This document shows, in pieces, positions 1 through 64,000 of a stretch of DNA of 64,000 nucleotides. Source of the DNA: Asaia krungthepensis NRIC 0535. GTDB taxonomy: Bacteria > Pseudomonadota > Alphaproteobacteria > Acetobacterales > Acetobacteraceae. The notes below the pieces were generated by a model. It saw nothing but the letters and a program-made list of their open reading frames with translations, was not told the DNA's origin and made no database searches. Each line of letters begins with the position of its first letter. The first letter of the stretch is position 1. Both the position numbers and the translations under genes were made by a program. Where the stretch lies: positions 62,001 through 126,000 of the forward strand of contig NZ_BAPV01000057.1 of NCBI RefSeq assembly GCF_025995175.1, written 5' to 3'.

Positions 1-539
1 TCGGGAACTGGGAGATGCTCCCCCCCATCGTGGCCCGCCACGGACTGCCTTTCGCTTCGTTCTACCGCGCTGCGGGGAACCCATTGATCGATCGCCTCAT
101 CATCGCCCTTCGCAACAGGGCCATGGAATGCGACGCGCCAATGTTTGCGAAAGGCGCCAAAGGCGCGCGCCTGGCCCTGCGCCATCTCTCGCGGGGGCAT
201 CATCTCGGGATTCTGGGCGACCAGAAGATGAATGATGGAATCGAGTGTCGCTTCTTCGGCCTGCCCGCGATGACCGCCTCGGCGGCCGCAAGTTTCGCGG
301 TGAAATACGATTGTCCGATCGTGACCGGTCGTATTATCCGCCTCGGCCCAGCACGCCTGCATCTGGAAGTCGGCCCTGTGCTGTACCCAGATATGAAAGC
401 GCCCCGTCAAATAGAGATCGGAAGCCTGACGCAGCAGCTTAATGACCGGCTCGAAAACTGGATTACCGAACGGCCAGAATCATGGCTTTGGCTACATCGT
501 CGTTGGCCAAAAGAGTTGTATACAAGAAGAAGGCGCTAA
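1..539 (+). CDS. Lipid A lauroyl/myristoyl acyltransferase-like protein, 5' truncated by window edge
   Basis: This is the C-terminal part of an LpxL/HtrB-type acyltransferase, an inner-membrane enzyme that adds a secondary acyl chain to lipid A. The reading frame is already open at base 3 and reads GNWEM at once. That is the block that follows the catalytic HX4D motif in the family, so the N-terminal third lies outside the window. Further on, LGDQ and the segment ending FFGLPA match the conserved DQ...G..V.FFG.PA region of LpxL proteins. About 178 residues are visible. The stop is followed by a short gap before the next gene. The fatty-acid specificity cannot be read from this fragment. Confidence 0.85.
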   Translation, partial: GNWEMLPPIVARHGLPFASFYRAAGNPLIDRLIIALRNRAMECDAPMFAKGAKGARLALRHLSRGHHLGILGDQKMNDGIECRFFGLPAMTASAAASFAVKYDCPIVTGRIIRLGPARLHLEVGPVLYPDMKAPRQIEIGSLTQQLNDRLENWITERPESWLWLHRRWPKELYTRRRR

Positions 540-725
540 TTAACGCGCTAAAAGCACTGTGAGTTCCGTTCCAGGGATCTTATGGGAGGCGAAACAAAGC
601 ATTGCTTTTGTGCAACACCAATCGTTTTCGATGAGGAAAAATAGCGTTCAGGCGCAATTTTACGTTGAGAGACGCCGCTTTTGCCGTCTAGCCTCGGTCT
701 TGCACCAGAAATGAGGACGCAACGT

Positions 726-1097
726 ATGGCCCAGACGCTGCCGTTTCCCAAGAACGAAACTCCAGCACCTCTCAGCAATGTGATTCCACTGCGCTTCAAT
801 GTGCTGCCTCGTCATCGCGAATATCTCTCGCAATGGCTGCAGGCCGGCCTCGCCATGGGGCTTTGCGACGCCGATATCGAAACCGAGTGTCTTAACGGAC
901 GCGAAGAGGCCGTCGCCCATATCCTGATTTGGGTCCGTGAGAATGCTGACCCGGCCTATATGATCAAACCGCGCGGTATGCGCTGGGTTCTCGTCGATCA
1001 TATCCGTGACCATGAACTTGGCGTGTATGCGAGCCTCGAACTCGCCCTGCACACAGTGCGACCCGTATTGCCGCTCAAGTCTATCGCAGCTGCCTGA
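726..1097 (+). CDS. Conserved hypothetical protein, 123 aa
   Basis: This is an unrecognised small protein. The ATG at 726 is preferred because GAGGA (713-717) sits eight bases upstream. The frame also stays open to a TTG at 681 and an ATG at 711, with poorer start context. No signal peptide or membrane segment is seen. The middle is mixed alpha-helical, with several acidic/hydrophobic repeats and the segment AVAHILIWVREN, so it is probably cytosolic. It stands alone between the acyltransferase and a gene on the opposite strand, and nothing in its context gives a role. Confidence 0.6.
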   Translation: MAQTLPFPKNETPAPLSNVIPLRFNVLPRHREYLSQWLQAGLAMGLCDADIETECLNGREEAVAHILIWVRENADPAYMIKPRGMRWVLVDHIRDHELGVYASLELALHTVRPVLPLKSIAAA

Positions 1098-1215
1098 CGC
1101 GGCGCGACCAAACCGGATTGTCCTGACCGCATTGCCCTTGCATCAGGATAGGGTACCTCGCGGCCAGACCTTGAGGGTCCGGCGCGCATGGAAGAGGCGG
1201 GCTATCAGGTGTAAC

Positions 1216-2634
1216 TCACCTGCCAAGCCGTCTGGGCGCAGCTGAAGCCATCTTCACGCCGCCACCCGGCAAAATCTCGAAAACGGCCAGACCGCGAGCC
1301 ACTGTCCCGTCTCCCTGAAGCACGAACGTCCCGTCCGATCCCGCAAAACCATCGGGGCGCAAAAGGGAGTGCTGCGAAAATCCGTCCGGCTGTTGACTGA
1401 GCACGGCTGCCATCGTCGCAGTGTCGTAAGCGACATTGGCCAGCACAGAGGGCGCATAGCCATAGCGGCTGCGATAGCGCTGCACAAAGTCGGTGCGCGA
1501 CGACGGATCAGGCGCCGCGAACCACCCTCCCTGCAACGCCCCGAGCTTGCCGGCGAAGGCGCTCCACAGGGCCGGACCGAGGATGCGCGTCTGATGCGGA
1601 TCGACCGACGCCTGTTTCAATCCCTCGATCACGGTCGCCAGTTGGAGGCCGGTATCGCCCAGCAGCAATGCGTCGAAGGGAGGCGGGGGCAGCACGACCG
1701 GCGCTGCGGGGGTGGCCGGGGCTGGGGCTGCGCCTCCGGCACCTGATAGTGCTGGGGCTGTCGCTCCTGTCGGCAAAGGCGGCTGCGATGAGGCAGGCTT
1801 GGGCGCAGCAGACGCATCACTGCCCAGTGGATTGATCGCGTCAGGTTCCGCTGCCGCAGTGGGTTGTGCCGCATTGCTGGGCGAACCAGCCTGCTGGGCT
1901 GCCTGATCCTGACGGGTCTGCACGGCGGCAAGCGTCTTGAGCCCGGCAATGATCGAATCGTTCGCCGCGGTATGGAACACGACCTGAGGCGAATTCAGCC
2001 CCTTCGTGCTGCAAGCCTTGGCAAGGGCATCGCCCAGCGCGTGGCCGAGCGCGTTATCAGGCAGAAAAGCCGCAAAATTCCTGCGCCCTTCCCCCATTGC
2101 GGCATCGACCAGCCGATTAACCTGCTGCTCGACCGTGATCCCCATGACCCAGACGCCGGGTCGCGCCTGCGCCTGGTCACTCGTATAGGCAAATTCCGGC
2201 AGACCGGCAGCCTGCGTCAATGCTGCAGCAGAGGCCGTCTGCGGCGCCGTGAGCGGACCGAGAATGACGCGATCGCCCTGATCAATTGCCGCTCGTGCCG
2301 CTGCCTCGGCCGTCTGACCAGGGGCGTCGGTGTCATGGATGTCGAGCATCACCCCATGGCCATCGGGCACCGCGATATGAGCAGCATTGGCCATCTGCTG
2401 ACCGAGTTTGCCGAAGCGACCGGAGAGCGGCAGGAGCATACCGATCTTGCGCGTCGCACTCTCCTGGGCCGAGGGACCTACCGGGCTCACAGGCGGAGGG
2501 GTCTCGGGGCCGTTACAGGCATTGAGGGCAAAGAGCGCGACACCGGCAAGAGCGGAAACCTTGCATGCAGAGGCCGACCTGAGCGATGTGAAGGAAACCA
2601 CGCGCTGACGGGGACCGAATGTCCGACCTACCAT
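1216..2634 (-). CDS. LpoA-like penicillin-binding protein activator (periplasmic-binding-fold lipoprotein)
   Basis: This is an outer-membrane lipoprotein with a type I periplasmic-binding-protein fold, of the LpoA/YraM family. LpoA stimulates the peptidoglycan synthase PBP1A. A signal peptide ends in the lipobox LNAC (residues 37-40 from this ATG). The segment IGMLLPLSGRFGKLGQ then opens the binding fold. A Pro/Ala-rich, low-complexity stretch of roughly 80 residues interrupts the middle. The ATG at 2634 gives an unusually long N-region and overlaps the divergent rsmI start. A GTG at 2601 would place the lipobox at residue 29 and remove the overlap. A LpoA–RsmI neighbourhood is classical in proteobacteria, which supports the family call. 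Confidence 0.75.
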   Translation of the reverse strand: MVGRTFGPRQRVVSFTSLRSASACKVSALAGVALFALNACNGPETPPPVSPVGPSAQESATRKIGMLLPLSGRFGKLGQQMANAAHIAVPDGHGVMLDIHDTDAPGQTAEAAARAAIDQGDRVILGPLTAPQTASAAALTQAAGLPEFAYTSDQAQARPGVWVMGITVEQQVNRLVDAAMGEGRRNFAAFLPDNALGHALGDALAKACSTKGLNSPQVVFHTAANDSIIAGLKTLAAVQTRQDQAAQQAGSPSNAAQPTAAAEPDAINPLGSDASAAPKPASSQPPLPTGATAPALSGAGGAAPAPATPAAPVVLPPPPFDALLLGDTGLQLATVIEGLKQASVDPHQTRILGPALWSAFAGKLGALQGGWFAAPDPSSRTDFVQRYRSRYGYAPSVLANVAYDTATMAAVLSQQPDGFSQHSLLRPDGFAGSDGTFVLQGDGTVARGLAVFEILPGGGVKMASAAPRRLGR

Positions 2635-3578
2635 CTTACACCCATACTCCTGAAAATGATTCGACCCCGGAGGGTCCGGGTCATGCTTATGATAATTCGG
2701 GCAGTTCCGCGACCCTCCCCTCTGGCAGCCTGACCCTGGTGGCAACGCCAATCGGCAATCTGGGCGATATGAGCGTGCGGGCCATCGAGACGTTGAAGGC
2801 TGCCGATGTCATTCTCTGTGAGGACACACGGGTAACAGCCAAACTGCTCAAAGCCTATAATGTTTCCACACCGACACAGATTCTTCACGATCACAATGAG
2901 GAAGATCGTATCCCCGGTCTACTGATCCGCCTTGCTTCAGGTGCGCGCATGGCGCTGGTTTCGGATGCGGGTACGCCTCTGGTCTCCGATCCTGGCTTTC
3001 GCCTCGCACGCGCCGCCCTTGCGCAGGACATGGTGGTCGGGGCTGTGCCGGGAGCCAACGCCGCGACGCTTGCCCTCACCCTGTCCGGCCTGCCTCCCCA
3101 TCCCTATCTGTTCAGCGGCTTCGCCGCCCCGCGCTCCTCGGCCCGCCGCACCCAGTTCGGCGTACTGCGTGCCGCCGAACAGGCGGGACTCTCAGCAACG
3201 CTCATCTGGTACGAGGCGCCGCACCGTCTGCTCGACATGATCGAGGATCTGATCGTCGTGTTCGGGCCGGAACGGCAGGGCGCGGTTGCCCGCGAACTCA
3301 CAAAGCGGTTCGAGGAAGTCCGTCGTGGAACATTGCGCGAATTGCAGGAGCACTTCCTGCACACTGCCCCCCGGGGCGAGATCACAATCCTCGTCGGACC
3401 GGCCGATGAATCGGAGAACAACGGCGAGGAAGATCTCGATGCGCGCCTACGAAAGGCACTGCAAACCCATTCGGTCAAGGATGCCGCGACGCTCGTGGCA
3501 GGAGCAGTCAATCTGCCGAGGCGCGTGGTCTACGCACGCGCGCTCGAACTCGGCTCAGAGGGGGCAGACAAGGACTGA
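2619..3578 (+). CDS. rsmI: 16S rRNA (cytidine(1402)-2'-O)-methyltransferase RsmI
   Basis: RsmI methylates the 2'-OH of C1402 in the decoding centre of 16S rRNA, using S-adenosylmethionine. The tetrapyrrole-methylase fold signature LVATPIGNLGD begins near residue 40, followed by CEDTR, VSDAGTPLVSDPG and YEAPHR. Together these are diagnostic of RsmI (YraL). At 319 residues the protein is slightly longer than usual because about 37 poorly conserved residues precede the motif, so a later start is possible. It is divergent from the LpoA-like gene, and the two annotated starts overlap by 16 bases. Confidence 0.93.
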   Translation: MSDLPSYTHTPENDSTPEGPGHAYDNSGSSATLPSGSLTLVATPIGNLGDMSVRAIETLKAADVILCEDTRVTAKLLKAYNVSTPTQILHDHNEEDRIPGLLIRLASGARMALVSDAGTPLVSDPGFRLARAALAQDMVVGAVPGANAATLALTLSGLPPHPYLFSGFAAPRSSARRTQFGVLRAAEQAGLSATLIWYEAPHRLLDMIEDLIVVFGPERQGAVARELTKRFEEVRRGTLRELQEHFLHTAPRGEITILVGPADESENNGEEDLDARLRKALQTHSVKDAATLVAGAVNLPRRVVYARALELGSEGADKD

Positions 3579-3590
3579 CCCGCAACCTGA

Positions 3591-4214
3591 TCAGTCCTGC
3601 TCCTTCGGCAGGACGAACAGGCTGTCAGGAAGCTTCGGATTGGCCTCGATATTGAAGAGGTCGATCTGCGTCTCACGGCCTTGCGAGTCCTTGACGACCC
3701 AGGAACGCAGGCTTAGCGGCGCTTCGTTGAAAATGAGGGTCAGGCTGCCTTCTCCCGGTGTTGCGCTGCGCACGAGGGTGACCTGAACCAGACCATGATC
3801 ATGCGCAAAGCCTGTGACCGTCACATCTCCGGAAAGCTTCAGATCAGGGCGGAGCAATAACCCGAGCGGTGTCCTGTCGAGGGGCAACGTCGTGACCTGA
3901 CCGAGTTCGCGGTCCTGGTAGACAATCTGCCCCTGATTGGCGATGAGCAGCAGCGGGCTCGGCTTGTCGTAATCGAAACGCATGCGCCCCGGTCTATCCA
4001 GCCAGGCCTGCCCGGTTGAACGTGCCCCGTCCGGGGCAATCTGCTGGAACCTTGCCTTGATCGCATGGGTCGCGTTGAGCGCGTCCTGCACGCGCGCAAT
4101 CCAGCCGGCATCGGCAGGACGCAGAGCGGCGGGTGTGGCCTGCGCATGGGCCGCATCAGCGAGGCCCGGCGACACAGACAGAAGAGCAAGGAGGCAGAAA
4201 GAACGGATTTTCAT
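3591..4214 (-). CDS. LolA-like outer-membrane lipoprotein carrier
   Basis: This is a periplasmic protein of the LolA/LolB-like fold that would ferry lipoproteins across the periplasm to the outer membrane. The ATG at 4214 gives a clean signal peptide (KIRSFCLLALLSVSPGLADAAHA), after which the mature protein starts near ATPAALRP. The segments IKARFQQIAPDG, GQAWLDRPGRMRFDY and LLLIANQGQIVYQD match the beta-strand pattern of LolA homologues. At 207 residues it has the usual length. It faces rsmI tail to tail and lies ten bases downstream of gshA on the same strand, so the two may be cotranscribed. Confidence 0.8.
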   Translation of the reverse strand: MKIRSFCLLALLSVSPGLADAAHAQATPAALRPADAGWIARVQDALNATHAIKARFQQIAPDGARSTGQAWLDRPGRMRFDYDKPSPLLLIANQGQIVYQDRELGQVTTLPLDRTPLGLLLRPDLKLSGDVTVTGFAHDHGLVQVTLVRSATPGEGSLTLIFNEAPLSLRSWVVKDSQGRETQIDLFNIEANPKLPDSLFVLPKEQD

Positions 4215-4224
4215 GGCCGGGCGC

Positions 4225-5607
4225 TCAGATCGACGCTTCCTGGAAGATCGGGCGGACATCGCCCTGCCACGCGCCGTGAAAGCGCTCGAGCCAGATCTCG
4301 GCCTGGGTCGGCGCCCCGGCAGCAATGGCTTCCAGAGGGGCAAGATAGGATTCTTCACCCAGGCCTCGCGCGCGCAGTCCTTGCGCTGCCAGAGCGACCA
4401 CGCGGCTTGCCAGAGCGCGTAGCCCTCCAGGAAAGGACGCGTTCATGGCCTGGGTCGGCACGGCCCCACGCAAGGCACGATAGCTGGACCAATCCTGTTC
4501 GCGCACAAGGGCTTCGGCCGCCACCAACGTGGCCGGGTCATAGAGCAGGCCCACCCAGAGCGCAGATTGTGCGAGCATCATCGCCGGACTACCTGCGTCG
4601 GCACCGCGCATTTCGAGAAACTGCTTGAGGCGGACATCGGGGAAAACCGTGGTCAGGTGATCTTCGAAATCACCCATGGTCGGGGTCAGCCCTTCCAAGG
4701 CGCTCTGCGACTTCCCCGCCAGCCAGTCGCGGAAGGATGCACCGGCGACATCACGGATCTCGCCATCACGCATCACGAAATACATCGGGACATCCAGAAC
4801 CCAGTCGACATAGTGCTCAAAGCCGAAATTCTCGTCGAAGCAGCAGGGTGGCATGCCCGAACGGGCATTATCGGTATCGGTCCAGATATGGGCGCGGTTC
4901 GAGAGCAGGCCGTTGGGCTTGCCCTCATAGAAGGGAGAGTTCGCAAAAAACGCGGTGGCCAATGGCTGCAAGGCCAGGGAGACGCGCATCTTGCGGGCCA
5001 TATCCTCTTCGGAGCCAAAATCGAGATTGACCTGAACCGTGCAGGTGCGGGTCATCATGTCGAGACCGAGCGATCCCACCTTGGGCATGTAACGACGCAT
5101 GATGGCGTAGCGGCTTTTCGGCATGATCGGCATGGCGTCACGCGACCAGAGCGGCTGGAACCCGAGCGGCGCGAAACCCAGTCCGAGAGCCGCAGCGGGT
5201 TCACGCAGTGCGCCGAAATGGGCATCCATTTCGGCACGGGTTTCGTGCAGGTCGGCGACCGGTCGGCCGGATAGCTCGAACTGCCCTGCCGGCTCAAGAG
5301 AAACCGACTCGCCCTTATGCGCGCCCTGCCCCTTGAGGCCGATCAGCTTGCCGTGGTCCTCGATGGCCTGCCAGTCATCACCATTGCCCTTGAGTGCCTC
5401 GAGCAGGGATTCGATACCGCCCGGCGCGTAGGGGGGCGGCGAGAACGCCTCACGGCCGGATCGATCACCCGGCAGAACGAAACCGAATTTTTCATGCTCC
5501 GTACCGATACGCCAGGATTCCTGCGGCTTGGCCCCCTCCTCAAGAAGAGCAACGAGCTGGGCCTTGTTTTCGATAGGCGTATCGTTCAGGTCACCGGGAT
5601 TAGACAT
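4225..5607 (-). CDS. gshA: Glutamate--cysteine ligase (alphaproteobacterial/plant type)
   Basis: This enzyme catalyses the first, ATP-dependent step of glutathione synthesis, joining glutamate and cysteine in the cytosol. At 460 residues it matches the alphaproteobacterial/plant GshA class rather than the longer enterobacterial enzyme. Supporting segments are IGTEHEKFGF near residue 35, ESVSLEPAGQFELSG, TRTCTVQVNLDF and the C-terminal EIRGADAG-like region (reading EMRGADAG). No glutathione synthetase gene accompanies it here. It is followed by the LolA-like gene on the same strand. Confidence 0.93.
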   Translation of the reverse strand: MSNPGDLNDTPIENKAQLVALLEEGAKPQESWRIGTEHEKFGFVLPGDRSGREAFSPPPYAPGGIESLLEALKGNGDDWQAIEDHGKLIGLKGQGAHKGESVSLEPAGQFELSGRPVADLHETRAEMDAHFGALREPAAALGLGFAPLGFQPLWSRDAMPIMPKSRYAIMRRYMPKVGSLGLDMMTRTCTVQVNLDFGSEEDMARKMRVSLALQPLATAFFANSPFYEGKPNGLLSNRAHIWTDTDNARSGMPPCCFDENFGFEHYVDWVLDVPMYFVMRDGEIRDVAGASFRDWLAGKSQSALEGLTPTMGDFEDHLTTVFPDVRLKQFLEMRGADAGSPAMMLAQSALWVGLLYDPATLVAAEALVREQDWSSYRALRGAVPTQAMNASFPGGLRALASRVVALAAQGLRARGLGEESYLAPLEAIAAGAPTQAEIWLERFHGAWQGDVRPIFQEASI

Positions 5608-5664
5608 GGGCGGTACTGGAGCCTCGAAAGGGATTTCTGGAAAAAGAAACTGAGAAGTTTCGTC

Positions 5665-6387
5665 CTATATGGACCGTGAGACGCGAAACGCCAACTGGGC
5701 AAGACCGGCGACCACTGCGGTATCGGCTCTGAGGATCAGATTCCCCAGCGAAATCGGGGTTACGGCCTCATGGGCGCCCAACAAGCGACGCTCGGTTTCC
5801 GAGAACCCGCCCTCCGGCCCGATCAGAAGCGCATGGTCCTGGGGTACGTTCCCAACGAGCGTGCCTTGCTGTCGTTCCAGTGCCGCAAAAAGCGGCCGCG
5901 CCCGATCCCATTCGTCCAGAACCTGCACCAGCGGGCGGAGCGGGTCGATCGCCGGTATATCGAGCCGTTCACATTGCTCGGCGGCTTCCAGCGCGATCGC
6001 GTGAAAACGCTCGGCATTGATGCGATGCGTGTTGGTACGCTCCGTGATGACCGGGCAAAAACGCCTCACCCCCATTTCGGTCCCCATGCGGAGCACGAGA
6101 TCGGTGGCATCGCGCTTGAGCGGCGCAAAGACCAGAACCGGGCCATGCGTCACGACAGGGGCGCGATGCTGTCGGGTGAGCACCGCCTGCCCCCTGTCCT
6201 TGCGCTGGATCTCCAGCCGTGCCTCCCACTCTCCCGCTTCAGCATTGAACAGGTGGACGCTATCGCCCGTCTCGAGGCGGAGCACGGTTGCAAGATAACG
6301 CATCTGGCCCGGATCGAGCGCTATGGCGGCACCCTCGCCCATCATGGGCTGCAGCGAGTCGATATGAAGCCGGGGAGCGTCCTGCAT
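5665..6387 (-). CDS. rsmE: 16S rRNA (uracil(1498)-N3)-methyltransferase RsmE
   Basis: RsmE is a SPOUT-class methyltransferase that modifies U1498 of 16S rRNA in the assembled small subunit. The N-terminal PUA-like part carries HYLATVLR-type residues (read here MRYLATVLRLETGD). The C-terminal trefoil knot carries LLIGPEGGFSETE and ISLGNLILRADTA, the two RsmE signatures. The ATG at 6387 is chosen because GAGGG stands just upstream and the protein then has the usual 240 residues. An in-frame ATG 117 bases upstream would add unrelated residues and overlap ubiA. It is divergent from ubiA. Confidence 0.93.
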   Translation of the reverse strand: MQDAPRLHIDSLQPMMGEGAAIALDPGQMRYLATVLRLETGDSVHLFNAEAGEWEARLEIQRKDRGQAVLTRQHRAPVVTHGPVLVFAPLKRDATDLVLRMGTEMGVRRFCPVITERTNTHRINAERFHAIALEAAEQCERLDIPAIDPLRPLVQVLDEWDRARPLFAALERQQGTLVGNVPQDHALLIGPEGGFSETERRLLGAHEAVTPISLGNLILRADTAVVAGLAQLAFRVSRSI

Positions 6388-6462
6388 GAAACCCTCTTGA
6401 TGCGCGATTGACGTTCCCCGTTCATAGACGCAATGAACCGGGATGACGACATGGAGACCTGA

Positions 6463-7383
6463 ATGACGCGCCAGACCGTGCCCCACACCGATATACGCGC
6501 TCATGGCTGGGTAGCCCGCCTCCCCGAGGGTATCAGGCCCTATATCCTGCTCGCCCGGCTCGATCGTCCGGTCGGAACCTGGCTTCTGCTCCTGCCGGGT
6601 ATCTGGGGCATCGAACTGGCCGAGGGCTCATCCTCCCTGCATCGCGCCGTACTGATCCTGCTTTTCGCGATCGGCTCGCTGGCAATGCGCTCGGCGGGAT
6701 GCGTGGTGAATGACATCTGGGATCGCAAGATCGATGCTCAGGTCGCGCGCACGGCGGGGCGCCCCCTTGCCAGTGGCAGGCTTACGGTACGTCAGGCGCT
6801 TGTCACCCTTGCGCTTCTTCTGGCCATCGGTGCCTTCGTGTTGTTTCAGTTACCTCCCCTGTGCTGGGCTCTGGCACCGCTCGCCCTGCTGCTCGTCGGG
6901 CTTTACCCCGCCGCAAAGCGCGTGACCTGGTGGCCTCAGCTCGTCATGGGATTCACCTTCGGATTTGGTGCGCCCATGGGCTATGCCGCCAGCGCGGGCA
7001 GGATCGACTGGGTGTGTGCGTTGCTCTATGCGGGCACCATCCTATGGCAGCTCGGATTTGATACGATCTACGGGTTCCAGGACATGGATGACGATGCCCG
7101 TATCGGGGTGCGCTCCACCTCCCGCCTCTGGGCCGGACAGGCGCGTGGCTTCATTGGGTGTTGCTATGGTGCTGCCCTGCTTCTCATTGCCACAGCCATG
7201 GCGCTGTCCCCCCTTCACTGGATCGCCTGGCCGATCGCCGCCCTGGCGGCTTTCATGCTTCTTCGTCAGATCGGGCGGCTGGATATCCGCGATCCCGCGC
7301 TCTGCCTGGCCCTTTTTCGTCAGAATGTTCCCTTCGGCATGGTGCTGGCCCTTGCCCTGATCTGCGGCCGAGCCTTTTCATGA
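6463..7383 (+). CDS. ubiA: 4-hydroxybenzoate polyprenyltransferase UbiA
   Basis: This inner-membrane prenyltransferase attaches the polyprenyl tail to 4-hydroxybenzoate in ubiquinone synthesis. Both Mg-diphosphate binding motifs are visible: NDIWDRKID in the first half and DTIYGFQDMDDD in the second. Several hydrophobic segments fit the usual eight or nine membrane helices. GGAGA stands five bases before the ATG. At 306 residues it has the normal length. Its stop overlaps the start of the downstream methyltransferase gene by four bases, which points to coupled translation. Confidence 0.93.
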   Translation: MTRQTVPHTDIRAHGWVARLPEGIRPYILLARLDRPVGTWLLLLPGIWGIELAEGSSSLHRAVLILLFAIGSLAMRSAGCVVNDIWDRKIDAQVARTAGRPLASGRLTVRQALVTLALLLAIGAFVLFQLPPLCWALAPLALLLVGLYPAAKRVTWWPQLVMGFTFGFGAPMGYAASAGRIDWVCALLYAGTILWQLGFDTIYGFQDMDDDARIGVRSTSRLWAGQARGFIGCCYGAALLLIATAMALSPLHWIAWPIAALAAFMLLRQIGRLDIRDPALCLALFRQNVPFGMVLALALICGRAFS

Positions 7384-8033
7384 AAGATCCGCGCGCCTTC
7401 ATCAGCAGTCAGACGGTCATCGCAGTCGCACCTCTGGTACCCGAGATCGAACTGCATCTCGCCACCGAGATCACGCCGATCTGGCAGGCGACAGAGGCGC
7501 ATTTGGCAGCACTGAATATCGAGCCGCCTTTCTGGGCCTTTGCCTGGCCAGGAAGCCAGTTGCTCGCGCGTTTCGTCCTGGACCAGCCCGAGCGGGTGAG
7601 AGACAGATCTGTTCTCGATTTCGCCTGTGGCGGGGGCCTTGCAGGAATCGCCTGCGCCCAGGCTGGCGCACGGGCCGTGCGCGTCAACGATATCGATCCG
7701 CTCGCGCTCGAAGCCGCCTGCCTGAACGCGGCTCTGAACAAGGTGTCTGTGGTTCCGGTGACGAACGATCTGGTCGGCACCGTGCCTGAAGGGATCGATC
7801 TGCTGCTTTGCGGCGACGTCTGTTACAATCAGCAAATGGCGGATCGCATCATCCCCTGGCTTCGCCGCTGCGCCCGGACCATGGACGTGTGGATGGCCGA
7901 TCCCGGCCGTCCCTACGCCCCGAAGGACGGTATCGAGATCCTTATTTCGGCGACACTCCCGACGACGATGGAACTGGAAGGCAAGACCGCGCGGGAGACA
8001 AGGCTGTGCCGTATCCTCCCCTCATCCGGCTGA
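7380..8033 (+). CDS. ETF-beta lysine methyltransferase-like SAM-dependent methyltransferase (METTL20 family)
   Basis: This is a class I methyltransferase of 217 residues. The PPFWAFAWPGSQ segment near residue 60 is characteristic of the METTL20/ETFBKMT group, whose bacterial members methylate lysines of the electron-transfer flavoprotein beta subunit. The SAM-binding motif reads DFACGGGLAG and is followed by NDIDPLALEA; LLLCGDVCY is the post-motif strand. The ATG at 7380 overlaps the ubiA stop (ATGA), so the two are translationally coupled. A longer in-frame extension into ubiA is not needed. The METTL20 assignment is by motif resemblance. An L11 or other protein methyltransferase is the alternative. 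Confidence 0.75.
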   Translation: MKDPRAFISSQTVIAVAPLVPEIELHLATEITPIWQATEAHLAALNIEPPFWAFAWPGSQLLARFVLDQPERVRDRSVLDFACGGGLAGIACAQAGARAVRVNDIDPLALEAACLNAALNKVSVVPVTNDLVGTVPEGIDLLLCGDVCYNQQMADRIIPWLRRCARTMDVWMADPGRPYAPKDGIEILISATLPTTMELEGKTARETRLCRILPSSG

Positions 8034-8059
8034 GAGACTCGGAGCGTCGCGCGCTCGCG

Positions 8060-9077
8060 GTTTGGTCCTGACTGTCGACGAAACCACAATCACGCTGGGC
8101 GCGTATAATGTCGGCATAGCTATCGCAGCCGAGAGAGTTACGCAGCGCTCCGTCAGGCTCTGCATGCAGGAATTGGGGGGTTTGCGTCAGACTCTCGATC
8201 TCGGCCATGAGCGCTTCAAGCTGCGCGCCCATCTCTTCTGCATCACGCTCGCCGCATTTGATGAAGCGCAGAAGCGCTGCTTCGGGGCCTGTGAAGATGA
8301 TGTGTTCAGTGCCCAGCGATCCCCTGGCCTTATAGCCTCCGCGCGACGCATAGCTTAGCCCCTCCCAGTCATGCCCCTTACTCGCGACGGCCGCGCGATC
8401 ACCTCAGCTGGCAACAGCACGGGCCACGAGCACTTCCACATCGTTCAATTTGGTGCAGAGCGGCTTGTTGATGCGAGCGCAATTCAGATGGGCGACAGCT
8501 TCTTTCGAACTCGGCTGATCGAACAGGACGATCCCGATATGTGTGAATCCTGACGCCGCGACTAAGTCCTGCAGCGCGAGCTTCCAAGATCATCCAGCCG
8601 GGCTCGAGCGCCGTGTTTCGATCGCGCGTTGTCGATAAAATCGACCATGCAGGTCCGTTCGGAGAGCCTCGTTCCACGCGCGCCAAGCCGCACCGCATGG
8701 GCTCGACAATACTTCAGAGAAGTCGCAGCATTCAGACCGATCAGGTTGCGCCGGTTCTCGACGATGCGGTGCCAGACCGGGTGGGGTTTCTCGAGCCAGA
8801 ATTGCGACGGAGTAAAGACCCTGTCGAGAGCGACAATCTGAGCCTCACCCAGGAAATCGAGAAAGCGATGGAGGGCGAAACCGGTCTCATCGACATCGCC
8901 GGGCTGATTGCGCTCCCCGTGATGGTTCTTCCGTTGCTGTACGACGACATCGCATCAGGATTGCAGGAGAATGTGACATGCATCGGGCAGGAAAACGCCA
9001 TTGAGATCCGTGTCGGAAGACACGGTGTCGGTGCCATAAAGATGCGCCCCCGCGACCATGCGTATGACCGGAGTCAT
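8060..9077 (-). pseudogene. Decayed nucleotidyltransferase-domain gene
   Basis: Read on the minus strand from the ATG at 9075-9077, the frame gives GAHLYGTDTVSSDTDLNGVF, the G-[GS]-x9-D-x-D type pattern of pol-beta-like nucleotidyltransferases. It is then broken three times: a TGA at 8955-8957, a one-base deletion near 8580, and a TGA at 8404-8406. Between and after these breaks the protein stays readable (VWHRIVENRRNLIGLNAA; then after the shift HIGIVLFDQPSSKEAV; then PEAALLRFIKCGERDAEE and YADIIRAQRD). The order suits one original protein of about 335 residues. Its 3' end now runs into the tail of the methyltransferase gene. It overlaps the upstream HD gene by ATGA, so the two once formed an operon. 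Confidence 0.8.
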
Positions 9078-9631
9078 GAGCGTGAACGCTCCCAGGCACT
9101 CAGCACGGTGTCGAGTGTGTCATGAATACCGCGATCCCCCTTGGTCAGAAGGGGCATCAGCAGGCGCATTTCACGCAGGAAGGTCACGGCAAAATCCGGG
9201 TCATGCCGGATGATGGAGCGCGCATTATCGAGCAGATCCGCCAGCTTGATCGTCTGCCCTTCGGCACTTGCTTGGGCAGAATGCGCCCGATCGAGCGCCT
9301 AGCGCATTGCGCGATTACCGTCTTCGGGGCGGCTGACATCGGTCAGCATCTCCACCAGAGCGCCAATATCCGGCCCGAAGTGATCGTCGATCTCAGCCTG
9401 CGTGACGGGCGTATCATCGACCACATCATGCAGCCAGGCGGCTGCCACGGCCTCGGGCCGCCCACCGGCTGTCGCCACGATCAGCGCGACCGCCTCTGGA
9501 TGGACGATGTAATCCCGACCGTCATATTTGCGTTTCTGCCCGATCGAGGCATGGGCTCGGGTCGCGAAGATCCTGGCGCGACGGACAAGGTCGTTCATGA
9601 GCTCTTCTCCCTTGTGCATCTCCCGCCCCAT
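9074..9631 (-). pseudogene. HD-domain phosphohydrolase gene interrupted by one amber codon
   Basis: The frame starts at 9631 and encodes a small HD-superfamily protein of the SpoT-like type. It carries HPEAVALIV, then AAWLHDVVDDTP as the HD pair, then HFGPDIGALVEMLTDVS. After 110 codons an in-frame TAG (9299-9301) interrupts it. The same frame then continues for 74 more codons, ALDRAHSAQASAEGQTIKLA through LLTKGDRGIHDTLDTVLSAW, and ends with a TGA overlapping the next gene. The unbroken family protein would be about 185 residues. A truncated product is possible, but the neighbouring gene is clearly dead. Suppression or a sequencing error cannot be excluded from the sequence. Confidence 0.8.
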
Positions 9632-9687
9632 ACCGGGTCGAACCCCAATATCCAGCCTGAGCGATGCGCCGCCTCAGAGCCCAGCGA

Positions 9688-11052
9688 TCAGCCTCTGGGG
9701 CTGAACCGGATCGTCCGTCCCAGGCTCAAACCTGCACCGAGCCAGGCAATGACCATGGCGCAGAGCAGACACAGTGTGGAGGCATGAAGACTGAACCGGA
9801 AGACACTTGCCACCAGCAAGGCGCCCAGCGTCTGCCCGCCCAGCCGGGCCACCGAGACGAGGCCACTCGCGCTACCCTCACGCCCGCGCGGAGCAGCCAG
9901 CATCATCACGCGGTTATTCGGCGGCTGGAACATGCCGAACCCAGATCCTGCGAGCCAGGTACGCCAGATGATATCGAAATTGCTGGCATCGCTTGGCAGT
10001 TGCCAGAGCAGGGCAAAGCCACACCCTGTCACAGCGAGGCCAAGACTTGAGAGCTGGGCCGCCGGGATCCGGTCTGTCCATCGACCGATCAGGAAAGACA
10101 TGCTGGCTACGCCAACTGCCCAGGGCGTGATCAGAAACCCCGTGACGGTAGCAGGGCGATGGAACACGGTCTCAAGCGTGAAGGGCATGGCGATGATAAA
10201 GAAATTCGAGGCTACGAACCCGGTCATCCCCACGATGAAGGCGATCAGAAACGACGGCACTCCCAGAAGATCGACCGGCACGACAGGTTCGCTCTTCCCA
10301 CGCTGATAGCGCAGCAAGGCCACCCAGCACCCTACCCCGATCCCGGACAGGGCGAGAGCGCTGAGCAACCCGCCATGTACCGCATCATCGACCCCGATGA
10401 CCGTGAAGGTGAAAGCCGCAATCGTGAGCGCAACGGCAGGAAGATCGACCGCCTTGTCCGAGCGCGGCGTGACGGGCAAAGCAATGCTGGCCAGCCCCAG
10501 GGCGGCCAGGCCGAGCGGCACATTGATCCAGAAAATCCAGGGCCAGTCGGCCACGGACATGACAAGCGACCCAACGGTCGGCCCCAGCGCCACCCCGGTG
10601 CCGATGATCAGCCCGTTCAGGGCCAGACCCTTCCCGAGCTCTGCCTTGGGATAGATGAAGCGTATGAGCGCGATGGCCACGCTCATGATGCTCGCCCCCC
10701 CCATGCCTTGCAGCGCGCGGGCAAGCGCCAACTCCAGCAGGGTATGCGATAACGCGCACAGAATGGATGCGACAAGAAAGATCGCGATCCCCAGACGACA
10801 CATCCGCGCAAAGCCGATCCGGGCCCCTATCGATGCCAGCGGCAACAGCATCGAAAGTGAGGCCAGCTGATAGGCGTTGATCACCCAGATGGATTGCGAC
10901 GAGGCAATATGCAGATCATGTGCGATGCTGGGCAGGGCGACATTGGCGACAGCGTAATCCAGCACCGAGAGCAGAACAGCGAGCGCCACGGCCAGCATCG
11001 CCTTGGCGCGCTCGGCTCCGTACAGTCCATCTGCCTGTGGTGCCGGGCTCAT
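9688..11052 (-). CDS. MFS transporter, DHA2-like (14 predicted membrane helices)
   Basis: This is an inner-membrane drug:proton antiporter-like carrier of 454 residues. The N-terminal half carries LSVLDYAVANVALPSIAHDL, the DHA2 motif around the first helix. ARALQGMGGASI and GLIIGTGVALGPTVGSLV (motif C region) follow, and WIFWINVPLG is typical of EmrB/QacA-type exporters. The hydrophobicity pattern fits about 14 helices. It starts three bases after the stop of the dienelactone-hydrolase-like gene, so the two form an operon. The substrate cannot be told from sequence. Confidence 0.88.
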   Translation of the reverse strand: MSPAPQADGLYGAERAKAMLAVALAVLLSVLDYAVANVALPSIAHDLHIASSQSIWVINAYQLASLSMLLPLASIGARIGFARMCRLGIAIFLVASILCALSHTLLELALARALQGMGGASIMSVAIALIRFIYPKAELGKGLALNGLIIGTGVALGPTVGSLVMSVADWPWIFWINVPLGLAALGLASIALPVTPRSDKAVDLPAVALTIAAFTFTVIGVDDAVHGGLLSALALSGIGVGCWVALLRYQRGKSEPVVPVDLLGVPSFLIAFIVGMTGFVASNFFIIAMPFTLETVFHRPATVTGFLITPWAVGVASMSFLIGRWTDRIPAAQLSSLGLAVTGCGFALLWQLPSDASNFDIIWRTWLAGSGFGMFQPPNNRVMMLAAPRGREGSASGLVSVARLGGQTLGALLVASVFRFSLHASTLCLLCAMVIAWLGAGLSLGRTIRFSPRG

Positions 11053-11055
11053 GGC

Positions 11056-11805
11056 TCAGCTCTGGGCGATGAAGACGCGCTGGAACAGCGTGTTGGTCCA
11101 GGTCATCCCGGCCAGGAACAGAGCAGCGTCGAAACGCGGAGCGCCGTCACGCAGGAACGCGTGCTGACCGTCTACCTCATGCCATTCCAGAGCGACCGCA
11201 GCTGCCTCCAGTGCATCACGTATCTGCTTGCGGCCTTCATAGGGAACATGCGGGTCATGGCGTCCCCAGACCATCATGAGTTCCCCCCTGATCTCGGCTG
11301 CGCGGGCCAACGTCCCATCGGCACGCTCACCACCCAGCGTTCCGGTATGCAGATCTGTCGCATAGAAACAGGCCGTCGCCTCGATGGCCGGATGCAGCGC
11401 CGCACGGAACGCCAGATGCCCGCCCAGACACACGCCAAACGCGCCGAACCGGCCGCTACAGGCGTCATGGCCCCTCAACCAGTCGATGAGGGCAATGTTG
11501 TCGCTGTCGAATTGCCCGATGGGTTTGGTGTATTTGAGGTCGTTGCCACGATCCGTGCCCGGCTTGTCATAGGCCAGCACACAGCCCGGTGCCTCGTACT
11601 CATGATAGACTTCCGGCACGGCCACCAGATAGCCCAGCCCGGCGATCATGGCCGCCAGACGCTCTATGGGTGCCGTGACCTGATAGATCTCGGAAAAAAG
11701 CAGCACTGCCGGGAAACGGCCGGCGCGCATCGGCCGGAAGAGATGGACCCGCATCGTCCCTGTTGGAGTGTCGATATCTGCTTTCTCGTCGCTGCGAATA
11801 AGCAT
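11056..11805 (-). CDS. Dienelactone hydrolase family protein
   Basis: This is a cytosolic alpha/beta hydrolase of 249 residues. The Cys-Asp-His triad of the dienelactone hydrolase family is intact: Cys126 in GVCLGGH, Asp184 in GRHDPHVP and His215 in VDGQHAF. The SEIY segment (Glu39) corresponds to the glutamate that orients the cysteine in characterised DLH. AGGAGAG precedes the ATG at 11805, which is therefore preferred over a longer in-frame start. The downstream MFS gene follows after three bases, suggesting hydrolysis coupled to export or efflux. Family members accept varied esters and lactones, so the real substrate is unknown. Confidence 0.85.
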   Translation of the reverse strand: MLIRSDEKADIDTPTGTMRVHLFRPMRAGRFPAVLLFSEIYQVTAPIERLAAMIAGLGYLVAVPEVYHEYEAPGCVLAYDKPGTDRGNDLKYTKPIGQFDSDNIALIDWLRGHDACSGRFGAFGVCLGGHLAFRAALHPAIEATACFYATDLHTGTLGGERADGTLARAAEIRGELMMVWGRHDPHVPYEGRKQIRDALEAAAVALEWHEVDGQHAFLRDGAPRFDAALFLAGMTWTNTLFQRVFIAQS

Positions 11806-12068
11806 GGGGGTCTCTCCTTCAACGGTCACAGAATCGGCCAGGCCGATCGCGCAGGGCTTTCGTGCATAGAGCCTCCGGGGCTGCGGCGCCATGGCCGCCG
11901 CAAGCGCCGACTCGCGTCACCCCCCACAGCGTCGGTTGGATCGATCCAGAAATCCCGGCGCGCAAAGCCAGCGAGGATGCGGGTTGTAAGAAACCTGCCC
12001 AATATGTGAACATCCCGACAGGGTTCGACACGTTGACAGAAACCCGTTTCGACCCCCGAGATCATGCC

Positions 12069-13409
12069 ATGTCTGCGCTTTTTGCCATCTCCCTTGCCTC
12101 CGCCGCGATCCTCGCGATCGTCGTCCTCATCGCCTATTTCAGGCTCAACCCGTTCATCGTGCTGTTCACGACGTCGCTCGCTCTCGCGCTCGCCGCCGGA
12201 ATGCCTGCCGACAAGGTGGTGAAATCCTTCGAGGAGGGCGCGGGCCATGTGCTCGGCCATGTCGGGACCGTGATCGCGCTCGGCACGATGCTGGGCAAGA
12301 TGCTGGCCGAATCAGGCGGTGCAGACCGGATCGCCCTGACGATTTCGAACCGCGCGGGCCGGTCGCGTGTGGACTGGGCCATGATGATCATCGGACTCCT
12401 GATCGGACTCCCGGTGTTTTTCGAGGTCGGGTTCGTGTTGCTGATCCCGCTGGCTTTCGTGCTGGCGGCGCGTACCGATATGCCGCTGCTACGCGTGGCC
12501 CTGCCCATGGGCGCAGCGCTTTCCGTCACCCATGCCATGATCCCGCCCCATCCGGCGACCCTGCTGGCCCTTTCGGCCTATCATGCCAATACCGGCCATA
12601 CGATCTTTCTGGGTATCCTGATCGGCACACCCATTGCGATCATCGCCGGACCGCTTTTCGCGCGGTTCATCGCACCGCGAGTTCCGCTGACAGAGGCCAA
12701 TCCACTGGCCGAACAATTCGTCAATCGCGAGCCACCCAAGAACATGCCGGGCTTCGCGATTACGGTCTTCACCATTCTTTCGCCCGTCGTGCTCATGCTG
12801 GTCGCCTCGGTAGCCGATCGCGTCTCGGCGCCCGGCACGACACTGAATACGGCGCTCCATTTCATCGGCAATACCGATATCGCCCTCGTTCTGGCTGTGA
12901 TCCTGTCCTTCTACGTGCTGGGTCTGGCGCGCGGTTTCTCCCGTGAGACGATCCTGCATTTCACCAATGAGTGCCTTGGTCCGACCGCACTGATCATGCT
13001 TCTGGTGGGAGCCGGCGGTGGTTTCGGCCGCGAACTGGTGGATAGCGGTGTATCCAAGGTGATCACCGACACAGCGCTGAACGCCAACGTCCCGATACTT
13101 GTGCTCGGCTGGCTGCTGGCCGTGATCGTGCGAGTGGCCTGTGGCTCGGCAACTGTTGCCATGAGCACGGCCTCGAGCATTGCCGGACCGATCCTCCTCA
13201 AGAGCCATGGCGTCTCGCCCGAACTCATGGTGCTCGTCACGGGTGCCGGTTCGGTCGCCTTCGGCCCCATGAATGATGCGGGCTTCTGGCAGATCAAGGA
13301 ATATCTGGGCCTGACCGTGCCCCAGACCATCAAGACCTGGTGCGTGATCGAAACCCTGATCGCCTTTTTGGGCCTCGGCTTCTGCCTGCTGGCCTCGCTG
13401 GTGATCTGA
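12069..13409 (+). CDS. gntP: Gluconate permease, GntP family
   Basis: This inner-membrane carrier of 446 residues belongs to the GntP gluconate:H+ symporter family. Visible family segments include GHVGTVIALGTMLGKMLAESGGA, MGAALSVTHAMIPPHPA and the C-terminal ACGSATVAMSTASSIAGP followed by MNDAGFWQIKEYLGL. About 12-14 hydrophobic helices are seen. The ATG at 12069 begins the hydrophobic protein directly, and the in-frame upstream extension lacks family features. It is divergent from the DLH–MFS operon and convergent with the LysR gene. Uptake of gluconate fits a sugar-acid-producing bacterium, but related sugar acids are possible substrates. Confidence 0.88.
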   Translation: MSALFAISLASAAILAIVVLIAYFRLNPFIVLFTTSLALALAAGMPADKVVKSFEEGAGHVLGHVGTVIALGTMLGKMLAESGGADRIALTISNRAGRSRVDWAMMIIGLLIGLPVFFEVGFVLLIPLAFVLAARTDMPLLRVALPMGAALSVTHAMIPPHPATLLALSAYHANTGHTIFLGILIGTPIAIIAGPLFARFIAPRVPLTEANPLAEQFVNREPPKNMPGFAITVFTILSPVVLMLVASVADRVSAPGTTLNTALHFIGNTDIALVLAVILSFYVLGLARGFSRETILHFTNECLGPTALIMLLVGAGGGFGRELVDSGVSKVITDTALNANVPILVLGWLLAVIVRVACGSATVAMSTASSIAGPILLKSHGVSPELMVLVTGAGSVAFGPMNDAGFWQIKEYLGLTVPQTIKTWCVIETLIAFLGLGFCLLASLVI

Positions 13410-13432
13410 CCGACGGCACGCTGCCAAGGCGC

Positions 13433-14416
13433 TCAGGTGCGCTCCTTCTGAGCGCTGACCTGTGAGAGATGCTCCCCCGGGGAGCCTCCCTCGAGGAGGC
13501 CTTCCTCCGGGAGGATCGAGCGGGTGAAATGCTCCAGGCAGGTTTTGCGCCAGGCCTCGCCAGCCGGTGAAAGCTGATGGTCCCGCCGCGTGGCCAGTGC
13601 CCAGTCAAAAGCCATGACGGGCGAGTGCAGATGCAGCGCCCTCACCCCCTCCATCCAGACGCCGCGACACAGGGCGGAAGGAATGATCCCGAGCCCCAGC
13701 CCCGACCGGACCATGGCCATGAGCAGATGGATATCCCCTGTACGCCCGACCACGCGCGGCTTCGCGCCATGCCCGGCATAGGCCTGCAGGATGAAACGGT
13801 TGATCTTGAAGTCCTCTCGAAGCAGCGCCACCCGCTCCTGGATGATTTCTGCCAAGGCACAGGAACGCCGATCTGCGAGGTCATGAGCGTCGGGCACCAC
13901 GAGGCAGAGATGGTCCCGCCCGAGAGGGTAGAAATGAAGCGTTTCCTCACCGCCTGGCACGATGAGTGCCGCGATTTCGGTCTGTCCTCCACGCAAGCGC
14001 GGCATCAGCTTTTCAGACGGTGACTCATCGATTTCGAGCATCACGCCGGGATACTCACGACAAAAACCCTCGATGATTGCAGGGAAGCATACCGAAGAAA
14101 GCGCCGGAGGTACGGTGACGCGCAAACGTCCCTCCAGGCCCTGACTGTCTCTGCCCATGATCTCGCGCAGGCTCACCTCTTCCCGCAAGGTGCGCTCGGC
14201 ATAACGCCTCAGGACTTCCCCCTTCTCGGTCAGGGCGATGGCTTTTCTGCCCCGGACGATCAGCTGAGCACCGAGCTTTGTCTCGAGGGACTGGACACTC
14301 TGGCTGACCGAGGGCTGGCTGACATGGAGTGCCTCGCTGGCTCTGACGAAGCCCCCCTGACAGACGACAGTCAGGAAATGGCTCAATTCGCGAAAGGTGA
14401 TCTGCGGAGGGATCAT
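13433..14416 (-). CDS. LysR-family transcriptional regulator
   Basis: This is a 327-residue LysR-type regulator. The N-terminal winged helix-turn-helix reads FVRASEALHVSQPSVSQSVQ, followed by LETKLGAQLIVRG. The C-terminal periplasmic-binding-like effector domain begins near GRLRVTVPP. It is divergent from the YitT-family gene, with a 97-bp gap holding a perfect 16-bp palindrome over its own start codon. The likely targets are therefore itself and the YitT gene. The effector is unknown; the domain resembles the CynR/CbbR group only in a general way. Confidence 0.9.
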   Translation of the reverse strand: MIPPQITFRELSHFLTVVCQGGFVRASEALHVSQPSVSQSVQSLETKLGAQLIVRGRKAIALTEKGEVLRRYAERTLREEVSLREIMGRDSQGLEGRLRVTVPPALSSVCFPAIIEGFCREYPGVMLEIDESPSEKLMPRLRGGQTEIAALIVPGGEETLHFYPLGRDHLCLVVPDAHDLADRRSCALAEIIQERVALLREDFKINRFILQAYAGHGAKPRVVGRTGDIHLLMAMVRSGLGLGIIPSALCRGVWMEGVRALHLHSPVMAFDWALATRRDHQLSPAGEAWRKTCLEHFTRSILPEEGLLEGGSPGEHLSQVSAQKERT

Positions 14417-14430
14417 AGGAATAATCCTAT
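14415..14430. promoter_or_regulatory. Candidate LysR-type operator (perfect palindrome)
   Basis: ATAGGAATAATCCTAT is a perfect 6-4-6 inverted repeat that overlaps the start codon of the LysR gene and faces the divergent YitT gene. LysR regulators typically bind dyad sequences in such divergent gaps and repress themselves. Direct binding is an inference from position and symmetry. Confidence 0.45.
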
Positions 14431-14513
14431 ATAGCCAATCTGAAGATCATATTATCTTATTGACTCAGGCAGGCGTAAAGCAGGCGCCTCCACGTAATTG
14501 CGAGTTCGCTCCC

Positions 14514-15152
14514 ATGGGCCCATCTGCCTCGACCGCCATATCGACGCCGCATACAGGCGGATTGCGCCATTCGCTCGCTGAGGATGTCTATGCCTTTCTG
14601 ATCGGATGCTCTCTGATCGTGATGGGCATCCTTTGTCTGCACAAGGCCGGGCTGGTGACGGGCGGGATGGCGGGGATCGCGCTTCTGCTGTCCTATGTCC
14701 TGCCGCTCTCGCCGGGTCTGCTCTTCACGCTCATCAACATTCCCTTCCTCGCATTCGCCCTGAAAGCCATGAGCCCGAATTTTGCGGTCAGGACCATGAT
14801 CGCGAGCATGGGCGTCACGGCGTTTGGCGGTTTGATGCCACGCGTCATCACGGTGTCGGAAATCAATCCGCTCTTCAGCGCCCTTTTTGCGGGCACCATC
14901 ATAGGGCTCGGTATATTGTGCCTTGCCCGCCATCAGGCCGGGGTCGGCGGTACGGGCATTGTCACGTTATGGCTGCAAAAATCGCGGGGCATCAACGCAG
15001 GGCGTGTGCAGATTGCGATCGACGTCGTCATCCTGACCGTCTCAGCGTTTTTCCTGCCCAAAGACAAGATCGTCCTGTCTCTAGTCAGTGCCGTTTCGAC
15101 GAGCGGTATCCTGATCGTCTATCACAGGCCGGGACGCTATATCGGGCATTGA
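14514..15152 (+). CDS. YitT-family membrane protein
   Basis: This is an integral membrane protein of 212 residues. HKAGLVTGGMAGIALLLSY and LLFTLINIPFLAFALKAM match the YitT_membrane domain, and about five or six hydrophobic segments are present. The C-terminal cytosolic DUF2179 domain found in many YitT proteins is absent, so this is the short form. The ATG at 14514 is chosen because the hydrophilic stretch upstream has no family match; no strong ribosome-binding site is seen. It is divergent from the LysR gene, which probably controls it. The function of the family is poorly defined. Confidence 0.78.
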   Translation: MGPSASTAISTPHTGGLRHSLAEDVYAFLIGCSLIVMGILCLHKAGLVTGGMAGIALLLSYVLPLSPGLLFTLINIPFLAFALKAMSPNFAVRTMIASMGVTAFGGLMPRVITVSEINPLFSALFAGTIIGLGILCLARHQAGVGGTGIVTLWLQKSRGINAGRVQIAIDVVILTVSAFFLPKDKIVLSLVSAVSTSGILIVYHRPGRYIGH

Positions 15153-15179
15153 GACACCCGATACGCGTTCATGACCCGG

Positions 15180-15776
15180 TCAGGGAGCGAGCGTGTCCAG
15201 AAAGTCCCGCGACGTCATGGGACGCGAAAACATGGGGTAGGTGTAGGCGATAGCGGCTTCATGCTGCGGCTGCGAGAGGCTGGCCGTGCAATCCGTCAGA
15301 GTGATCACGTCATAGCCCAGCTCGAAAGCCGTGCGCATGGTGGACTCCACACAGCAATCGGTTAGAAAACCGCTGAGCGCCACACGCGTGGTGCCGTTGT
15401 GACGCAGAATGAAATCCAGATTGGTGCTCGCGAAGCCGCAAAGTCCCCGCTTGCCGGCAATCACGACATCCTCGTCGTGCGGCGTCAATGCTTCGATGAT
15501 CTGCGCGCCCCATTCGCCCTTGCGGAACGCGGAAGTCGCCTTGACTCCGGCCAGGATGCCGTAGGGTTCGGCAGGGAGTTCGGGATAGCCCGGGGCAAAT
15601 TCGATCGGCACCCAGATGATCTTGACCCCTCTGGTACGCGCCTCGCGCACCAGAGCGATTGTATGCTCGAGCATGCCCGTACGGGCGATCTCGGCCTTCA
15701 CGCCGTCATGCAGCGCGCCGCCCTCGGAGACGAAATCATTCTGATATTCAATCAGCACAAGGGCAGTCTGGCTCAT
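15180..15776 (-). CDS. Cysteine hydrolase, isochorismatase superfamily
   Basis: This 198-residue hydrolase belongs to the isochorismatase/nicotinamidase superfamily. The catalytic lysine is Lys109 (AGKRGLCGF), and the nucleophile is expected at Cys142 in GFLTDCCVESTMRTA. The usual catalytic aspartate (D in the DxQNDF motif) is replaced by Glu10 in IEYQNDF. Several superfamily subgroups share this change, but activity should not be assumed. The ATG overlaps the stop of der (ATGA). It is thus the distal gene of the yfgM-like–bamB–der block, although it has no obvious functional link to it. Confidence 0.8.
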   Translation of the reverse strand: MSQTALVLIEYQNDFVSEGGALHDGVKAEIARTGMLEHTIALVREARTRGVKIIWVPIEFAPGYPELPAEPYGILAGVKATSAFRKGEWGAQIIEALTPHDEDVVIAGKRGLCGFASTNLDFILRHNGTTRVALSGFLTDCCVESTMRTAFELGYDVITLTDCTASLSQPQHEAAIAYTYPMFSRPMTSRDFLDTLAP

Positions 15777-17179
15777 GACTTGTTCTCCGCATAGGGGTTC
15801 TTGGTGCCCCTCAATTGCAAACGGATGGGAGTGCCGGGCAGGTGGAAGGTTTCGCGCAGCCCGTTCACCAGATAGCGTTTATACGCGTCAGGCAGCAGTT
15901 CCGCGCGCGTCCCGAACAGAATGAAGGTCGGCGGACGCGACTTGGCCTGCGTCATGTAGCGCAGCTTCAGGCGACGACCATCCACCAGTGGTGGCTGATG
16001 CCGCTCCAGTGCCGCCTCGAACCAGCGGTTCAGTTCGCCCGTGGTCACACGGCTGTTCCAGACCTCATGCGCACGACGCACGGCGGGGAGCAGCTTGTTC
16101 ACCCCCGCACCGGTCAGGGCCGAGAAGGTCACCACCGGAATCCCGCGCATCTGTGCAAGCGACGTCTCGATACGATCCGCGATCGCCTGGCGCGTTGCCG
16201 CACGATCTTCGACCGCGTCCCATTTGTTCAGGGCGAGCACGCAGGCGCGACCTTCGCGCTCGATCAGCCGGGCAATCTGCAGGTCCTGCTCGTGCACGCC
16301 AAGTGTGGCGTCGAGCGTGAGCACGACCACCTCGGCCATTTTGAGGGCCTCGATGGAGGCGGAGACCGACATACGCTCGAGATCCTGCTCGATGCGCGCC
16401 TTGCGACGCAAACCAGCCGTATCCACAAGCTGGATAGGGCCAGTTTCATCATGAAGCGACACAGCAATCGAATCACGCGTGAGCCCGGGTTCCGGCCCGG
16501 TGATCATGCGTTCCTCGCCAAGCAGGCAATTCAGAAGCGTCGATTTGCCGGCATTGGGTCGCCCCACAATAGCCAGACGCAACGGCCCAGCAGGGCGCTC
16601 CTCGATTTCCTCGCCATCCTCATCGAGCGGCTTGGCGCGCGAGCGGGGCTTCTCGCGTACGCGCTCTCCCTCGGGCAGACGGTCGGCAATCTCGCCCATG
16701 AGATGCGCGATACCCTCACCATGCTCTGCAGACAGCGCGAGTGGGGTACCGAGGCCAAGCGAATAGGCCTCGAGCACCTCGTTGCTCGCGGCTGCGCCCT
16801 CGGCCTTGTTGGCCAAAAGCAGCACCTTCTTGTTCTGCTTGCGCAGCCATGCAGCGAAATGCTTGTCAGCAGGGGTGACGCCCGCGCGGGCATCGATACA
16901 GAACAGGACCAGATCGGCCTGGGCCACCGCCGATTCCGATGAGGCGCGCATCCGGCCGAACAAGGTATCGGGCGCCGCCTCTTCAAGTCCGGCTGTATCG
17001 ATCAGGCGCACCTTGCGCCCGCGCAACAGGGCCTCTCCTTCCTTGCGATCGCGTGTGACGCCCGGCATGTCAGACACGATGGCCTGACGCCGCCCTACCA
17101 GCCGGTTGAAAAGAGTCGATTTACCGACATTGGGACGCCCGGCGATAACAACGAGCGGAAGAGTAGAAGAGTCAGTCAC
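15773..17179 (-). CDS. der: Ribosome biogenesis GTPase Der
   Basis: Der (EngA) is a double GTPase needed for 50S ribosomal subunit assembly. Two G domains are visible, with P-loops GRPNVGKST near residue 14 and GRPNAGKST near residue 207. Each is followed by DTAGL switch II motifs and NKxD motifs (ANKAEG, a degenerate first copy, and LNKWD, an intact second copy). The C-terminal KH-like domain ends in LRGTKNPY, the usual Der tail. At 468 residues the length is normal. The gene follows bamB after three bases, the order known from many proteobacteria. Confidence 0.95.
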   Translation of the reverse strand: MTDSSTLPLVVIAGRPNVGKSTLFNRLVGRRQAIVSDMPGVTRDRKEGEALLRGRKVRLIDTAGLEEAAPDTLFGRMRASSESAVAQADLVLFCIDARAGVTPADKHFAAWLRKQNKKVLLLANKAEGAAASNEVLEAYSLGLGTPLALSAEHGEGIAHLMGEIADRLPEGERVREKPRSRAKPLDEDGEEIEERPAGPLRLAIVGRPNAGKSTLLNCLLGEERMITGPEPGLTRDSIAVSLHDETGPIQLVDTAGLRRKARIEQDLERMSVSASIEALKMAEVVVLTLDATLGVHEQDLQIARLIEREGRACVLALNKWDAVEDRAATRQAIADRIETSLAQMRGIPVVTFSALTGAGVNKLLPAVRRAHEVWNSRVTTGELNRWFEAALERHQPPLVDGRRLKLRYMTQAKSRPPTFILFGTRAELLPDAYKRYLVNGLRETFHLPGTPIRLQLRGTKNPYAENKS

Positions 17180-17182
17180 GGA

Positions 17183-18574
17183 TCAACCATATGCGTTCAG
17201 ATTGCCATCCGTGGACAGCACAAGAACCTTGCCGTCACAGATGATGGGTTCGACCAGGGTCGGTTTCTTGGTCTTGAGCGGGGCCGTGGCCTTGCCCGTC
17301 ACGGCGTCGATCACCTGCAGACCGTTTTCCTCGAGCGAGGACACGCAAACGAGCTTACCGTCAGCCATGACCGGCCCAAACCAGGTCACGGCGTATTTCT
17401 GCTTCGTCTCGTTCTTGAAGCGGCGCAGATCATGGATCCAGCGCACATGGCCCGAGAGACGGTCCACACAGGCGAGCTGCTGATCGGACGAGATGACATA
17501 GAGCCAGTCACCGACGATCAGCGGCGTGTTCTGTCCGCTCGCTTCGCGCTCCCACAGGCGGCGCCCGGAGCGCATGTCGATGGCCACCAGAACCTTCGAG
17601 AGCGATACGGCATAGGCTGTGCCGTCCTTGATGACCGGCGCGCCACGCACGCAGGCCAGATCGAGCATGGCGCCACGGCCGTTGGACCCGCCGAGACTGT
17701 CGCTCCAGACCAGTTCGCCCGACTCTGCACGCAGGGCGACGAGATCGCCACTGCCGAAACCGGCCACCACTACGCCATTGGCAACGGCGGGAGCGGACTG
17801 GCCGAACATCACTGTGTCGGCCTCGGTCGCCTGATAGGTCCAGATCTGCTCGCCTGTCTCGGCATTGAGGGCAAAAAGCCGCTCATCGATGGTTCCGAAG
17901 AACACGCGACCGTCAACGATGGTCGGAGCCGAGCGTCCGGGTACGACCGTCTCGGCGCGCCACTTGACCTTGCCGGTCTCGGCGCCGACCGCAACAACCT
18001 GACCCACGCCATCGACGATATAGAGCGTGTCACCCGACAGGCCCATACCACCGCCAAGATCGCTCGACCGCGATTTGTTGCCCTTGGGGATGAACGTCCA
18101 GAGAGAACTCATCGCGGGCCAGGTCCAGGCACGAACCGTGCCGACACCATCGCGCGTGTAGATGCGACCGCCATCGATCACCGGGGGGGACTGGATGGCC
18201 CCACGGCCATTCGGTCCCAGAGCGACGAAATGCAAGAAAGCGGGCTCGGAAATTCCATGACCGATGGAGCGGGACCAGGCCAGTTGCGGACCATTCCAGC
18301 TGGCATTGACGCCCATATGGTCGGGCACCCGGCCCACGACGGGCCAGGACACCACGTTCTGCGCGGACGGAAAGCTGATCGGAGTATGATCTTCCTCGTC
18401 GATCACCAGACCCGCGCCGGTCGAGAGCACGTCATAACGCTTGCCCGCGAGGATCTGCTTGGGATCGTCCTTGAAAATGCCACAACCGCTGAGCAGTGCT
18501 GTGCCCGCCAGTGTCGAACCGAGAAAGAGACGGCGCCCCGGCTGACGCAGGGAATTCTTGTTGGTCGTGGGCAT
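17183..18574 (-). CDS. bamB: Outer membrane protein assembly factor BamB
   Basis: BamB is an outer-membrane lipoprotein of the BAM complex, built as an eight-bladed beta-propeller of PQQ-like repeats. The N-terminus has a double Arg and a lipobox (ALLSGCG), placing the acylated cysteine near residue 31. Repeats of the GRVFFGTIDERLFALNAETG type recur along the protein, each with the AxDxxTG pattern. The length of 463 residues is longer than E. coli BamB but usual for alphaproteobacteria. It overlaps the upstream YfgM-like gene by one base (TGATG) and precedes der. Confidence 0.9.
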   Translation of the reverse strand: MPTTNKNSLRQPGRRLFLGSTLAGTALLSGCGIFKDDPKQILAGKRYDVLSTGAGLVIDEEDHTPISFPSAQNVVSWPVVGRVPDHMGVNASWNGPQLAWSRSIGHGISEPAFLHFVALGPNGRGAIQSPPVIDGGRIYTRDGVGTVRAWTWPAMSSLWTFIPKGNKSRSSDLGGGMGLSGDTLYIVDGVGQVVAVGAETGKVKWRAETVVPGRSAPTIVDGRVFFGTIDERLFALNAETGEQIWTYQATEADTVMFGQSAPAVANGVVVAGFGSGDLVALRAESGELVWSDSLGGSNGRGAMLDLACVRGAPVIKDGTAYAVSLSKVLVAIDMRSGRRLWEREASGQNTPLIVGDWLYVISSDQQLACVDRLSGHVRWIHDLRRFKNETKQKYAVTWFGPVMADGKLVCVSSLEENGLQVIDAVTGKATAPLKTKKPTLVEPIICDGKVLVLSTDGNLNAYG

Positions 18575-19272
18575 CAGCCGGCTCCGCCGAATGTTTGAAG
18601 GAGAATGGAAGCGCGCTGGCGGACACCGTCCGGCGCATCGGGCGACTGTGCAAGCCCGGTCAGAAGGCTACGCGCCTCATCATGCTGTTTGGGCGTGGCA
18701 TCGGCGCGCAGATCGAGTGCGGCCAGGCCCTCCTGAGCGAAAGCGCGCCACGGCCCCGGGTTCGCCGCAAGCAGCTCGAAGCCCTTGCGCGTCTCAGCGG
18801 GGTTGGCATCGTCGATATGGCTGTTCAGCAGCAGCAGGCGGGCCAGCGCCTTGAATACAGGATCGGCGTCCCTGGAATCGATCACCCCCTGCCAGCCGGA
18901 GCGTGCCGCAGCGAGATCGCCGGACTGGGCATGGAGCTGAGCCAGACGGATGGCGGCAAACTCACGCGTGGCCCCGGGCGCTTTACCCGCCAGATCGGCA
19001 AGGACGGCTTCCTGGGTCTTCTCGGAACTGGCGCGCGCTGCGGCGTCGGGCTGGGGTGCCTGAAGCGCCTCCATAGCCGTGTAATAACGCCCCGATGCCT
19101 CGGCCTGAGCCTGATGATGACGATGGATCTGCCACTGCCATCCGCCGACACCGATCAGGGCGATAATCGCCACGCCAGCCGCCACACCTCCGAAACGCCG
19201 GGCGGTTGCGCGCAACTCTGCTGCACGCATTTCCGCCTGGGCCTGACTGAAAAACTCGTCTGCCACCGTCAT
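18574..19272 (-). CDS. YfgM-like tetratricopeptide protein
   Basis: This is a membrane-anchored periplasmic protein of 232 residues with one N-terminal helix (AAGVAIIALIGVGGWQW, about residues 30-47) and an alanine-rich TPR-like periplasmic part. In E. coli, YfgM has the same shape, sits just upstream of bamB and der, and is an ancillary partner of the SecYEG–PpiD translocon. The same gene order here supports that role, although the sequence is only weakly conserved in this family. Translation is probably coupled to bamB through the TGATG overlap. Confidence 0.78.
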   Translation of the reverse strand: MTVADEFFSQAQAEMRAAELRATARRFGGVAAGVAIIALIGVGGWQWQIHRHHQAQAEASGRYYTAMEALQAPQPDAAARASSEKTQEAVLADLAGKAPGATREFAAIRLAQLHAQSGDLAAARSGWQGVIDSRDADPVFKALARLLLLNSHIDDANPAETRKGFELLAANPGPWRAFAQEGLAALDLRADATPKQHDEARSLLTGLAQSPDAPDGVRQRASILLQTFGGAG

Positions 19273-19414
19273 CCTCTTGCGACACTATCGTTCCAACCAT
19301 ACAGACGCCGGGACCATGCGGCAAATCGCTTTGTTATTTCGGACATGGACCGGACAAACTTCAGACACAACCGAGCGTCAGAAGAGCATCTTTGCAGTTA
19401 CACGAGGCCCTTTC

Positions 19415-20371
19415 ATGCATTCTGAACCCGCTTTCTCGCTGACAAGGCGACGGCTCATCCTCGGCCTGCCCCTGATCGGGATCGCGTCCCGGGCCTCACG
19501 CTCTTTCGCCGCCCCCCCTGAAACCGGCACGACGCCGCTTGCCCCGGATCACCCGCATGACGCCCAACAGGCGCTGGCATCAATCGCTTCAGGATACGAG
19601 AAAGGCTGCGGTGGGAGGCTTGGCGTTCATATCTTCTGCCCGGAGACGGGGGCGGCCCTGACATGGCGCGGGGATGAGCGCTTTCTGATGTGCAGCAGTT
19701 TCAAGGCGTCGCTCGTGGCCTGCGTACTGGCACGATGCGACCGGGACGAAGACGAACTCACCACACGCATCCGCTTTCAGGACAGTGACTTCACGTCCTC
19801 GGCCTGGGCACCCGTGGCCCGCAAGAACCGCGATGCCGGTAGTCTAAGCCTCGCGGCGCTTTGCGCCGGCGCGGTCACGGCCAGCGACAATGTCTGCGCC
19901 AACATGCTTCTTCGCCATATCGGGGGCCCCGCCGCCCTCACCCGCTTCTGGCGGGAGAGCGGCGACGACATCACCCGCCTCGATGCCTACGAGCCTGAAT
20001 TGAACCGCCCATCGGCCGATGCGGCTGCCAACACGACCACTCCTGTTGCCATGGCGCGTACGTTGCATCGCCTTGTGCATGGAACATTGCTGCATCCGAA
20101 TTCGGCAGCGCTCCTGCGCAGCTGGATGATCAGCTGCACGACTGGAACACATCGCCTGCGAGCCGGTCTCCCCCCAAACTGGATCGCGGGAGACAAGACC
20201 GGTAATAACGGGGAGGATATCGCCGCCGATATCGCCTTTGCTGCCCCATCGACCGATAGCGGAAAATCACTGGTGATCGCGGCCTATACGGCGGGTGGCA
20301 AGCCTGACGAAATGCGGTTCAGAAGCGTGTTCCACGATCTTGGAGCCCTGGCGCCCCGTCTGATCGCCTGA
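19415..20371 (+). CDS. Class A serine beta-lactamase
   Basis: This periplasmic enzyme of 318 residues hydrolyses beta-lactam rings. All class A motifs are present: nucleophile Ser94 and Lys97 in CSSFK (SxxK), Ser157-Asp-Asn, Glu193 in EPELN (Ambler E166xxLN) and Lys261-Thr-Gly. The N-terminus TRRRLILGLPL followed by a hydrophobic stretch looks like a twin-arginine (Tat) signal peptide. The ATG at 19415 has GAGG seven bases upstream and directly starts this signal. A cysteine precedes the nucleophile (Ambler 69), as in KPC-type enzymes, but no cysteine stands at the 238-equivalent (KTGNNG), so that disulfide is not possible. No regulator gene is adjacent. Confidence 0.93.
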   Translation: MHSEPAFSLTRRRLILGLPLIGIASRASRSFAAPPETGTTPLAPDHPHDAQQALASIASGYEKGCGGRLGVHIFCPETGAALTWRGDERFLMCSSFKASLVACVLARCDRDEDELTTRIRFQDSDFTSSAWAPVARKNRDAGSLSLAALCAGAVTASDNVCANMLLRHIGGPAALTRFWRESGDDITRLDAYEPELNRPSADAAANTTTPVAMARTLHRLVHGTLLHPNSAALLRSWMISCTTGTHRLRAGLPPNWIAGDKTGNNGEDIAADIAFAAPSTDSGKSLVIAAYTAGGKPDEMRFRSVFHDLGALAPRLIA

Positions 20372-20442
20372 ACGGAAGACACGTATTTTGCCTGAACGAT
20401 GCCTCTCGGGGCTGAGATTTCCAGGCCATTCGGGTTTTGCAA

Positions 20443-20472
20443 CAAAAAAGGGACGGGCATGAATCCCGTCCC
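20443..20472 (-). terminator. Rho-independent terminator
   Basis: GGGACGGG (20450-20457) and CCCGTCCC (20465-20472) form an 8-bp perfect stem with a 7-base loop. On the minus strand a run of Ts follows the stem, so it terminates the small secreted-protein gene that ends at 20510. The beta-lactamase gene ends on the other side. Confidence 0.8.
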
Positions 20473-20509
20473 TATAGCCTTCACCCATTGGGGCGACGAA
20501 ACCGCACTA

Positions 20510-20881
20510 TCAGTGTTTTGCGAGTTTCTTCCCGGCCGCTGTCAGTTCACCCGATAGATGGCTGAAATTGGCGGCGATGCGCTGCTGAACGCCGGTGCTC
20601 ACGGCATGGATCTTGGCAATACGATCGCGCGCCTCCTCGCTGATCGCCTGTTCCTCTCTCTGCGCGGCGGCAGCCACGCAGCTATTATAGGCACGCGCTT
20701 CCTTCTCATAGGCCTGGAACTTGTCCACGCTCGCATTGTAATGCGCCGTATCGGTCGCCGCGATCGACGGCGCGCTCGGCTCCTGCCCGCATTTGGCGCG
20801 CGGGTCGGCATGAGCCGAAGACAGAGTAAACCCACCGGCAAGGCAGGCGGTCGTGAGAAGCGTGAGAGCGATGCGATTCAT
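20510..20881 (-). CDS. Small secreted hypothetical protein
   Basis: This is an unrecognised protein of 123 residues with a clear Sec signal peptide (MNRIALTLLTTACLAGGFTL, cleavage near SAHA-DP). The mature part has two cysteines (CGQEPSAP and YNSCVAAAA) and is otherwise helical and charged, with the stretch AQREEQAISEEARDRIAKIH suggesting a short coiled coil. It is monocistronic, closed by a strong terminator downstream, and lies between the beta-lactamase gene and pyrC. A periplasmic location is inferred and no function can be given. Confidence 0.75.
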   Translation of the reverse strand: MNRIALTLLTTACLAGGFTLSSAHADPRAKCGQEPSAPSIAATDTAHYNASVDKFQAYEKEARAYNSCVAAAAQREEQAISEEARDRIAKIHAVSTGVQQRIAANFSHLSGELTAAGKKLAKH

Positions 20882-20929
20882 GATCAGGCGATCTGCTGGA
20901 GAAAAGAAGTGTGCGGCATTGCGCGATAA

Positions 20930-22249
20930 TTACGGCGCAAATCGGGCCAGACGCCCGATCGGTGCCGAGACGATCGCGTCATCGCGCATCACCACGTGGC
21001 CGCGCACGATGGTGGCCATCGGCCAGCCCGTGACCTGCTTGCCGTCGAAAGGCGTCCACCCCACGGGGCTCGCAATCCAGTCATTGCGAATCTCCCGCCG
21101 CGCCTTCAGATCGACGAGGGTGAAATCGGCATCGAAGCCAACTGCCAGACGCCCCTTGGTCAGCAAGCCGTAGATCCGGGCGGGGCCGGCTGCCATGAGG
21201 TCCACCAGACGGCTGAGGCTCAGCCTGCCTGCATTCACATGGTCGAGCATGAGCGGCAGGATGGTCTGCACACCCGTCAGCCCGGCCGGACATTGCGGCC
21301 AGGGCTTTTCCTTCGCCTCGCGCGGATGCGGTGCATGATCGGAGGAAATGACGTCCACGCGCCCGTCGCGCACGGCTTCCCAGCAGGCGTCATAGTGACG
21401 GCGATCCCGGATGGGCGGGTTCATCACGGCATACGCGCCCAGCGTCTCATAACATTCCGGGCCGACCTGGGTGAGATGATTGACCAGCACCTCGACGCTC
21501 ACATGGGAGCGATGAGCGGCGAGCCATTCCAGCTCCTCGGCGGTCGAGGTATGCAGGATATGCACCGGGCGCCCCGTCTTGCGGGCCAGCGCGGTGATGC
21601 GGCGCGTCCCAAGGAATGCGCATTCCTCATCACGCCAGATCATATGGTTCACATGGGGCATGCCCGTCTCGAAAAGCGGCTTGCGCGCCTGGAGGCGGTA
21701 TTCGTCTTCCGAATGGAAAGCGACGCGGCGATGGCCGCTGCGCAGGACCGCCTCGATGCCCTCATCGTCCTCGATCATCAGATCGCCCGTTGAAGACCCG
21801 GCAAAGACCTTGATCGCACAGATCCCCTCTTCCTGCTCCAGCGCCGCGAGCTCCGGCGTGTTGGCGCGTGTTGCGCCAACATACAGGCCCATATCGATCA
21901 GCGCGTTTTCCGCCACGGTACGACGCTTGTCGGCGATGGTTTCGGCAGAGGTGATGGAAGGCGACGTGTTGGGCATGTCGAACACCATCGTGATCCCGCC
22001 CAGAGCCGCAGCGCGTGTGCCTGTGGCGATGGATTCGATGGCCGCATTGCCAGGATCGCGCAGATGGACGTGGGAATCGATCATGCCCGGCAGCACGTGC
22101 AGGCCCTTGGCATCGATTACCTGTGTCGCACTGTCCCCCGTGCCGACGGCAAGGCTCGCGATACGCCCATCCGTCACGCCCAGATCGGCCTGCGCCTCTC
22201 CCCAGGGGAAGACGCAGGTGCCGCCTTTGATGATCAGATCATAATGCAT
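20930..22249 (-). CDS. pyrC: Dihydroorotase
   Basis: This zinc amidohydrolase of 439 residues closes carbamoyl-aspartate to dihydroorotate in pyrimidine synthesis. DSHVHLRDPG carries the first metal ligands, AIKVFAGSSTG the lysine expected to be carbamylated, ILHTSTAEE and EVLVNHLT further ligands, and SSDHAPH the catalytic aspartate. AGGAGA stands six bases before the ATG at 22249. The protein also resembles allantoinase AllB, and a role in ureide breakdown cannot be excluded. However, the window already holds a PuuE-type allantoinase, so dihydroorotase is preferred. asnB lies directly upstream on the same strand. Confidence 0.82.
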   Translation of the reverse strand: MHYDLIIKGGTCVFPWGEAQADLGVTDGRIASLAVGTGDSATQVIDAKGLHVLPGMIDSHVHLRDPGNAAIESIATGTRAAALGGITMVFDMPNTSPSITSAETIADKRRTVAENALIDMGLYVGATRANTPELAALEQEEGICAIKVFAGSSTGDLMIEDDEGIEAVLRSGHRRVAFHSEDEYRLQARKPLFETGMPHVNHMIWRDEECAFLGTRRITALARKTGRPVHILHTSTAEELEWLAAHRSHVSVEVLVNHLTQVGPECYETLGAYAVMNPPIRDRRHYDACWEAVRDGRVDVISSDHAPHPREAKEKPWPQCPAGLTGVQTILPLMLDHVNAGRLSLSRLVDLMAAGPARIYGLLTKGRLAVGFDADFTLVDLKARREIRNDWIASPVGWTPFDGKQVTGWPMATIVRGHVVMRDDAIVSAPIGRLARFAP

Positions 22250-22262
22250 GGTGTTCTCCTTC

Positions 22263-24011
22263 TCAGGGCACGGCAGAGGCAAGTGTCTCGAACACATCCC
22301 CCCCTGACGGGCCAGTCTCGATGTGAAGGCGGTGCCAAAGGGCATAGAAGAGCAAAGCCCAGGCGGCATGGCGCGCGCGGCGTTCTCCTGCCCTCTCGAT
22401 GATGCTTCTTATCGTCTCAGGCGCGATGACCCCGGCGAAAGCAGGGCTCGACGCCACCAACGGCGCCAGACGCTTTGATTGCGCGGCGATCCATTGCCCG
22501 ACAGGCACAGTGAATCCCTGTTTGGGCGCAAAGGGTTCGGCCCCCGGTACATGGGCCTCAACCCAGCGGCGCAGCAGATATTTGCCATGCCCGCCCCGTA
22601 TCTTGAGGGCATCCGGCAGAGACCAGGCCAGAGCGCTCACCACCGGATCAAGCAGGGGCGTACGCCCCTCAATCGAGTGCGCCATCAGGCAGCGGTCGAG
22701 CTTGATCAGCAGATCGTTGGGCAGCCACTCATCGAGATCGAGCCCCTGCACTGCGCGCAGGCGGGTCTCGTCAGGGCGGGGATGGAAACCCTGACGCCAG
22801 GCCTTGCCATTGGGCAGGGTGCACAGACCATCCATCGTGCCACGGCGCCACGGCGGACGCCCGCCACGCCACCAGGGCCGCATGGCGCGACGGTAGCGAC
22901 CATATCCGCCAAACAGTTCGTCCCCTCCCTCGCCGCTCAGGATCACTGTCACGTCCTTTCGGGCCTCACGTGCCAGAAACCAGCTCGGGATAACCGCGTA
23001 ATCGGCGACCGGATCGTCCAGACAGGCCACGATCTGCGGCAAATGGTCCCAAACCATTGTCTCCGTGACCGTCAGGATATGATGCTGCGCCCCGAGCGAT
23101 CGGGCCATACTGGCGGCCTGCGCGCTTTCATCGATCTCACCCGCATCGAAACGCGCGGTCCAGGCCAGAGGCGCGCCATTGCCCAGACGCGTCATGGCAG
23201 CGAGCACGGCCGTGCTGTCGATCCCGCCGGAGAGGAACATGCCAAAAGGCACGTCTGCCCGCTCATGGGCCTGCACGCTGTCCATCAGAGCCGCGTCGAG
23301 CCGCGCAAGCGCCTCGGCCTCTGTCAAATCCCTGTCTATCCGGCCATGACGGGCAGGCAGCTTTCTCGCATGATCGAGCCTGCCATTGACGAAACGCAGC
23401 GTCTCACCGGGAAGGACGCGCATGATGCCCGGAAAGATCGTCTCGCGCCCGGCCACGAACTGTGCCTGAAGCAGCTGATCGCGTGCCAACGGACGGACGC
23501 CGCGCGCCACGAGCCCGGTCGCGAGAATCGCTTGAGGTTCGGAAGCGAAGACCACCCCTTGTGCGGTCTCGGCATAATAAAGCGGTTTGATCCCGAACGG
23601 ATCACGGCTGAGCGCAAGGACCGTGTCGGGGCCCGTATTGTCGAGCAGAGCGATGGCATACATGCCCCGCAACTCGAACCCGTATCCTGCCCCGCATTCG
23701 GGCCATAGAAAAAGCGGGGACTCGCAATCGCTGCCTGTCTTGAACGGCGCATCGTGCAACCTGTCGCGCAGGGCGGGGTCATTATAGATCTCACCATTCG
23801 CCACCAGCGCCAGATCCCCCTGGATCAGGGGCTGCGCGCCCCCTTCCAGATCGATGATGGAGAGGCGACGATGCACCAGAGCGGCATTGCCCGTCTCATG
23901 GAACCCTTCTCCATCCTTGCCGCGATGCGCCAGTGCCCCGGCGAGACGGTGCAGAACGACCGGATCGGGATGATAGCCGGGAAGACAAGCCATTCCTGCA
24001 ATGCCGCACAT
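22263..24011 (-). CDS. asnB: Asparagine synthase (glutamine-hydrolysing)
   Basis: This 582-residue AsnB-type amidotransferase has the N-terminal nucleophile Cys2 (MCGIAGMA) of the class II glutaminase domain, then LVANGEIYN. The C-terminal synthetase domain carries FLSGGIDSTAVLA as the pyrophosphate-binding loop and LSGEGGDELFGGYGRYR. It lies inside a same-strand run with two glycosyltransferases. Some AsnB homologues in such surroundings amidate sugars or peptides instead of making free asparagine, so the physiological acceptor is not certain. Confidence 0.85.
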   Translation of the reverse strand: MCGIAGMACLPGYHPDPVVLHRLAGALAHRGKDGEGFHETGNAALVHRRLSIIDLEGGAQPLIQGDLALVANGEIYNDPALRDRLHDAPFKTGSDCESPLFLWPECGAGYGFELRGMYAIALLDNTGPDTVLALSRDPFGIKPLYYAETAQGVVFASEPQAILATGLVARGVRPLARDQLLQAQFVAGRETIFPGIMRVLPGETLRFVNGRLDHARKLPARHGRIDRDLTEAEALARLDAALMDSVQAHERADVPFGMFLSGGIDSTAVLAAMTRLGNGAPLAWTARFDAGEIDESAQAASMARSLGAQHHILTVTETMVWDHLPQIVACLDDPVADYAVIPSWFLAREARKDVTVILSGEGGDELFGGYGRYRRAMRPWWRGGRPPWRRGTMDGLCTLPNGKAWRQGFHPRPDETRLRAVQGLDLDEWLPNDLLIKLDRCLMAHSIEGRTPLLDPVVSALAWSLPDALKIRGGHGKYLLRRWVEAHVPGAEPFAPKQGFTVPVGQWIAAQSKRLAPLVASSPAFAGVIAPETIRSIIERAGERRARHAAWALLFYALWHRLHIETGPSGGDVFETLASAVP

Positions 24012-24014
24012 GGC

Positions 24015-25154
24015 TCAACTCTCCTTGCTGCGCCCTGAGGCAGCCTGCCGCAAAAACGCATCCCAGCGCGCCAGAACCGTCGGAGCGGAGAATTCACGCT
24101 CGAAGCGGGCGCGCCCGTTCTGTGACAGCGTAGCCGCGAGCGCAGTGCTTTCCAGCACCCGCCCTATAGCCTGTGCGAAGGAGGCCGGATTCTCTACCTC
24201 GGCGAGCAGACCATCCTGCGTGCCGGACAGGATTTCTTCCGGCCCCTGAATGGCGCTTGCCACAACGGGACGGCTTGCCGAGAGCGCCTCGATGACGACA
24301 TTGCCCAGAGGCTCGATGCGCGACGGGCAGACAAGCAGGTCACTCGCTTTCAACCACGCCCCGCTCTCCTGCACCCATCCGGGCATATGCACCCGCGCGC
24401 TGACCCCTTCTCCTCGGGCCAGAGCCGTCAAAGCCTCGCGCTCCGGCCCTTCCCCGGCGATCACAAGATGAATGCCAGGCAGACTCGTCATGGCGCGTAT
24501 CAGCACATCGAACGCCTTGTTCCGATGCAACCGGCCGAGAGCGAGAATGTAGGGTTGGCCATCGGGCACGCATGACGGCCGTTCCGGCGCGATATCAGCC
24601 AGATCATGCGCGAAATTGGGCAGATAATGCACATGGTGCTCGGGCCAGCCCTGCTCGACCATCCAGCGCGCCAGTCCACGCGTATTACCGATCAGATCGG
24701 TGCAGCGCCTGTAGTTGGAGAGGTCATAATAGCCGCCCAGCCTCCCGGCCACCGGCCAGTCCCCCTTGGGCATCATGCGGGCCGCGCGGCTCATCCAGGC
24801 GATGGCGATGTCCGGTCTGAACGATGTCAGGTGATGCTTCAGGCGCGGCGTGGTCAGCAGATCGAGCCTGCCGCCAAAACGGAGCGCTCTTGTTGCGACC
24901 CCTCGCGCCTGCAACCGGGATTCCCGTCCCGGATCACGGCGCAGAAGCGCCAGCACCTCATGCCCAGCCTGATGCTGCGCCATACAGAGTCGCTCATAGA
25001 AGAGCTCGGCACCGCCACTCGGCGCGCCGGCCATCACATGCGCCAGGCGCAAAGGGGGGAGACTCTCAGGGGCCAAGCACGGGGCCCCAGCGTCAGCGAG
25101 CGGGGCGGGAGACGATGGCGTATCGGACGAGACGTGAGCCATGACCGTGTTCAT
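24015..25154 (-). CDS. Glycosyltransferase family 4 protein
   Basis: This GT-B glycosyltransferase of 379 residues is probably a cytosolic enzyme of lipopolysaccharide or capsule assembly. VMAGAPSGGAELFYERL opens the N-terminal domain. ILALGRLHRNKAFDVLIRAM, VIAGEGPERE and CPSRIEPLGNVVIEALSASRPVVAS form the C-terminal nucleotide-sugar domain with the EX7E-like element. Its start overlaps the stop of the GT9 gene by four bases and asnB follows after three bases, so the three genes are cotranscribed. The donor and acceptor sugars are unknown. Confidence 0.88.
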   Translation of the reverse strand: MNTVMAHVSSDTPSSPAPLADAGAPCLAPESLPPLRLAHVMAGAPSGGAELFYERLCMAQHQAGHEVLALLRRDPGRESRLQARGVATRALRFGGRLDLLTTPRLKHHLTSFRPDIAIAWMSRAARMMPKGDWPVAGRLGGYYDLSNYRRCTDLIGNTRGLARWMVEQGWPEHHVHYLPNFAHDLADIAPERPSCVPDGQPYILALGRLHRNKAFDVLIRAMTSLPGIHLVIAGEGPEREALTALARGEGVSARVHMPGWVQESGAWLKASDLLVCPSRIEPLGNVVIEALSASRPVVASAIQGPEEILSGTQDGLLAEVENPASFAQAIGRVLESTALAATLSQNGRARFEREFSAPTVLARWDAFLRQAASGRSKES

Positions 25155-26062
25155 CCTTCATCCGGCATCAGCTTACAAGCCTCATGCCAGACGGTCTCGA
25201 CCGGGAGCCCTGCAATGGGTGCCTCCCCCTCGGGGCCGGGCGCGGCCACAAAATGGGCCGCCTTCCCGGTCGGCGCATATTCGGAAGCGCGGCTCGGGCC
25301 GAACAGGCCGAGAGTGGGCACTCCGGCGGCAGCGGAAAGATGCATCAACCCGGAATCATTGCCCACAAACACCGCGCAGCGCCGTAACAATGCCGCGACC
25401 AGACCAAGGCCGGTCTGCCCACCCAGATCGAGTACCACCCCGTTTTGGTGCCCCAATGCCTCTATAACGGGGGACGCGAGTGCTTTTTCGGCTTCCCCGG
25501 GGCCGAAGAAGACCACCGGCACGAGGCCTCTCGCCTGCATCCTCCGCCCTATCTCGACGAAATGGGCAGAAGGCCAGATCTTGCCCTCCCAGTTTGCTGT
25601 CGGTGCAAGGGCCGCATAAGTCCGCGTCGCGGGCAGGATTTCCGCGGCGAGGGTTTCCTGCTCGGGGCGGCACCACACCTCAGGCATCAGCGTGACCGGC
25701 TCGGGAAACGCCTCGGCCAGATGCCCGATACGCGCCCCCGGCCTACGACCGCCGCGGAGGATGCGTCGGCGTAATGCCGGGAGGAAAAGAGACACCCCCG
25801 ATCCGCGCAGATCGATGACCAGATCCCAGAAATGCGGCGCACATGACCACCAGAGCCCCGCCCAATGCAGATCGAACGGCTTCTTGTTGACCACGATCAC
25901 CCGTTCGACAGCGGGACAAGGCTCGAAATAGGAGGCCGCTACGGGGCCGCACGCCACGGTAATGCGCGCCCTGGGGTGACGGCGCATAAGTTCCGCCAGG
26001 ACGCCCGAAGAGATGACCGCATCGCCCAGACGGTTGGCCGTGATAAACAGGATACGCTTCAT
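25151..26062 (-). CDS. Glycosyltransferase family 9 (heptosyltransferase-like)
   Basis: This 303-residue protein resembles ADP-heptose:LPS heptosyltransferases. RILFITANRLGDAVISSGVL at the N-terminus and FVGNDSGLMHLSAAAGVPTLGLFGPS near residue 230 are the conserved GT9 blocks. PTANWEGKIWPSAHFVEI is the inter-domain strand. It probably adds a heptose or similar sugar to the LPS core on the cytosolic face of the inner membrane. It is coupled to dnaQ upstream (ATGA) and to the GT4 gene downstream. Confidence 0.87.
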   Translation of the reverse strand: MKRILFITANRLGDAVISSGVLAELMRRHPRARITVACGPVAASYFEPCPAVERVIVVNKKPFDLHWAGLWWSCAPHFWDLVIDLRGSGVSLFLPALRRRILRGGRRPGARIGHLAEAFPEPVTLMPEVWCRPEQETLAAEILPATRTYAALAPTANWEGKIWPSAHFVEIGRRMQARGLVPVVFFGPGEAEKALASPVIEALGHQNGVVLDLGGQTGLGLVAALLRRCAVFVGNDSGLMHLSAAAGVPTLGLFGPSRASEYAPTGKAAHFVAAPGPEGEAPIAGLPVETVWHEACKLMPDEG

Positions 26063-26736
26063 TGCAGCCAGATCGGCTCCTTAAGCCCGGATACGAACGC
26101 CTCATGCGCTGCGCGGGTCTCGTCATCGGGGGGCGCCATTGGCCGGGGCACACGGTCCGGGTTGCCGCGGTAGGTGGCGACACCCCCTCCGCTGCCTGAT
26201 ACGGCGAGGCCCAGTCCGCGCTGACGGCCGCCCATGAGTTCGAGATACACTTCGGACAATAATTTACAGTCGAGTAGCGCGTTATGGGTGGTACGCGCCG
26301 AAAGATCGATATCGTGTCGTCGGCACAGGGCATCGAGCGAATTGGGCAGTCCCGGATAGCGCTTCTTGGCCATTTCAAGCGTATCGACCATGCGCGAACG
26401 CTCGAGGATCGGCTTGCCGCAAGCTTTCAGCTCGGCGTTGATGAAGCCAAAATCGAAGGGCGCGTTATGGGCGATCATTTCGTCCTGACCGATGAAGGCC
26501 AGGAATGCATCCGCGATCTCGGCGAATTTCGGCTTGTCGAGCAGATCGTCGAGCGTGAAACCATGCACGCGGCTCGCCTCGGGGGGGACATCGCGCTCCG
26601 GGTTGATCAGCACGTGAAAAGTCTCGCCCGTCGGCAGATCGTCGATCAGTTCGAGCGCCGCGATCTCGATCACACGGTCCCCCGTCGCCGGATCGAGCCC
26701 CGTCGTTTCCGTATCGAACAGGATCGAGCGTTTCAT
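26059..26736 (-). CDS. dnaQ: DNA polymerase III epsilon subunit
   Basis: This is the 3'-5' proofreading exonuclease of the replicative polymerase, 225 residues. The DEDDh-type exonuclease motifs are visible: FDTETTGLDP (Exo I), IAHNAPFDFGFINAEL (Exo II) and HNALLDCKLLSEVYLEL (Exo III with the catalytic His). The short C-terminal tail that binds the alpha subunit is variable here. The ATG overlaps the stop of coaE (26733-26736), and the downstream GT9 gene overlaps in turn. The coaE–dnaQ pairing is common in alphaproteobacteria. Confidence 0.93.
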   Translation of the reverse strand: MKRSILFDTETTGLDPATGDRVIEIAALELIDDLPTGETFHVLINPERDVPPEASRVHGFTLDDLLDKPKFAEIADAFLAFIGQDEMIAHNAPFDFGFINAELKACGKPILERSRMVDTLEMAKKRYPGLPNSLDALCRRHDIDLSARTTHNALLDCKLLSEVYLELMGGRQRGLGLAVSGSGGGVATYRGNPDRVPRPMAPPDDETRAAHEAFVSGLKEPIWLQ

Positions 26737-27326
26737 GCCGGGTTCTCCATTCTAGCGATCAGGCGTTTCATCTGGCGCGCGGTATGGCCGCGAGAAAGGC
26801 CATTGTGCAACAGGATATCGGCGCGCCTGTTGCGTTCGCTATCGCTCATCTGGCGCGCGAGCAGGGCGCGGGCCTGTGGCTCAGTCAAAGAGCGCCGCCT
26901 CATGATCCGGCGCAGCCTGATGTCGAGCGGGGCAGTGACCACGATAACCGCGTCGCAGTCGCGCTCCGCCCCTGTCTCAAAAAGGAGCGGAATATCGAGC
27001 ACGCAGATAGTCACTTGGCGGCGACGCATCTGCCCCAGAAAAACGCGGCGTGCCCGGCGCACCAAAGGATGGATGATCGCCTCCAGCGCCGCAATCTCGG
27101 CAGACTGGCCGATGACGGCCCGACGCAGGGCGCTCCGGTTCACAGCGCCGTCCCGCACGCAGTCGGGCCAGCGGCGCGCGATCGCCGGAACCGCCGCACC
27201 GCCACGCGCCTGCAGGACATGGACCGCTGCATCGGCATCGAAGACCGGCCAGCCAGCGCGTCGCAGGAAACGCGCCACCGTGGTCTTGCCCGCCCCCATA
27301 CCTCCGGTAAGCCCGAGAACCCGCAT
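26733..27326 (-). CDS. coaE: Dephospho-CoA kinase
   Basis: CoaE phosphorylates dephospho-CoA in the last step of coenzyme A synthesis. The P-loop GGMGAGKTTVARFL lies at residues 8-21, followed by FDADAAVH (acidic substrate site) and VLDIPLLFETGAE, the CoaE signature. The length of 197 residues is normal. It starts two bases after aroE stops and overlaps dnaQ by four bases, as in the conserved aroE–coaE–dnaQ cluster of alphaproteobacteria. Confidence 0.93.
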   Translation of the reverse strand: MRVLGLTGGMGAGKTTVARFLRRAGWPVFDADAAVHVLQARGGAAVPAIARRWPDCVRDGAVNRSALRRAVIGQSAEIAALEAIIHPLVRRARRVFLGQMRRRQVTICVLDIPLLFETGAERDCDAVIVVTAPLDIRLRRIMRRRSLTEPQARALLARQMSDSERNRRADILLHNGLSRGHTARQMKRLIARMENPA

Positions 27327-27328
27327 GA

Positions 27329-28216
27329 TCAGTCCAGAGTCTCGATCAGACGCGCACGCAGGCCCGGCGTGACCTCGGGCCGACGCCCAAACCAGGCCTC
27401 GAAACCGGGACGAGCCTGATGGATAAGCATGCCGAGTCCGTCCACCGTCGCGAGACCGCGTGCCTGCGCCGCGGCGAGGAGCGGTGTTTCGAGCGGGACA
27501 TAGACGATATCTGACACAACCAACGATCCCGCAGCCTTCGTCAGGCTCCCCGCCCAGTCAAAGACATCCTGCCCCGTCATGCCGAGCGACGTGGTGTTCG
27601 TCAAAAGCTCGGCCTCTGCCAGATGATCGGGCCAGTCCTGCCAGTCGATTACATGGCCACCGCCCAGCGCGGCACTCAGAGCCTCGGCGCGCGCTTTCGT
27701 ACGGTTGGCGAGCGTCACGCGACACCCTGCATCGAGCAGTGCGGCGCATACGGCACGGGCGGCCCCACCTGCCCCCAGAACCAGCGCGCGACGTGGCAAT
27801 GTCACCCCCGCTTCACGGAGGGAATCAAGATAGCCGATACCGTCCGTACAGCCGCCCTCGATCGACCCGTCCGCCTCGAACACAAGCGTGTTCACCGCCC
27901 CGGCGCGTCGCGCGTCATGGGTGTGGCGATCCACCAGCGCATAGGCGGCTTCCTTGTGCGGAATGGTAACATTGAGCCCTGCAAACCCAAGCGCCTGAAG
28001 GGCGCGCACACCGCGCTCGAAATTCTCGGGCTTGAGAGGCAGGCGCAGATAAAGCCCGTTGATCCCGTAATGCGCGCACCAGCCATTATGCAGGATAGGC
28101 GAGCGCGTATAGGTGAGCGGCCAACCCGTCACGGCGGCGAGGACGGGCCGCCCCTGCGGGTACAGATCCTTCGTGAACAAGGCGTCGAGCGCAACCCTGG
28201 CCTGATCGAAACTCAT
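27329..28216 (-). CDS. aroE: Shikimate dehydrogenase
   Basis: This NADP-dependent enzyme reduces 3-dehydroshikimate in aromatic amino acid synthesis. AVTGWPLTYTRSPILHN contains the shikimate-binding SxS-like element, NVTIPHKEAAY the catalytic lysine, and VLGAGGAARAVCAAL the NADP-binding loop with NRTKARAEAL. The start at 28216 is chosen because it overlaps the preceding stop by ATGA and gives 295 residues. An in-frame ATG 60 bases upstream is less likely. It is followed closely by coaE. Confidence 0.92.
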   Translation of the reverse strand: MSFDQARVALDALFTKDLYPQGRPVLAAVTGWPLTYTRSPILHNGWCAHYGINGLYLRLPLKPENFERGVRALQALGFAGLNVTIPHKEAAYALVDRHTHDARRAGAVNTLVFEADGSIEGGCTDGIGYLDSLREAGVTLPRRALVLGAGGAARAVCAALLDAGCRVTLANRTKARAEALSAALGGGHVIDWQDWPDHLAEAELLTNTTSLGMTGQDVFDWAGSLTKAAGSLVVSDIVYVPLETPLLAAAQARGLATVDGLGMLIHQARPGFEAWFGRRPEVTPGLRARLIETLD

Positions 28217-28986
28217 TTCGCCGTTGAGATGGCGTTCCAGTAAAGCGGCAATAGCCGCGCCAGTCTCTGTGCCCAAGAGTTCTGCCCTGCCTCGTTCTCG
28301 ATCAGATCCTGACGGATCTCGATTTCCAGATAGGGCAGTCCGCCCCGTTCCGCATGATAGGGCACGGTATAATCCGATGTGGCGGTCAGCACATAGGGCT
28401 CATTATCCCCGACGCAGAGATCGCCCTCGCCGCGCAGCAGATCGAGCATGATTCCGGCTGAGCGCGTGTCGCGATGATGCAGAATCCCGACATGCCATGG
28501 CCGTTCCACCCCGTTCATGCGTGGGGTAAAGCTGTGCAGGGCAATCAGCGCCGTGGGTCGGGTTCTGGCGGCCAGCAGGGCCGCGATCTGATCGTGATAG
28601 GGATGCAGGATCTCGCTCTCGCGGCGCGCACGACACGCCGCCGAGAGATTGGCGTTCCCGCCGATCGGTGTGTGATCGGAGATGGCCGGAATCGAGGTCG
28701 GGTGGCCCGGTGCCCGGTTGCTGTCGATGACGAGGCGGGAATAGACCTGCTCGACAAGATCAGCGCCCAGCAGGGCCTGAAGCGCTACCCCCACGCCATG
28801 GATACCGATATCCCAGGCAATATGGCGCCCCCAATCGCTCTCGGCGACACCGAGCCGTCCCAGGCTTTGCGGAACGGCGCGCCCGGCATGGTCGCTGACC
28901 AACAGAAAAGGCGAGTCCGATGTCGCCTTCGTGATCCTGAAGGGAGCAGGATCGTCTGGGCCGAGAAGAGGAGGAAACCCGCTCAT
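28213..28986 (-). CDS. N-formylglutamate amidohydrolase family protein
   Basis: This 257-residue hydrolase of the FGase family contains LLVSDHAGRAVPQ near residue 28, YSRLVIDSNRAPG near 82, and LIALHSFTPRMNG near 147; the His and Glu/Asp residues in these segments are the expected zinc ligands. Characterised members remove the formyl group of N-formylglutamate in histidine degradation, but no hut genes are nearby. Here it heads the aroE–coaE–dnaQ transcript and is divergent from argH with a short 60-bp gap. The substrate is therefore uncertain. Confidence 0.83.
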   Translation of the reverse strand: MSGFPPLLGPDDPAPFRITKATSDSPFLLVSDHAGRAVPQSLGRLGVAESDWGRHIAWDIGIHGVGVALQALLGADLVEQVYSRLVIDSNRAPGHPTSIPAISDHTPIGGNANLSAACRARRESEILHPYHDQIAALLAARTRPTALIALHSFTPRMNGVERPWHVGILHHRDTRSAGIMLDLLRGEGDLCVGDNEPYVLTATSDYTVPYHAERGGLPYLEIEIRQDLIENEAGQNSWAQRLARLLPLYWNAISTAK

Positions 28987-29046
28987 GAATTGCGCGCACC
29001 ATGCTGACTGACTAGGTTACCCCTTCTTGACCATAATCCCTACGCC

Positions 29047-30524
<1,478 letters not shown>

Positions 30525-30528
<4 letters not shown>

Positions 30529-30662
30529 AAACCCTGACGCATCTGCTCTGTCTGAGCCTCATCGCGTCCGTCATGCTGACGGCCTGTGGCAAGAAGGGGG
30601 CGCCCCATGCCCCCGGCCCCGCCAGCAAGATCACCTATCCGCATACCTATCCGCCGGAGTAA
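30525..30662 (+). CDS. lptM: LptM-like small lipoprotein (45 aa)
   Basis: A GTG at 30525 overlaps the argH stop and opens a 45-codon frame. It encodes a hydrophobic signal of about 18 residues, the lipobox LTACGKKG, then a short Pro-rich tail ending [11 protein letters not shown](K/Q)KG after the lipobox and this length are typical of LptM (YifL), which helps mature the LPS translocon LptD. In many alphaproteobacteria the same gene sits between argH and lysA. Here lysA is about 15 kb away. The last 32 bases overlap the convergent gluQ gene. The family call rests on motif and gene order only. Confidence 0.8.
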
Positions 30663-31494
30663 CCGGCGCATCCGATAAGGAGGCGCGCGCCAGAGCGATG
30701 ATCCGGTGCGCGTCATATCCCTTGTCACGCAGGGCGCGCAGGCTCTCTGCCCCATCGCGCTTCGAGAGTTTCTGCCCCGTGTCATCGCAGATCAGGCCAT
30801 GATGAGCGTAGAGCGGCGCGTCATATCCCAGCAGTGTCTGCAACACACGATGGACCGAACTCGCCTCGAACAGATCCGCTCCGCGGGTCACGAGGGTAAT
30901 TCTCTGGCGTGCATCGTCCACCGTGACGCAGAGATGGTAAGATACGCCGTTGTCGCGGCGGCCCAGAACCACATCGCCAAATTCGGCAGCCCGGCTGGAC
31001 ACTAACTGCGTGCCGTGTGGCGACCATTCCTCCCAGCCCGGGGCCTGCCCGATCGTGGCGAGTGCCCTCGCCATATCGAGCCTCCAAACATGAGGCCTAT
31101 CGGCCGCTATGCACGCCGTGCGGCAACACCCACCGTAAATCACGCTCCCATCGGGAGCCCGCCCCCTCATGCCCGCCTGCACCTGCGCGCGCGAGCAGCC
31201 ACAGCGATAGACGAGCCCCATGGCGTGCAAGCGCGCGAGTTCGGATCGATAGGTCTCCAGATGGTCGGATTGACGCCGGACCGGAAGCGCGCTTTCGAAC
31301 CCGAGCCAGTCCAGGTCTTCGCGCAAGGCCTGCTCGAAATGCGGCAAGCAGCGCTGTGCGTCGATATCCTCGATGCGTATGAGGAACGTTCCCTCACGAC
31401 CCGCCATAGCGCGTGCATGGCTGGCAGAGGCCATATGCCCCAGATGCAGATATCCCGTCGGGCTCGGGGCGAAACGTGTGCGATATCCTGTCAT
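30631..31494 (-). CDS. gluQ: Glutamyl-Q tRNA(Asp) synthetase
   Basis: GluQ-RS attaches glutamate to the queuosine base of tRNA-Asp. It is a 287-residue, truncated form of glutamyl-tRNA synthetase that lacks the anticodon-binding half, as expected. RFAPSPTGYLHLGH is the HIGH-type motif, IRIEDIDAQR follows, and KLSKRDG stands for KMSKS. CGCSRAQV and the CC pair in YGGCCR match the zinc-binding cysteines. The ATG at 31494 is preferred over one 24 bases upstream. The 3' end overlaps the end of the lipoprotein gene on the other strand. Confidence 0.9.
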   Translation of the reverse strand: MTGYRTRFAPSPTGYLHLGHMASASHARAMAGREGTFLIRIEDIDAQRCLPHFEQALREDLDWLGFESALPVRRQSDHLETYRSELARLHAMGLVYRCGCSRAQVQAGMRGRAPDGSVIYGGCCRTACIAADRPHVWRLDMARALATIGQAPGWEEWSPHGTQLVSSRAAEFGDVVLGRRDNGVSYHLCVTVDDARQRITLVTRGADLFEASSVHRVLQTLLGYDAPLYAHHGLICDDTGQKLSKRDGAESLRALRDKGYDAHRIIALARASLSDAPVTPADRYADR

Positions 31495-31632
31495 CAAACC
31501 TTCGCTTGCCCTGTTCACGGAAAGCTGAAATAGTCGGCGCTATCAGACAGACGGCGCGTATCTATAGGCGCTGGTTTCCCGTCGCGCTTGAGATAATCCG
31601 ATCGTGCCGCCCTGTAAAAGAGGATGCGATCG

Positions 31633-32196
31633 ATGCTTGCCAGCGCCCAGCATTTCCCCGCCCTTGTCCTGAATGCGGATTTTCGTCCGCTTTCATACTT
31701 CCCGCTGTCGCTATGGTCCTGGCAGGAAAGCGTCAAGGCCGTTTTTCTCGACCGTGTCTCGGTCTTGAGCGAATATGACGATATCGAGGTGCATTCGCCC
31801 AGCTGCGTGATGCGTGTGCCGAGCGTCATTGCACTGAAGGAATATATCCCGACGGCGCGACGCCCCGCCTTCACTAGATTCAACGTCTTCCTGCGTGATA
31901 ATTTCTCTTGCCAGTATTGCCATGACCGATTGCCGACGCATGAGCTGACCTTCGATCACGTCATCCCGCGCGCCAAGGGGGGACGCACCACCTGGGAGAA
32001 CGTCGTGACAGCCTGCAGCCCCTGCAATCTCATCAAGGGCTCCAAACTCCCTTCCGAAATCGGCATGCACCCGCGCATCCGTCCGGTACAGCCCTCGACG
32101 CGACGCCTGCAGGAGAACGGACGCAGTTTCCCGCCGAACTACCTGCATGAAAGCTGGCGGGATTATCTGTACTGGGACAGCGAACTCGAAGGCTGA
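31633..32196 (+). CDS. HNH endonuclease family protein
   Basis: This is a 187-residue protein of the HNH family commonly found as a conserved chromosomal gene in proteobacteria. CQYCHDRLPTHELTFDHVIP contains the first CxxC and the catalytic histidine, and the zinc site is completed by CSPCN. VLNADFRPLSYFPLSLWSWQ at the N-terminus is the conserved lead segment of this group. GAGGA stands eight bases before the ATG at 31633, which is chosen over an ATG nine bases upstream. There are no phage or restriction genes around it, so a housekeeping or repair role is as likely as defence. Confidence 0.85.
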   Translation: MLASAQHFPALVLNADFRPLSYFPLSLWSWQESVKAVFLDRVSVLSEYDDIEVHSPSCVMRVPSVIALKEYIPTARRPAFTRFNVFLRDNFSCQYCHDRLPTHELTFDHVIPRAKGGRTTWENVVTACSPCNLIKGSKLPSEIGMHPRIRPVQPSTRRLQENGRSFPPNYLHESWRDYLYWDSELEG

Positions 32197-32225
32197 CCCT
32201 TCTTGCATGTGCGTTCCGGCTACAT

Positions 32226-32585
32226 TTAGCCTTGCGCGAAGAGGGCCTCGTAGACAAGGGGCTTGAAGCCAAGCGTCACCCTCTCTCCCTGCGCCAGAAT
32301 TGGCCGTTTGATCACGGTGGGGTGGGCCAGCATCACGGCCAGAGCCTCCGCCTCGTTGGTGATCTGCTTCTCGGCATCGGGCAGCTTGCGGAAGGTCGTC
32401 CCGGCCCGATTGATCAGAGCCTCCCATCCGACAGAACGCATCCATACGGCAAGATCATCCGCACTTAGTCCTTCCTTCCGCAGATCGTGATAGCGATAGG
32501 CAATCCCCTCTCCCTCAAGCCAGCGCCGTGCCTTGCGCACCGTGTCGCATGTGGTGATTCCATATAATACCGGCTGATTTTCCAT
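32226..32585 (-). CDS. ArsC/Spx-like thioredoxin-fold protein (YffB type)
   Basis: This 119-residue protein has the ArsC/Spx fold. YGITTCDTVRKARRWLE carries the single N-terminal cysteine of the family, KEGLSADDL and FRKLPDAEKQ follow, and TVIKRPIL is the conserved C-terminal motif. AGGAGA six bases before the ATG at 32585 fixes the start. Members of the YffB/ArsC group are often annotated as arsenate reductases, but no arsenic operon is present and there is only one cysteine, so that role is not supported here. Confidence 0.83.
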   Translation of the reverse strand: MENQPVLYGITTCDTVRKARRWLEGEGIAYRYHDLRKEGLSADDLAVWMRSVGWEALINRAGTTFRKLPDAEKQITNEAEALAVMLAHPTVIKRPILAQGERVTLGFKPLVYEALFAQG

Positions 32586-32754
32586 GAGCGTCTCCTTTCC
32601 CAACTTTCGCGATGAGCTCGACCCCGCCCATGCCGGGCCTGACTGCGGGTCACGGTAACTGCGCCAACCAATCGATCATCATCCTCATTGAGCGCAGCAC
32701 GGCAACTGCATCGCCGCCAAATCCGCGCAGGTGCACCAAGACACTGCTGCCGTA

Positions 32755-33651
32755 TCAAGGCTTCCTGTACCTCAACGCATCGACCAGGATCCTGAAAGCA
32801 GGCGGTAGCTCCCGGCGGTCGGGATAATAGAGATGATAGCCCGAAAACGGAGGGCACCAGTCTTGCAGAACCCGCACGAGCCGCCCCGATGCCAGAAGGG
32901 TCAGGGCCTGATCTTCCAGAACGCAGGCAAGGCCCACGCCCTGTGCCGCAGCGTGCAGGATCATCGGCACGTCATTGAGGATGAGCGGCCCTTCAACACG
33001 CACCTTGAGATCACGCCCGTCGCGGCCGAACTCCCATGCATAAAGGCCTCCACGTGTCTGCATACGGATATTGATACAGGCATGTCCCGTAAGATCATGG
33101 GGGGTCGCGGGGACACCTCGGGACGCCAGATAATCGGGTGAGCCGACGACAGCCATGCGCAGTTCCGGGCTGATCGGCACGGCGATCATGTCCTTTGCGA
33201 CCTGCTCGCCGAGCCTGATGCCTGCATCGAAACGATCAGTGATGATATCGGTCAACTGGCTGTCGATGGAAATCTCGATCACCAGTTCGGGATAGGCTTC
33301 AAGCAAACGCCCCACCGTGGGCCAGAGTATGGTCTCCGCTGCATGACGGCTGGAGGTGACGCGCACTGTGCCGGAAGGTTTCTCCCTCAGCGCACTCAGG
33401 CGCGAGAGCTGGGCATCGATGTCGCTGAGAGCGGGACGCAGCGTCGCCAGCAATTGCTCTCCCGCTTCGGTCGGAGCGACATTGCGCGTATTGCGGGTCA
33501 GCAGCTTGACACCCATCCCTGCTTCGAGCCGACGGACGATCTGGCTGATTGCGGACTGGGATGCGCCCAGAAGGGCCGCTGCCCGCGTGAAGCTGCGTGC
33601 CTCGGCAACAGCAAGGAACACGACCAGATCGCTCAGCTCTTCGCGTCTCAT
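32755..33651 (-). CDS. LysR-family transcriptional regulator
   Basis: This LysR regulator of 298 residues has the N-terminal helix-turn-helix FTRAAALLGASQSAISQIVR and the linker LEAGMGVKLLTRNTRNVAPT, which are typical of the AaeR/DsdC-like subgroup with the LLTRNTR block. The effector domain begins at GTVRVTSS. It is divergent from two tandem SDR genes, with an intergenic region containing repeated AGAC/GTCT half-sites. The most likely regulon is therefore those dehydrogenases. The inducer is unknown. Confidence 0.88.
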   Translation of the reverse strand: MRREELSDLVVFLAVAEARSFTRAAALLGASQSAISQIVRRLEAGMGVKLLTRNTRNVAPTEAGEQLLATLRPALSDIDAQLSRLSALREKPSGTVRVTSSRHAAETILWPTVGRLLEAYPELVIEISIDSQLTDIITDRFDAGIRLGEQVAKDMIAVPISPELRMAVVGSPDYLASRGVPATPHDLTGHACINIRMQTRGGLYAWEFGRDGRDLKVRVEGPLILNDVPMILHAAAQGVGLACVLEDQALTLLASGRLVRVLQDWCPPFSGYHLYYPDRRELPPAFRILVDALRYRKP

Positions 33652-33669
33652 TGATTAGCCCTGATGATA

Positions 33670-33725
33670 AGACCATGCAGAATACAGCGTCTAATTTATA
33701 AAAACACAGACGGCTATATCTGTCT
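33670..33725. promoter_or_regulatory. Repeated AGAC/GTCT half-sites, candidate LysR operator
   Basis: In the gap between the LysR gene and the first SDR gene, AGAC occurs at 33670 and 33708, and its complement GTCT at 33689 and 33722. These give two nested inverted pairs with half-site spacings of 19, 19 and 14 bases. An A/T-rich stretch lies between them. This is compatible with a LysR tetramer site, but the half-sites are short and could be chance. Confidence 0.3.
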
Positions 33726-33787
33726 TCCCGAATGACCTCCGGCGCGAATTCACCCCCCGCGCGAGGTACAGAGAGCGGAGATTGAGT

Positions 33788-34621
33788 ATGACGAGAGACC
33801 TAGTCGTGATCATCGGCGCAGGCGGTATCGGTGAAGCCATCGCCCGACGTCAGGGTGTCGGCAAAGTGCTTCTGCTCGCCGACCGCAACGTGCAAACGCT
33901 CGAAGCTGCCGCAATGCGCCTTCGTGAGGCGAGCTATGATGTCGTCACACAAAACGTGGACGTGACATCACGCGCTTCAGTGCAGGCGCTGGCCCGCAGA
34001 GCACAGGAGCTCGGCCGGGTCATGCAGATCATCAACACGGCGGGGCTATCGCCCAATATGGCCCTGGCGCGAACTGTGCTCGAAGTTGATCTCTACGGAT
34101 CGGCGCTCGTTTTCGAGGTGTTCGGCGCCGTGATCGCACCAGGGGGCGCGGGGCTGATCATCTCGAGCATGGCAGGTCACATGATACGCCCATTGCCTGA
34201 AGACCAGGAAAAGCAACTCGCGTCGACACCAGCTGATGAATTGCTCGCCTTGCCGTTCCTTCGACCAGAGGCAATCCCAAATAGCATGATCGCTTATATG
34301 GTCGCCAAGCGCGCGAATTATCTGCGGGTCCAGGCCGAGGCGGTCCGCTGGGGTGAGAAAGCTGCGCGCGTCAACGCCATCAGCCCCGGCATCGTCGTCA
34401 CACCACTCGCAGCGCATGAACTTGCCTCCGAAATCGGTCCTGTCTATCGCGCCATGGTCGAAGCATCGCCAGCCAAACGCATGGCGCCCCCGGATGAAAT
34501 TGCGATCGCCGCAAGCTTCCTGCTAGGGCCCGATGCGGGATTCATCACAGGAAGCGATCTTCTCATTGATGGCGGCGTAATCGCAGCCATGCGTGCCGGG
34601 CGGCTCCCCGCGCCGGGTTAG
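33788..34621 (+). CDS. SDR-family oxidoreductase
   Basis: This short-chain dehydrogenase of 277 residues has the Rossmann motif IIGAGGIGEAIARR at the N-terminus, a shortened form of TGxxxGIG. The catalytic Tyr-x-x-x-Lys reads YMVAK, the serine lies in ISSMAGHM, and NAISPGIVVTPLA follows as the usual loop. CGGAG-like bases precede the ATG at 33788. It is the first of two paralogous SDR genes downstream of the divergent LysR regulator. The substrate is unknown. Confidence 0.88.
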   Translation: MTRDLVVIIGAGGIGEAIARRQGVGKVLLLADRNVQTLEAAAMRLREASYDVVTQNVDVTSRASVQALARRAQELGRVMQIINTAGLSPNMALARTVLEVDLYGSALVFEVFGAVIAPGGAGLIISSMAGHMIRPLPEDQEKQLASTPADELLALPFLRPEAIPNSMIAYMVAKRANYLRVQAEAVRWGEKAARVNAISPGIVVTPLAAHELASEIGPVYRAMVEASPAKRMAPPDEIAIAASFLLGPDAGFITGSDLLIDGGVIAAMRAGRLPAPG

Positions 34622-35057
34622 TCCGTCCACATGAGCGCTTGACCGCATGCCAGGGTTGGCTCACCGGATCAGGCGGTTATCGAGAGGGACAGGCAATCGG
34701 GCGCGTCACCTCACACGCGCAGTGGCGCTCTATCAAGGCACTTCACCGGACCCGGGGGGGGACACGCCCTCTTTTGCTGCGCGCGTCGCATGCTCCACGC
34801 CTAGCCCACGGATCCGGGAGCGCAAGTCCCGCTTACAGAAAAGAGTGGTGCAGCCTGGTATGCCCGGGAGGGTGCTCATAATAGGCGCGCCTGTCGCCAC
34901 CATCTTCTTAGGTACGCCGACCATATTTTCTGACCGCGAAAGCCAACCTCTCAAGGACGATACCTGCGTCCGCCAGGAAACCCTCCCTGGTCTCCAATCC
35001 ATTCGACCGGGGAGGTCTCAACAACACACTGTGTCAACGAAGCAAGGAGAAACCTCG
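34622..35057. other. Intergenic region between the paralogous SDR genes
   Basis: This 436-bp gap contains no frame that resembles a protein family. The second SDR frame is open through most of it, but the translation is an unrelated Arg/Ser/Pro-rich stretch without SDR features. The real start at 35058 has its own AAGGAG site. A promoter for the second gene is expected here, but no clear -35/-10 pair was identified. Confidence 0.5.
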
Positions 35058-35885
35058 ATGTCTGATGTGATCGTTCTCACCGGTGCCGGCTCGATCGGTC
35101 AGGCCATTGCGCGGCGCGTGAGCGCGGGCAAGATCCTGCTGATTGCCGATGTGACGCCTGGCAATGCCGAAACCGCAGCGAAAACCCTCGCAGATGCGGG
35201 CTACGATGTACGTACCGCCAGCGTGGATATCGCGTCTCGCCGCTCGGTCGAGGCGCTGGCAACGCAAGCGCAAGCGCTGGGGCCGATCACCGGTCTCATA
35301 CAGGCCGCCGGTGTCTCGCCTTCCCAGGGTAACATCGAGACGATTCTCAAAATCGATCTCTACGGGACGGCGCTCGTTCTCGAATGCTTTGGCAAGGTGA
35401 TAGCGACCGGTGGCGCAGGCCTCGTCATTTCGTCACAATCCGGCCACCGAATGGGCGCGCTCACCCCTGAACAGGACCGCGAGCTGGCCGTGACGCCCGT
35501 GGATGCATTGCTGGATCTGCCCTTTCTGCAGCCAGACGCTGTACGCGACACGCTGCATGCCTATCAGCTATCCAAGCGCGCCAATGGCTTGCGGGTACGG
35601 GCTCAGGCCATCAACTGGGGCAAGCGCGGTGCGCGGGTCAATGCTATCAGTCCGGGAATTGTCATCACGCCACTGGCAAATGACGAACTGCGTGGCCCAA
35701 GAGGCGCCAGCTATCGCAGCATGATCGAGAGCTCACTCGCCGGACGCGCAGGCACACCCGACGAAATTGCCACGCTCGCCGCGCTCATCATGAGCCCCGA
35801 TGGACGCTTTATCACCGGGAGCGATTTCCTGATCGATGGCGGCACGACCGCCGTTCATTGGTGCAAGGAGTGGGATCTGTCCTGA
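35058..35885 (+). CDS. SDR-family oxidoreductase, paralogue of the preceding gene
   Basis: This 275-residue SDR closely resembles its upstream neighbour over the whole length: LTGAGSIGQAIARR, VISSQSGHRMGALTPEQ, catalytic YQLSK, NAISPGIVITPLA and FITGSDFLIDGG. The ATG at 35058 follows AAGGAG at a spacing of about eight bases. The long separation (436 bp) from the first SDR gene makes independent expression possible. Tandem duplication followed by divergence is the simplest origin. The substrate is unknown. Confidence 0.88.
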   Translation: MSDVIVLTGAGSIGQAIARRVSAGKILLIADVTPGNAETAAKTLADAGYDVRTASVDIASRRSVEALATQAQALGPITGLIQAAGVSPSQGNIETILKIDLYGTALVLECFGKVIATGGAGLVISSQSGHRMGALTPEQDRELAVTPVDALLDLPFLQPDAVRDTLHAYQLSKRANGLRVRAQAINWGKRGARVNAISPGIVITPLANDELRGPRGASYRSMIESSLAGRAGTPDEIATLAALIMSPDGRFITGSDFLIDGGTTAVHWCKEWDLS

Positions 35886-36163
35886 CAAGGCTGATCCCCA
35901 CCCAGGAAAGGGAAATCTGCCTTCGCCTGAAAATGCCTCGCCGGTGATTCCGGTCTTCGCAACGTGGTCAAGCCACGTCCTGCCGGCGCGACTGTATGGA
36001 TGCCGGGAGCACATCACAGGGTCGTGCCAATCTTGGCTCTCTGTGGGCCGAGCCTGCCATACCATGTCTTGACGCGTCGGGAGGGCAGAACTCCCGGACG
36101 GCGTGGGTCCCCAAATCCGCCCACGCCAACACGCCCCCTGATCAGGTGTTTGAAACCGGGAGG
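35886..36163. other. Intergenic region left of the guaA island
   Basis: The 278 bp between the second SDR stop and the left copy of the att-like repeat show no recognisable gene. Open frames here have no family resemblance. If the repeat marks an insertion, this stretch would originally have been the region just downstream of guaA. Confidence 0.5.
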
Positions 36164-36176
36164 ATCATTCCCACTC
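36164..36176. repeat. Left att-like direct repeat of the guaA 3' end
   Basis: ATCATTCCCACTC is an exact copy of the 13 bases at 40790-40802, where it forms the last codons of guaA (reverse complement GAGTGGGAATGA plus one base). The two copies are in the same orientation, as expected for the flanking sites of an element integrated at the 3' end of guaA. Confidence 0.75.
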
Positions 36177-36745
36177 TAATATTTTTTCTACGATAAGCGA
36201 TTGATTTTATTGTGGAAAATCTTCTCTTTGGCCGCCAGCGCCGAGGCGTAGGCCGTCAAAAACCTATCCTTTTGCTTTTGCGGGATTTTTTGGCAATTTT
36301 AGCGCAGAAAAAATTCTGTGAACTATCGGTATCTATCGACCCTTTCGCAGTGAGGCGTAGACCTCAGATCTCGAATCTTTTGCTCCCGATAAAGTACCGC
36401 CAAAATCGGCGAGATCAATACACCCACCTCGATCCTGGATTTCCGGGATGGTGGGCTGGATCAAGCGCGACAGAGGTTGAGAGGGTGAAGACAGTTTCCC
36501 GGGAAGAGCTTTACGTATAGCAAACGTTCCCCAAAAACACCGCCACAACAAATCGCAGAGTCGAAGCACGAGCGTAGACGCCCCGCTGTAACGGCCCTCC
36601 TCCTATCCAAGAGGAGGACAAATGTCTCGAGGAAAGCCAGTCGCGTAGGTAACGAACTCTCACACGGATTGCTTTATCAGGAAGAGGGCAACCGCTGCAC
36701 TCACTAAGAGACAGGGCGTCAAGACCAGAGACGATCGCGCAACGC
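36177..36745. other. Non-coding left part of the island
   Basis: These 569 bp are relatively A/T-rich, especially 36177-36330 with several runs of Ts, in contrast to the surrounding chromosome. No protein family is recognisable. One feature stands out: an excellent ribosome-binding site (GAGGAGGA, 36611-36618) followed by ATG at 36622, but only eight codons (MSRGKPVA) before a TAG. This may be the stump of a lost gene. No integrase fragment was identified. Confidence 0.5.
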
Positions 36746-39700
36746 TCAGCCCACGATCAAGCGGGCAAGCCGGTCAACCTCGACCATGTCCAGGCCCGAA
36801 CCCGCCGCTTCCTTGGTCTCGATCAGGACATCTCCCCCAGCCTGTTCATCGATCGGTCGAATGCCTGCTGCCAGGTAGGCCGCACGTTTGATCTGCCATC
36901 GTGCCGCATATTGCGGGTCCGACAGCATGCCGAGATGCTCCCAATAATATGTGACCCCAGAGTCCTCATCGATGATCGTGAAATCAGGCCAGCGCGTCTT
37001 GCCGTCGAGTTGCAGGGGTTGCTCGTAGACGTAGCCGACGCCCATGCCGTTCAATTTTTCTGCGATGGCCAATTCCGACTTGGACCGAACGAACTCGCCC
37101 CGGCTCGTTCGATGCATAAGATGCTTGTCGAGAAACCGTGGGCCTGAGACCGTCTTCACCTCGACCGGCCCAGGCGCCTCGAAGAGATCCGTCATTCGCC
37201 GTGCGATCTCCGAGGCCGACGGATCCGAGTATTGCCGCAACGCGCCGATGTCATCTTCGTGGAGAAGGATCAGCTCTTCCTGATGTCGCGTGATCGCTGT
37301 GTAGAGCAGCTCTCGCGACAAGGGTCGGCAATTGCGCGGCAGCACGACGAACGTGCGCTCGAATTGACTGCCCTGCGTTTTGTGAACCGTGAGCGCATAG
37401 GCGAGTTCGAGCTCTGGAGTTCCCTCCTCGCCCGAGAACTCGCTCGCAAAGTAGGTGAATTTCACGCCGGGCTGACTGGCGAACTCGACTTCGAGGTCGC
37501 GTGGGCGATACTTCATCTTTCCCGTCTTGTAGCCCCCGACGACGATTCCGATGTCGCCGTTAGCGACGTAAGCCCGTTCCTGTCGCGGGTAGGTGCGACG
37601 CCGGCCGTTGTTGCGAAGGTTGATCACCTTGTCGCCCCACAGCACGCCTTGAGGACCTGCAGGCTTAGGATATTTCGCATATGGGGTGAGCGCACGGTCG
37701 CGTACCTTGTCCCGGAACCGACGCTGGATCGCGAGATTGATCGCTTCCACACCAGGGGGGCCCGTCCGGACTGGTGAAAGGATCTGCCAGTCGTGAGCGG
37801 CCTCGGCAGCGCCGCCTTCGGCTTCACCGGCGCGCCGTGCCCAGAAAAGCACATGTCCTTCCCATTCGCTTCCGCCTAGGCTCAGCTCGAAGCCGCGCTG
37901 ATCAGCGCGGTCGGCAAGCGCAAGACCTCGTACAATTTCGTCGGTGAGGCGCGGTTCCAGCTCGCTAGGGAGAGCCCAATGGGCGGTCCGCACGTGCGAC
38001 AGCGTGCCGGACCTTAGCGCCTCCCACACTTCGTCTGCGCCGGCATCCAGGGGCTCGCCGCTGAACTGCCGAGCCAGCAGCACGTCGCCGCGGTCTGTCC
38101 CGCGCTGGCGGCCGATGATGGTGAGCTCGGCATATCCTGGGGCCACCTTCGGAAACTGAGGCGTATCCTCTGAAGGCGCGAGCTTCCGACAGATGTCCAC
38201 AAACGGTCTGCCGGCGCCAATAGGCGGAAGCTGGCGAGGATCGCCAACCAAAATCAAGCGATCAACGCCCTCAATCGCGTCGATGAGTGCCGAAAGCTGG
38301 TCCTCTGTAAGCATCGAACACTCATCGACGATGACCGACCGATACCCCTTCTCGCGCGGCGCTTCTGGATTACGGAAGTACCGTCCGCTCGCCCCGTCAT
38401 ACCGCTCATAGCGCTGGAGAAACTGAGCCAGTGTCTGGCCCTCACCAAGACGTTCGGTCGCTTCCTCTAAGCGGACGCGCGCTTTCCCGGTCGGCGCCAG
38501 CAGAAGGATCCCGCCCGAGCCGATCTCTGGAAGGTCGCACAGGACCTTCAGGAGTGTCGTCTTGCCCGAACCCGCTGGACCGATAAGGACGGAGAATCGT
38601 CCGCATGCGAGTTGCTCGAGTGCGCCCGATTTCTCCCGTCGCGCCAGTTCCTCGACCTCGGCTTCAGGCCCGGTTCCCATTGGAGGCAGTACCGCATCGA
38701 CGAGCGCGCGCCATTTGTGGACGATCGCGTGGCGCTTGCCACCGACGCGTTTGCGGACCGCGTTCGTGATCGCCGTGCGCGACGCCCCATAACGCCGAAG
38801 CTTCAGCGCGATTTCGCCGTCGGAGGTTCGCGCACTTTCCAACGTGGACGCGAGGTAGTCCGCCACCATATCGATCACGTCTTCGTCGACCATGCAGCGT
38901 GGGTCGAGCGGCGCTTCGATCGCTCTCCTAACGATCCAGCTGCGCGGGAGAAGCGTGTGCCCCTCGTTCTGGACAGCATGCTCCAACATGTCGGTGATCA
39001 GCGCGCGAACTCGACGCTTGTCGATCCCGTCGGTCATCGCCGCTTGAGCGGGAAGCGGCGCGACCTCGCGAATAACATCGGCTGGGAATACGCCACGATC
39101 GACGATGCCAAAGGCTATCCTTTGGGCCGCCGTCTCGTCCCGCTCATAGAGAAGGTACGGATTGGCCAAGATGTCGGCGTCGCTCGTTGCCTCGGTAAAG
39201 ACGCTACGCTGAGTAGCCTGATAGGCTCGGAGTGCTTGGTCAGTGGTCAGACTACAGCGCGCGACCAGATCGAGCAGTTGTCGGCGTGGCAGCGCGAGGC
39301 TCTTCCATTTCTCGCGATAAGACGAACCGAAGCCGAGCTTCTCGGCCTGCGGACATGCCGAGGGCTTCTTCACGATGTGGTCGATAAACGCGAAGGCATC
39401 GAACACCTCGCCTTCACGACTCCCCGCACGCACGATCTCATGCGCCAGCAGCGATCCATGCGCCAGACCGAAAGCGCTCAGAGCACTTCCTAGTCCCGGA
39501 TGAACGCCTCGCGCCTTCCACAGACGCGCAATCTCACGATCGATCCACGCGAGAGAGCCGGAAACGTCAGTTTCGACGACCTTCGCTGTCGCTCGCAAAG
39601 CCGCGGCGCAAGCGAGCAGCGACGCTATTGCGCCGTCATGGCCGAGATGCTCTGCGCCGTATGAGAACGCGTCGAACTGGTCATCAGGCGCAAAGGCGAC

Positions 39701-40507
39701 GCAATCTTCGACGGGCACGCTTGCATCTGCCTGTGAAGCGGCAAGGACGTCATAATAAGGCATGAGGAAGCCATCGTCGCCACCGGGGCGAAGCGAATGG
39801 CGGACACATCGCTCCCAGAGCACGCCCTTAAGGTCACCAGGCGAGTCATAGGCGTATTCGGTATGCCCGCCAATGCCGTTGACCTTGGCAACACCGACGA
39901 TTACACGGTTTGCGCTTTCCGAGAGCGGCGTCTTCTTTGCATAGAAAAAACAGAGTGACGTCTTCGGCAGGAGGGCCCCGAAGAACGTGTCCAGCATGAT
40001 GAGCTGGTTCGTCTTGTCCTGAACCCAACCCGTTTCAAACGACAGGTCCGGCTCGCGTTCGGGATCATAGGCTAGCCGCAACGCTGTTGCCTTGCCGAGA
40101 TCACCCTCGCTCTCGTCGCCCTCGATGTTTGATTTCAACATCCATCCGAAGGGAATGCATGCTGCCGAATAGGCTTCGATCCGCAGCTTCGTCTCGCCGA
40201 AATGGCCGTGCGTCGTAGGGCTCGAAAGCTTGTAGGGGTGCTGCTTGGTTAGAACGAGGTCGTGGTCGCACATAAAGCTGACACGCTCATCGACACATGG
40301 CGGTAGCACCGCCGGCCCGAGCTCATCGAACAACCTTCCCGCTATAGCATCCTGATCTTCACGTTTTGCCGAGGCGATGCGTCCGAGGACCAGACATGAA
40401 GTGTTCGCCGACGGTGCGGTGCAGACACGCCCATTCCAGCCACCATCATGCCAAGGCACACGTATCGTTATGTGCTGCCACGGCAGCTTTCCGGAACCGG
40501 CGATCAT
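36746..40507 (-). CDS. RecD-like helicase with C-terminal PD-(D/E)XK-type nuclease domain, 1253 aa
   Basis: This is a very large protein. Residues 1-600 match no domain I can name. They carry a conserved-looking start (PWHDGGWNGRVC, residues 18-29, then NTSCLVLGRI) and PYSAACIPFGWML-like residues near 112-124. Residues 635-1085 form a superfamily 1B (RecD-like) helicase: Walker A GPAGSGKTT at 643-651, VDECSM at 728-732, GDPRQLPP at 755-762 and the C-terminal VHKTQGSQFE at 1041-1050. Residues 1130-1215 look like a PD-(D/E)XK nuclease: SKSELAIAEKL (Glu1145), RWPDFTI (Asp1175) and YYWEHLG (Glu1190). GAGGGG precedes the ATG. It is the only sizeable gene between two att-like repeats. A role in defence against foreign DNA is inferred, not shown. 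Confidence 0.8.
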   Translation of the reverse strand: MIAGSGKLPWQHITIRVPWHDGGWNGRVCTAPSANTSCLVLGRIASAKREDQDAIAGRLFDELGPAVLPPCVDERVSFMCDHDLVLTKQHPYKLSSPTTHGHFGETKLRIEAYSAACIPFGWMLKSNIEGDESEGDLGKATALRLAYDPEREPDLSFETGWVQDKTNQLIMLDTFFGALLPKTSLCFFYAKKTPLSESANRVIVGVAKVNGIGGHTEYAYDSPGDLKGVLWERCVRHSLRPGGDDGFLMPYYDVLAASQADASVPVEDCVAFAPDDQFDAFSYGAEHLGHDGAIASLLACAAALRATAKVVETDVSGSLAWIDREIARLWKARGVHPGLGSALSAFGLAHGSLLAHEIVRAGSREGEVFDAFAFIDHIVKKPSACPQAEKLGFGSSYREKWKSLALPRRQLLDLVARCSLTTDQALRAYQATQRSVFTEATSDADILANPYLLYERDETAAQRIAFGIVDRGVFPADVIREVAPLPAQAAMTDGIDKRRVRALITDMLEHAVQNEGHTLLPRSWIVRRAIEAPLDPRCMVDEDVIDMVADYLASTLESARTSDGEIALKLRRYGASRTAITNAVRKRVGGKRHAIVHKWRALVDAVLPPMGTGPEAEVEELARREKSGALEQLACGRFSVLIGPAGSGKTTLLKVLCDLPEIGSGGILLLAPTGKARVRLEEATERLGEGQTLAQFLQRYERYDGASGRYFRNPEAPREKGYRSVIVDECSMLTEDQLSALIDAIEGVDRLILVGDPRQLPPIGAGRPFVDICRKLAPSEDTPQFPKVAPGYAELTIIGRQRGTDRGDVLLARQFSGEPLDAGADEVWEALRSGTLSHVRTAHWALPSELEPRLTDEIVRGLALADRADQRGFELSLGGSEWEGHVLFWARRAGEAEGGAAEAAHDWQILSPVRTGPPGVEAINLAIQRRFRDKVRDRALTPYAKYPKPAGPQGVLWGDKVINLRNNGRRRTYPRQERAYVANGDIGIVVGGYKTGKMKYRPRDLEVEFASQPGVKFTYFASEFSGEEGTPELELAYALTVHKTQGSQFERTFVVLPRNCRPLSRELLYTAITRHQEELILLHEDDIGALRQYSDPSASEIARRMTDLFEAPGPVEVKTVSGPRFLDKHLMHRTSRGEFVRSKSELAIAEKLNGMGVGYVYEQPLQLDGKTRWPDFTIIDEDSGVTYYWEHLGMLSDPQYAARWQIKRAAYLAAGIRPIDEQAGGDVLIETKEAAGSGLDMVEVDRLARLIVG

Positions 40508-40690
40508 CTCTTCCCCTCAATACGCATCACCGCAAGACCTTGCGGAATCTTCGATCGATACTGGCCATTTTATCGCTCGTCAGATCCCGAGGACTACAGC
40601 TCCGAATTCTCTTCTGACGGCACTTTCAAATTTCTCGGTGATCAATATGGGCAAGGGCCGTCAACTGGGCCGCCACTTCCGATCCTTGCC

Positions 40691-40782
40691 CACCGATAGG
40701 CACCGATAGATGCCTAGTGAATTATTTATTTTTATCAGTGGGTTAGATAGTATTCTAGCGTAGTTTCGGATACGCTCGGATA
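40691..40782. repeat. Paired 10-bp-period repeats beside guaA
   Basis: CACCGATAG occurs twice at 40691 and 40701, and TCGGATA twice at 40766 and 40776, each pair with a 10-base period. The inverted pair TAGGCA (40697) and TGCCTA (40711) overlaps the first set. The sites lie just inside the island next to the right att-like repeat, where arm-type sites for a tyrosine integrase or excisionase would be expected. Confidence 0.4.
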
Positions 40783-40789
40783 GGCAAAA

Positions 40790-40802
40790 ATCATTCCCAC
40801 TC
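40790..40802. repeat. Right att-like direct repeat, overlapping the guaA stop
   Basis: ATCATTCCCACTC covers the last 12 bases of guaA and one following base. It is identical to 36164-36176. The 3' end of guaA is an established integration site for genomic islands, so this copy is read as the site that preserves the gene's reading frame after integration. Confidence 0.75.
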
Positions 40803-42386
40803 GATCGTACCCGGCGGCTTGGACGTGATGTCATAGGTCACGCGGTTGATGCCGCGCACCTCGTTGACGATACGTCCCGCCACGCGGTTCAGGAAACCGA
40901 AATCGAAGGGATAGACCTCAGCCGTCATGCCATCCGTGCTGGTGACGGCGCGCAGCGCGCAGGCCTGGTCATAGGTGCGGCCATCGCCCATCACGCCGAC
41001 GGTGCGGACCGGCAGCAACACGGCAAAAGCCTGCCAGATGGCATCATAGAGCCCGGCATTGCGGATCTCTTCAAGATAGATTGAATCCACCTTGCGCAGC
41101 AGGTCGAGCTTCTCCCTGTCAATCGCACCCGGGATACGAATGGCGAGCCCCGGTCCAGGGAAGGGATGACGCCCGACAATGGCTTCAGGAATTCCGAGCT
41201 CGCGACCCAGCGCACGCACCTCGTCCTTGAACAATTCGCGCAGCGGCTCGACCAATTCCATGTTCATACGGTCGGGCAAACCACCGACATTGTGGTGCGA
41301 CTTGATGGTGACCGAAGGACCGCCGGTGAAGCTGACAGATTCGATCACGTCGGGATAAAGCGTGCCCTGAGCCAGGAACTGGGCACCGCCCAGCTTGGTC
41401 GCTTCTTCCTCGAACACTTCGATAAACAGGCGCCCGATGGTCTTGCGCTTCACCTCCGGGTCCGTCACGCCAGCAAGAGCGTTCAGGAACAGATCCGACG
41501 CATCGCGATGGACAAGGCTGATATTGAAACGGCCACGGAAGGTCTTGACGACCTCATCGGCTTCGCCTGCCCGCAGAATGCCCGGATCGACGAAGATACA
41601 GGTGAGCTGATCGCCAATAGCATCATGAATCAGCTTGGCCGCAACCGACGAATCAACACCGCCCGAGAGACCGCAAATGACGCGGCCTGACCCGACCTGC
41701 TCGCGGATGCGCGCGATTTCGAGATCGCGGAACCCGGCCATGGTCCATGTGCCTTTGCATCCGGCCACATCATGGGTGAAGTTCTTGATCAGGGCTGCGC
41801 CATGCGGCGTATGCACGACCTCAGGGTGGAACTGCACCCCATAGAGGCGACGCCCTTCATCGGCGATGATCGCAAACGGTGCGCCTTCCGACCAGGCCAC
41901 GGCCCGGAAGCCGGGGGGAAGTGCCGTGACGCGATCGCCATGGCTCATCCAGACCTGCTCGCGATGCCCGCGCGACCAGGCACCACGGAACAACGCGCAA
42001 TCTTCGGCGATTTCGATATGGGCGCGGCCGAACTCGCGATGCTCATGGGTTTCAACCTTGCCACCGAGACGCGCACACATGGCCTGCTGGCCATAGCAGA
42101 TGCCAAGCACGGGCACGTTGAGATCGAAGACGATCTCAGGGATCTGCGGCGCATTATCGTCGTGCACGCTGGCCGGGCTACCTGAAAGGATGATACCGCG
42201 CGGATGGAAACCGCGGATCTTCTCTTCCGTTGCGGTGAACGGCCAGATCTCACAGTAGACGCCGCTCTCACGCACACGACGGGCGATGAGCTGCGTGACC
42301 TGACTGCCGAAGTCGAGAATCAGGATACGATCCTCGTGAAGCTGAAGGTCGAGGTTATCGGCGTTCTGCGGGGCGGTTTCAGTCAT
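40791..42386 (-). CDS. guaA: GMP synthase (glutamine-hydrolysing)
   Basis: GuaA aminates XMP to GMP, the last step of guanine nucleotide synthesis. The N-terminal class I glutaminase domain has [15 protein letters not shown] and the nucleophile cysteine in GICYGQQAM. The ATP-pyrophosphatase domain has the loop [14 protein letters not shown]. The C-terminal dimerisation domain ends in the conserved KPPGTIEWE. The length of 531 residues is normal and the gene is intact despite the island next to its 3' end. It is divergent from a lipoprotein gene. Confidence 0.96.
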
Positions 42387-42598
42387 GGCGCTCTTTCAAC
42401 ACGTCGTGCATGGGCAAGTTCTGTGGGCATCGTATAGGATGTTCGCAGGGCATCGTCATCCCAAAGCACGCATTTGCCCCCCGCTAAATGTCACCATTTC
42501 TTCACCCGGACGAGAGAATCATGCCCTTCCTCCCCCTCATCACTGCCACCGCGAGGGTTCGCCTGGCTTCTGAAGCAATCATGCGGTGTGGCTTCGGC

Positions 42599-42982
42599 AT
42601 GAGGACAGCATGCCTGACTCTCCTGGGGCTCAGCGCCGGCCTGACCGCCTGCTCGCCGCCCGCGCCTCCCAGCAAGGACCCCATCGGGCTCTGGACCGGA
42701 GCGCTCGTGGCCGATGAGGGCAGTTGTCCGACGACCACTGATTCGACCCTTCAGATCGGCACCAAGGTGATCAGCTTCACCCCGGGGGATAATGCGCTGG
42801 TGCTCAAGGGCGTGCGGGGCACCGACCCACACCATTATCATGCCCAGCTCGACCTCAAGGACGCGCAGGGCAAACCCTACAGCATCGTCTTCAATGGCTA
42901 TCCGGTAGGGAATGCGATCGGCGGCATTTACGGGGCTCCGACATGCCGCGCCCATATCGTCATGACCCGCCCAAATCATTGA
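42599..42982 (+). CDS. Hypothetical lipoprotein
   Basis: This protein of 127 residues is not recognised. The ATG at 42599 gives a compact lipoprotein signal, [19 protein letters not shown], with the lipobox LTAC. The mature part has a [18 protein letters not shown] segment and a second cysteine pair partner near PTCRAHIV, with alternating hydrophobic residues that suggest a small beta-barrel. An upstream in-frame ATG at 42488 would hide the signal inside the protein. It stands between guaA and the tRNA pair. Confidence 0.72.
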
Positions 42983-43046
42983 TTGAAAAAAATTCTTTTT
43001 CCCTCTTGCGGGGTCGGACAACTCGCAGTAGAACCCGCCCCACGAC

Positions 43047-43123
43047 GCACCCGTAGCTCAATTGGATAGAGCACCAGACTACGAATCTGGGGGTTAGAGG
43101 TTCGAGTCCTTTCGGGTGCGCCA
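43047..43123 (+). tRNA. tRNA-Arg (ACG), first copy
   Basis: A complete 77-nt cloverleaf is present. The acceptor stem pairs GCACCCG with CGGGTGC, the D arm is GCTC/GAGC, and the anticodon stem is CCAGA/TCTGG with loop CTACGAA, so the anticodon is ACG. The T loop is TTCGAGT, and CCA is encoded. A34 would be deaminated to inosine to read CGU, CGC and CGA. Confidence 0.97.
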
Positions 43124-43132
43124 GTATAAATC

Positions 43133-43152
43133 GTGATCAGTCAAATGATCAC
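43133..43152. other. Hairpin in the spacer between the tRNA genes
   Basis: GTGATCA (43133-43139) and TGATCAC (43146-43152) form a perfect 7-bp stem with a 6-base loop within the 32-bp spacer between the two tRNA copies. It may help processing of the tandem transcript. There is no T-run, so it is not a typical terminator. Confidence 0.45.
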
Positions 43153-43155
43153 TAC

Positions 43156-43232
43156 GCACCCGTAGCTCAATTGGATAGAGCACCAGACTACGAATCTGGG
43201 GGTTAGAGGTTCGAGTCCTTTCGGGTGCGCCA
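43156..43232 (+). tRNA. tRNA-Arg (ACG), second identical copy
   Basis: This 77-nt gene is identical base for base to the copy at 43047-43123, including the encoded CCA. The same spacing of all arms shows that both are functional-looking. Tandem duplication or unequal recombination is the likely origin. Confidence 0.97.
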
Positions 43233-43254
43233 TTCTCTTTCTGAAAATCAGCCG

Positions 43255-44034
43255 TCAGCCTGACACCGTCAAAGTCGTGCCCGTGATGGCGCGTGCCTGA
43301 TCAGAGGCCAGAAAGAAGACGGCTTGTGCGATATCATCCGCCTCAATAGCCCTGCTGGACGGTATATTCTTTCGCATGCGCGCGTGAGACGGCGCGGCAC
43401 AGGGTGCAACCGACACCACTCTTATTCCGTCCGCCGCCACCTCATCTGACAACGCCTTGGTGAGAGCCTCAACTGCGCCGCAGGACGTCGCTTCCGGCAC
43501 GTGGAATATCCTGCTGCCCGATCGTGTTGCGACAGACGAGATGTTGATGATGACGCCGCCGACACCCCCCGCCGACACGGACATCTGACGTACCGCCTCA
43601 GCGCTCATCAAAACCGTACCCAGTATATTGGTATCGATCACCGTCTCCAGATCCTCCGGGGAGGCTCCCGCCAAGGGAACGGCGCGACCCGCCATACCGA
43701 CATTGTTCACGAGGACACCGATACGCCCATATGCCTCGCATCCTCTTCTGAACGTTTCTGCAATCGCCTTACGATCACGGATATCGAGAGGCAGTGCCAG
43801 CGCGCGCCCCCCTGCCCGATTGATTTCAACTGCAAGCGTCAGGACAGGCTCGCATTTGCACCAATAGGTGAGGATGACCGGATAGGCTGCACGAGCGAAG
43901 CGCAGCGCTACAGCACGACCGATATCACAGCTTGCGCCGGAGATCAGAATGGCGTGTTCGGGTTCAACAGAACGGGCCGCCAACCCCGGATGCGTACGAC
44001 TGCGGGGCGCGCGACCTCCAACGGTCGTATCCAT
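43255..44034 (-). CDS. SDR-fold protein with degenerate active site
   Basis: This 259-residue protein has a clear SDR fold: ISGASCDIGRAVALRFA at residues 31-47, LVNNVGMAG near 109, VIINISSVA at 161-169 and a C-terminal AQAVFFLASDQARAITGTTLTVSG. The catalytic YxxxK position reads EATSC (181-185), so Tyr is Glu and Lys is Cys. The middle Gly of the nucleotide-binding loop is Asp (ASCDIG). It is therefore probably not an ordinary dehydrogenase. It may bind a ligand or partner, or be a gene in early decay that is still open. An A10 tract lies just upstream of the ATG. Confidence 0.82.
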   Translation of the reverse strand: MDTTVGGRAPRSRTHPGLAARSVEPEHAILISGASCDIGRAVALRFARAAYPVILTYWCKCEPVLTLAVEINRAGGRALALPLDIRDRKAIAETFRRGCEAYGRIGVLVNNVGMAGRAVPLAGASPEDLETVIDTNILGTVLMSAEAVRQMSVSAGGVGGVIINISSVATRSGSRIFHVPEATSCGAVEALTKALSDEVAADGIRVVSVAPCAAPSHARMRKNIPSSRAIEADDIAQAVFFLASDQARAITGTTLTVSG

Positions 44035-44091
44035 GATTTAACCCCGGTTTTTCTTTTTTTTTTGGGGGTGGCGGGAAAACGTGGCTTGAGA

Positions 44092-44496
44092 CTAATGCAC
44101 GCAACGCTGCAAGGCTGCGCATACATCGCTTTCAAGGAAAGGCTTGGGGACAAAAAGGCCGCGAGGGGGCAAGGCAGCACTACCGGGCATCTGGCGCCCC
44201 GATGTGAGAACGAAGCCCATCTCCGGGCGCGTGCGAGACAGATGGTGCCCGAGTTCGAGCCCTGTCATCTCACTCGGCATCTCCAGATCGGAAAAGACAA
44301 TCCTGATCTGAGGATTGGAGCTGATGACCGTCAGCGCTTCATCGGCATTTTCGGCGGAGAGCACGGTATATCCCGCCTGCTCGATCATGTCGGAGACGTA
44401 AAGACGCAGAAGAACCTGGTCTTCAACAACGAGAACCGTAGGCGCGGTATGAATATCGCTCGAGCGGGCGGTAGCAAAAGACAGATCTGCGCACAT
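44092..44496 (-). CDS. Single-domain response regulator (receiver)
   Basis: This CheY-like receiver protein has no output domain, with 134 residues from the ATG at 44496. A longer start at 44535 is in frame but has no ribosome-binding site. VLVVEDQVLLRLYV holds the acidic pocket, FSDLEMP the phosphoacceptor Asp, VLTSG the conserved Thr, and VPKPF the Lys. No histidine kinase is adjacent. FixJ/CheY-type receivers of this FSDLEMP pattern are common in alphaproteobacterial stress signalling, but the partner here is unknown. Confidence 0.85.
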   Translation of the reverse strand: MCADLSFATARSSDIHTAPTVLVVEDQVLLRLYVSDMIEQAGYTVLSAENADEALTVISSNPQIRIVFSDLEMPSEMTGLELGHHLSRTRPEMGFVLTSGRQMPGSAALPPRGLFVPKPFLESDVCAALQRCVH

Positions 44497-44576
44497 GGTC
44501 CCCGTATCTCCCGGAAGAGCATTGAGCCATGTCAACGGCGGCGCAGGCTTACAGTTCGCTGGCGACGTTGTTACTT

Positions 44577-45311
44577 CTATCTAACAGTTTTGTCAGAACT
44601 CTGTTCGGTTGCGAAACCGACGGCCGTTCCGCCCTGTCCGTCATGGGCAAGTACATCGATACCGGCGATACCCCAGCTTCCATTCTTCAAAACCAGCAAC
44701 GGGGCGCCACTTGCGCCTTTCGTGGCTGCACAATCGTGATCGATCAACTGCCCGCGCACCTGCACCACATGGCAATTTGAGTCACCAATCGCCAGCTCCT
44801 TACGGTCCTGCTGATACCCGGCCAGCATGGCGGGCAGGCCAGGTGAAGCAGCCACGATCGGCACGAGATCAGCGCTCGTTATCAGCGGGTGGTCGAGAAT
44901 GACCGTGGCATGGTCAGCCTGACTGGTGCGCAGGGGGTGGAAAGGATCATAGGCGGGTGCAATGATAAAGCGAACCGCACGTGCAGTGCCACGCCATGAG
45001 CCCGTGTCATAGCCCAGCATGAAATGCACGCTCGAAGGCTGCACGAAACCGGCCACTTCCTCCCGCCAGAGGCAATGCGCTGCCGTCATGATGACCGAAG
45101 GTGCGACCATGAAGCCCGTGCATCGCGCGCCCAACTCCGTCTGCACACGCCCGAGCATGCGCCACGGCGTGTGACCGACATCGATGGCATGACGCTCCCC
45201 CTGCCCGACACCTGGCAAGGCAGTTACCGGCCTGCGCGCATCGGCATGACCGCACGCAGCAGCGATCATCAGGCTGAGACCAGCCGCAAGCCCGGTTTTC
45301 ATGCGCAGCAT
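44577..45311 (-). CDS. Trypsin-like serine protease, secreted
   Basis: This S1-family peptidase of 244 residues has a signal peptide (GLAAGLSLMIAAACGHADA). The triad is intact: His in IMTAAHCLW, Asp in QADHATVIL and Ser in KGASGAPLL. CTGFMV and AAHC contain the usual cysteine pair around the histidine. Two in-frame ATGs (45311 and 45302) are equally possible starts. The protein is short and lacks PDZ domains, so it is not a DegP-type chaperone-protease. The target in the periplasm or outside is unknown. The receiver gene follows on the same strand. Confidence 0.85.
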   Translation of the reverse strand: MLRMKTGLAAGLSLMIAAACGHADARRPVTALPGVGQGERHAIDVGHTPWRMLGRVQTELGARCTGFMVAPSVIMTAAHCLWREEVAGFVQPSSVHFMLGYDTGSWRGTARAVRFIIAPAYDPFHPLRTSQADHATVILDHPLITSADLVPIVAASPGLPAMLAGYQQDRKELAIGDSNCHVVQVRGQLIDHDCAATKGASGAPLLVLKNGSWGIAGIDVLAHDGQGGTAVGFATEQSSDKTVR

Positions 45312-45373
45312 TGAACCGCGTCGTGGTACGGCGACATGACTTTGCAGCCCACGTCCTGAACCCGAGAGGCGTT

Positions 45374-45796
45374 TCATCTACCGGTATCTTCCTGTCCCGG
45401 TCGACTCACCAGGTGATCCGGGCCGAACGACCAGGGCAGCAAGGCCTCAAGCGTCGTATCGAGCAGCAATTCGCCCTGCGCGTTCACAATTCTCACCGGC
45501 AATTCTGGAGCGCCGAACTCGCGCAGACGCTGGCGGCACCCACCGCACGGGGTACACGGTGCCTCACCTGACCCGACAATCACGATTTCGTCGATCCTGC
45601 GCCCGCCTGCCATCACCATGGCGCTGATAGCGCTGGCCTCGGCACAGTTCCCCTGCGGATAGGCGGCGTTCTCGACATTGCACCCGGCGTGAATTACGCC
45701 GTCGCAGCGTAGCGCAGCCCCAACCTGAAAACGTGAATACGGCGCATAGGCCCGCAACCGTGCAGCAAGCGCCGCCGCCACCAGATCCGTGGTCAT
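45374..45796 (-). CDS. cdd: Cytidine deaminase
   Basis: This small homotetrameric-type cytidine deaminase of 140 residues converts cytidine and deoxycytidine to uridines in nucleoside salvage. YAPYSRFQVGAAL is the N-terminal substrate loop. NCAEASAISAM contains the first zinc-ligand Cys and catalytic Glu, and PCTPCGGCRQRLREF the other two zinc cysteines. AGAGGG precedes the ATG at 45796. The reading frame is open far upstream, but the longer translation is antisense to lysA and not real. It is divergent from lysA. Confidence 0.92.
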   Translation of the reverse strand: MTTDLVAAALAARLRAYAPYSRFQVGAALRCDGVIHAGCNVENAAYPQGNCAEASAISAMVMAGGRRIDEIVIVGSGEAPCTPCGGCRQRLREFGAPELPVRIVNAQGELLLDTTLEALLPWSFGPDHLVSRPGQEDTGR

Positions 45797-45862
45797 GAAA
45801 ATCCCTCTCCGCTCTGCAATCCCGGCTTGGAAGCCGCGGATTGCCCTTGTAGTCTGTCCGGC

Positions 45863-47200
45863 ATGACACGCCACGACCCTGATATCATGAACCTTCTCGC
45901 CTCTCGCCCTTCTCTTCACATGGACGGGCAGGATGGGCTGCTTTTCGAGGGTGTCCCCCTGCAGACCATCGCGAGCGCGGTTGGAACACCATGCTGGGTA
46001 ACCGGGGCTGGCACGCTGCGCAGGCGCACGCGCAATCTGCGCAAGGCCTTTACCGAACGTGGCGTCGATATCGCCCTGCATTATGCCATGAAGGCCAATG
46101 ATCACCAGGCCACTCTGAGCGTGCTGCGTCAGGAAGGCTGCGGGGCCGATGTGGTCAGCGGTGGCGAGCTCCGCCGGGCAATCCAGGCCGGGATCGATCC
46201 AGCCCATATCGTGTTCTCGGGCGTGGGCAAAACCGACGCCGAGCTGATGCTCGCCCTTCAGGAGGAGATTGGACAGATCAATGTCGAGAGCGTCGAGGAA
46301 CTGCGACGCCTGTCGCGTCTCGCTCGCGCCTCCAGCCTGACAGCGCGTGTTGCCTTGCGCGTCAACCCGCATATCGATGCCGGAACGCATGACAAGATCA
46401 GCACCGGGCGTCTGGGCGACAAGTTCGGCATCGACTGGGACGACGCCCCCACTCTGTATCGCGAAGCAAGTAAACTGCCGGGTATCGAGATCAGGGGATT
46501 GGCCACACATATCGGCAGCCAGATCCTCACTCCAACGCCGTTCAAGGCGGCCTATACCCGCATTGCCGAGCTCGTAAGCGGATTGCGATCCGAGGGCCTG
46601 ACAGTGACCATGGTCGATTGCGGCGGCGGGCTGGGCGTCCGGTATCGTGACGAACTTGCGCCTCCGCCTGCGGCGCTGGCAGGCGCCATTGTCGAGACAC
46701 TGGGCGGCCTCGACCTTCAACTCGCGATCGAACCGGGTCGATGGATTGCGGCACCCGCGGGCCTCCTGCTTGCATCCATCATCGACCTGAAAGCCCAGCG
46801 TGAGGGCGTATCCGATTTCGTGATCGTGGACGCTGCAATGAACGATCTGGCGCGACCGAGCCTCTATGACTCATGGCATGGCATTATCCCGCTCGCCCCC
46901 GATCTTGCCTATGCGGAGACGGCACCCCAGACGGTTGTCGGCCCGGTATGCGAGTCGAGCGACGTACTGGCCAAGGACCGACTGCTTCCCGCCTTGCGTC
47001 CCGGCGACCAAATTGCCGTGCTGGATACAGGAGCTTACGGATCTGTCATGAGCTCGACCTATAATAGTCGCCCCCTTGCCGCACAGGTGATGATCGAAAA
47101 CGGCAAGTGGCAAATCATCCGCAAGAGACAGAACCTGGAGAGTCTCTGGAGCGATGACGTCGTTCCCGACTGGCTGGACGGCGCCGGGACGGCCACCTGA
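45863..47200 (+). CDS. lysA: Diaminopimelate decarboxylase
   Basis: LysA is a PLP enzyme that makes lysine from meso-diaminopimelate. The PLP lysine is in HYAMKAND near residue 72, with GADVVSGGELRRA, DCGGGLGVRYRD, the phosphate-binding EPGRWI and the active-site GPVCESSDVLA all present. The length of 445 residues is normal. The start at 45863 is the first plausible ATG; another in frame lies 24 bases downstream. It is followed after three bases by the DUF4175 gene. In many relatives argH and the small lipoprotein gene stand immediately upstream, but here they are 15 kb away. Confidence 0.93.
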   Translation: MTRHDPDIMNLLASRPSLHMDGQDGLLFEGVPLQTIASAVGTPCWVTGAGTLRRRTRNLRKAFTERGVDIALHYAMKANDHQATLSVLRQEGCGADVVSGGELRRAIQAGIDPAHIVFSGVGKTDAELMLALQEEIGQINVESVEELRRLSRLARASSLTARVALRVNPHIDAGTHDKISTGRLGDKFGIDWDDAPTLYREASKLPGIEIRGLATHIGSQILTPTPFKAAYTRIAELVSGLRSEGLTVTMVDCGGGLGVRYRDELAPPPAALAGAIVETLGGLDLQLAIEPGRWIAAPAGLLLASIIDLKAQREGVSDFVIVDAAMNDLARPSLYDSWHGIIPLAPDLAYAETAPQTVVGPVCESSDVLAKDRLLPALRPGDQIAVLDTGAYGSVMSSTYNSRPLAAQVMIENGKWQIIRKRQNLESLWSDDVVPDWLDGAGTAT

Positions 47201-47203
47201 CGC

Positions 47204-49915
47204 ATGATCATGGCGCCACCCGCACCTGCCAGTTCCAAGACGCTCTCGCTTGAGGCGCGGGTCCATCAGGCGCGACATCGGGCCCGGCGCATTCTGTGGG
47301 TCGAATCCGCCTGGCTTGCGGTCCAAACACCCCTAGCCCTGGTCGGTGGCTACGCGCTGAGCGGGCTGCTACGAGTCCCGCAATCCCTGCCCGATACATT
47401 ACACGCCTTCCTGCTGGCCGGTGTCGGCGGCGGGGCACTGGCTCTGGCCGCGCGCAACCTCTCCCGCGTCACGCCACCAGAGTTGCATCGCATCGACAGG
47501 CGGCTGGAGGAGAAATCGGGACTGCGGCACAGACCACTGTCAGGGCTCGATGACCTCCCCGCCGATGGCGAGGAAACCGCGTTCTGGCAAACGCATATGG
47601 ACCGTCTACGGCAAAGTATCGGCCCGTTGCGCAGCGGATGGCCTGCCCTTGCCTGGACTCCATCGCGTCTCGCCGGGTGGACGGGTTTCGCCGCCTGTCT
47701 CGCTCTTGCCCTTTTCGTGGCGGGACAAAAAGCCCCGTCACGGCTCGAGGCCGCCTTTCTGCCCGGGGTCGATGACAGCGATGTTCCTCTGCCCCAGATC
47801 GAGGCATGGGTCGATCTCCCCGCCTATGCACCCGGTGCTCCGGTCTTTCTTTCATCCAACACAGCGCCGCCCCGCATCCCGCAGGATGCCACGCTCACGG
47901 TTCACGTTACCGGCGCCCGCTCGGGCCCCCATGTGCTGGGCGTGGAAACAGCCGATGTCACTGTTCGCCGGCTGGACGCGGGAAGCTGGAGCTTCACAAC
48001 CCGTCTTTTGCATACGGGCCGGGTGTCGATACGATCTCGCGGGCGAACGGTTGGAGAGTGGCAATTCGACATCGAGCCCGATCTGCCACCGGAAATCGCC
48101 TGGGCATCAGCCCCGCACAAGACAGAAGACGGTACGACACTCGCCCTGCCTTATCGGGCGGCGCAGGCCCATGGTATTGCCAGAATCTGGGCCAAGATCA
48201 TCCTGCCCTCACGCACCGATCTGCCTGCGCTGAACGTCCCTATCCCTCTCAAGGGCACACCGATAAAGCCACAGGGCGTTTTCGAAACAGACCTGACGGA
48301 GTCGCTCTGGGCTGGCGAGAAAGTGGCCATAACACTGCACGCGACCAGCCGGGGCGGCAAGGAGTCTGTCAGCAAGATCGAGACCCTCACCCTGCCCGCT
48401 CGGGAATTTCATGACCCCACCGCGCGCGCCCTGATCAGCCTGCGTCATCGCTTTGGCCTCGGTCAGGAGACCCCGCCTGAAGTCGCCGATGAGTTGAGAG
48501 CCCTCGCAGGAACTCTCCCGCAGGATGCGAAGGGCAGCATGCTTGCCCTTCTGTATGCCGCGGCCCAGCTCGACGACCCCGATGCTGACCAGGCACGGAA
48601 CAATACGCTGGGGCTATGCTGGGCGGTGGCCTTGTATCTTGACGACCTTGCCGGAAGCGACGCTGAGACGGCGCAGGCCAATCTCGACATCCGTGCCGCC
48701 CAGAAAGCTGTGCAGGACCAGATTGCGCATATGCGTGCGCTCGGTGATGCAGGTCATACCGAGGCGGAGCAGGAGAAACTCGCCGAGCGCATGAAACGCC
48801 TCAGAGAGGCGCTGGACCAGCGCATGCAGGCCCTCATGCAACGCAGCATGCAACTTGGCACGGTCATGCCCGATATCGGCGAGACACCCGATGGTGACAG
48901 TGATCCGGTATCCCGGCTCATGCGGCGCCTTCAGTCCGAGGCAGCCAATGGCCAGAGCGACGAGGCTCTCAGGCGTCTGGATGAGCTGTCCAAGATGACG
49001 GAGCGCATGCGCAGCGCCACGCCTCAGGATCTGGCGCAGATCGCGCAGCAGATGCAGGCGCGGGCGCGTGCTCAGGCCCAGCGTGCTGCATTGCATGATC
49101 TGGTCAGACGCGAGACGACCCTGCTCGACCACGTACAGTCCCGCCTCGGCATCGGGCAGCGTGCCGCCAAAGAAGCCGAGCAGAACCAGGCTAGTGTGCC
49201 GGGTCAGGATGTGAGCACCATGCCGACAGCGGAATTGCTGCGTCAGCTGGGCATGAGCCCGCCACCGGATATGGACTCCTCAGCGACATCTCCCAATGGG
49301 TCCAACACCGCGCCCCTCACGCCGGAGCAGATCGCGATCCAGCATGAGCAGCGACGCGATGATCATGCCGTGCAACGTGCACTTCAGATGGTGGCGCGCG
49401 TCCTGAATGAAGACATCAAGTCGCTGACAGACAAGAAGATGGACGGGCTGACGAAGGCCGACAAGGACATGAAAACAGCGCGCCAGTATCTTGCTGAAGC
49501 CAAGGATAGTCCTGCCGAACAGGCCATAAGGCAGGTCCTCAAGGATCTTGCAGAGACCGGGCAGCAGATGAAAGAAGCCCAGAAAGGCAAGAACCATGGA
49601 GGCAGACCGCTAGCGCTCCTGCCCACGATGGGCACCGGTCAGCCCTCACAGGGCGGCGGCAAGAAAGGGGGAGAAGCCAGGGATCAGGGCGACGACGATA
49701 CCCAGGATGACGGTAGCGACAAGAGCGACCGTGATCCGCTGGGCCGCAAGATGGGGAAAGGACATTCGGGAGCCGATACCGATGGAACGGTCCCGGATGC
49801 GGATAGTCGCGAGAGAGCACGCGAAATCGAGCGCGAGCTGCGCCGCCGTGATGCGGACCGTACCCGGCCGCAGAGCGAACTCGACTATCTGGACCGTCTT
49901 CTGAAATCCTACTGA
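47204..49915 (+). CDS. DUF4175 / TIGR02302-type large membrane-anchored protein
   Basis: This 903-residue protein has two or three hydrophobic segments near the N-terminus (about residues 35-90 and 155-172), then a long periplasmic part. Beta-rich segments come first (IEAWVDLPAYAPGAPVFL). From about residue 500 a highly charged, Gln-rich coiled coil follows (MRRLQSEAANGQSDEALRRL and similar). The C-terminus is a Gly/Asp/Lys-rich linker before PQSELDYLDRLLKSY. This architecture and position after lysA match the alphaproteobacterial TIGR02302 family. The function is unknown; a role at the cell envelope is likely. Confidence 0.83.
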   Translation: MIMAPPAPASSKTLSLEARVHQARHRARRILWVESAWLAVQTPLALVGGYALSGLLRVPQSLPDTLHAFLLAGVGGGALALAARNLSRVTPPELHRIDRRLEEKSGLRHRPLSGLDDLPADGEETAFWQTHMDRLRQSIGPLRSGWPALAWTPSRLAGWTGFAACLALALFVAGQKAPSRLEAAFLPGVDDSDVPLPQIEAWVDLPAYAPGAPVFLSSNTAPPRIPQDATLTVHVTGARSGPHVLGVETADVTVRRLDAGSWSFTTRLLHTGRVSIRSRGRTVGEWQFDIEPDLPPEIAWASAPHKTEDGTTLALPYRAAQAHGIARIWAKIILPSRTDLPALNVPIPLKGTPIKPQGVFETDLTESLWAGEKVAITLHATSRGGKESVSKIETLTLPAREFHDPTARALISLRHRFGLGQETPPEVADELRALAGTLPQDAKGSMLALLYAAAQLDDPDADQARNNTLGLCWAVALYLDDLAGSDAETAQANLDIRAAQKAVQDQIAHMRALGDAGHTEAEQEKLAERMKRLREALDQRMQALMQRSMQLGTVMPDIGETPDGDSDPVSRLMRRLQSEAANGQSDEALRRLDELSKMTERMRSATPQDLAQIAQQMQARARAQAQRAALHDLVRRETTLLDHVQSRLGIGQRAAKEAEQNQASVPGQDVSTMPTAELLRQLGMSPPPDMDSSATSPNGSNTAPLTPEQIAIQHEQRRDDHAVQRALQMVARVLNEDIKSLTDKKMDGLTKADKDMKTARQYLAEAKDSPAEQAIRQVLKDLAETGQQMKEAQKGKNHGGRPLALLPTMGTGQPSQGGGKKGGEARDQGDDDTQDDGSDKSDRDPLGRKMGKGHSGADTDGTVPDADSRERAREIERELRRRDADRTRPQSELDYLDRLLKSY

Positions 49916-50281
49916 CTGCCTGCCCCCGGTGGGGCACCTCCCCTGCGTCGACCCTCTCCCTATCGTATCACCACACACGGCGTCAGACGCCCTCAGCGGG
50001 AGCAACGCCCTTTCGAGGGGGCGATGCTCGCGCGAATCGAATCGCCATGACCCGGCCATGAGGCTTTCCGACCTGATTCGATTCATAAACGGAATATCCC
50101 TCGCCACCCGGCAGGCGTCATCACGGGGCCGCGACTGCCTTCTCAGCAACATAACGATGCAAAATTGCAACATCCGAAAAACCGTTCGTGCAATGGAACG
50201 TCACAAAACGATAACGCCCTTGCAATGAAATGACAGAAACCGCAGCCTCGTGAAACAAAGTCATTCCGAGGGTTAATTTTC
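49916..50281. other. Upstream region of the TonB receptor gene
   Basis: This 366-bp intergenic stretch becomes A/T-rich toward its 3' end (50150-50281), where the promoter of the receptor gene is expected. GAGGG stands before the ATG at 50282. No Fur-box-like palindrome, riboswitch or small gene was recognised. Confidence 0.5.
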
Positions 50282-53257
50282 ATGAAAATCGTTAATTTTC
50301 AGAGACGAGGAAGGCTGCTGCTCGGCGCCGCCATCTTCCTCTCCCCGGTGGTCGCCACGGTTTCCGCGCAGGCTCAGACGGCCACCAGCACCTCCCATCA
50401 CCGCAAGGCCGTGCGTCACAACACCACCCGCAAGACGGTCACTACGCCGCGTCCTGCCAACGGCCCGCGCCTTGATGCGCAGACAGCGCCCGCCGCAACA
50501 ATGGTTCCCGCCCGCTCTCAGGATGCGTTGCGGAATGTGGCCCCTGCAAGCACGGTGTCCTTTGCTCAGGGAGGCAAATCCGAGGAGTTGATCGTTGTCG
50601 GTTCCGCGCTCAGCACGGCCAACAACACCAGCGCGAACCCTGTCCAGATCGTGACGGCCAAGCAGATCCAGCAGACCGGCGTAACGAACCTTAACGATTA
50701 TCTCTCACGCCTGCCCTCTATAGGCGCCAGCGGCACGTCGAACAGTAACACCAATGGCGGCGACGGCGCGTCCTGCGTGGATCTGCGTAACCTCGGGCAG
50801 AACCGCGTTCTTGTGCTGATCGACGGCAAGCGCACCACCCCGAATGGCGATTCAAACTGCGTCGACCTGAACACCATTCCCGTGCAGATGGTCCAGTCGG
50901 TCGAAATCCTGCGCGATGGCGGTTCGGAGCTCTACGGCGCCGACGCTGTTTCGGGTGTCATCAACATCAAGCTGCGTCACGACCTGAATACCGGCAGCAT
51001 CACCATGCGCGGCGGCATCACCGGCCATGGTGACAACCGCACCGGCATGCTCTCGGCCATGAAGGGTTGGAACTTTGACCACGACAAGGGCAACATCACC
51101 CTTGGCGGCAGCTACATGACACAGGGCGGCGTCACCTCGCGCTCGCGTTCCTGGTCGCGTTACCCGCAGGTCGCTCGTGGGACCTATCCGGGCAATTCCG
51201 CACTGCAGATCGGCTCGATCATCACGCCGGGCGGCACCTATTTCGGCCAGGATTCGGGCGCGACCTATGTCGGCAACCTCGATGATGGCAGCCTGAGCCC
51301 CTATAGCCGCTCCAAGCGCTATAACTATGCCCAGAATCAGTGGCTGGTGAACGCCCTCCAGGATTCCACCCTGACGGGCGACCTGCATTACGAGTTCAAC
51401 CGTCATTTCGATGTCTATTCGAACGTGCTCTATGCCCATCGCACGTCGAAGACGCAGCTCGCGCCTGAACCGGCGATCGGAAGCGTTCCGCCTTCGCCAC
51501 TTCCCAACTCGATCATCATTCCAGCCAGCTATCCCGGCAACACTGCCGGTGAAGACCTTCAGCTCTATCGCCGCCTGAACGAGTTCGGACCGCGTACGAA
51601 CAACAATTCGAATGACAGCGTGACCGGCATGTTCGGCGTGCGCGGCGACATCGTGCGCGACTGGAAGTATGACCTGTCCTACACCTATGGCGCCAGCCAG
51701 GTGACGAACGAGCTCCAGGGCGTCGGCAGCTATTCCAACCTGCTGCAGGAATGGGGCCTCGAGAACCAGGTCGACCCCAATGACCCTGATGGTGCGCTGA
51801 TCTACAACCCGAATTCCTGTGCCGGTTCGCCGGGCTGCGTCCAGTCCAACGTGTTCACGCGTCTCTCGCCCGATGCGGCGCGTTACGCGAACTACACGAC
51901 GCACTCGCACACCATGTATCAGCTGCGCGACCTCAACCTGCGTATCCACAACAATCATATCGTCCACATGCCCTGGCGGGGCGGCGGCGATTTCGGCGTG
52001 GCGCTCGGTATGGAGCATCGTGGCGAGCAGCTCTCGAACAACCCCGATCCGCTGGTTCAAAGCGGTTACTCGCTCACGAATACGGTGCAGTCCACCTCGG
52101 GCGGCTTCAACGTGACCGAAGGCTACATTCAGGGCCATGCGCAGCTCCTCAAGGACGTTGCCTTCGCCAAGGATCTGTCGATCGACGGTCAGGGCCGTTA
52201 CTCGTCCTACAACACCTTCGGTGGCGCCAAGAACTGGAAGGTCGGCATCGACTGGGCACCCACGCGCGATATCCGCTTCCGCGGCACGCTGGGCACGTCC
52301 TTCCGTCAGCCGAACGTCTATGAGCTTTATGGCGGTGTCGGCCTCGGCTACCCTGCAGCTTCCGATCCCTGCGCCGGTGCATCGGGTGCCACGCTTATCG
52401 CCAACTGCATGAAGGCCGGTGTGGCCGATCCTGCAAACTTCAACTCGGCCAATTCGGGTCAGGTTCCGACGCTTTCGGGCGGTAATGCCGCGCTCAAGCC
52501 GGAAACGGGTCGCACCTACACATTCGGTACGGTCATCACGCCGCGCTGGATCCCGGGTCTCGCAGCATCCGTCACCTACTGGCACTACACCATTGGCGGT
52601 CTGATCGGTTCGCTGCCGACCCAGTACATCCTGAACGAGTGCTATGAGTACAGCGTGCAGTCCTACTGCAACTCGATCACCCGTCTGCCGAACGGCCAGA
52701 TCAACACGGTCTCTGCCCTCGACCAGAACCTGGGCGACCTGCTGACCAGCGGTATCGACTTCGACCTGAACTACCGCTTCCGCATCACGCGTCATGACAG
52801 CCTGACAGTTGACAACAACTTCCAGCAACTCGTGAAGTACAAGCAGCAGCAGCAGCCCGGTGGCGACTATCTGAACCAGACAGGCGCGCTGTTCTACCAG
52901 AACGGTGTCGGCCAGCCGCGCGTGCGCGACTACGCCACCCTGACATGGCAGCATGATGCCTTCCGCATTTCCTACATGTTCCAGTATATTGGCGGCATGA
53001 ACTGGAATGACGGCTCAGCTTTCCTGAGCGAGGAAAGCCCGGCGGCCAATGCCCGGATCCGTACCCCCGGCATGATCCAGCAGGACATTTCGCTCGGCTA
53101 TACCTGGAATCGCTGGGATTTCAGCGGCGGCGTGCAGAACATCGCCGGCAAGAACCCGCCCTTCGTTCTCAACGGCGCCAGCAACTCTGCTGACAACACC
53201 TATAGCGGCCTCTATCTCGGCCGTTACATCTTCCTGCAGGCTGGTCTGAATTTCTGA
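50282..53257 (+). CDS. TonB-dependent outer-membrane receptor
   Basis: This outer-membrane beta-barrel transporter of 991 residues has a signal peptide ending near VSAQAQT, a His/Thr/Ala-rich linker, then a plug domain. The plug carries TSANPVQIVTAKQIQQTG, SRLPSIGASGTSNSNTNGGD, VLVLIDGKRTTPNGD and EILRDGGSELYGADAVSGVINI. The barrel ends in the aromatic LQAGLNF typical of outer-membrane proteins. NLGQNRVLVLIDGKR and the overall length fit the subgroup that takes up carbohydrates or other organic nutrients more than siderophores. It is convergent with the ureide operon across a strong bidirectional terminator. The substrate is unknown. Confidence 0.92.
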   Translation: MKIVNFQRRGRLLLGAAIFLSPVVATVSAQAQTATSTSHHRKAVRHNTTRKTVTTPRPANGPRLDAQTAPAATMVPARSQDALRNVAPASTVSFAQGGKSEELIVVGSALSTANNTSANPVQIVTAKQIQQTGVTNLNDYLSRLPSIGASGTSNSNTNGGDGASCVDLRNLGQNRVLVLIDGKRTTPNGDSNCVDLNTIPVQMVQSVEILRDGGSELYGADAVSGVINIKLRHDLNTGSITMRGGITGHGDNRTGMLSAMKGWNFDHDKGNITLGGSYMTQGGVTSRSRSWSRYPQVARGTYPGNSALQIGSIITPGGTYFGQDSGATYVGNLDDGSLSPYSRSKRYNYAQNQWLVNALQDSTLTGDLHYEFNRHFDVYSNVLYAHRTSKTQLAPEPAIGSVPPSPLPNSIIIPASYPGNTAGEDLQLYRRLNEFGPRTNNNSNDSVTGMFGVRGDIVRDWKYDLSYTYGASQVTNELQGVGSYSNLLQEWGLENQVDPNDPDGALIYNPNSCAGSPGCVQSNVFTRLSPDAARYANYTTHSHTMYQLRDLNLRIHNNHIVHMPWRGGGDFGVALGMEHRGEQLSNNPDPLVQSGYSLTNTVQSTSGGFNVTEGYIQGHAQLLKDVAFAKDLSIDGQGRYSSYNTFGGAKNWKVGIDWAPTRDIRFRGTLGTSFRQPNVYELYGGVGLGYPAASDPCAGASGATLIANCMKAGVADPANFNSANSGQVPTLSGGNAALKPETGRTYTFGTVITPRWIPGLAASVTYWHYTIGGLIGSLPTQYILNECYEYSVQSYCNSITRLPNGQINTVSALDQNLGDLLTSGIDFDLNYRFRITRHDSLTVDNNFQQLVKYKQQQQPGGDYLNQTGALFYQNGVGQPRVRDYATLTWQHDAFRISYMFQYIGGMNWNDGSAFLSEESPAANARIRTPGMIQQDISLGYTWNRWDFSGGVQNIAGKNPPFVLNGASNSADNTYSGLYLGRYIFLQAGLNF

Positions 53258-53321
53258 TCAACCCCATCTCCTCGCCCGTCAGCGCCAAATATGTGGTGCT
53301 GCCGGTCGGGGCGCCGGACGG

Positions 53322-53363
53322 AAAAAAAGGGCGGGAGGGAGATAACCCCTCCCGCCCTTTCCT
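53322..53363. terminator. Bidirectional rho-independent terminator
   Basis: AAAGGGCGGGAGGG (53326-53339) pairs perfectly with CCCTCCCGCCCTTT (53347-53360), forming a 14-bp stem with a 7-base loop. An A-run precedes and Ts follow. It lies between the convergent TonB receptor and uraH genes and can stop transcription from both sides. Confidence 0.92.
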
Positions 53364-53396
53364 TATCCGGACCACTTTCAAGCCGGGCGAAGGCGC

Positions 53397-53729
53397 TCAG
53401 CTCCCGCGATAGGTCGAATACCCGTAAGGCGAGACGAGAAGCGGTACGTGGTAATGCCCTTCCTTGCCCATGCCGAAATCGATCTGCACGACATCCAGAA
53501 AAGGCGGGTCGGGAAGGTCCTGCCCCTGTGCCCGGAAATAGGCCGCAACCGCAAATCGTAGCACATAGGCACCCTGCCCGACCGCGATCTCCCTCAGATC
53601 CGGACAGCGCCCGTCAGCATTGGAGACGCCTTCAAACAGCACGCGGTCATCATGCAGCAGCGTGACCTGCATTCCCTCTGCGGGACGGCCGCTGGCCGTG
53701 TCGAGTATATGGGTCGAAAGCGTGGTCAT
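53397..53729 (-). CDS. uraH: 5-hydroxyisourate hydrolase
   Basis: UraH is a transthyretin-like enzyme that opens 5-hydroxyisourate to OHCU, the second step after urate oxidation. Both signatures are present: LSTHILDTASGRPA at the N-terminus and the C-terminal YSTYRGS. The family catalytic residues His (STHILD and HYHVPLLVSP), Arg and the terminal Ser are conserved. The 110-residue length is the usual one without signal peptide, so it is cytosolic. It is the last gene of the operon, and its start overlaps uraD by ATGA. Confidence 0.95.
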   Translation of the reverse strand: MTTLSTHILDTASGRPAEGMQVTLLHDDRVLFEGVSNADGRCPDLREIAVGQGAYVLRFAVAAYFRAQGQDLPDPPFLDVVQIDFGMGKEGHYHVPLLVSPYGYSTYRGS

Positions 53730-54220
53730 TGGCCTGTCCTGTCTTTCAGCCGCAGCAGGGCTATCTGATCGATCTGCCTCAGCGCCTCCGCCAGTTCCAC
53801 CTCGGGCGACTGATCGAGGCGACGCTCGATCTCGCGACGCATGAGCTCCTTGGTCGCGCGACGCACACAGATCACGAATGGCATATCGAACCGGGCACGA
53901 TAGGCGTCGTTCAGCGCCCGGAAGGCGACGAATTCTTCCTGCGTCAATCGATCCAGCCCGGCTCCCTCCTGCTCCGCTGCGGAAAGCCTGCCCAGATCGG
54001 GATCGACCCCTAATTTTCTGGCCAGTTCCGGATGCGCCTGCACCAGAGCTTTCTGCCTCGCTTCTCCCGCGTCATGGATGATCCGCGACGTGGCAGCGAT
54101 CATCGTCTGTGCGTCCTCGAAGGGGGCCTGAGGCCAGGCTGCCTCCACGATCCAGGGCGTGTGTTCGTAGATGTCGCCATAGCGCGCCACAAAGGCATCA
54201 CGGCTTTTCGCGCCGATCAT
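53726..54220 (-). CDS. uraD: OHCU decarboxylase
   Basis: UraD decarboxylates 2-oxo-4-hydroxy-4-carboxy-5-ureidoimidazoline to (S)-allantoin. The 164-residue helical protein carries the family motifs GDIYEHTPWIVEAAW, LVQAHPELARKLG (with the conserved His-Pro-x-Leu) and LNDAYRARFDMPFVICVR. It overlaps puuE upstream and uraH downstream by four bases each, so the three steps are translationally coupled. Confidence 0.95.
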   Translation of the reverse strand: MIGAKSRDAFVARYGDIYEHTPWIVEAAWPQAPFEDAQTMIAATSRIIHDAGEARQKALVQAHPELARKLGVDPDLGRLSAAEQEGAGLDRLTQEEFVAFRALNDAYRARFDMPFVICVRRATKELMRREIERRLDQSPEVELAEALRQIDQIALLRLKDRTGQ

Positions 54221-55113
54221 AGTGGATGTTCCTCCAGCCAGTGGCGTGCGATATCGAGCCTCGTCGCCACCCAGACATTCTCATGCGCCTGAATATGAGC
54301 AAGAAAGCGCTTGAGCGCGAGCGCCCGTGCCGGCCGCCCCGCCAGACGGCAATGCAGACCAACGGACATCATGCGTCCGCCTTCCTCATAGAGCATGTCG
54401 AAACTGTCACGCAGATAGCGAAAGAACTGCTCGCCCTCAGTGAATCCGTTGAGCGCCACGCATTTCATGTCATTTACATCGAGTGTGTAGGGCACGATCA
54501 ACTGACCCTTGCCATAGCGTCGATCATAATAAGGCAGATCGTCGGCATAGGAATCTGCGTCATAGATGAAGCACCCTTCCTGAGCGACGAGCCGGGCGGT
54601 ATTGGGGCTGGTGCGCCCTTGGTACCAGCCCTGCGGGGCTTCGCCCGTGACCTCACGATGCAGCTTGATCGCCTCGCGTATGTGCTCGCGCTCCACTGAT
54701 TCCGGCACGTCCTGGTAATCGATCCAGCGCAGGCCATGAGTCGCGATTTCCCACCCGGCCTCCTTCATGGCGCGCACCACGGCAGGATTGCGCGCCAGTG
54801 CCATCGCCACACCGAATACCGTGAGCGGCATTTTCGCCCCGGTAAAGAGACGATGCAGACGCCAGAACCCGGCACGCGCGCCGTACTCGTACAGGCTCTC
54901 CATCTGCATGCAGCGCGCGCCCTGAATGGAGCGCGTCCCGACCATTTCAGAGAGAAAGGCCTCTGACCCCGCATCGCCATGGAGCACGTTGTTCTCGGCG
55001 CCCTCTTCATAATTCAGCACGAACTGTACAGCGATGCGTGCGCCGTTGGGCCAGTTTGCATCAGGGGGGGCTTCCCCGTAGCCCAGCAGATCCCGCGGGT
55101 AGTCCTGTGTCAT
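54217..55113 (-). CDS. puuE: Allantoinase PuuE (polysaccharide-deacetylase type)
   Basis: PuuE is a cofactor-poor allantoinase with a NodB-like fold that opens allantoin to allantoate. YPRDLLGYGEAPPDANWPNGARIAVQFVLNYEEGAE is characteristic at the N-terminus, with GARAGFWRLHRLF and GWEIATHGLRWIDYQ marking the deacetylase-like active site. The length of 298 residues is normal. Together with uraD and uraH it completes HIU to allantoate. It follows the GGT-family gene by 20 bases. Confidence 0.93.
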   Translation of the reverse strand: MTQDYPRDLLGYGEAPPDANWPNGARIAVQFVLNYEEGAENNVLHGDAGSEAFLSEMVGTRSIQGARCMQMESLYEYGARAGFWRLHRLFTGAKMPLTVFGVAMALARNPAVVRAMKEAGWEIATHGLRWIDYQDVPESVEREHIREAIKLHREVTGEAPQGWYQGRTSPNTARLVAQEGCFIYDADSYADDLPYYDRRYGKGQLIVPYTLDVNDMKCVALNGFTEGEQFFRYLRDSFDMLYEEGGRMMSVGLHCRLAGRPARALALKRFLAHIQAHENVWVATRLDIARHWLEEHPL

Positions 55114-55133
55114 GAATGTCTCTCTCGCACGTG

Positions 55134-56714
55134 TCAGAGGGCGGCCACACCACCATCGCTCCGGGGATCGGTCGCCCCCTCCATGGTGCCGTCTTCATAG
55201 CGTCGAATGGCGCCCGCATGACCCATTGCGGTCGCGAAAGGCGTCAGGCTCTCGACGTCGTGACCGAGTTCGCGCAACCCGTCGAGGATGGCCGGATCGA
55301 ATCGTGTCTCCATCTTGAGCGTTGTGGTGGTTTCCCCCCAGGTCCTGCCCAGAAGCCAGCGTGGCGCCGTGATGGCGTCCTGCAGACTCAGACCCGCAAT
55401 CACATTGCGGGCCACGATGGCCGCCTGGGTCTGAGGCTGGCCCTCCCCTCCCATCGTGCCATAGGACAGAAGGCTGCCGTCATTGAGCGTCGCCATTGCC
55501 GGATTGAGGGTATGGAACGGCTTGCGTCCCGGTACGAGGCTGCGCAGGCGCCCGGGAGCCAGATCGAAGCTGGAGCCACGATTTTGCCAGACGAGGCCGG
55601 TTTCAGGCAGGACCACCCCGGAGCCGAATTCGAAATACAGGCTTTGGATCATGCTGACCGCCCAACCCTGCTCGTCCATCACACCAAACCACGTGGTGTC
55701 GCCCTGCTGAACAGGATGCGGCCAGGGCGCCGCACAGGAAACATCGATCTCCCCCGCCATGGTATCAAGGGCGGCAGGGTCGGAAAGCAACGCCTGCGGG
55801 GAAGTCTTCATGATGGCAGGATCGGCAATCACACGATCGCGCCAGAGGAATGCTGCCTTGGTCGCTTCCACCCAACGGTGAATGTCCTCAACCGTATCAG
55901 CCCCCTTTACCCCCAGCCTCTCGGCTAAAGCCAGAATCAGCAGCGACGCAGCCCCCTGAGTGGGAGCGGGCATGTTGTAGAACTGTCCGTGATGCAGCGT
56001 GGTCTCCAGCGGCCTGGAGACCACGGCCTGATGATGCGCCAGATCGTCCAGACTGACCGGTGAGCCACAGGCGGTAAGTTCAGCCGCGATCAGATCCGCC
56101 AGCTTGCCGTGATAGAAATCGCCCAATCCGGCATTGGCCAGCCTCCTGAGCGTCCGCGCCAGAGCTGGATTACGATGCACCGCACCAGCAATCGGCATAT
56201 CGCCATTCGGCAGAAACAGCGATTTGAAATTGGGCATGTAGCTCAGCACATCGAGATGCGCCGCCATGAGCCCTGCCATGCTCTCGGTCACCACCATGCC
56301 ATGCTCGGCATGACCGATAGCGTCTTCCAGAATTTGCGTGAGCGGCAGCGTCCCTCCGGCATAGGCCAAGGCCCGGCTCCACCCGGCAGCCGTGCCTGCA
56401 ACCGTATTGGCGGCCAGTCCCCCGCGCCAGGGCACGGCATCGAGCCCCGCATAGAGCTCGGGCTTGGCAGACTGGGCAAGACGCCCACAGGCATCGATGG
56501 CCACTATCACCCCGTCAGGGCGACGGATGATCCAGAACCCGTCACCACCGAGCCCGGTCATGTGGGGATAGACGACAGAGAGCGTGGCCGCAACCGCGAC
56601 AGCCGCCTCGACCGCGTTGCCCCCGGCCTTAAGAATATCCCTGCCCGATTGTGCTGCGAGATGATGGGGGGCCGTGACCATCCCCCTGCGGGAGCGCGCG
56701 CTGTAGAGCATCAA
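55134..56714 (-). CDS. Gamma-glutamyltransferase-family hydrolase (HpxW/oxamate amidohydrolase-like)
   Basis: This N-terminal-nucleophile hydrolase of the GGT family has 526 residues. HLAAQSGRDILKAGGNAVEAAVA and MTGLGGDGFWIIRR mark the N-terminal half. The autocleavage/nucleophile threonine is in QQGDTTWFGVMDEQGWAVS (Thr340 or Thr341), and FHTLNPAMAT and GTMGGEGQPQTQA follow. No signal peptide is seen, so it is cytosolic, unlike true GGT. In Klebsiella the GGT-like HpxW acts as oxamate amidohydrolase in purine catabolism. The gene's place between the amidase and puuE suggests the same, but the substrate is inferred. Confidence 0.82.
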   Translation of the reverse strand: MMLYSARSRRGMVTAPHHLAAQSGRDILKAGGNAVEAAVAVAATLSVVYPHMTGLGGDGFWIIRRPDGVIVAIDACGRLAQSAKPELYAGLDAVPWRGGLAANTVAGTAAGWSRALAYAGGTLPLTQILEDAIGHAEHGMVVTESMAGLMAAHLDVLSYMPNFKSLFLPNGDMPIAGAVHRNPALARTLRRLANAGLGDFYHGKLADLIAAELTACGSPVSLDDLAHHQAVVSRPLETTLHHGQFYNMPAPTQGAASLLILALAERLGVKGADTVEDIHRWVEATKAAFLWRDRVIADPAIMKTSPQALLSDPAALDTMAGEIDVSCAAPWPHPVQQGDTTWFGVMDEQGWAVSMIQSLYFEFGSGVVLPETGLVWQNRGSSFDLAPGRLRSLVPGRKPFHTLNPAMATLNDGSLLSYGTMGGEGQPQTQAAIVARNVIAGLSLQDAITAPRWLLGRTWGETTTTLKMETRFDPAILDGLRELGHDVESLTPFATAMGHAGAIRRYEDGTMEGATDPRSDGGVAAL

Positions 56715-58036
56715 TCCTCCAGGATTCGGGCACGGGCAAGCCCCGCGCGCTCGAGGGTTTCACCAAGGGCGACCAGACGATCCTCGCGCCCCGGCTGGGC
56801 AACGAGTTGCAGACCCAGAGGGAGGCCCTCCACGGCGAGCGGCAGGGTAAGTACTGGAAACCCCGCCAGTGTAAGGGGCTGGGTGTAGAGACCCAGATTG
56901 GCCCGTGCGGGCACGCTGCGTCCTCCCACCATGATCATGGGCGCGTCGATTGGCGGCGCCTCCCCGACAACGGCGGGAGCCACGAGAATATCGGCCTGCG
57001 CAAACGCCTCATGCATGGCCGCACGGAACCAGCGTCGCAGCTTATGCGCCTGAAAGACGTGAGGGGCCGGAACGAGCGCTCCGGCCAGAAGGCGATCGCG
57101 TACGGCGGGGTCATAGAGCGACGCATGGCTGCGCAACGTCTGGAGGTGCAGCGCCCCCCCTTCCGAGGCGCTGATCACGAACGCTGCCGCGCGCGCCGCG
57201 TCAACGTGCGGCAGTGCGACCTCCTGCGTGATGGAAAGGGCCCGGCAGAAATTGTTCAGTGCCGCGGCCATGGGATCTGACAGATCAGTGTCGAACCATC
57301 CTCCGAGCCGGGCCAGCTTGAGGGACCCGGCTTCAACGGCCCCGAGCGCCTGTCCCGACAGGATCTCGGTCACGACCCGCAGATCGGCCGCACTCGAGGC
57401 GAATGGGCCGACCGTATCGAGGCTGGCGACGAAGGGAAACGACCCTTCTGTCGGGAACAGATTCTGAGTGGGACGCAATCCCCAGACGCCGCAAAGCGAA
57501 GCCGGAACACGGATCGAGCCGTTCGTGTCCGAGCCAAGCGAGAGCGGAAAATACCCTGCTGCCACGCCCGCTGCCGACCCACCTGACGATCCCCCTGCAA
57601 GGCGGGACGGATCATGCGGATTACGAGTCAGCCCGTAATGGGCGTTATCTGTCGCAAAGCCATAGGCGAATTCGTCCATATTCGTGGTGGCCAGCGGAAT
57701 TGCACCCGCCTCAACCAGACGGCTGACGAGCGCCGCGTCACAATCGGCGACGGGCCGATCGGCAAGCACGCGAGAGCCTGCCGTGGTTACCAGCCCCTCG
57801 ACATCGAACAGATCCTTGATGCCGAAAGGCACCCCGGCCAGCGGTCCCGGATCGATGCCCTCCGCCACGCGCGCATCCACATGACGCGCCTGATCGAGAG
57901 CCCGCTGGGCAAGAAGCCGGGTGACCGCATTGATCCCAGCATCACGTCGGGTCACCCGGTCCAGACAGGTTTCAATCACCCCGACAGCACGTCGCTCGCC
58001 CGTGCGGATGGCGCGGGCCAGTTCAAGGGCGTTCAT
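56711..58036 (-). CDS. AtzE-family amidohydrolase (amidase signature)
   Basis: This 441-residue amidase-signature enzyme has the Ser-cisSer-Lys triad: Lys74 in GIKDLFDVEG, cis-Ser in AGGSSGGSAAG (150/151) and nucleophile Ser174 in DTNGSIRVPAS. Its fusion-like overlap with a 57-residue AtzG-type gene identifies it as the AtzE type. AtzE with AtzG forms 1-carboxybiuret hydrolase in s-triazine breakdown, and hpx purine clusters hold a homologous pair. The substrate here is probably a ureide-derived amide or oxamic/biuret-type compound. It overlaps the GGT-like gene by four bases. Confidence 0.85.
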   Translation of the reverse strand: MNALELARAIRTGERRAVGVIETCLDRVTRRDAGINAVTRLLAQRALDQARHVDARVAEGIDPGPLAGVPFGIKDLFDVEGLVTTAGSRVLADRPVADCDAALVSRLVEAGAIPLATTNMDEFAYGFATDNAHYGLTRNPHDPSRLAGGSSGGSAAGVAAGYFPLSLGSDTNGSIRVPASLCGVWGLRPTQNLFPTEGSFPFVASLDTVGPFASSAADLRVVTEILSGQALGAVEAGSLKLARLGGWFDTDLSDPMAAALNNFCRALSITQEVALPHVDAARAAAFVISASEGGALHLQTLRSHASLYDPAVRDRLLAGALVPAPHVFQAHKLRRWFRAAMHEAFAQADILVAPAVVGEAPPIDAPMIMVGGRSVPARANLGLYTQPLTLAGFPVLTLPLAVEGLPLGLQLVAQPGREDRLVALGETLERAGLARARILED

Positions 58037-58206
58037 GGATGATACTCGAAAGCCGGTTCGAGGCGCTCAGGCAGGTCAAGCCCCATGACAAGCGCCTCAT
58101 ACTGCCCGATCAGCGCGAGATTGCGCATCACCTCGGAACGATATTCTTCCGGAATGACCAGTCCGAGAGCTGCCGCACGGGCAGCAAGTTCGTCCTCTCC
58201 GATCAT
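58033..58206 (-). CDS. AtzG-like small subunit (DUF4089), 57 aa
   Basis: This small gene lies between the flavoprotein and the amidase and overlaps both by ATGA. GAGGAG stands five bases before its ATG at 58206. The product reads DELAARAAALGLVIPEEYRS and then VMRNLALIGQYEALVMGLDL, ending LEPAFEYHP. This helical pattern of 57-70 residues upstream of an AtzE amidase is that of AtzG/DUF4089 proteins, which form a structural heterocomplex with AtzE. It is probably required for amidase stability. Confidence 0.85.
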   Translation of the reverse strand: MIGEDELAARAAALGLVIPEEYRSEVMRNLALIGQYEALVMGLDLPERLEPAFEYHP

Positions 58207-59645
58207 GCCTGCTCCTCACCCTCGCGTCCGAGGCTCACCAGTTCCTCGGCATCGTACGCCAGGAGGCTCTCGAGATGTTTCTCCCCATCCTGCACGAAGA
58301 GGTCACCCGCTATGGCGCGTGCCAGTCTGTCTACCCCGTAACGCATGCCGCTAATGGATGCGCCGGACAGGCCCATGCTGGGCGTTGCTGCGAAAGTGAA
58401 ATTATAGATCATGCCCAGCATCGCTGAATCTGGATGCTCGGGATCACGGGGCAAGAACTGGCTCTGCGGCCCAAGATAGGGATAGGAGTCCAGCACGGCG
58501 CTTTCTTCGCCCTCGGGCGCTGAGAAACGATCCCCCCACAGAGCGATATTCTGCGCGAAGGAGGCCGTTTCCGGACGCTTGGCGAAATCGATCACGAACC
58601 CTGTTCCGATGATCAGGAAGTCGAATACTCTCTCGCCATGGGGGGTCGCGACCCTGATCGTCTCACCATCGCGTCGAGCATCGAGCCACGGCGTATCGCC
58701 GTGGAAGCTGAAACCGTCATGGCGGCTGCACCGCCAGAACGTATCCTGCGGCGGGGGCTGATTGAGATCGAAGATACGCCGCATGAAGCGCCAGCGCGTC
58801 AGATCCGGCAGAGCGGGGAAATGGGCCAGGAACCCGGCATTTTCCATCCAGCGATACGGGTTGATCCGCGGCAGGGTCTTACGCCTGATACAGACGGCGA
58901 CCGATTGTGCCCCGGCTTCGAGCGCCGTTGCGGCGTTGTCGAAGGCGGAGGCGCCACCGCCGAGCACGCCGATGCGCTTGCCACGCAGAGCCTCGAAATC
59001 GATCGGTTGATGGGTATGGGCATAAAGATGCCCAGGCACATTCTCGCGAACGAATTCCGGCACATGCCAGGACCCGCTACCCTCGATGCCGGTTGCGAGC
59101 ACCAGCCGGCGCGCCCAGACGCTGTGAAGCGATCCCTCCTGGTCCTTGAAGCCCAGATGCAGCAATCCGTCCTGCCAGGTGATCTCGACCAGCTCGCGAT
59201 CATGCTCGACCGGCAAGGCAAGGGTGTCACGATACCAGTCCAGATATTCCTGCCAGTCCCGTCGGTCGATTTTGCCCAGTGACCGCCACGCATCGGCCCC
59301 GTAGCGCGCCTCGAACCAGGCGCGTGGGGTCAGAGACGGAATTCCAAGATCGGGGCCTGTCACATGTTTGGGCGTACGCAGGGTGATCATGCGCGCGAAC
59401 GTGACCCAGGGGCCCGCCTGGCCTTTCACCGCACGCTCGAAAACGCGCACATTATGCACGCCGATGCGACGCAGGGCGAAAGATGTGGCGAGCCCCCCCT
59501 GCCCGCCGCCAATCACGGCGACATCGAGAACCGGTTCGCCATGATGGGTGAGCACAGAGGAAACCCAAGGCCCCGAGGCATAGGCGATTTTCTCCAGATC
59601 CTCGTGAACCTGTCGGGTGAGATCGTTGAGCGCTTTGTTCGGCAT
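58203..59645 (-). CDS. FMO-type NAD(P)/FAD-dependent oxidoreductase
   Basis: This 480-residue flavoprotein resembles class B flavin monooxygenases. The FAD motif is VIGGGQGGLATSFAL near residue 40, and the NADP motif is GVLGGGASAFDNAATA near 225. ATGIEGSGSWHVPEF lies between them and IIGTGFVIDFA in the C-terminal half. The ATG at 59645 lies one base after the stop of the acid phosphatase gene. An in-frame extension into that gene is not plausible. It is placed first among the ureide/amidase genes, and no known urate oxidase is in the window. Oxidation of a purine or ureide intermediate is a guess from context. Confidence 0.82.
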   Translation of the reverse strand: MPNKALNDLTRQVHEDLEKIAYASGPWVSSVLTHHGEPVLDVAVIGGGQGGLATSFALRRIGVHNVRVFERAVKGQAGPWVTFARMITLRTPKHVTGPDLGIPSLTPRAWFEARYGADAWRSLGKIDRRDWQEYLDWYRDTLALPVEHDRELVEITWQDGLLHLGFKDQEGSLHSVWARRLVLATGIEGSGSWHVPEFVRENVPGHLYAHTHQPIDFEALRGKRIGVLGGGASAFDNAATALEAGAQSVAVCIRRKTLPRINPYRWMENAGFLAHFPALPDLTRWRFMRRIFDLNQPPPQDTFWRCSRHDGFSFHGDTPWLDARRDGETIRVATPHGERVFDFLIIGTGFVIDFAKRPETASFAQNIALWGDRFSAPEGEESAVLDSYPYLGPQSQFLPRDPEHPDSAMLGMIYNFTFAATPSMGLSGASISGMRYGVDRLARAIAGDLFVQDGEKHLESLLAYDAEELVSLGREGEEQA

Positions 59646-59646
59646 G

Positions 59647-60408
59647 TCAGGGCACCCGATAGAAAGGATTGGGAAGAAGGAAGCCGCGTTCGGCATGACC
59701 GCCCGCGAGGTCCGACGGCTGGTCACCGATATTGGCGATGATGTGATAGCCCAGCTTTTCGATCCGAGCGCGCTCGGCAGATTTATAGTCTGAGGCCGAG
59801 GCGGTATGGCTGCCCTCAGGGCGAAGAACGAGCTCAGACCAGCCTTGATAACCGGCAGCTTCCAGATTGTGGGCCGTCCCCTCCCGCTCACCCTCGGAAC
59901 GCCCCGTGACGAAAAACACCGTTACACCGTGCTGGCGCGCCATTTTGTAAAGTGCGAGTGTGGACGGGAAGGCCTGTGCTTTCGCGCTCGTTTCCCAGGC
60001 GATGACGCCGCATGGCCCCTTCGGAAGGTCATCGCAACGGCCATTGCGGTAATAGGCAAACTGGTTCGCCGCGATCTCGGGCCAGTTCGAGAGCGAAGTC
60101 TCGTCGATATCCAGAACGAGCGCCGGTTTCGTGACATGAGACGCCCGGAAACGCACCCATTCCGAAGCGTCCTGAATGACACTCGTGAAGTCCCGTTCAT
60201 AGTCCCCATTATCATGGTAGGCGGTTGCCGCCACCATGGCATCGCCCACATTCATGGGCTGGGCCTGGGCATCCGTCGAGGTGAGCAGCGCAGCGCCCAG
60301 CAGACCTGCCAAAGCCAGATAGGAAACGGGATCGAAGACCACGCGCCATGCCTTGCCCCCTGCTGGACGATACGACGGCGAAACCAGTGGATGAGAAACG
60401 GAAGTCAC
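59647..60408 (-). CDS. Acid phosphatase of HAD class (PF03767-like), exported
   Basis: This 253-residue protein has a hydrophobic segment near residues 28-48 (YLALAGLLGAALLTS) ending in TDAQAQ, a probable signal peptide with a long N-region. The HAD motif I reads LVLDIDETSLSN (DxDxT), followed by FFVTGRSEGE (motif II) and NIGDQPSDL (motif IV). This pattern fits class B/PF03767 acid phosphatases, including 5'-nucleotidase-like enzymes. It heads the ureide operon and overlaps nearly with the flavoprotein gene. Releasing nucleosides from nucleotides in the periplasm would feed purine catabolism, which is an inference. Confidence 0.85.
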   Translation of the reverse strand: MTSVSHPLVSPSYRPAGGKAWRVVFDPVSYLALAGLLGAALLTSTDAQAQPMNVGDAMVAATAYHDNGDYERDFTSVIQDASEWVRFRASHVTKPALVLDIDETSLSNWPEIAANQFAYYRNGRCDDLPKGPCGVIAWETSAKAQAFPSTLALYKMARQHGVTVFFVTGRSEGEREGTAHNLEAAGYQGWSELVLRPEGSHTASASDYKSAERARIEKLGYHIIANIGDQPSDLAGGHAERGFLLPNPFYRVP

Positions 60409-60741
60409 CTGAGAGCCAGCTCCTGGAAAACGAGGTCGTTACGGTATCTTCACAGCTCGGTCGCTGGCATACAAGGCCCAGAACGACAATTATGACTATC
60501 CCCCTCCCGGAGTCCCGGCATATCACCGAAACGAACATGAGCGTCAGGTAACGTCATTGTTATTCATTTCCCAAATGAATCGAAGGACAATTATCGCACC
60601 GGCAATCATTGGCGTATCCAATCATAAAACCGTGTACATAAAATCTGTAAATGTGCCTGCGAATAGCCTTGCAACTACTTGCGTACACCCATCCGTCGAG
60701 TTAATTGAGGCGTTATACAAAGTCTCGGCCAGGAGCGGATA
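60409..60741. promoter_or_regulatory. Divergent promoter region with candidate TetR operator
   Basis: The 333-bp gap between the phosphatase operon and the RutR-like gene is A/T-rich compared with its surroundings. At 60562-60580 stands a perfect inverted repeat, ATTCATTT-CCC-AAATGAAT, with 8-bp arms and a 3-base centre, of the size expected for a TetR-family dimer site. It does not match the E. coli RutR consensus (TTGACC..GGTCAA), so the specificity would differ. The direct repeat CCAATCAT (60605 region) and further A/T-rich stretches may hold promoters. Confidence 0.45.
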
Positions 60742-61344
60742 TTGGGTGCACCTCGCGAAATAGCCATCGTGACCATTCTGGAAGCGGCTCAGAAGATTTT
60801 CTCCGAGCATGGTTTCAGCGGTGCAAGCATTGCTGCCGTCGCCCGCGAAGCCGGCATCCCCAAAGCTAATATTCATTATTACTTTTCGACCAAGGAAGTC
60901 CTTTACCAGGAGGTTCTTCGTCGCACAGTACAGGAGTGGCTCGGGGAATGTGAAACATGGCTGCGCCCGGAGCAGCCTGCCGCGCATGCCTTGCGCCATT
61001 ATGTCAGGTCGAAACTCGCCTTCTCACGCGCCAATCCTCACGCGTCCAGACTCTTCGCCCATGAGGTCATCGGTGGGGCGCGTTATCTGCATGACTATCT
61101 CTCAACGACCCTGCGCCCCGCTGTCCAGCCATTCAGCCGGACTTTCGAAATCTGGATGGAACGGGGCGAAATACCGCAGGGTGACCCCATGCACTTCCTG
61201 TTCTGCCTATGGGCCATGACACAGTGGTATGCGGACATGCAGCCTCAGGTCACCGCACTGCTTGGCAAAGAATGCCTTGCGGAGCAGGATTTCGATGACG
61301 CGGCCGAGACGATCATCTCGCTCGTTCTTCGTTCGGGTCATTGA
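60742..61344 (+). CDS. TetR-family regulator, RutR-like
   Basis: This 200-residue TetR protein has the HTH segment GFSGASIAAVAREAGIPKANIHYYFSTKEVLYQEVL. The NIHYYF...KE(V/L)LY pattern and C-terminal domain (FEIWMERGEIPQGDPMHFLF) place it in the RutR group, known to sense pyrimidines and control purine/pyrimidine catabolism. No ATG fits. A TTG at 60742 has AGGAG six bases upstream and is taken as the start. It is divergent from the ureide operon, which it probably controls together with the MFS and aminotransferase genes downstream. Confidence 0.85.
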   Translation: MGAPREIAIVTILEAAQKIFSEHGFSGASIAAVAREAGIPKANIHYYFSTKEVLYQEVLRRTVQEWLGECETWLRPEQPAAHALRHYVRSKLAFSRANPHASRLFAHEVIGGARYLHDYLSTTLRPAVQPFSRTFEIWMERGEIPQGDPMHFLFCLWAMTQWYADMQPQVTALLGKECLAEQDFDDAAETIISLVLRSGH

Positions 61345-61356
61345 ACAAAAGGCGCC

Positions 61357-62529
61357 TCACCCGACGCCCTGTTCTTCAGGCTTTTCTCCTCCCCCGCCCG
61401 CGAAGATCACGATCAGCAAGGCAAGCGCTGCGAGCGCTGTGCCGCTCATGGAGACGGCGGCGTAACCCAGCCCGGCCGACAGCACACCTCCGCCGAGCCA
61501 TGCGCCTAATGCGTTTCCGAGATTGAAGGCGCCGATATTGACTGATGATGCAAGGGCGGGTGCCTGACGCGCCGCCTGCATGGTGCGCATCTGCAGGGCA
61601 GGCATAATGGCGAAGGATGCGGCGCTCCAGAGCAGAATGCCCGCAATCGCTCCGAATGAACTCGCCGCAAGAAAGGGATACACCAGCATGACTGCGCCGA
61701 GCACGGGCAGCATGATTTTGAGGGCGAACCCCGTGGATCTGTCAGCAAGCCTCCCGCCCAGAGCGGCACCGATGCTGAAACCTACCCCGATTGTCATGAG
61801 AGCGAGCGTGACGAGCGCATCGCCTGCCCCGGTAATGCTGTGCAGAAAGGGCGCGATATAGGTGTAGAGCACGAACATGATCCCAGCCCCCAGCGTGGTG
61901 ACTGCAAGCGCCAGCAACACGTCACCCCGTACGAGCACGCGCAGTTCCCCAAGGATATCCGGACGTGCGGAACGCCCCCTCGGTGGCAGGGCGATGCTGA
62001 GTGCCAGAACCGCCAGAGCCCCGAGGAGGGCCGTGACCAGAAATGCGCTGCGCCACCCGGCATTGTCACCCAGCCATGTGGCGGCCGGCACACCGAAGAT
62101 ATTGGCGATAGTGAGCCCCAGAAACATCGAGGCGACTGCCGAGGCCCGACGCTCGGGAGCCACAACGCTGGAGGCCTCGACGGCGCCAAGCCCGAAGAAC
62201 GCGCCATGGGACAGGCTGGTCACGACACGCCAGAACATCAGTATCGCGTAGCTATGGCTCAGCCCTGCACCGAGGTTCCCCACGATATAGAGCATCATGA
62301 GCCCGATCAGCGCAGCCTTGCGCGAGATAGCGCCGAGAAGCAGCGTCATGAACGGCGCGCCGATCATGACGCCAAATGCATAGGCACTGACCAGACCTCC
62401 GGCCCTGGGTACGCTCACATGCAGATCCTGTGCGATGACTGGCAACAGGCCCATCGGCGTGAATTCGGTCGTGCCGATGGCAAAAGCGCCAACCGCCAAT
62501 GAAAGCAATGCGCTGCGTGCAGACGCCAT
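61357..62529 (-). CDS. MFS transporter, DHA1-like
   Basis: This is an inner-membrane carrier of 390 residues with about 12 helices. FAIGTTEFTPMGLLPVIAQDL, YAFGVMIGAPFMTLLLGAISRK and LSHGAFFGLGAVEASSVVAP match the DHA1 group of drug and nucleoside efflux carriers (AraJ/NepI-like). A G-rich ribosome site precedes the ATG at 62529; longer in-frame starts lie in the divergent promoter region and are rejected. It converges on the RutR-like gene and is divergent from the aminotransferase. The substrate is unknown. Confidence 0.85.
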   Translation of the reverse strand: MASARSALLSLAVGAFAIGTTEFTPMGLLPVIAQDLHVSVPRAGGLVSAYAFGVMIGAPFMTLLLGAISRKAALIGLMMLYIVGNLGAGLSHSYAILMFWRVVTSLSHGAFFGLGAVEASSVVAPERRASAVASMFLGLTIANIFGVPAATWLGDNAGWRSAFLVTALLGALAVLALSIALPPRGRSARPDILGELRVLVRGDVLLALAVTTLGAGIMFVLYTYIAPFLHSITGAGDALVTLALMTIGVGFSIGAALGGRLADRSTGFALKIMLPVLGAVMLVYPFLAASSFGAIAGILLWSAASFAIMPALQMRTMQAARQAPALASSVNIGAFNLGNALGAWLGGGVLSAGLGYAAVSMSGTALAALALLIVIFAGGGGEKPEEQGVG

Positions 62530-62637
62530 ATTACCCCCCGAAGAATTAAAGCTCACGCAAGTTCTTCTTACTTTGCAGAACCCGCGCGTCATGCCACCAC
62601 TTGGTCTGATCATTCCATGAGGAGCCGGAGCAGAACA

Positions 62638-63957
62638 ATGACCATGCCCTTTGCCGATAGCAACCACGACGCATTGTGGCTGCCTTTCACGGCCAATCGC
62701 CAGTTCCGCGACTCCCCGCGTATGCTCGTTTCTGCCAAGGGCATGTATTATCGTGATGATAAAGGGCGCGAGGTGCTCGATGGTTGCGCCGGGCTATGGT
62801 GCGTGAACGCCGGTCACAGCCAGCCACGCATCGTCGAGGCTGTCCAGAAGACGGTCGCAACGCTCGATTTCGCTCCTGCTTTCCAGATGGGGCATCCGCT
62901 TGCCTTCGAAGCGGCAGATCGCGTCGCCCGTCTTGCACCTAACCCGCTCAACCATGTGTTTTTCTGCAATTCCGGGTCGGAGGCGGGCGATACCGCGCTC
63001 AAGATCGCCATCGCCTATCATCGCCTGCGCGGCGAAGGCACACGCACACGACTGATCGGCAGGGAGCGCGCGTATCACGGTGTTGGCTTCGGCGGCATTT
63101 CGGTGGGCGGTATCTCCGGCAATCGCAAGCTTTATGGCTCGCTGCTGACCGGTGTCGACCATCTGCCGCATACGCTCGATCTCCGTCGGAACGCCTTTTC
63201 ACGCGGTCTGCCAGAGCATGGAGCCGAACTCGCCGATGATCTGGAACGTATCGTCGCGCTCCATGACGCGTCGAATATTGCTGCCGTTATCGTCGAGCCC
63301 CTGGCCGGGTCGACCGGCGTGCTGCCGGCTCCCAAGGGCTATCTGAAGCGCCTGCGTGAGATCTGCACCAAGCATGGTATCGTGCTGATCTTCGATGAGG
63401 TGATTACTGGCTTCGGGCGTCTCGGTGCCTCCTTCGCCGCAGAAAAATACGGCGTCGTGCCCGATATCATGACGGTGGCAAAGGGAATCACCAACGGGAC
63501 GATCCCGATGGGCGCCAATATCGTCTCGGACGAGATCTTCGAAGCTTTCATGCAGGGGCCGCGCGAGGCCATTGACCTGCCCCATGGCTATACCTATTCC
63601 GCGCATCCAATCGCCTGCGCGGCGGCAATCGCGACGCTCGATACCTATGCCGAAGAACACCTGTTCGAGCGCGCTGCGGCCCTCACGCCCTACTTCGAGG
63701 AAGCCGCGCATTCGCTCAAAGGCGCGCCGCATGTGGTCGATATCCGCAATGAAGGTCTCGTTGCCGGGATTGAACTGGCCCCTCGCCAGTCCAAGACGAC
63801 ACGGGCCTATGAGGTCTTCGAACGCGCCTTCAACGAAGGGCTCCTGTTACGCTACACGGGCGATATTCTCGCGATTTCACCGCCCCTGATCATCGAGAAG
63901 AACGAGATCGATCGCATTTTCGAGACGATCGGTCGCATTCTCAAATCGATCGACTGA
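62638..63957 (+). CDS. Class III aminotransferase, beta-alanine:pyruvate type
   Basis: This 439-residue omega-aminotransferase of fold type I is complete within the window. LDFAPAFQMGHPLAFE, NHVFFCNSGSEAGDTALKIA (phosphate-binding), LIFDEVITGFGRLG and VAKGITNGTIPMGA (the PLP-binding Lys) resemble omega-amino acid:pyruvate transaminases, whose best known substrate is beta-alanine. GGAG precedes the ATG at 62638. Beta-alanine is a product of pyrimidine breakdown, which would match the nearby RutR-like regulator. Other omega-amines are possible substrates. Confidence 0.85.
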   Translation: MTMPFADSNHDALWLPFTANRQFRDSPRMLVSAKGMYYRDDKGREVLDGCAGLWCVNAGHSQPRIVEAVQKTVATLDFAPAFQMGHPLAFEAADRVARLAPNPLNHVFFCNSGSEAGDTALKIAIAYHRLRGEGTRTRLIGRERAYHGVGFGGISVGGISGNRKLYGSLLTGVDHLPHTLDLRRNAFSRGLPEHGAELADDLERIVALHDASNIAAVIVEPLAGSTGVLPAPKGYLKRLREICTKHGIVLIFDEVITGFGRLGASFAAEKYGVVPDIMTVAKGITNGTIPMGANIVSDEIFEAFMQGPREAIDLPHGYTYSAHPIACAAAIATLDTYAEEHLFERAAALTPYFEEAAHSLKGAPHVVDIRNEGLVAGIELAPRQSKTTRAYEVFERAFNEGLLLRYTGDILAISPPLIIEKNEIDRIFETIGRILKSID

Positions 63958-64000
63958 CATCCGCAGGGCGTCGCGGGGAAAATCCCGTGACGTCCGCGCG

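Follow-up and report, generated by a model that had tools for sequence, protein, structure and literature searches.

In the window, a 64,000-nucleotide stretch of the Asaia krungthepensis NRIC 0535 genome, a small island at the 3' end of guaA carries one intact gene for a 1,253-residue protein of PDC-S68, a PADLOC family of phage-defence candidates. The protein consists of a probable EVE/YTH-like N-terminal domain, an SF1B RecD-like helicase core and a C-terminal module with the acidic residues of a PD-(D/E)XK-type nuclease. The gene is likely a defence gene, and we put at roughly one in two the probability that its product is a one-protein enzyme against viruses or plasmids, a helicase-nuclease directed by a mark or by DNA structure. 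Feature coordinates are collected in Table 1.

Table 1. Features of the guaA island and of the protein encoded on it (positions in the window)
Feature	Coordinates	Strand	Basis
Insert (island), 4,626 bp, guaA 3' end	36164..40789	.	Absent from G008; flanks contiguous there
attR-like 13-bp direct repeat ATCATTCCCACTC	36164..36176	.	Same 3' end in Agrobacterium L004
attL-like 13-bp direct repeat ATCATTCCCACTC, covers guaA stop codon	40790..40802	.	Single copy in G008 empty site (L101)
guaA, integration target	40791..42386	-	ORF; homologue in 6/6 genomes searched
Helicase-nuclease gene, PADLOC PDC-S68 family, 1,253 aa	36746..40507	-	ORF; full-length PDLC05065 match; codon-position bias
Putative EVE/YTH (PUA-like) reader-like domain, residues 8-310	39578..40486	-	AlphaFold2 pLDDT 93; VIA Z; hhalign
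HxxxRxPWHDxxWxGxVC..P..N..C...PPC motif, residues 12-71	40295..40474	-	46-homologue conservation
RecD2-type pre-helicase region (helix-hairpin/winged-helix), residues 404-591	38735..39298	-	VIA Z 11.5
SF1B RecD-like helicase core, residues 629-1085	37253..38623	-	AAA_30, UvrD_C_2; RecD2 3gpl match
Walker A GPAGSGKT, residues 643-650	38558..38581	-	G643, G646, G648, K649 in 46/46
Predicted PD-(D/E)XK-type nuclease domain, residues 1130-1233 (E1145, D1175, E1190)	36809..37120	-	Invariant residues; weak T7 endonuclease I alignment

A guaA island with one sizeable gene

The single 1,253-residue ORF given in a preliminary description of this DNA, which named no strand, was confirmed and lies on the minus strand (40507..36746). 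It starts with ATG, preceded by a Shine-Dalgarno-like GAGGGG, and the host genome contains one copy. Its homologue in Agrobacterium larrymoorei (L004) is likewise a 3,762-base ORF that aligns without gaps (protein identity, 93%), and substitutions between the two fall 66/27/373 at codon positions 1/2/3. This pattern marks a selected protein rather than a chance ORF; the gene is intact and under strong purifying selection.

The description had also presented the gene as the lone cargo of an island, which the comparison with a genome of the same genus bore out. In G008 (L101), which represents the empty site, the sequence corresponding to window positions 28509-36176 (93.1% identical) directly abuts that of 40789-43341 (94.1%), the two matches overlapping by 14 bases. 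Since the direct repeat occurs twice in the window and once in G008, the insert sits at the 3' end of guaA. No integrase gene, no other sizeable coding content and no Rfam RNA were seen within the 4,626 bp. Other ORFs of the insert (e.g., 36212-36520) were rejected as probably spurious, as in the Agrobacterium sequence (86% identical) the longest open frames are interrupted or reduced in length. The island GIsul2 integrates at the same guaA end with the same GAGTGGGA core (PMC9376610); insertion point and core are thus common to GIsul2-type guaA islands, whereas the 4.6-kb insert described here is without integrase. With its att repeats, missing integrase and empty site elsewhere, the insert can be read as a CIME-like element, and it looks like the decayed remains of a larger guaA island.

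Its attR side (36163-36746) shares 86% identity with the corresponding Agrobacterium end, and positions 40716-40790 match (81%) the attL end of a different guaA island in another genome of the genus (G002). That island (L112 15366-18668, G002:C21) has the window-type attL, then a short ORF resembling a truncated tyrosine-integrase N-terminus and an apparent serine recombinase, both read by eye, followed by ParB-like genes and by a large helicase locus. Two tandem tRNA-Arg(ACG) genes lie just upstream of guaA (window 43047-43232), the attachment site being elsewhere.

The gene was found in none of eight other genomes of the genus and in a single one of the roughly 50 other genomes searched from the family; over all 100 genomes searched the count was 2, the host's own included. 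The protein is 93% identical to that of Agrobacterium and 69% identical to that of same-family G032; for guaA the values are 71% and 78%, respectively. Rather than being core repair genes, the homologues are sporadic in distribution and horizontally moved.

Domain architecture

Structures were modelled with AlphaFold2 from 46 homologues, and residue conservation was counted over 46 full-length homologues. The motor proved to be a complete SF1B helicase core, as originally described: the Walker A residues G643, A645, G646, G648 and K649 and the Walker B residues D728 and E729 occur in 45 to 46 of 46 homologues, and later helicase motifs are likewise invariant. The model of residues 480-1253 (pLDDT 88) had RecD2 and RecD as best fold neighbours (Z 20-23, matching residues 480-1110), with a Z of 23.2 over 479 residues for RecD2 3gpl. 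The preceding residues 404-591 matched Deinococcus radiodurans RecD2 (3gp8) with a VIA Z of 11.5 across 154 residues. Helicase core and helix-hairpin/winged-helix region are common to RecD2 and the 1,253-residue protein, which differs by its EVE-like N-terminal domain and C-terminal nuclease and by scoring 189 bits against the curated cut-off of 500 of RecD2 NCBIfam TIGR01448. We regard it as very improbable that the gene encodes a repair or replication helicase, a RecD2 variant merely travelling on islands: the motor is indeed closest to RecD2, but the missed cut-off, the fused nuclease, the occurrence in only 2 of the 100 genomes and the defence-rich neighbours described below argue against it. 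Assignment as a RecD2 repair gene was rejected on cut-off and distribution.

Residues 1-600 had initially been called an unrecognised region with conserved-looking Trp/Cys motifs. The motif is real, with R16, W19, C29, N35, C38 and C71 each invariant (46/46) and H12 present in 44/46, but the label held only in part, as the region includes the RecD2-like part and, N-terminally, an EVE/YTH-like one (Z 5-7). In the model of residues 1-630 (pLDDT 93), leading VIA matches of residues 8-310 were YTH domains (Mmi1, YTHDF2, YTHDC2) and EVE-type proteins (PH1033, THYN1, MJECL36) at Z 5.3-7.3, a range below 8 in which a match can reflect a common arrangement. In hhalign, the family profile scored 27.9 against the EVE profile (PF01878; probability 12.8%), a value reached by 0/300 column-shuffled EVE profiles (maximum 27.0), and aligned the strand pair SLCFFYAK...VIVGVAKV with DLAFFYHS...IVGIMRI. 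Scores against other families were 13.2 (ASCH), 11.5 (S1) and 16.1 (S4), with the method being insensitive here, given that EVE fails to align with ASCH, too. Pfam EVE matched 0/46 family members at E ≤ 1, and Pfam searches with residues 5-345 and 1105-1253 returned weak DUF matches and TPD (E 0.002) only. Foldseek alone, run with the N-terminal model against PDB and BFVD, in which the family may be absent, gave nothing below E 0.01. Taken from model and profile comparisons, residues 8-310 probably form an EVE/YTH-like domain; a role in reading modified bases is a tentative proposal. H12, C29, C38 and C71 are a possible metal site, and the motif R16/W19/C29/N35/C38/C71 could serve either metal binding or a ligand pocket.

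The main rival to modified-base reading is sensing of DNA structure, SSB or damage, in the style of Hna and Hachiman. The same defence enzyme would then use its N-terminal domain as a DNA-binding clamp, and free ends, forks or phage SSB would give specificity, as in Hachiman, Gabija and Hna. Motors of the RecD type are loaded at ends and forks, and the PUA-like resemblance of residues 8-310 is weak. The trigger of Hna is phage SSB (PMC13381803), and HamB is a sensor of DNA damage (PMC12278908). Nevertheless, the N-terminal motif is invariant at six positions across phyla, which suggests a specific ligand or metal, and an EVE-like profile signal exists; we consider structure sensing rather unlikely.

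At the C-terminus, the nuclease-like arrangement of Glu1145, Asp1175 and Glu1190 noted previously is invariant in all 46 homologues, as are S1142, K1143, Y1161, E1162, P1174, F1176, W1189, H1191, L1192 and G1193. The secondary structure predicted in the 480-1253 model places the three acidic residues in the order of a PD-(D/E)XK core, so that the prediction is in keeping with the nuclease fold proposed for this segment. The (D/E)xK lysine two residues past the last acidic residue is absent, the sequence reading E1190-H-L(-G) in 46/46. With this lysine missing, any catalysis would require a substitute, which could be the invariant K1143 or H1191. Migration of the lysine is known within the PD-(D/E)XK superfamily. 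The closest solved sequence was T7 endonuclease I, which has the RS..E, YE and PDF segments in common with the protein in a weak alignment (E 0.16). These segments contain its catalytic E20 and D55, and its ETKG motif is replaced by EHLG here.

The YYWEHLGM nuclease module, covered by no Pfam family in the proteins scanned, also occurs in other contexts (L056, L057, L061, L066, L072, L078, L079 and L080). L072 and L078 have it joined to DEAD-box helicases; stand-alone proteins of ∼265 residues are found in gut Clostridia (Lachnospiraceae). In Photobacterium, a separate 165-residue protein (L045:16009-16503) has a second copy of the nuclease domain (E 6e-10), ∼2.5 kb downstream of a homologue whose own nuclease domain ends early.

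Membership in Hna, prompted by rhizobial plasmid homologues, was rejected on motor type and length. Hna is also a single protein with a helicase followed by a C-terminal PD-(D/E)XK domain, and the two may work alike, but it comprises 845 residues with an N-terminal SF2 DinG-like motor (PMC13381803), in contrast to the SF1B RecD-like motor at residues 629-1085 of 1,253 here.

The PDC-S68 family and its defence neighbourhoods

Whether the family is listed in defence-gene catalogues, which had been left open, can be answered: it is, as a candidate. PADLOC profile PDLC05065 (PDC-S68) matched residues 9-1250 over model positions 4-1217 of 1,221 (E = 0, 1,503.8 bits), a full-length match by which the protein is a member of PDC-S68; no difference from the family was found. 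What is new here is one more member of an already catalogued family, the mechanism of which is undescribed in the literature searched; in the open-access literature, no paper mentioning the name PDC-S68 and no functional test of the family was found. The PADLOC label presumably marks a guilt-by-association candidate, so that label and context are not independent lines of evidence.

Full-length relatives are spread over many bacterial phyla, some archaeal contigs, eight plasmids and about 10 IMG/VR contigs. Many are metagenome bins, for which the taxon label may be mistaken. The relatives on contigs called viral (L171-L181) may belong to true phages or to misbinned islands. On plasmids, the N-terminal domain was found in the PDC-S68-type architecture only (8/8). 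On one Sphingomonas plasmid (L115:10330-13724) the annotation divides the homologue into two adjacent genes, which may reflect a frameshift or a natural split.

For the neighbourhood survey, 103 proteins flanking 18 homologues were compared with 101 control proteins from the same 18 genomes. The flanks matched 188 PADLOC families at E ≤ 1e-20 and the controls 12, figures that count models, not genes, and of which the former is inflated by overlapping helicase models and the latter stems from proteins near argH, maybe a place poorer in defence genes than average. Relatives are thus rich in defence neighbours, which include type III restriction and modification (L012, L010), full-length DrmD (L027), full-length BrxHI (L017), an ISP-type enzyme with toxin-antitoxin genes (L119), type I restriction (L120) and NACHT (L114). 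The characterization of the gene as self-contained is right for the window locus, but close relatives adjoin type I restriction loci as well as other clusters of defence genes.

These adjacencies raise the alternative of an accessory subunit of restriction systems that would finish DNA cut or stalled by HsdR, the window copy being a stranded leftover without partners. The Agrobacterium gene directly follows HsdR of a type I restriction locus and a YgjP-like metallopeptidase, a Bartonella plasmid homologue lies beside SprT, HsdR, HsdS and HsdM, and upstream homology between window and Agrobacterium ends 105 bp ahead of the gene. On the other hand, neighbours varied over the 44 loci, and clustering revealed no constant partner; the most widely conserved cluster (10 loci) consisted of generic large helicases. 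Moreover, the window and Agrobacterium genes differ mostly at silent sites. A search of the flank proteins with the N-terminal domain profile matched no other flank protein. The lack of a constant partner fits a single-gene system riding in defence clusters, and we judge the accessory role improbable.

Proposed mechanism and implications

Domains, mobility and the PDC-S68 match support the original proposal of a defence candidate that joins helicase and nuclease modules in one island-borne protein. In the mechanism we favour, the reader-motor-nuclease protein would work as follows. The N-terminal EVE/YTH-like domain would recognise a chemical or structural mark on foreign DNA: a modified base in the former case, an exposed end or fork in the latter. 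Then the RecD2-like SF1B motor would load and translocate, 5' to 3' if it shares the polarity of its SF1B relatives, and may drive the nuclease along DNA. The C-terminal PD-(D/E)XK domain would cut the unwound strand, and either single- or double-stranded DNA may be the target. The outcome would be protection through destruction of the invader or, if the enzyme were unrestrained, destruction of the host chromosome.

EVE fused to McrB provides a precedent for modified-base reading (PMC7641849), as do the EVE-like domains that DISARM class 1 helicases carry (PMC12458937). Both EVE-McrB and DISARM class 1 DrmA likewise combine an EVE-like domain with an NTP-driven DNA motor in defence, but use a GTPase or a YprA-type helicase for this, whereas here the motor is of SF1B type and the nuclease is fused in cis. 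A more specific version, possible if on the doubtful side, is that PDC-S68 comprises one-polypeptide modification-dependent restriction enzymes of a new design, found throughout bacteria and archaea and built from an EVE/YTH reader, an SF1B motor and a lysine-shifted PD-(D/E)XK domain.

The features most worth attention are the reader-like N-terminal domain and the missing lysine. Reading the domains as putative reader, motor and cutter, with their invariant residues, makes a catalogue family without a mechanism directly testable. If the modification-dependent version is true, an SF1B motor would join the engines of base-modification-directed defence.
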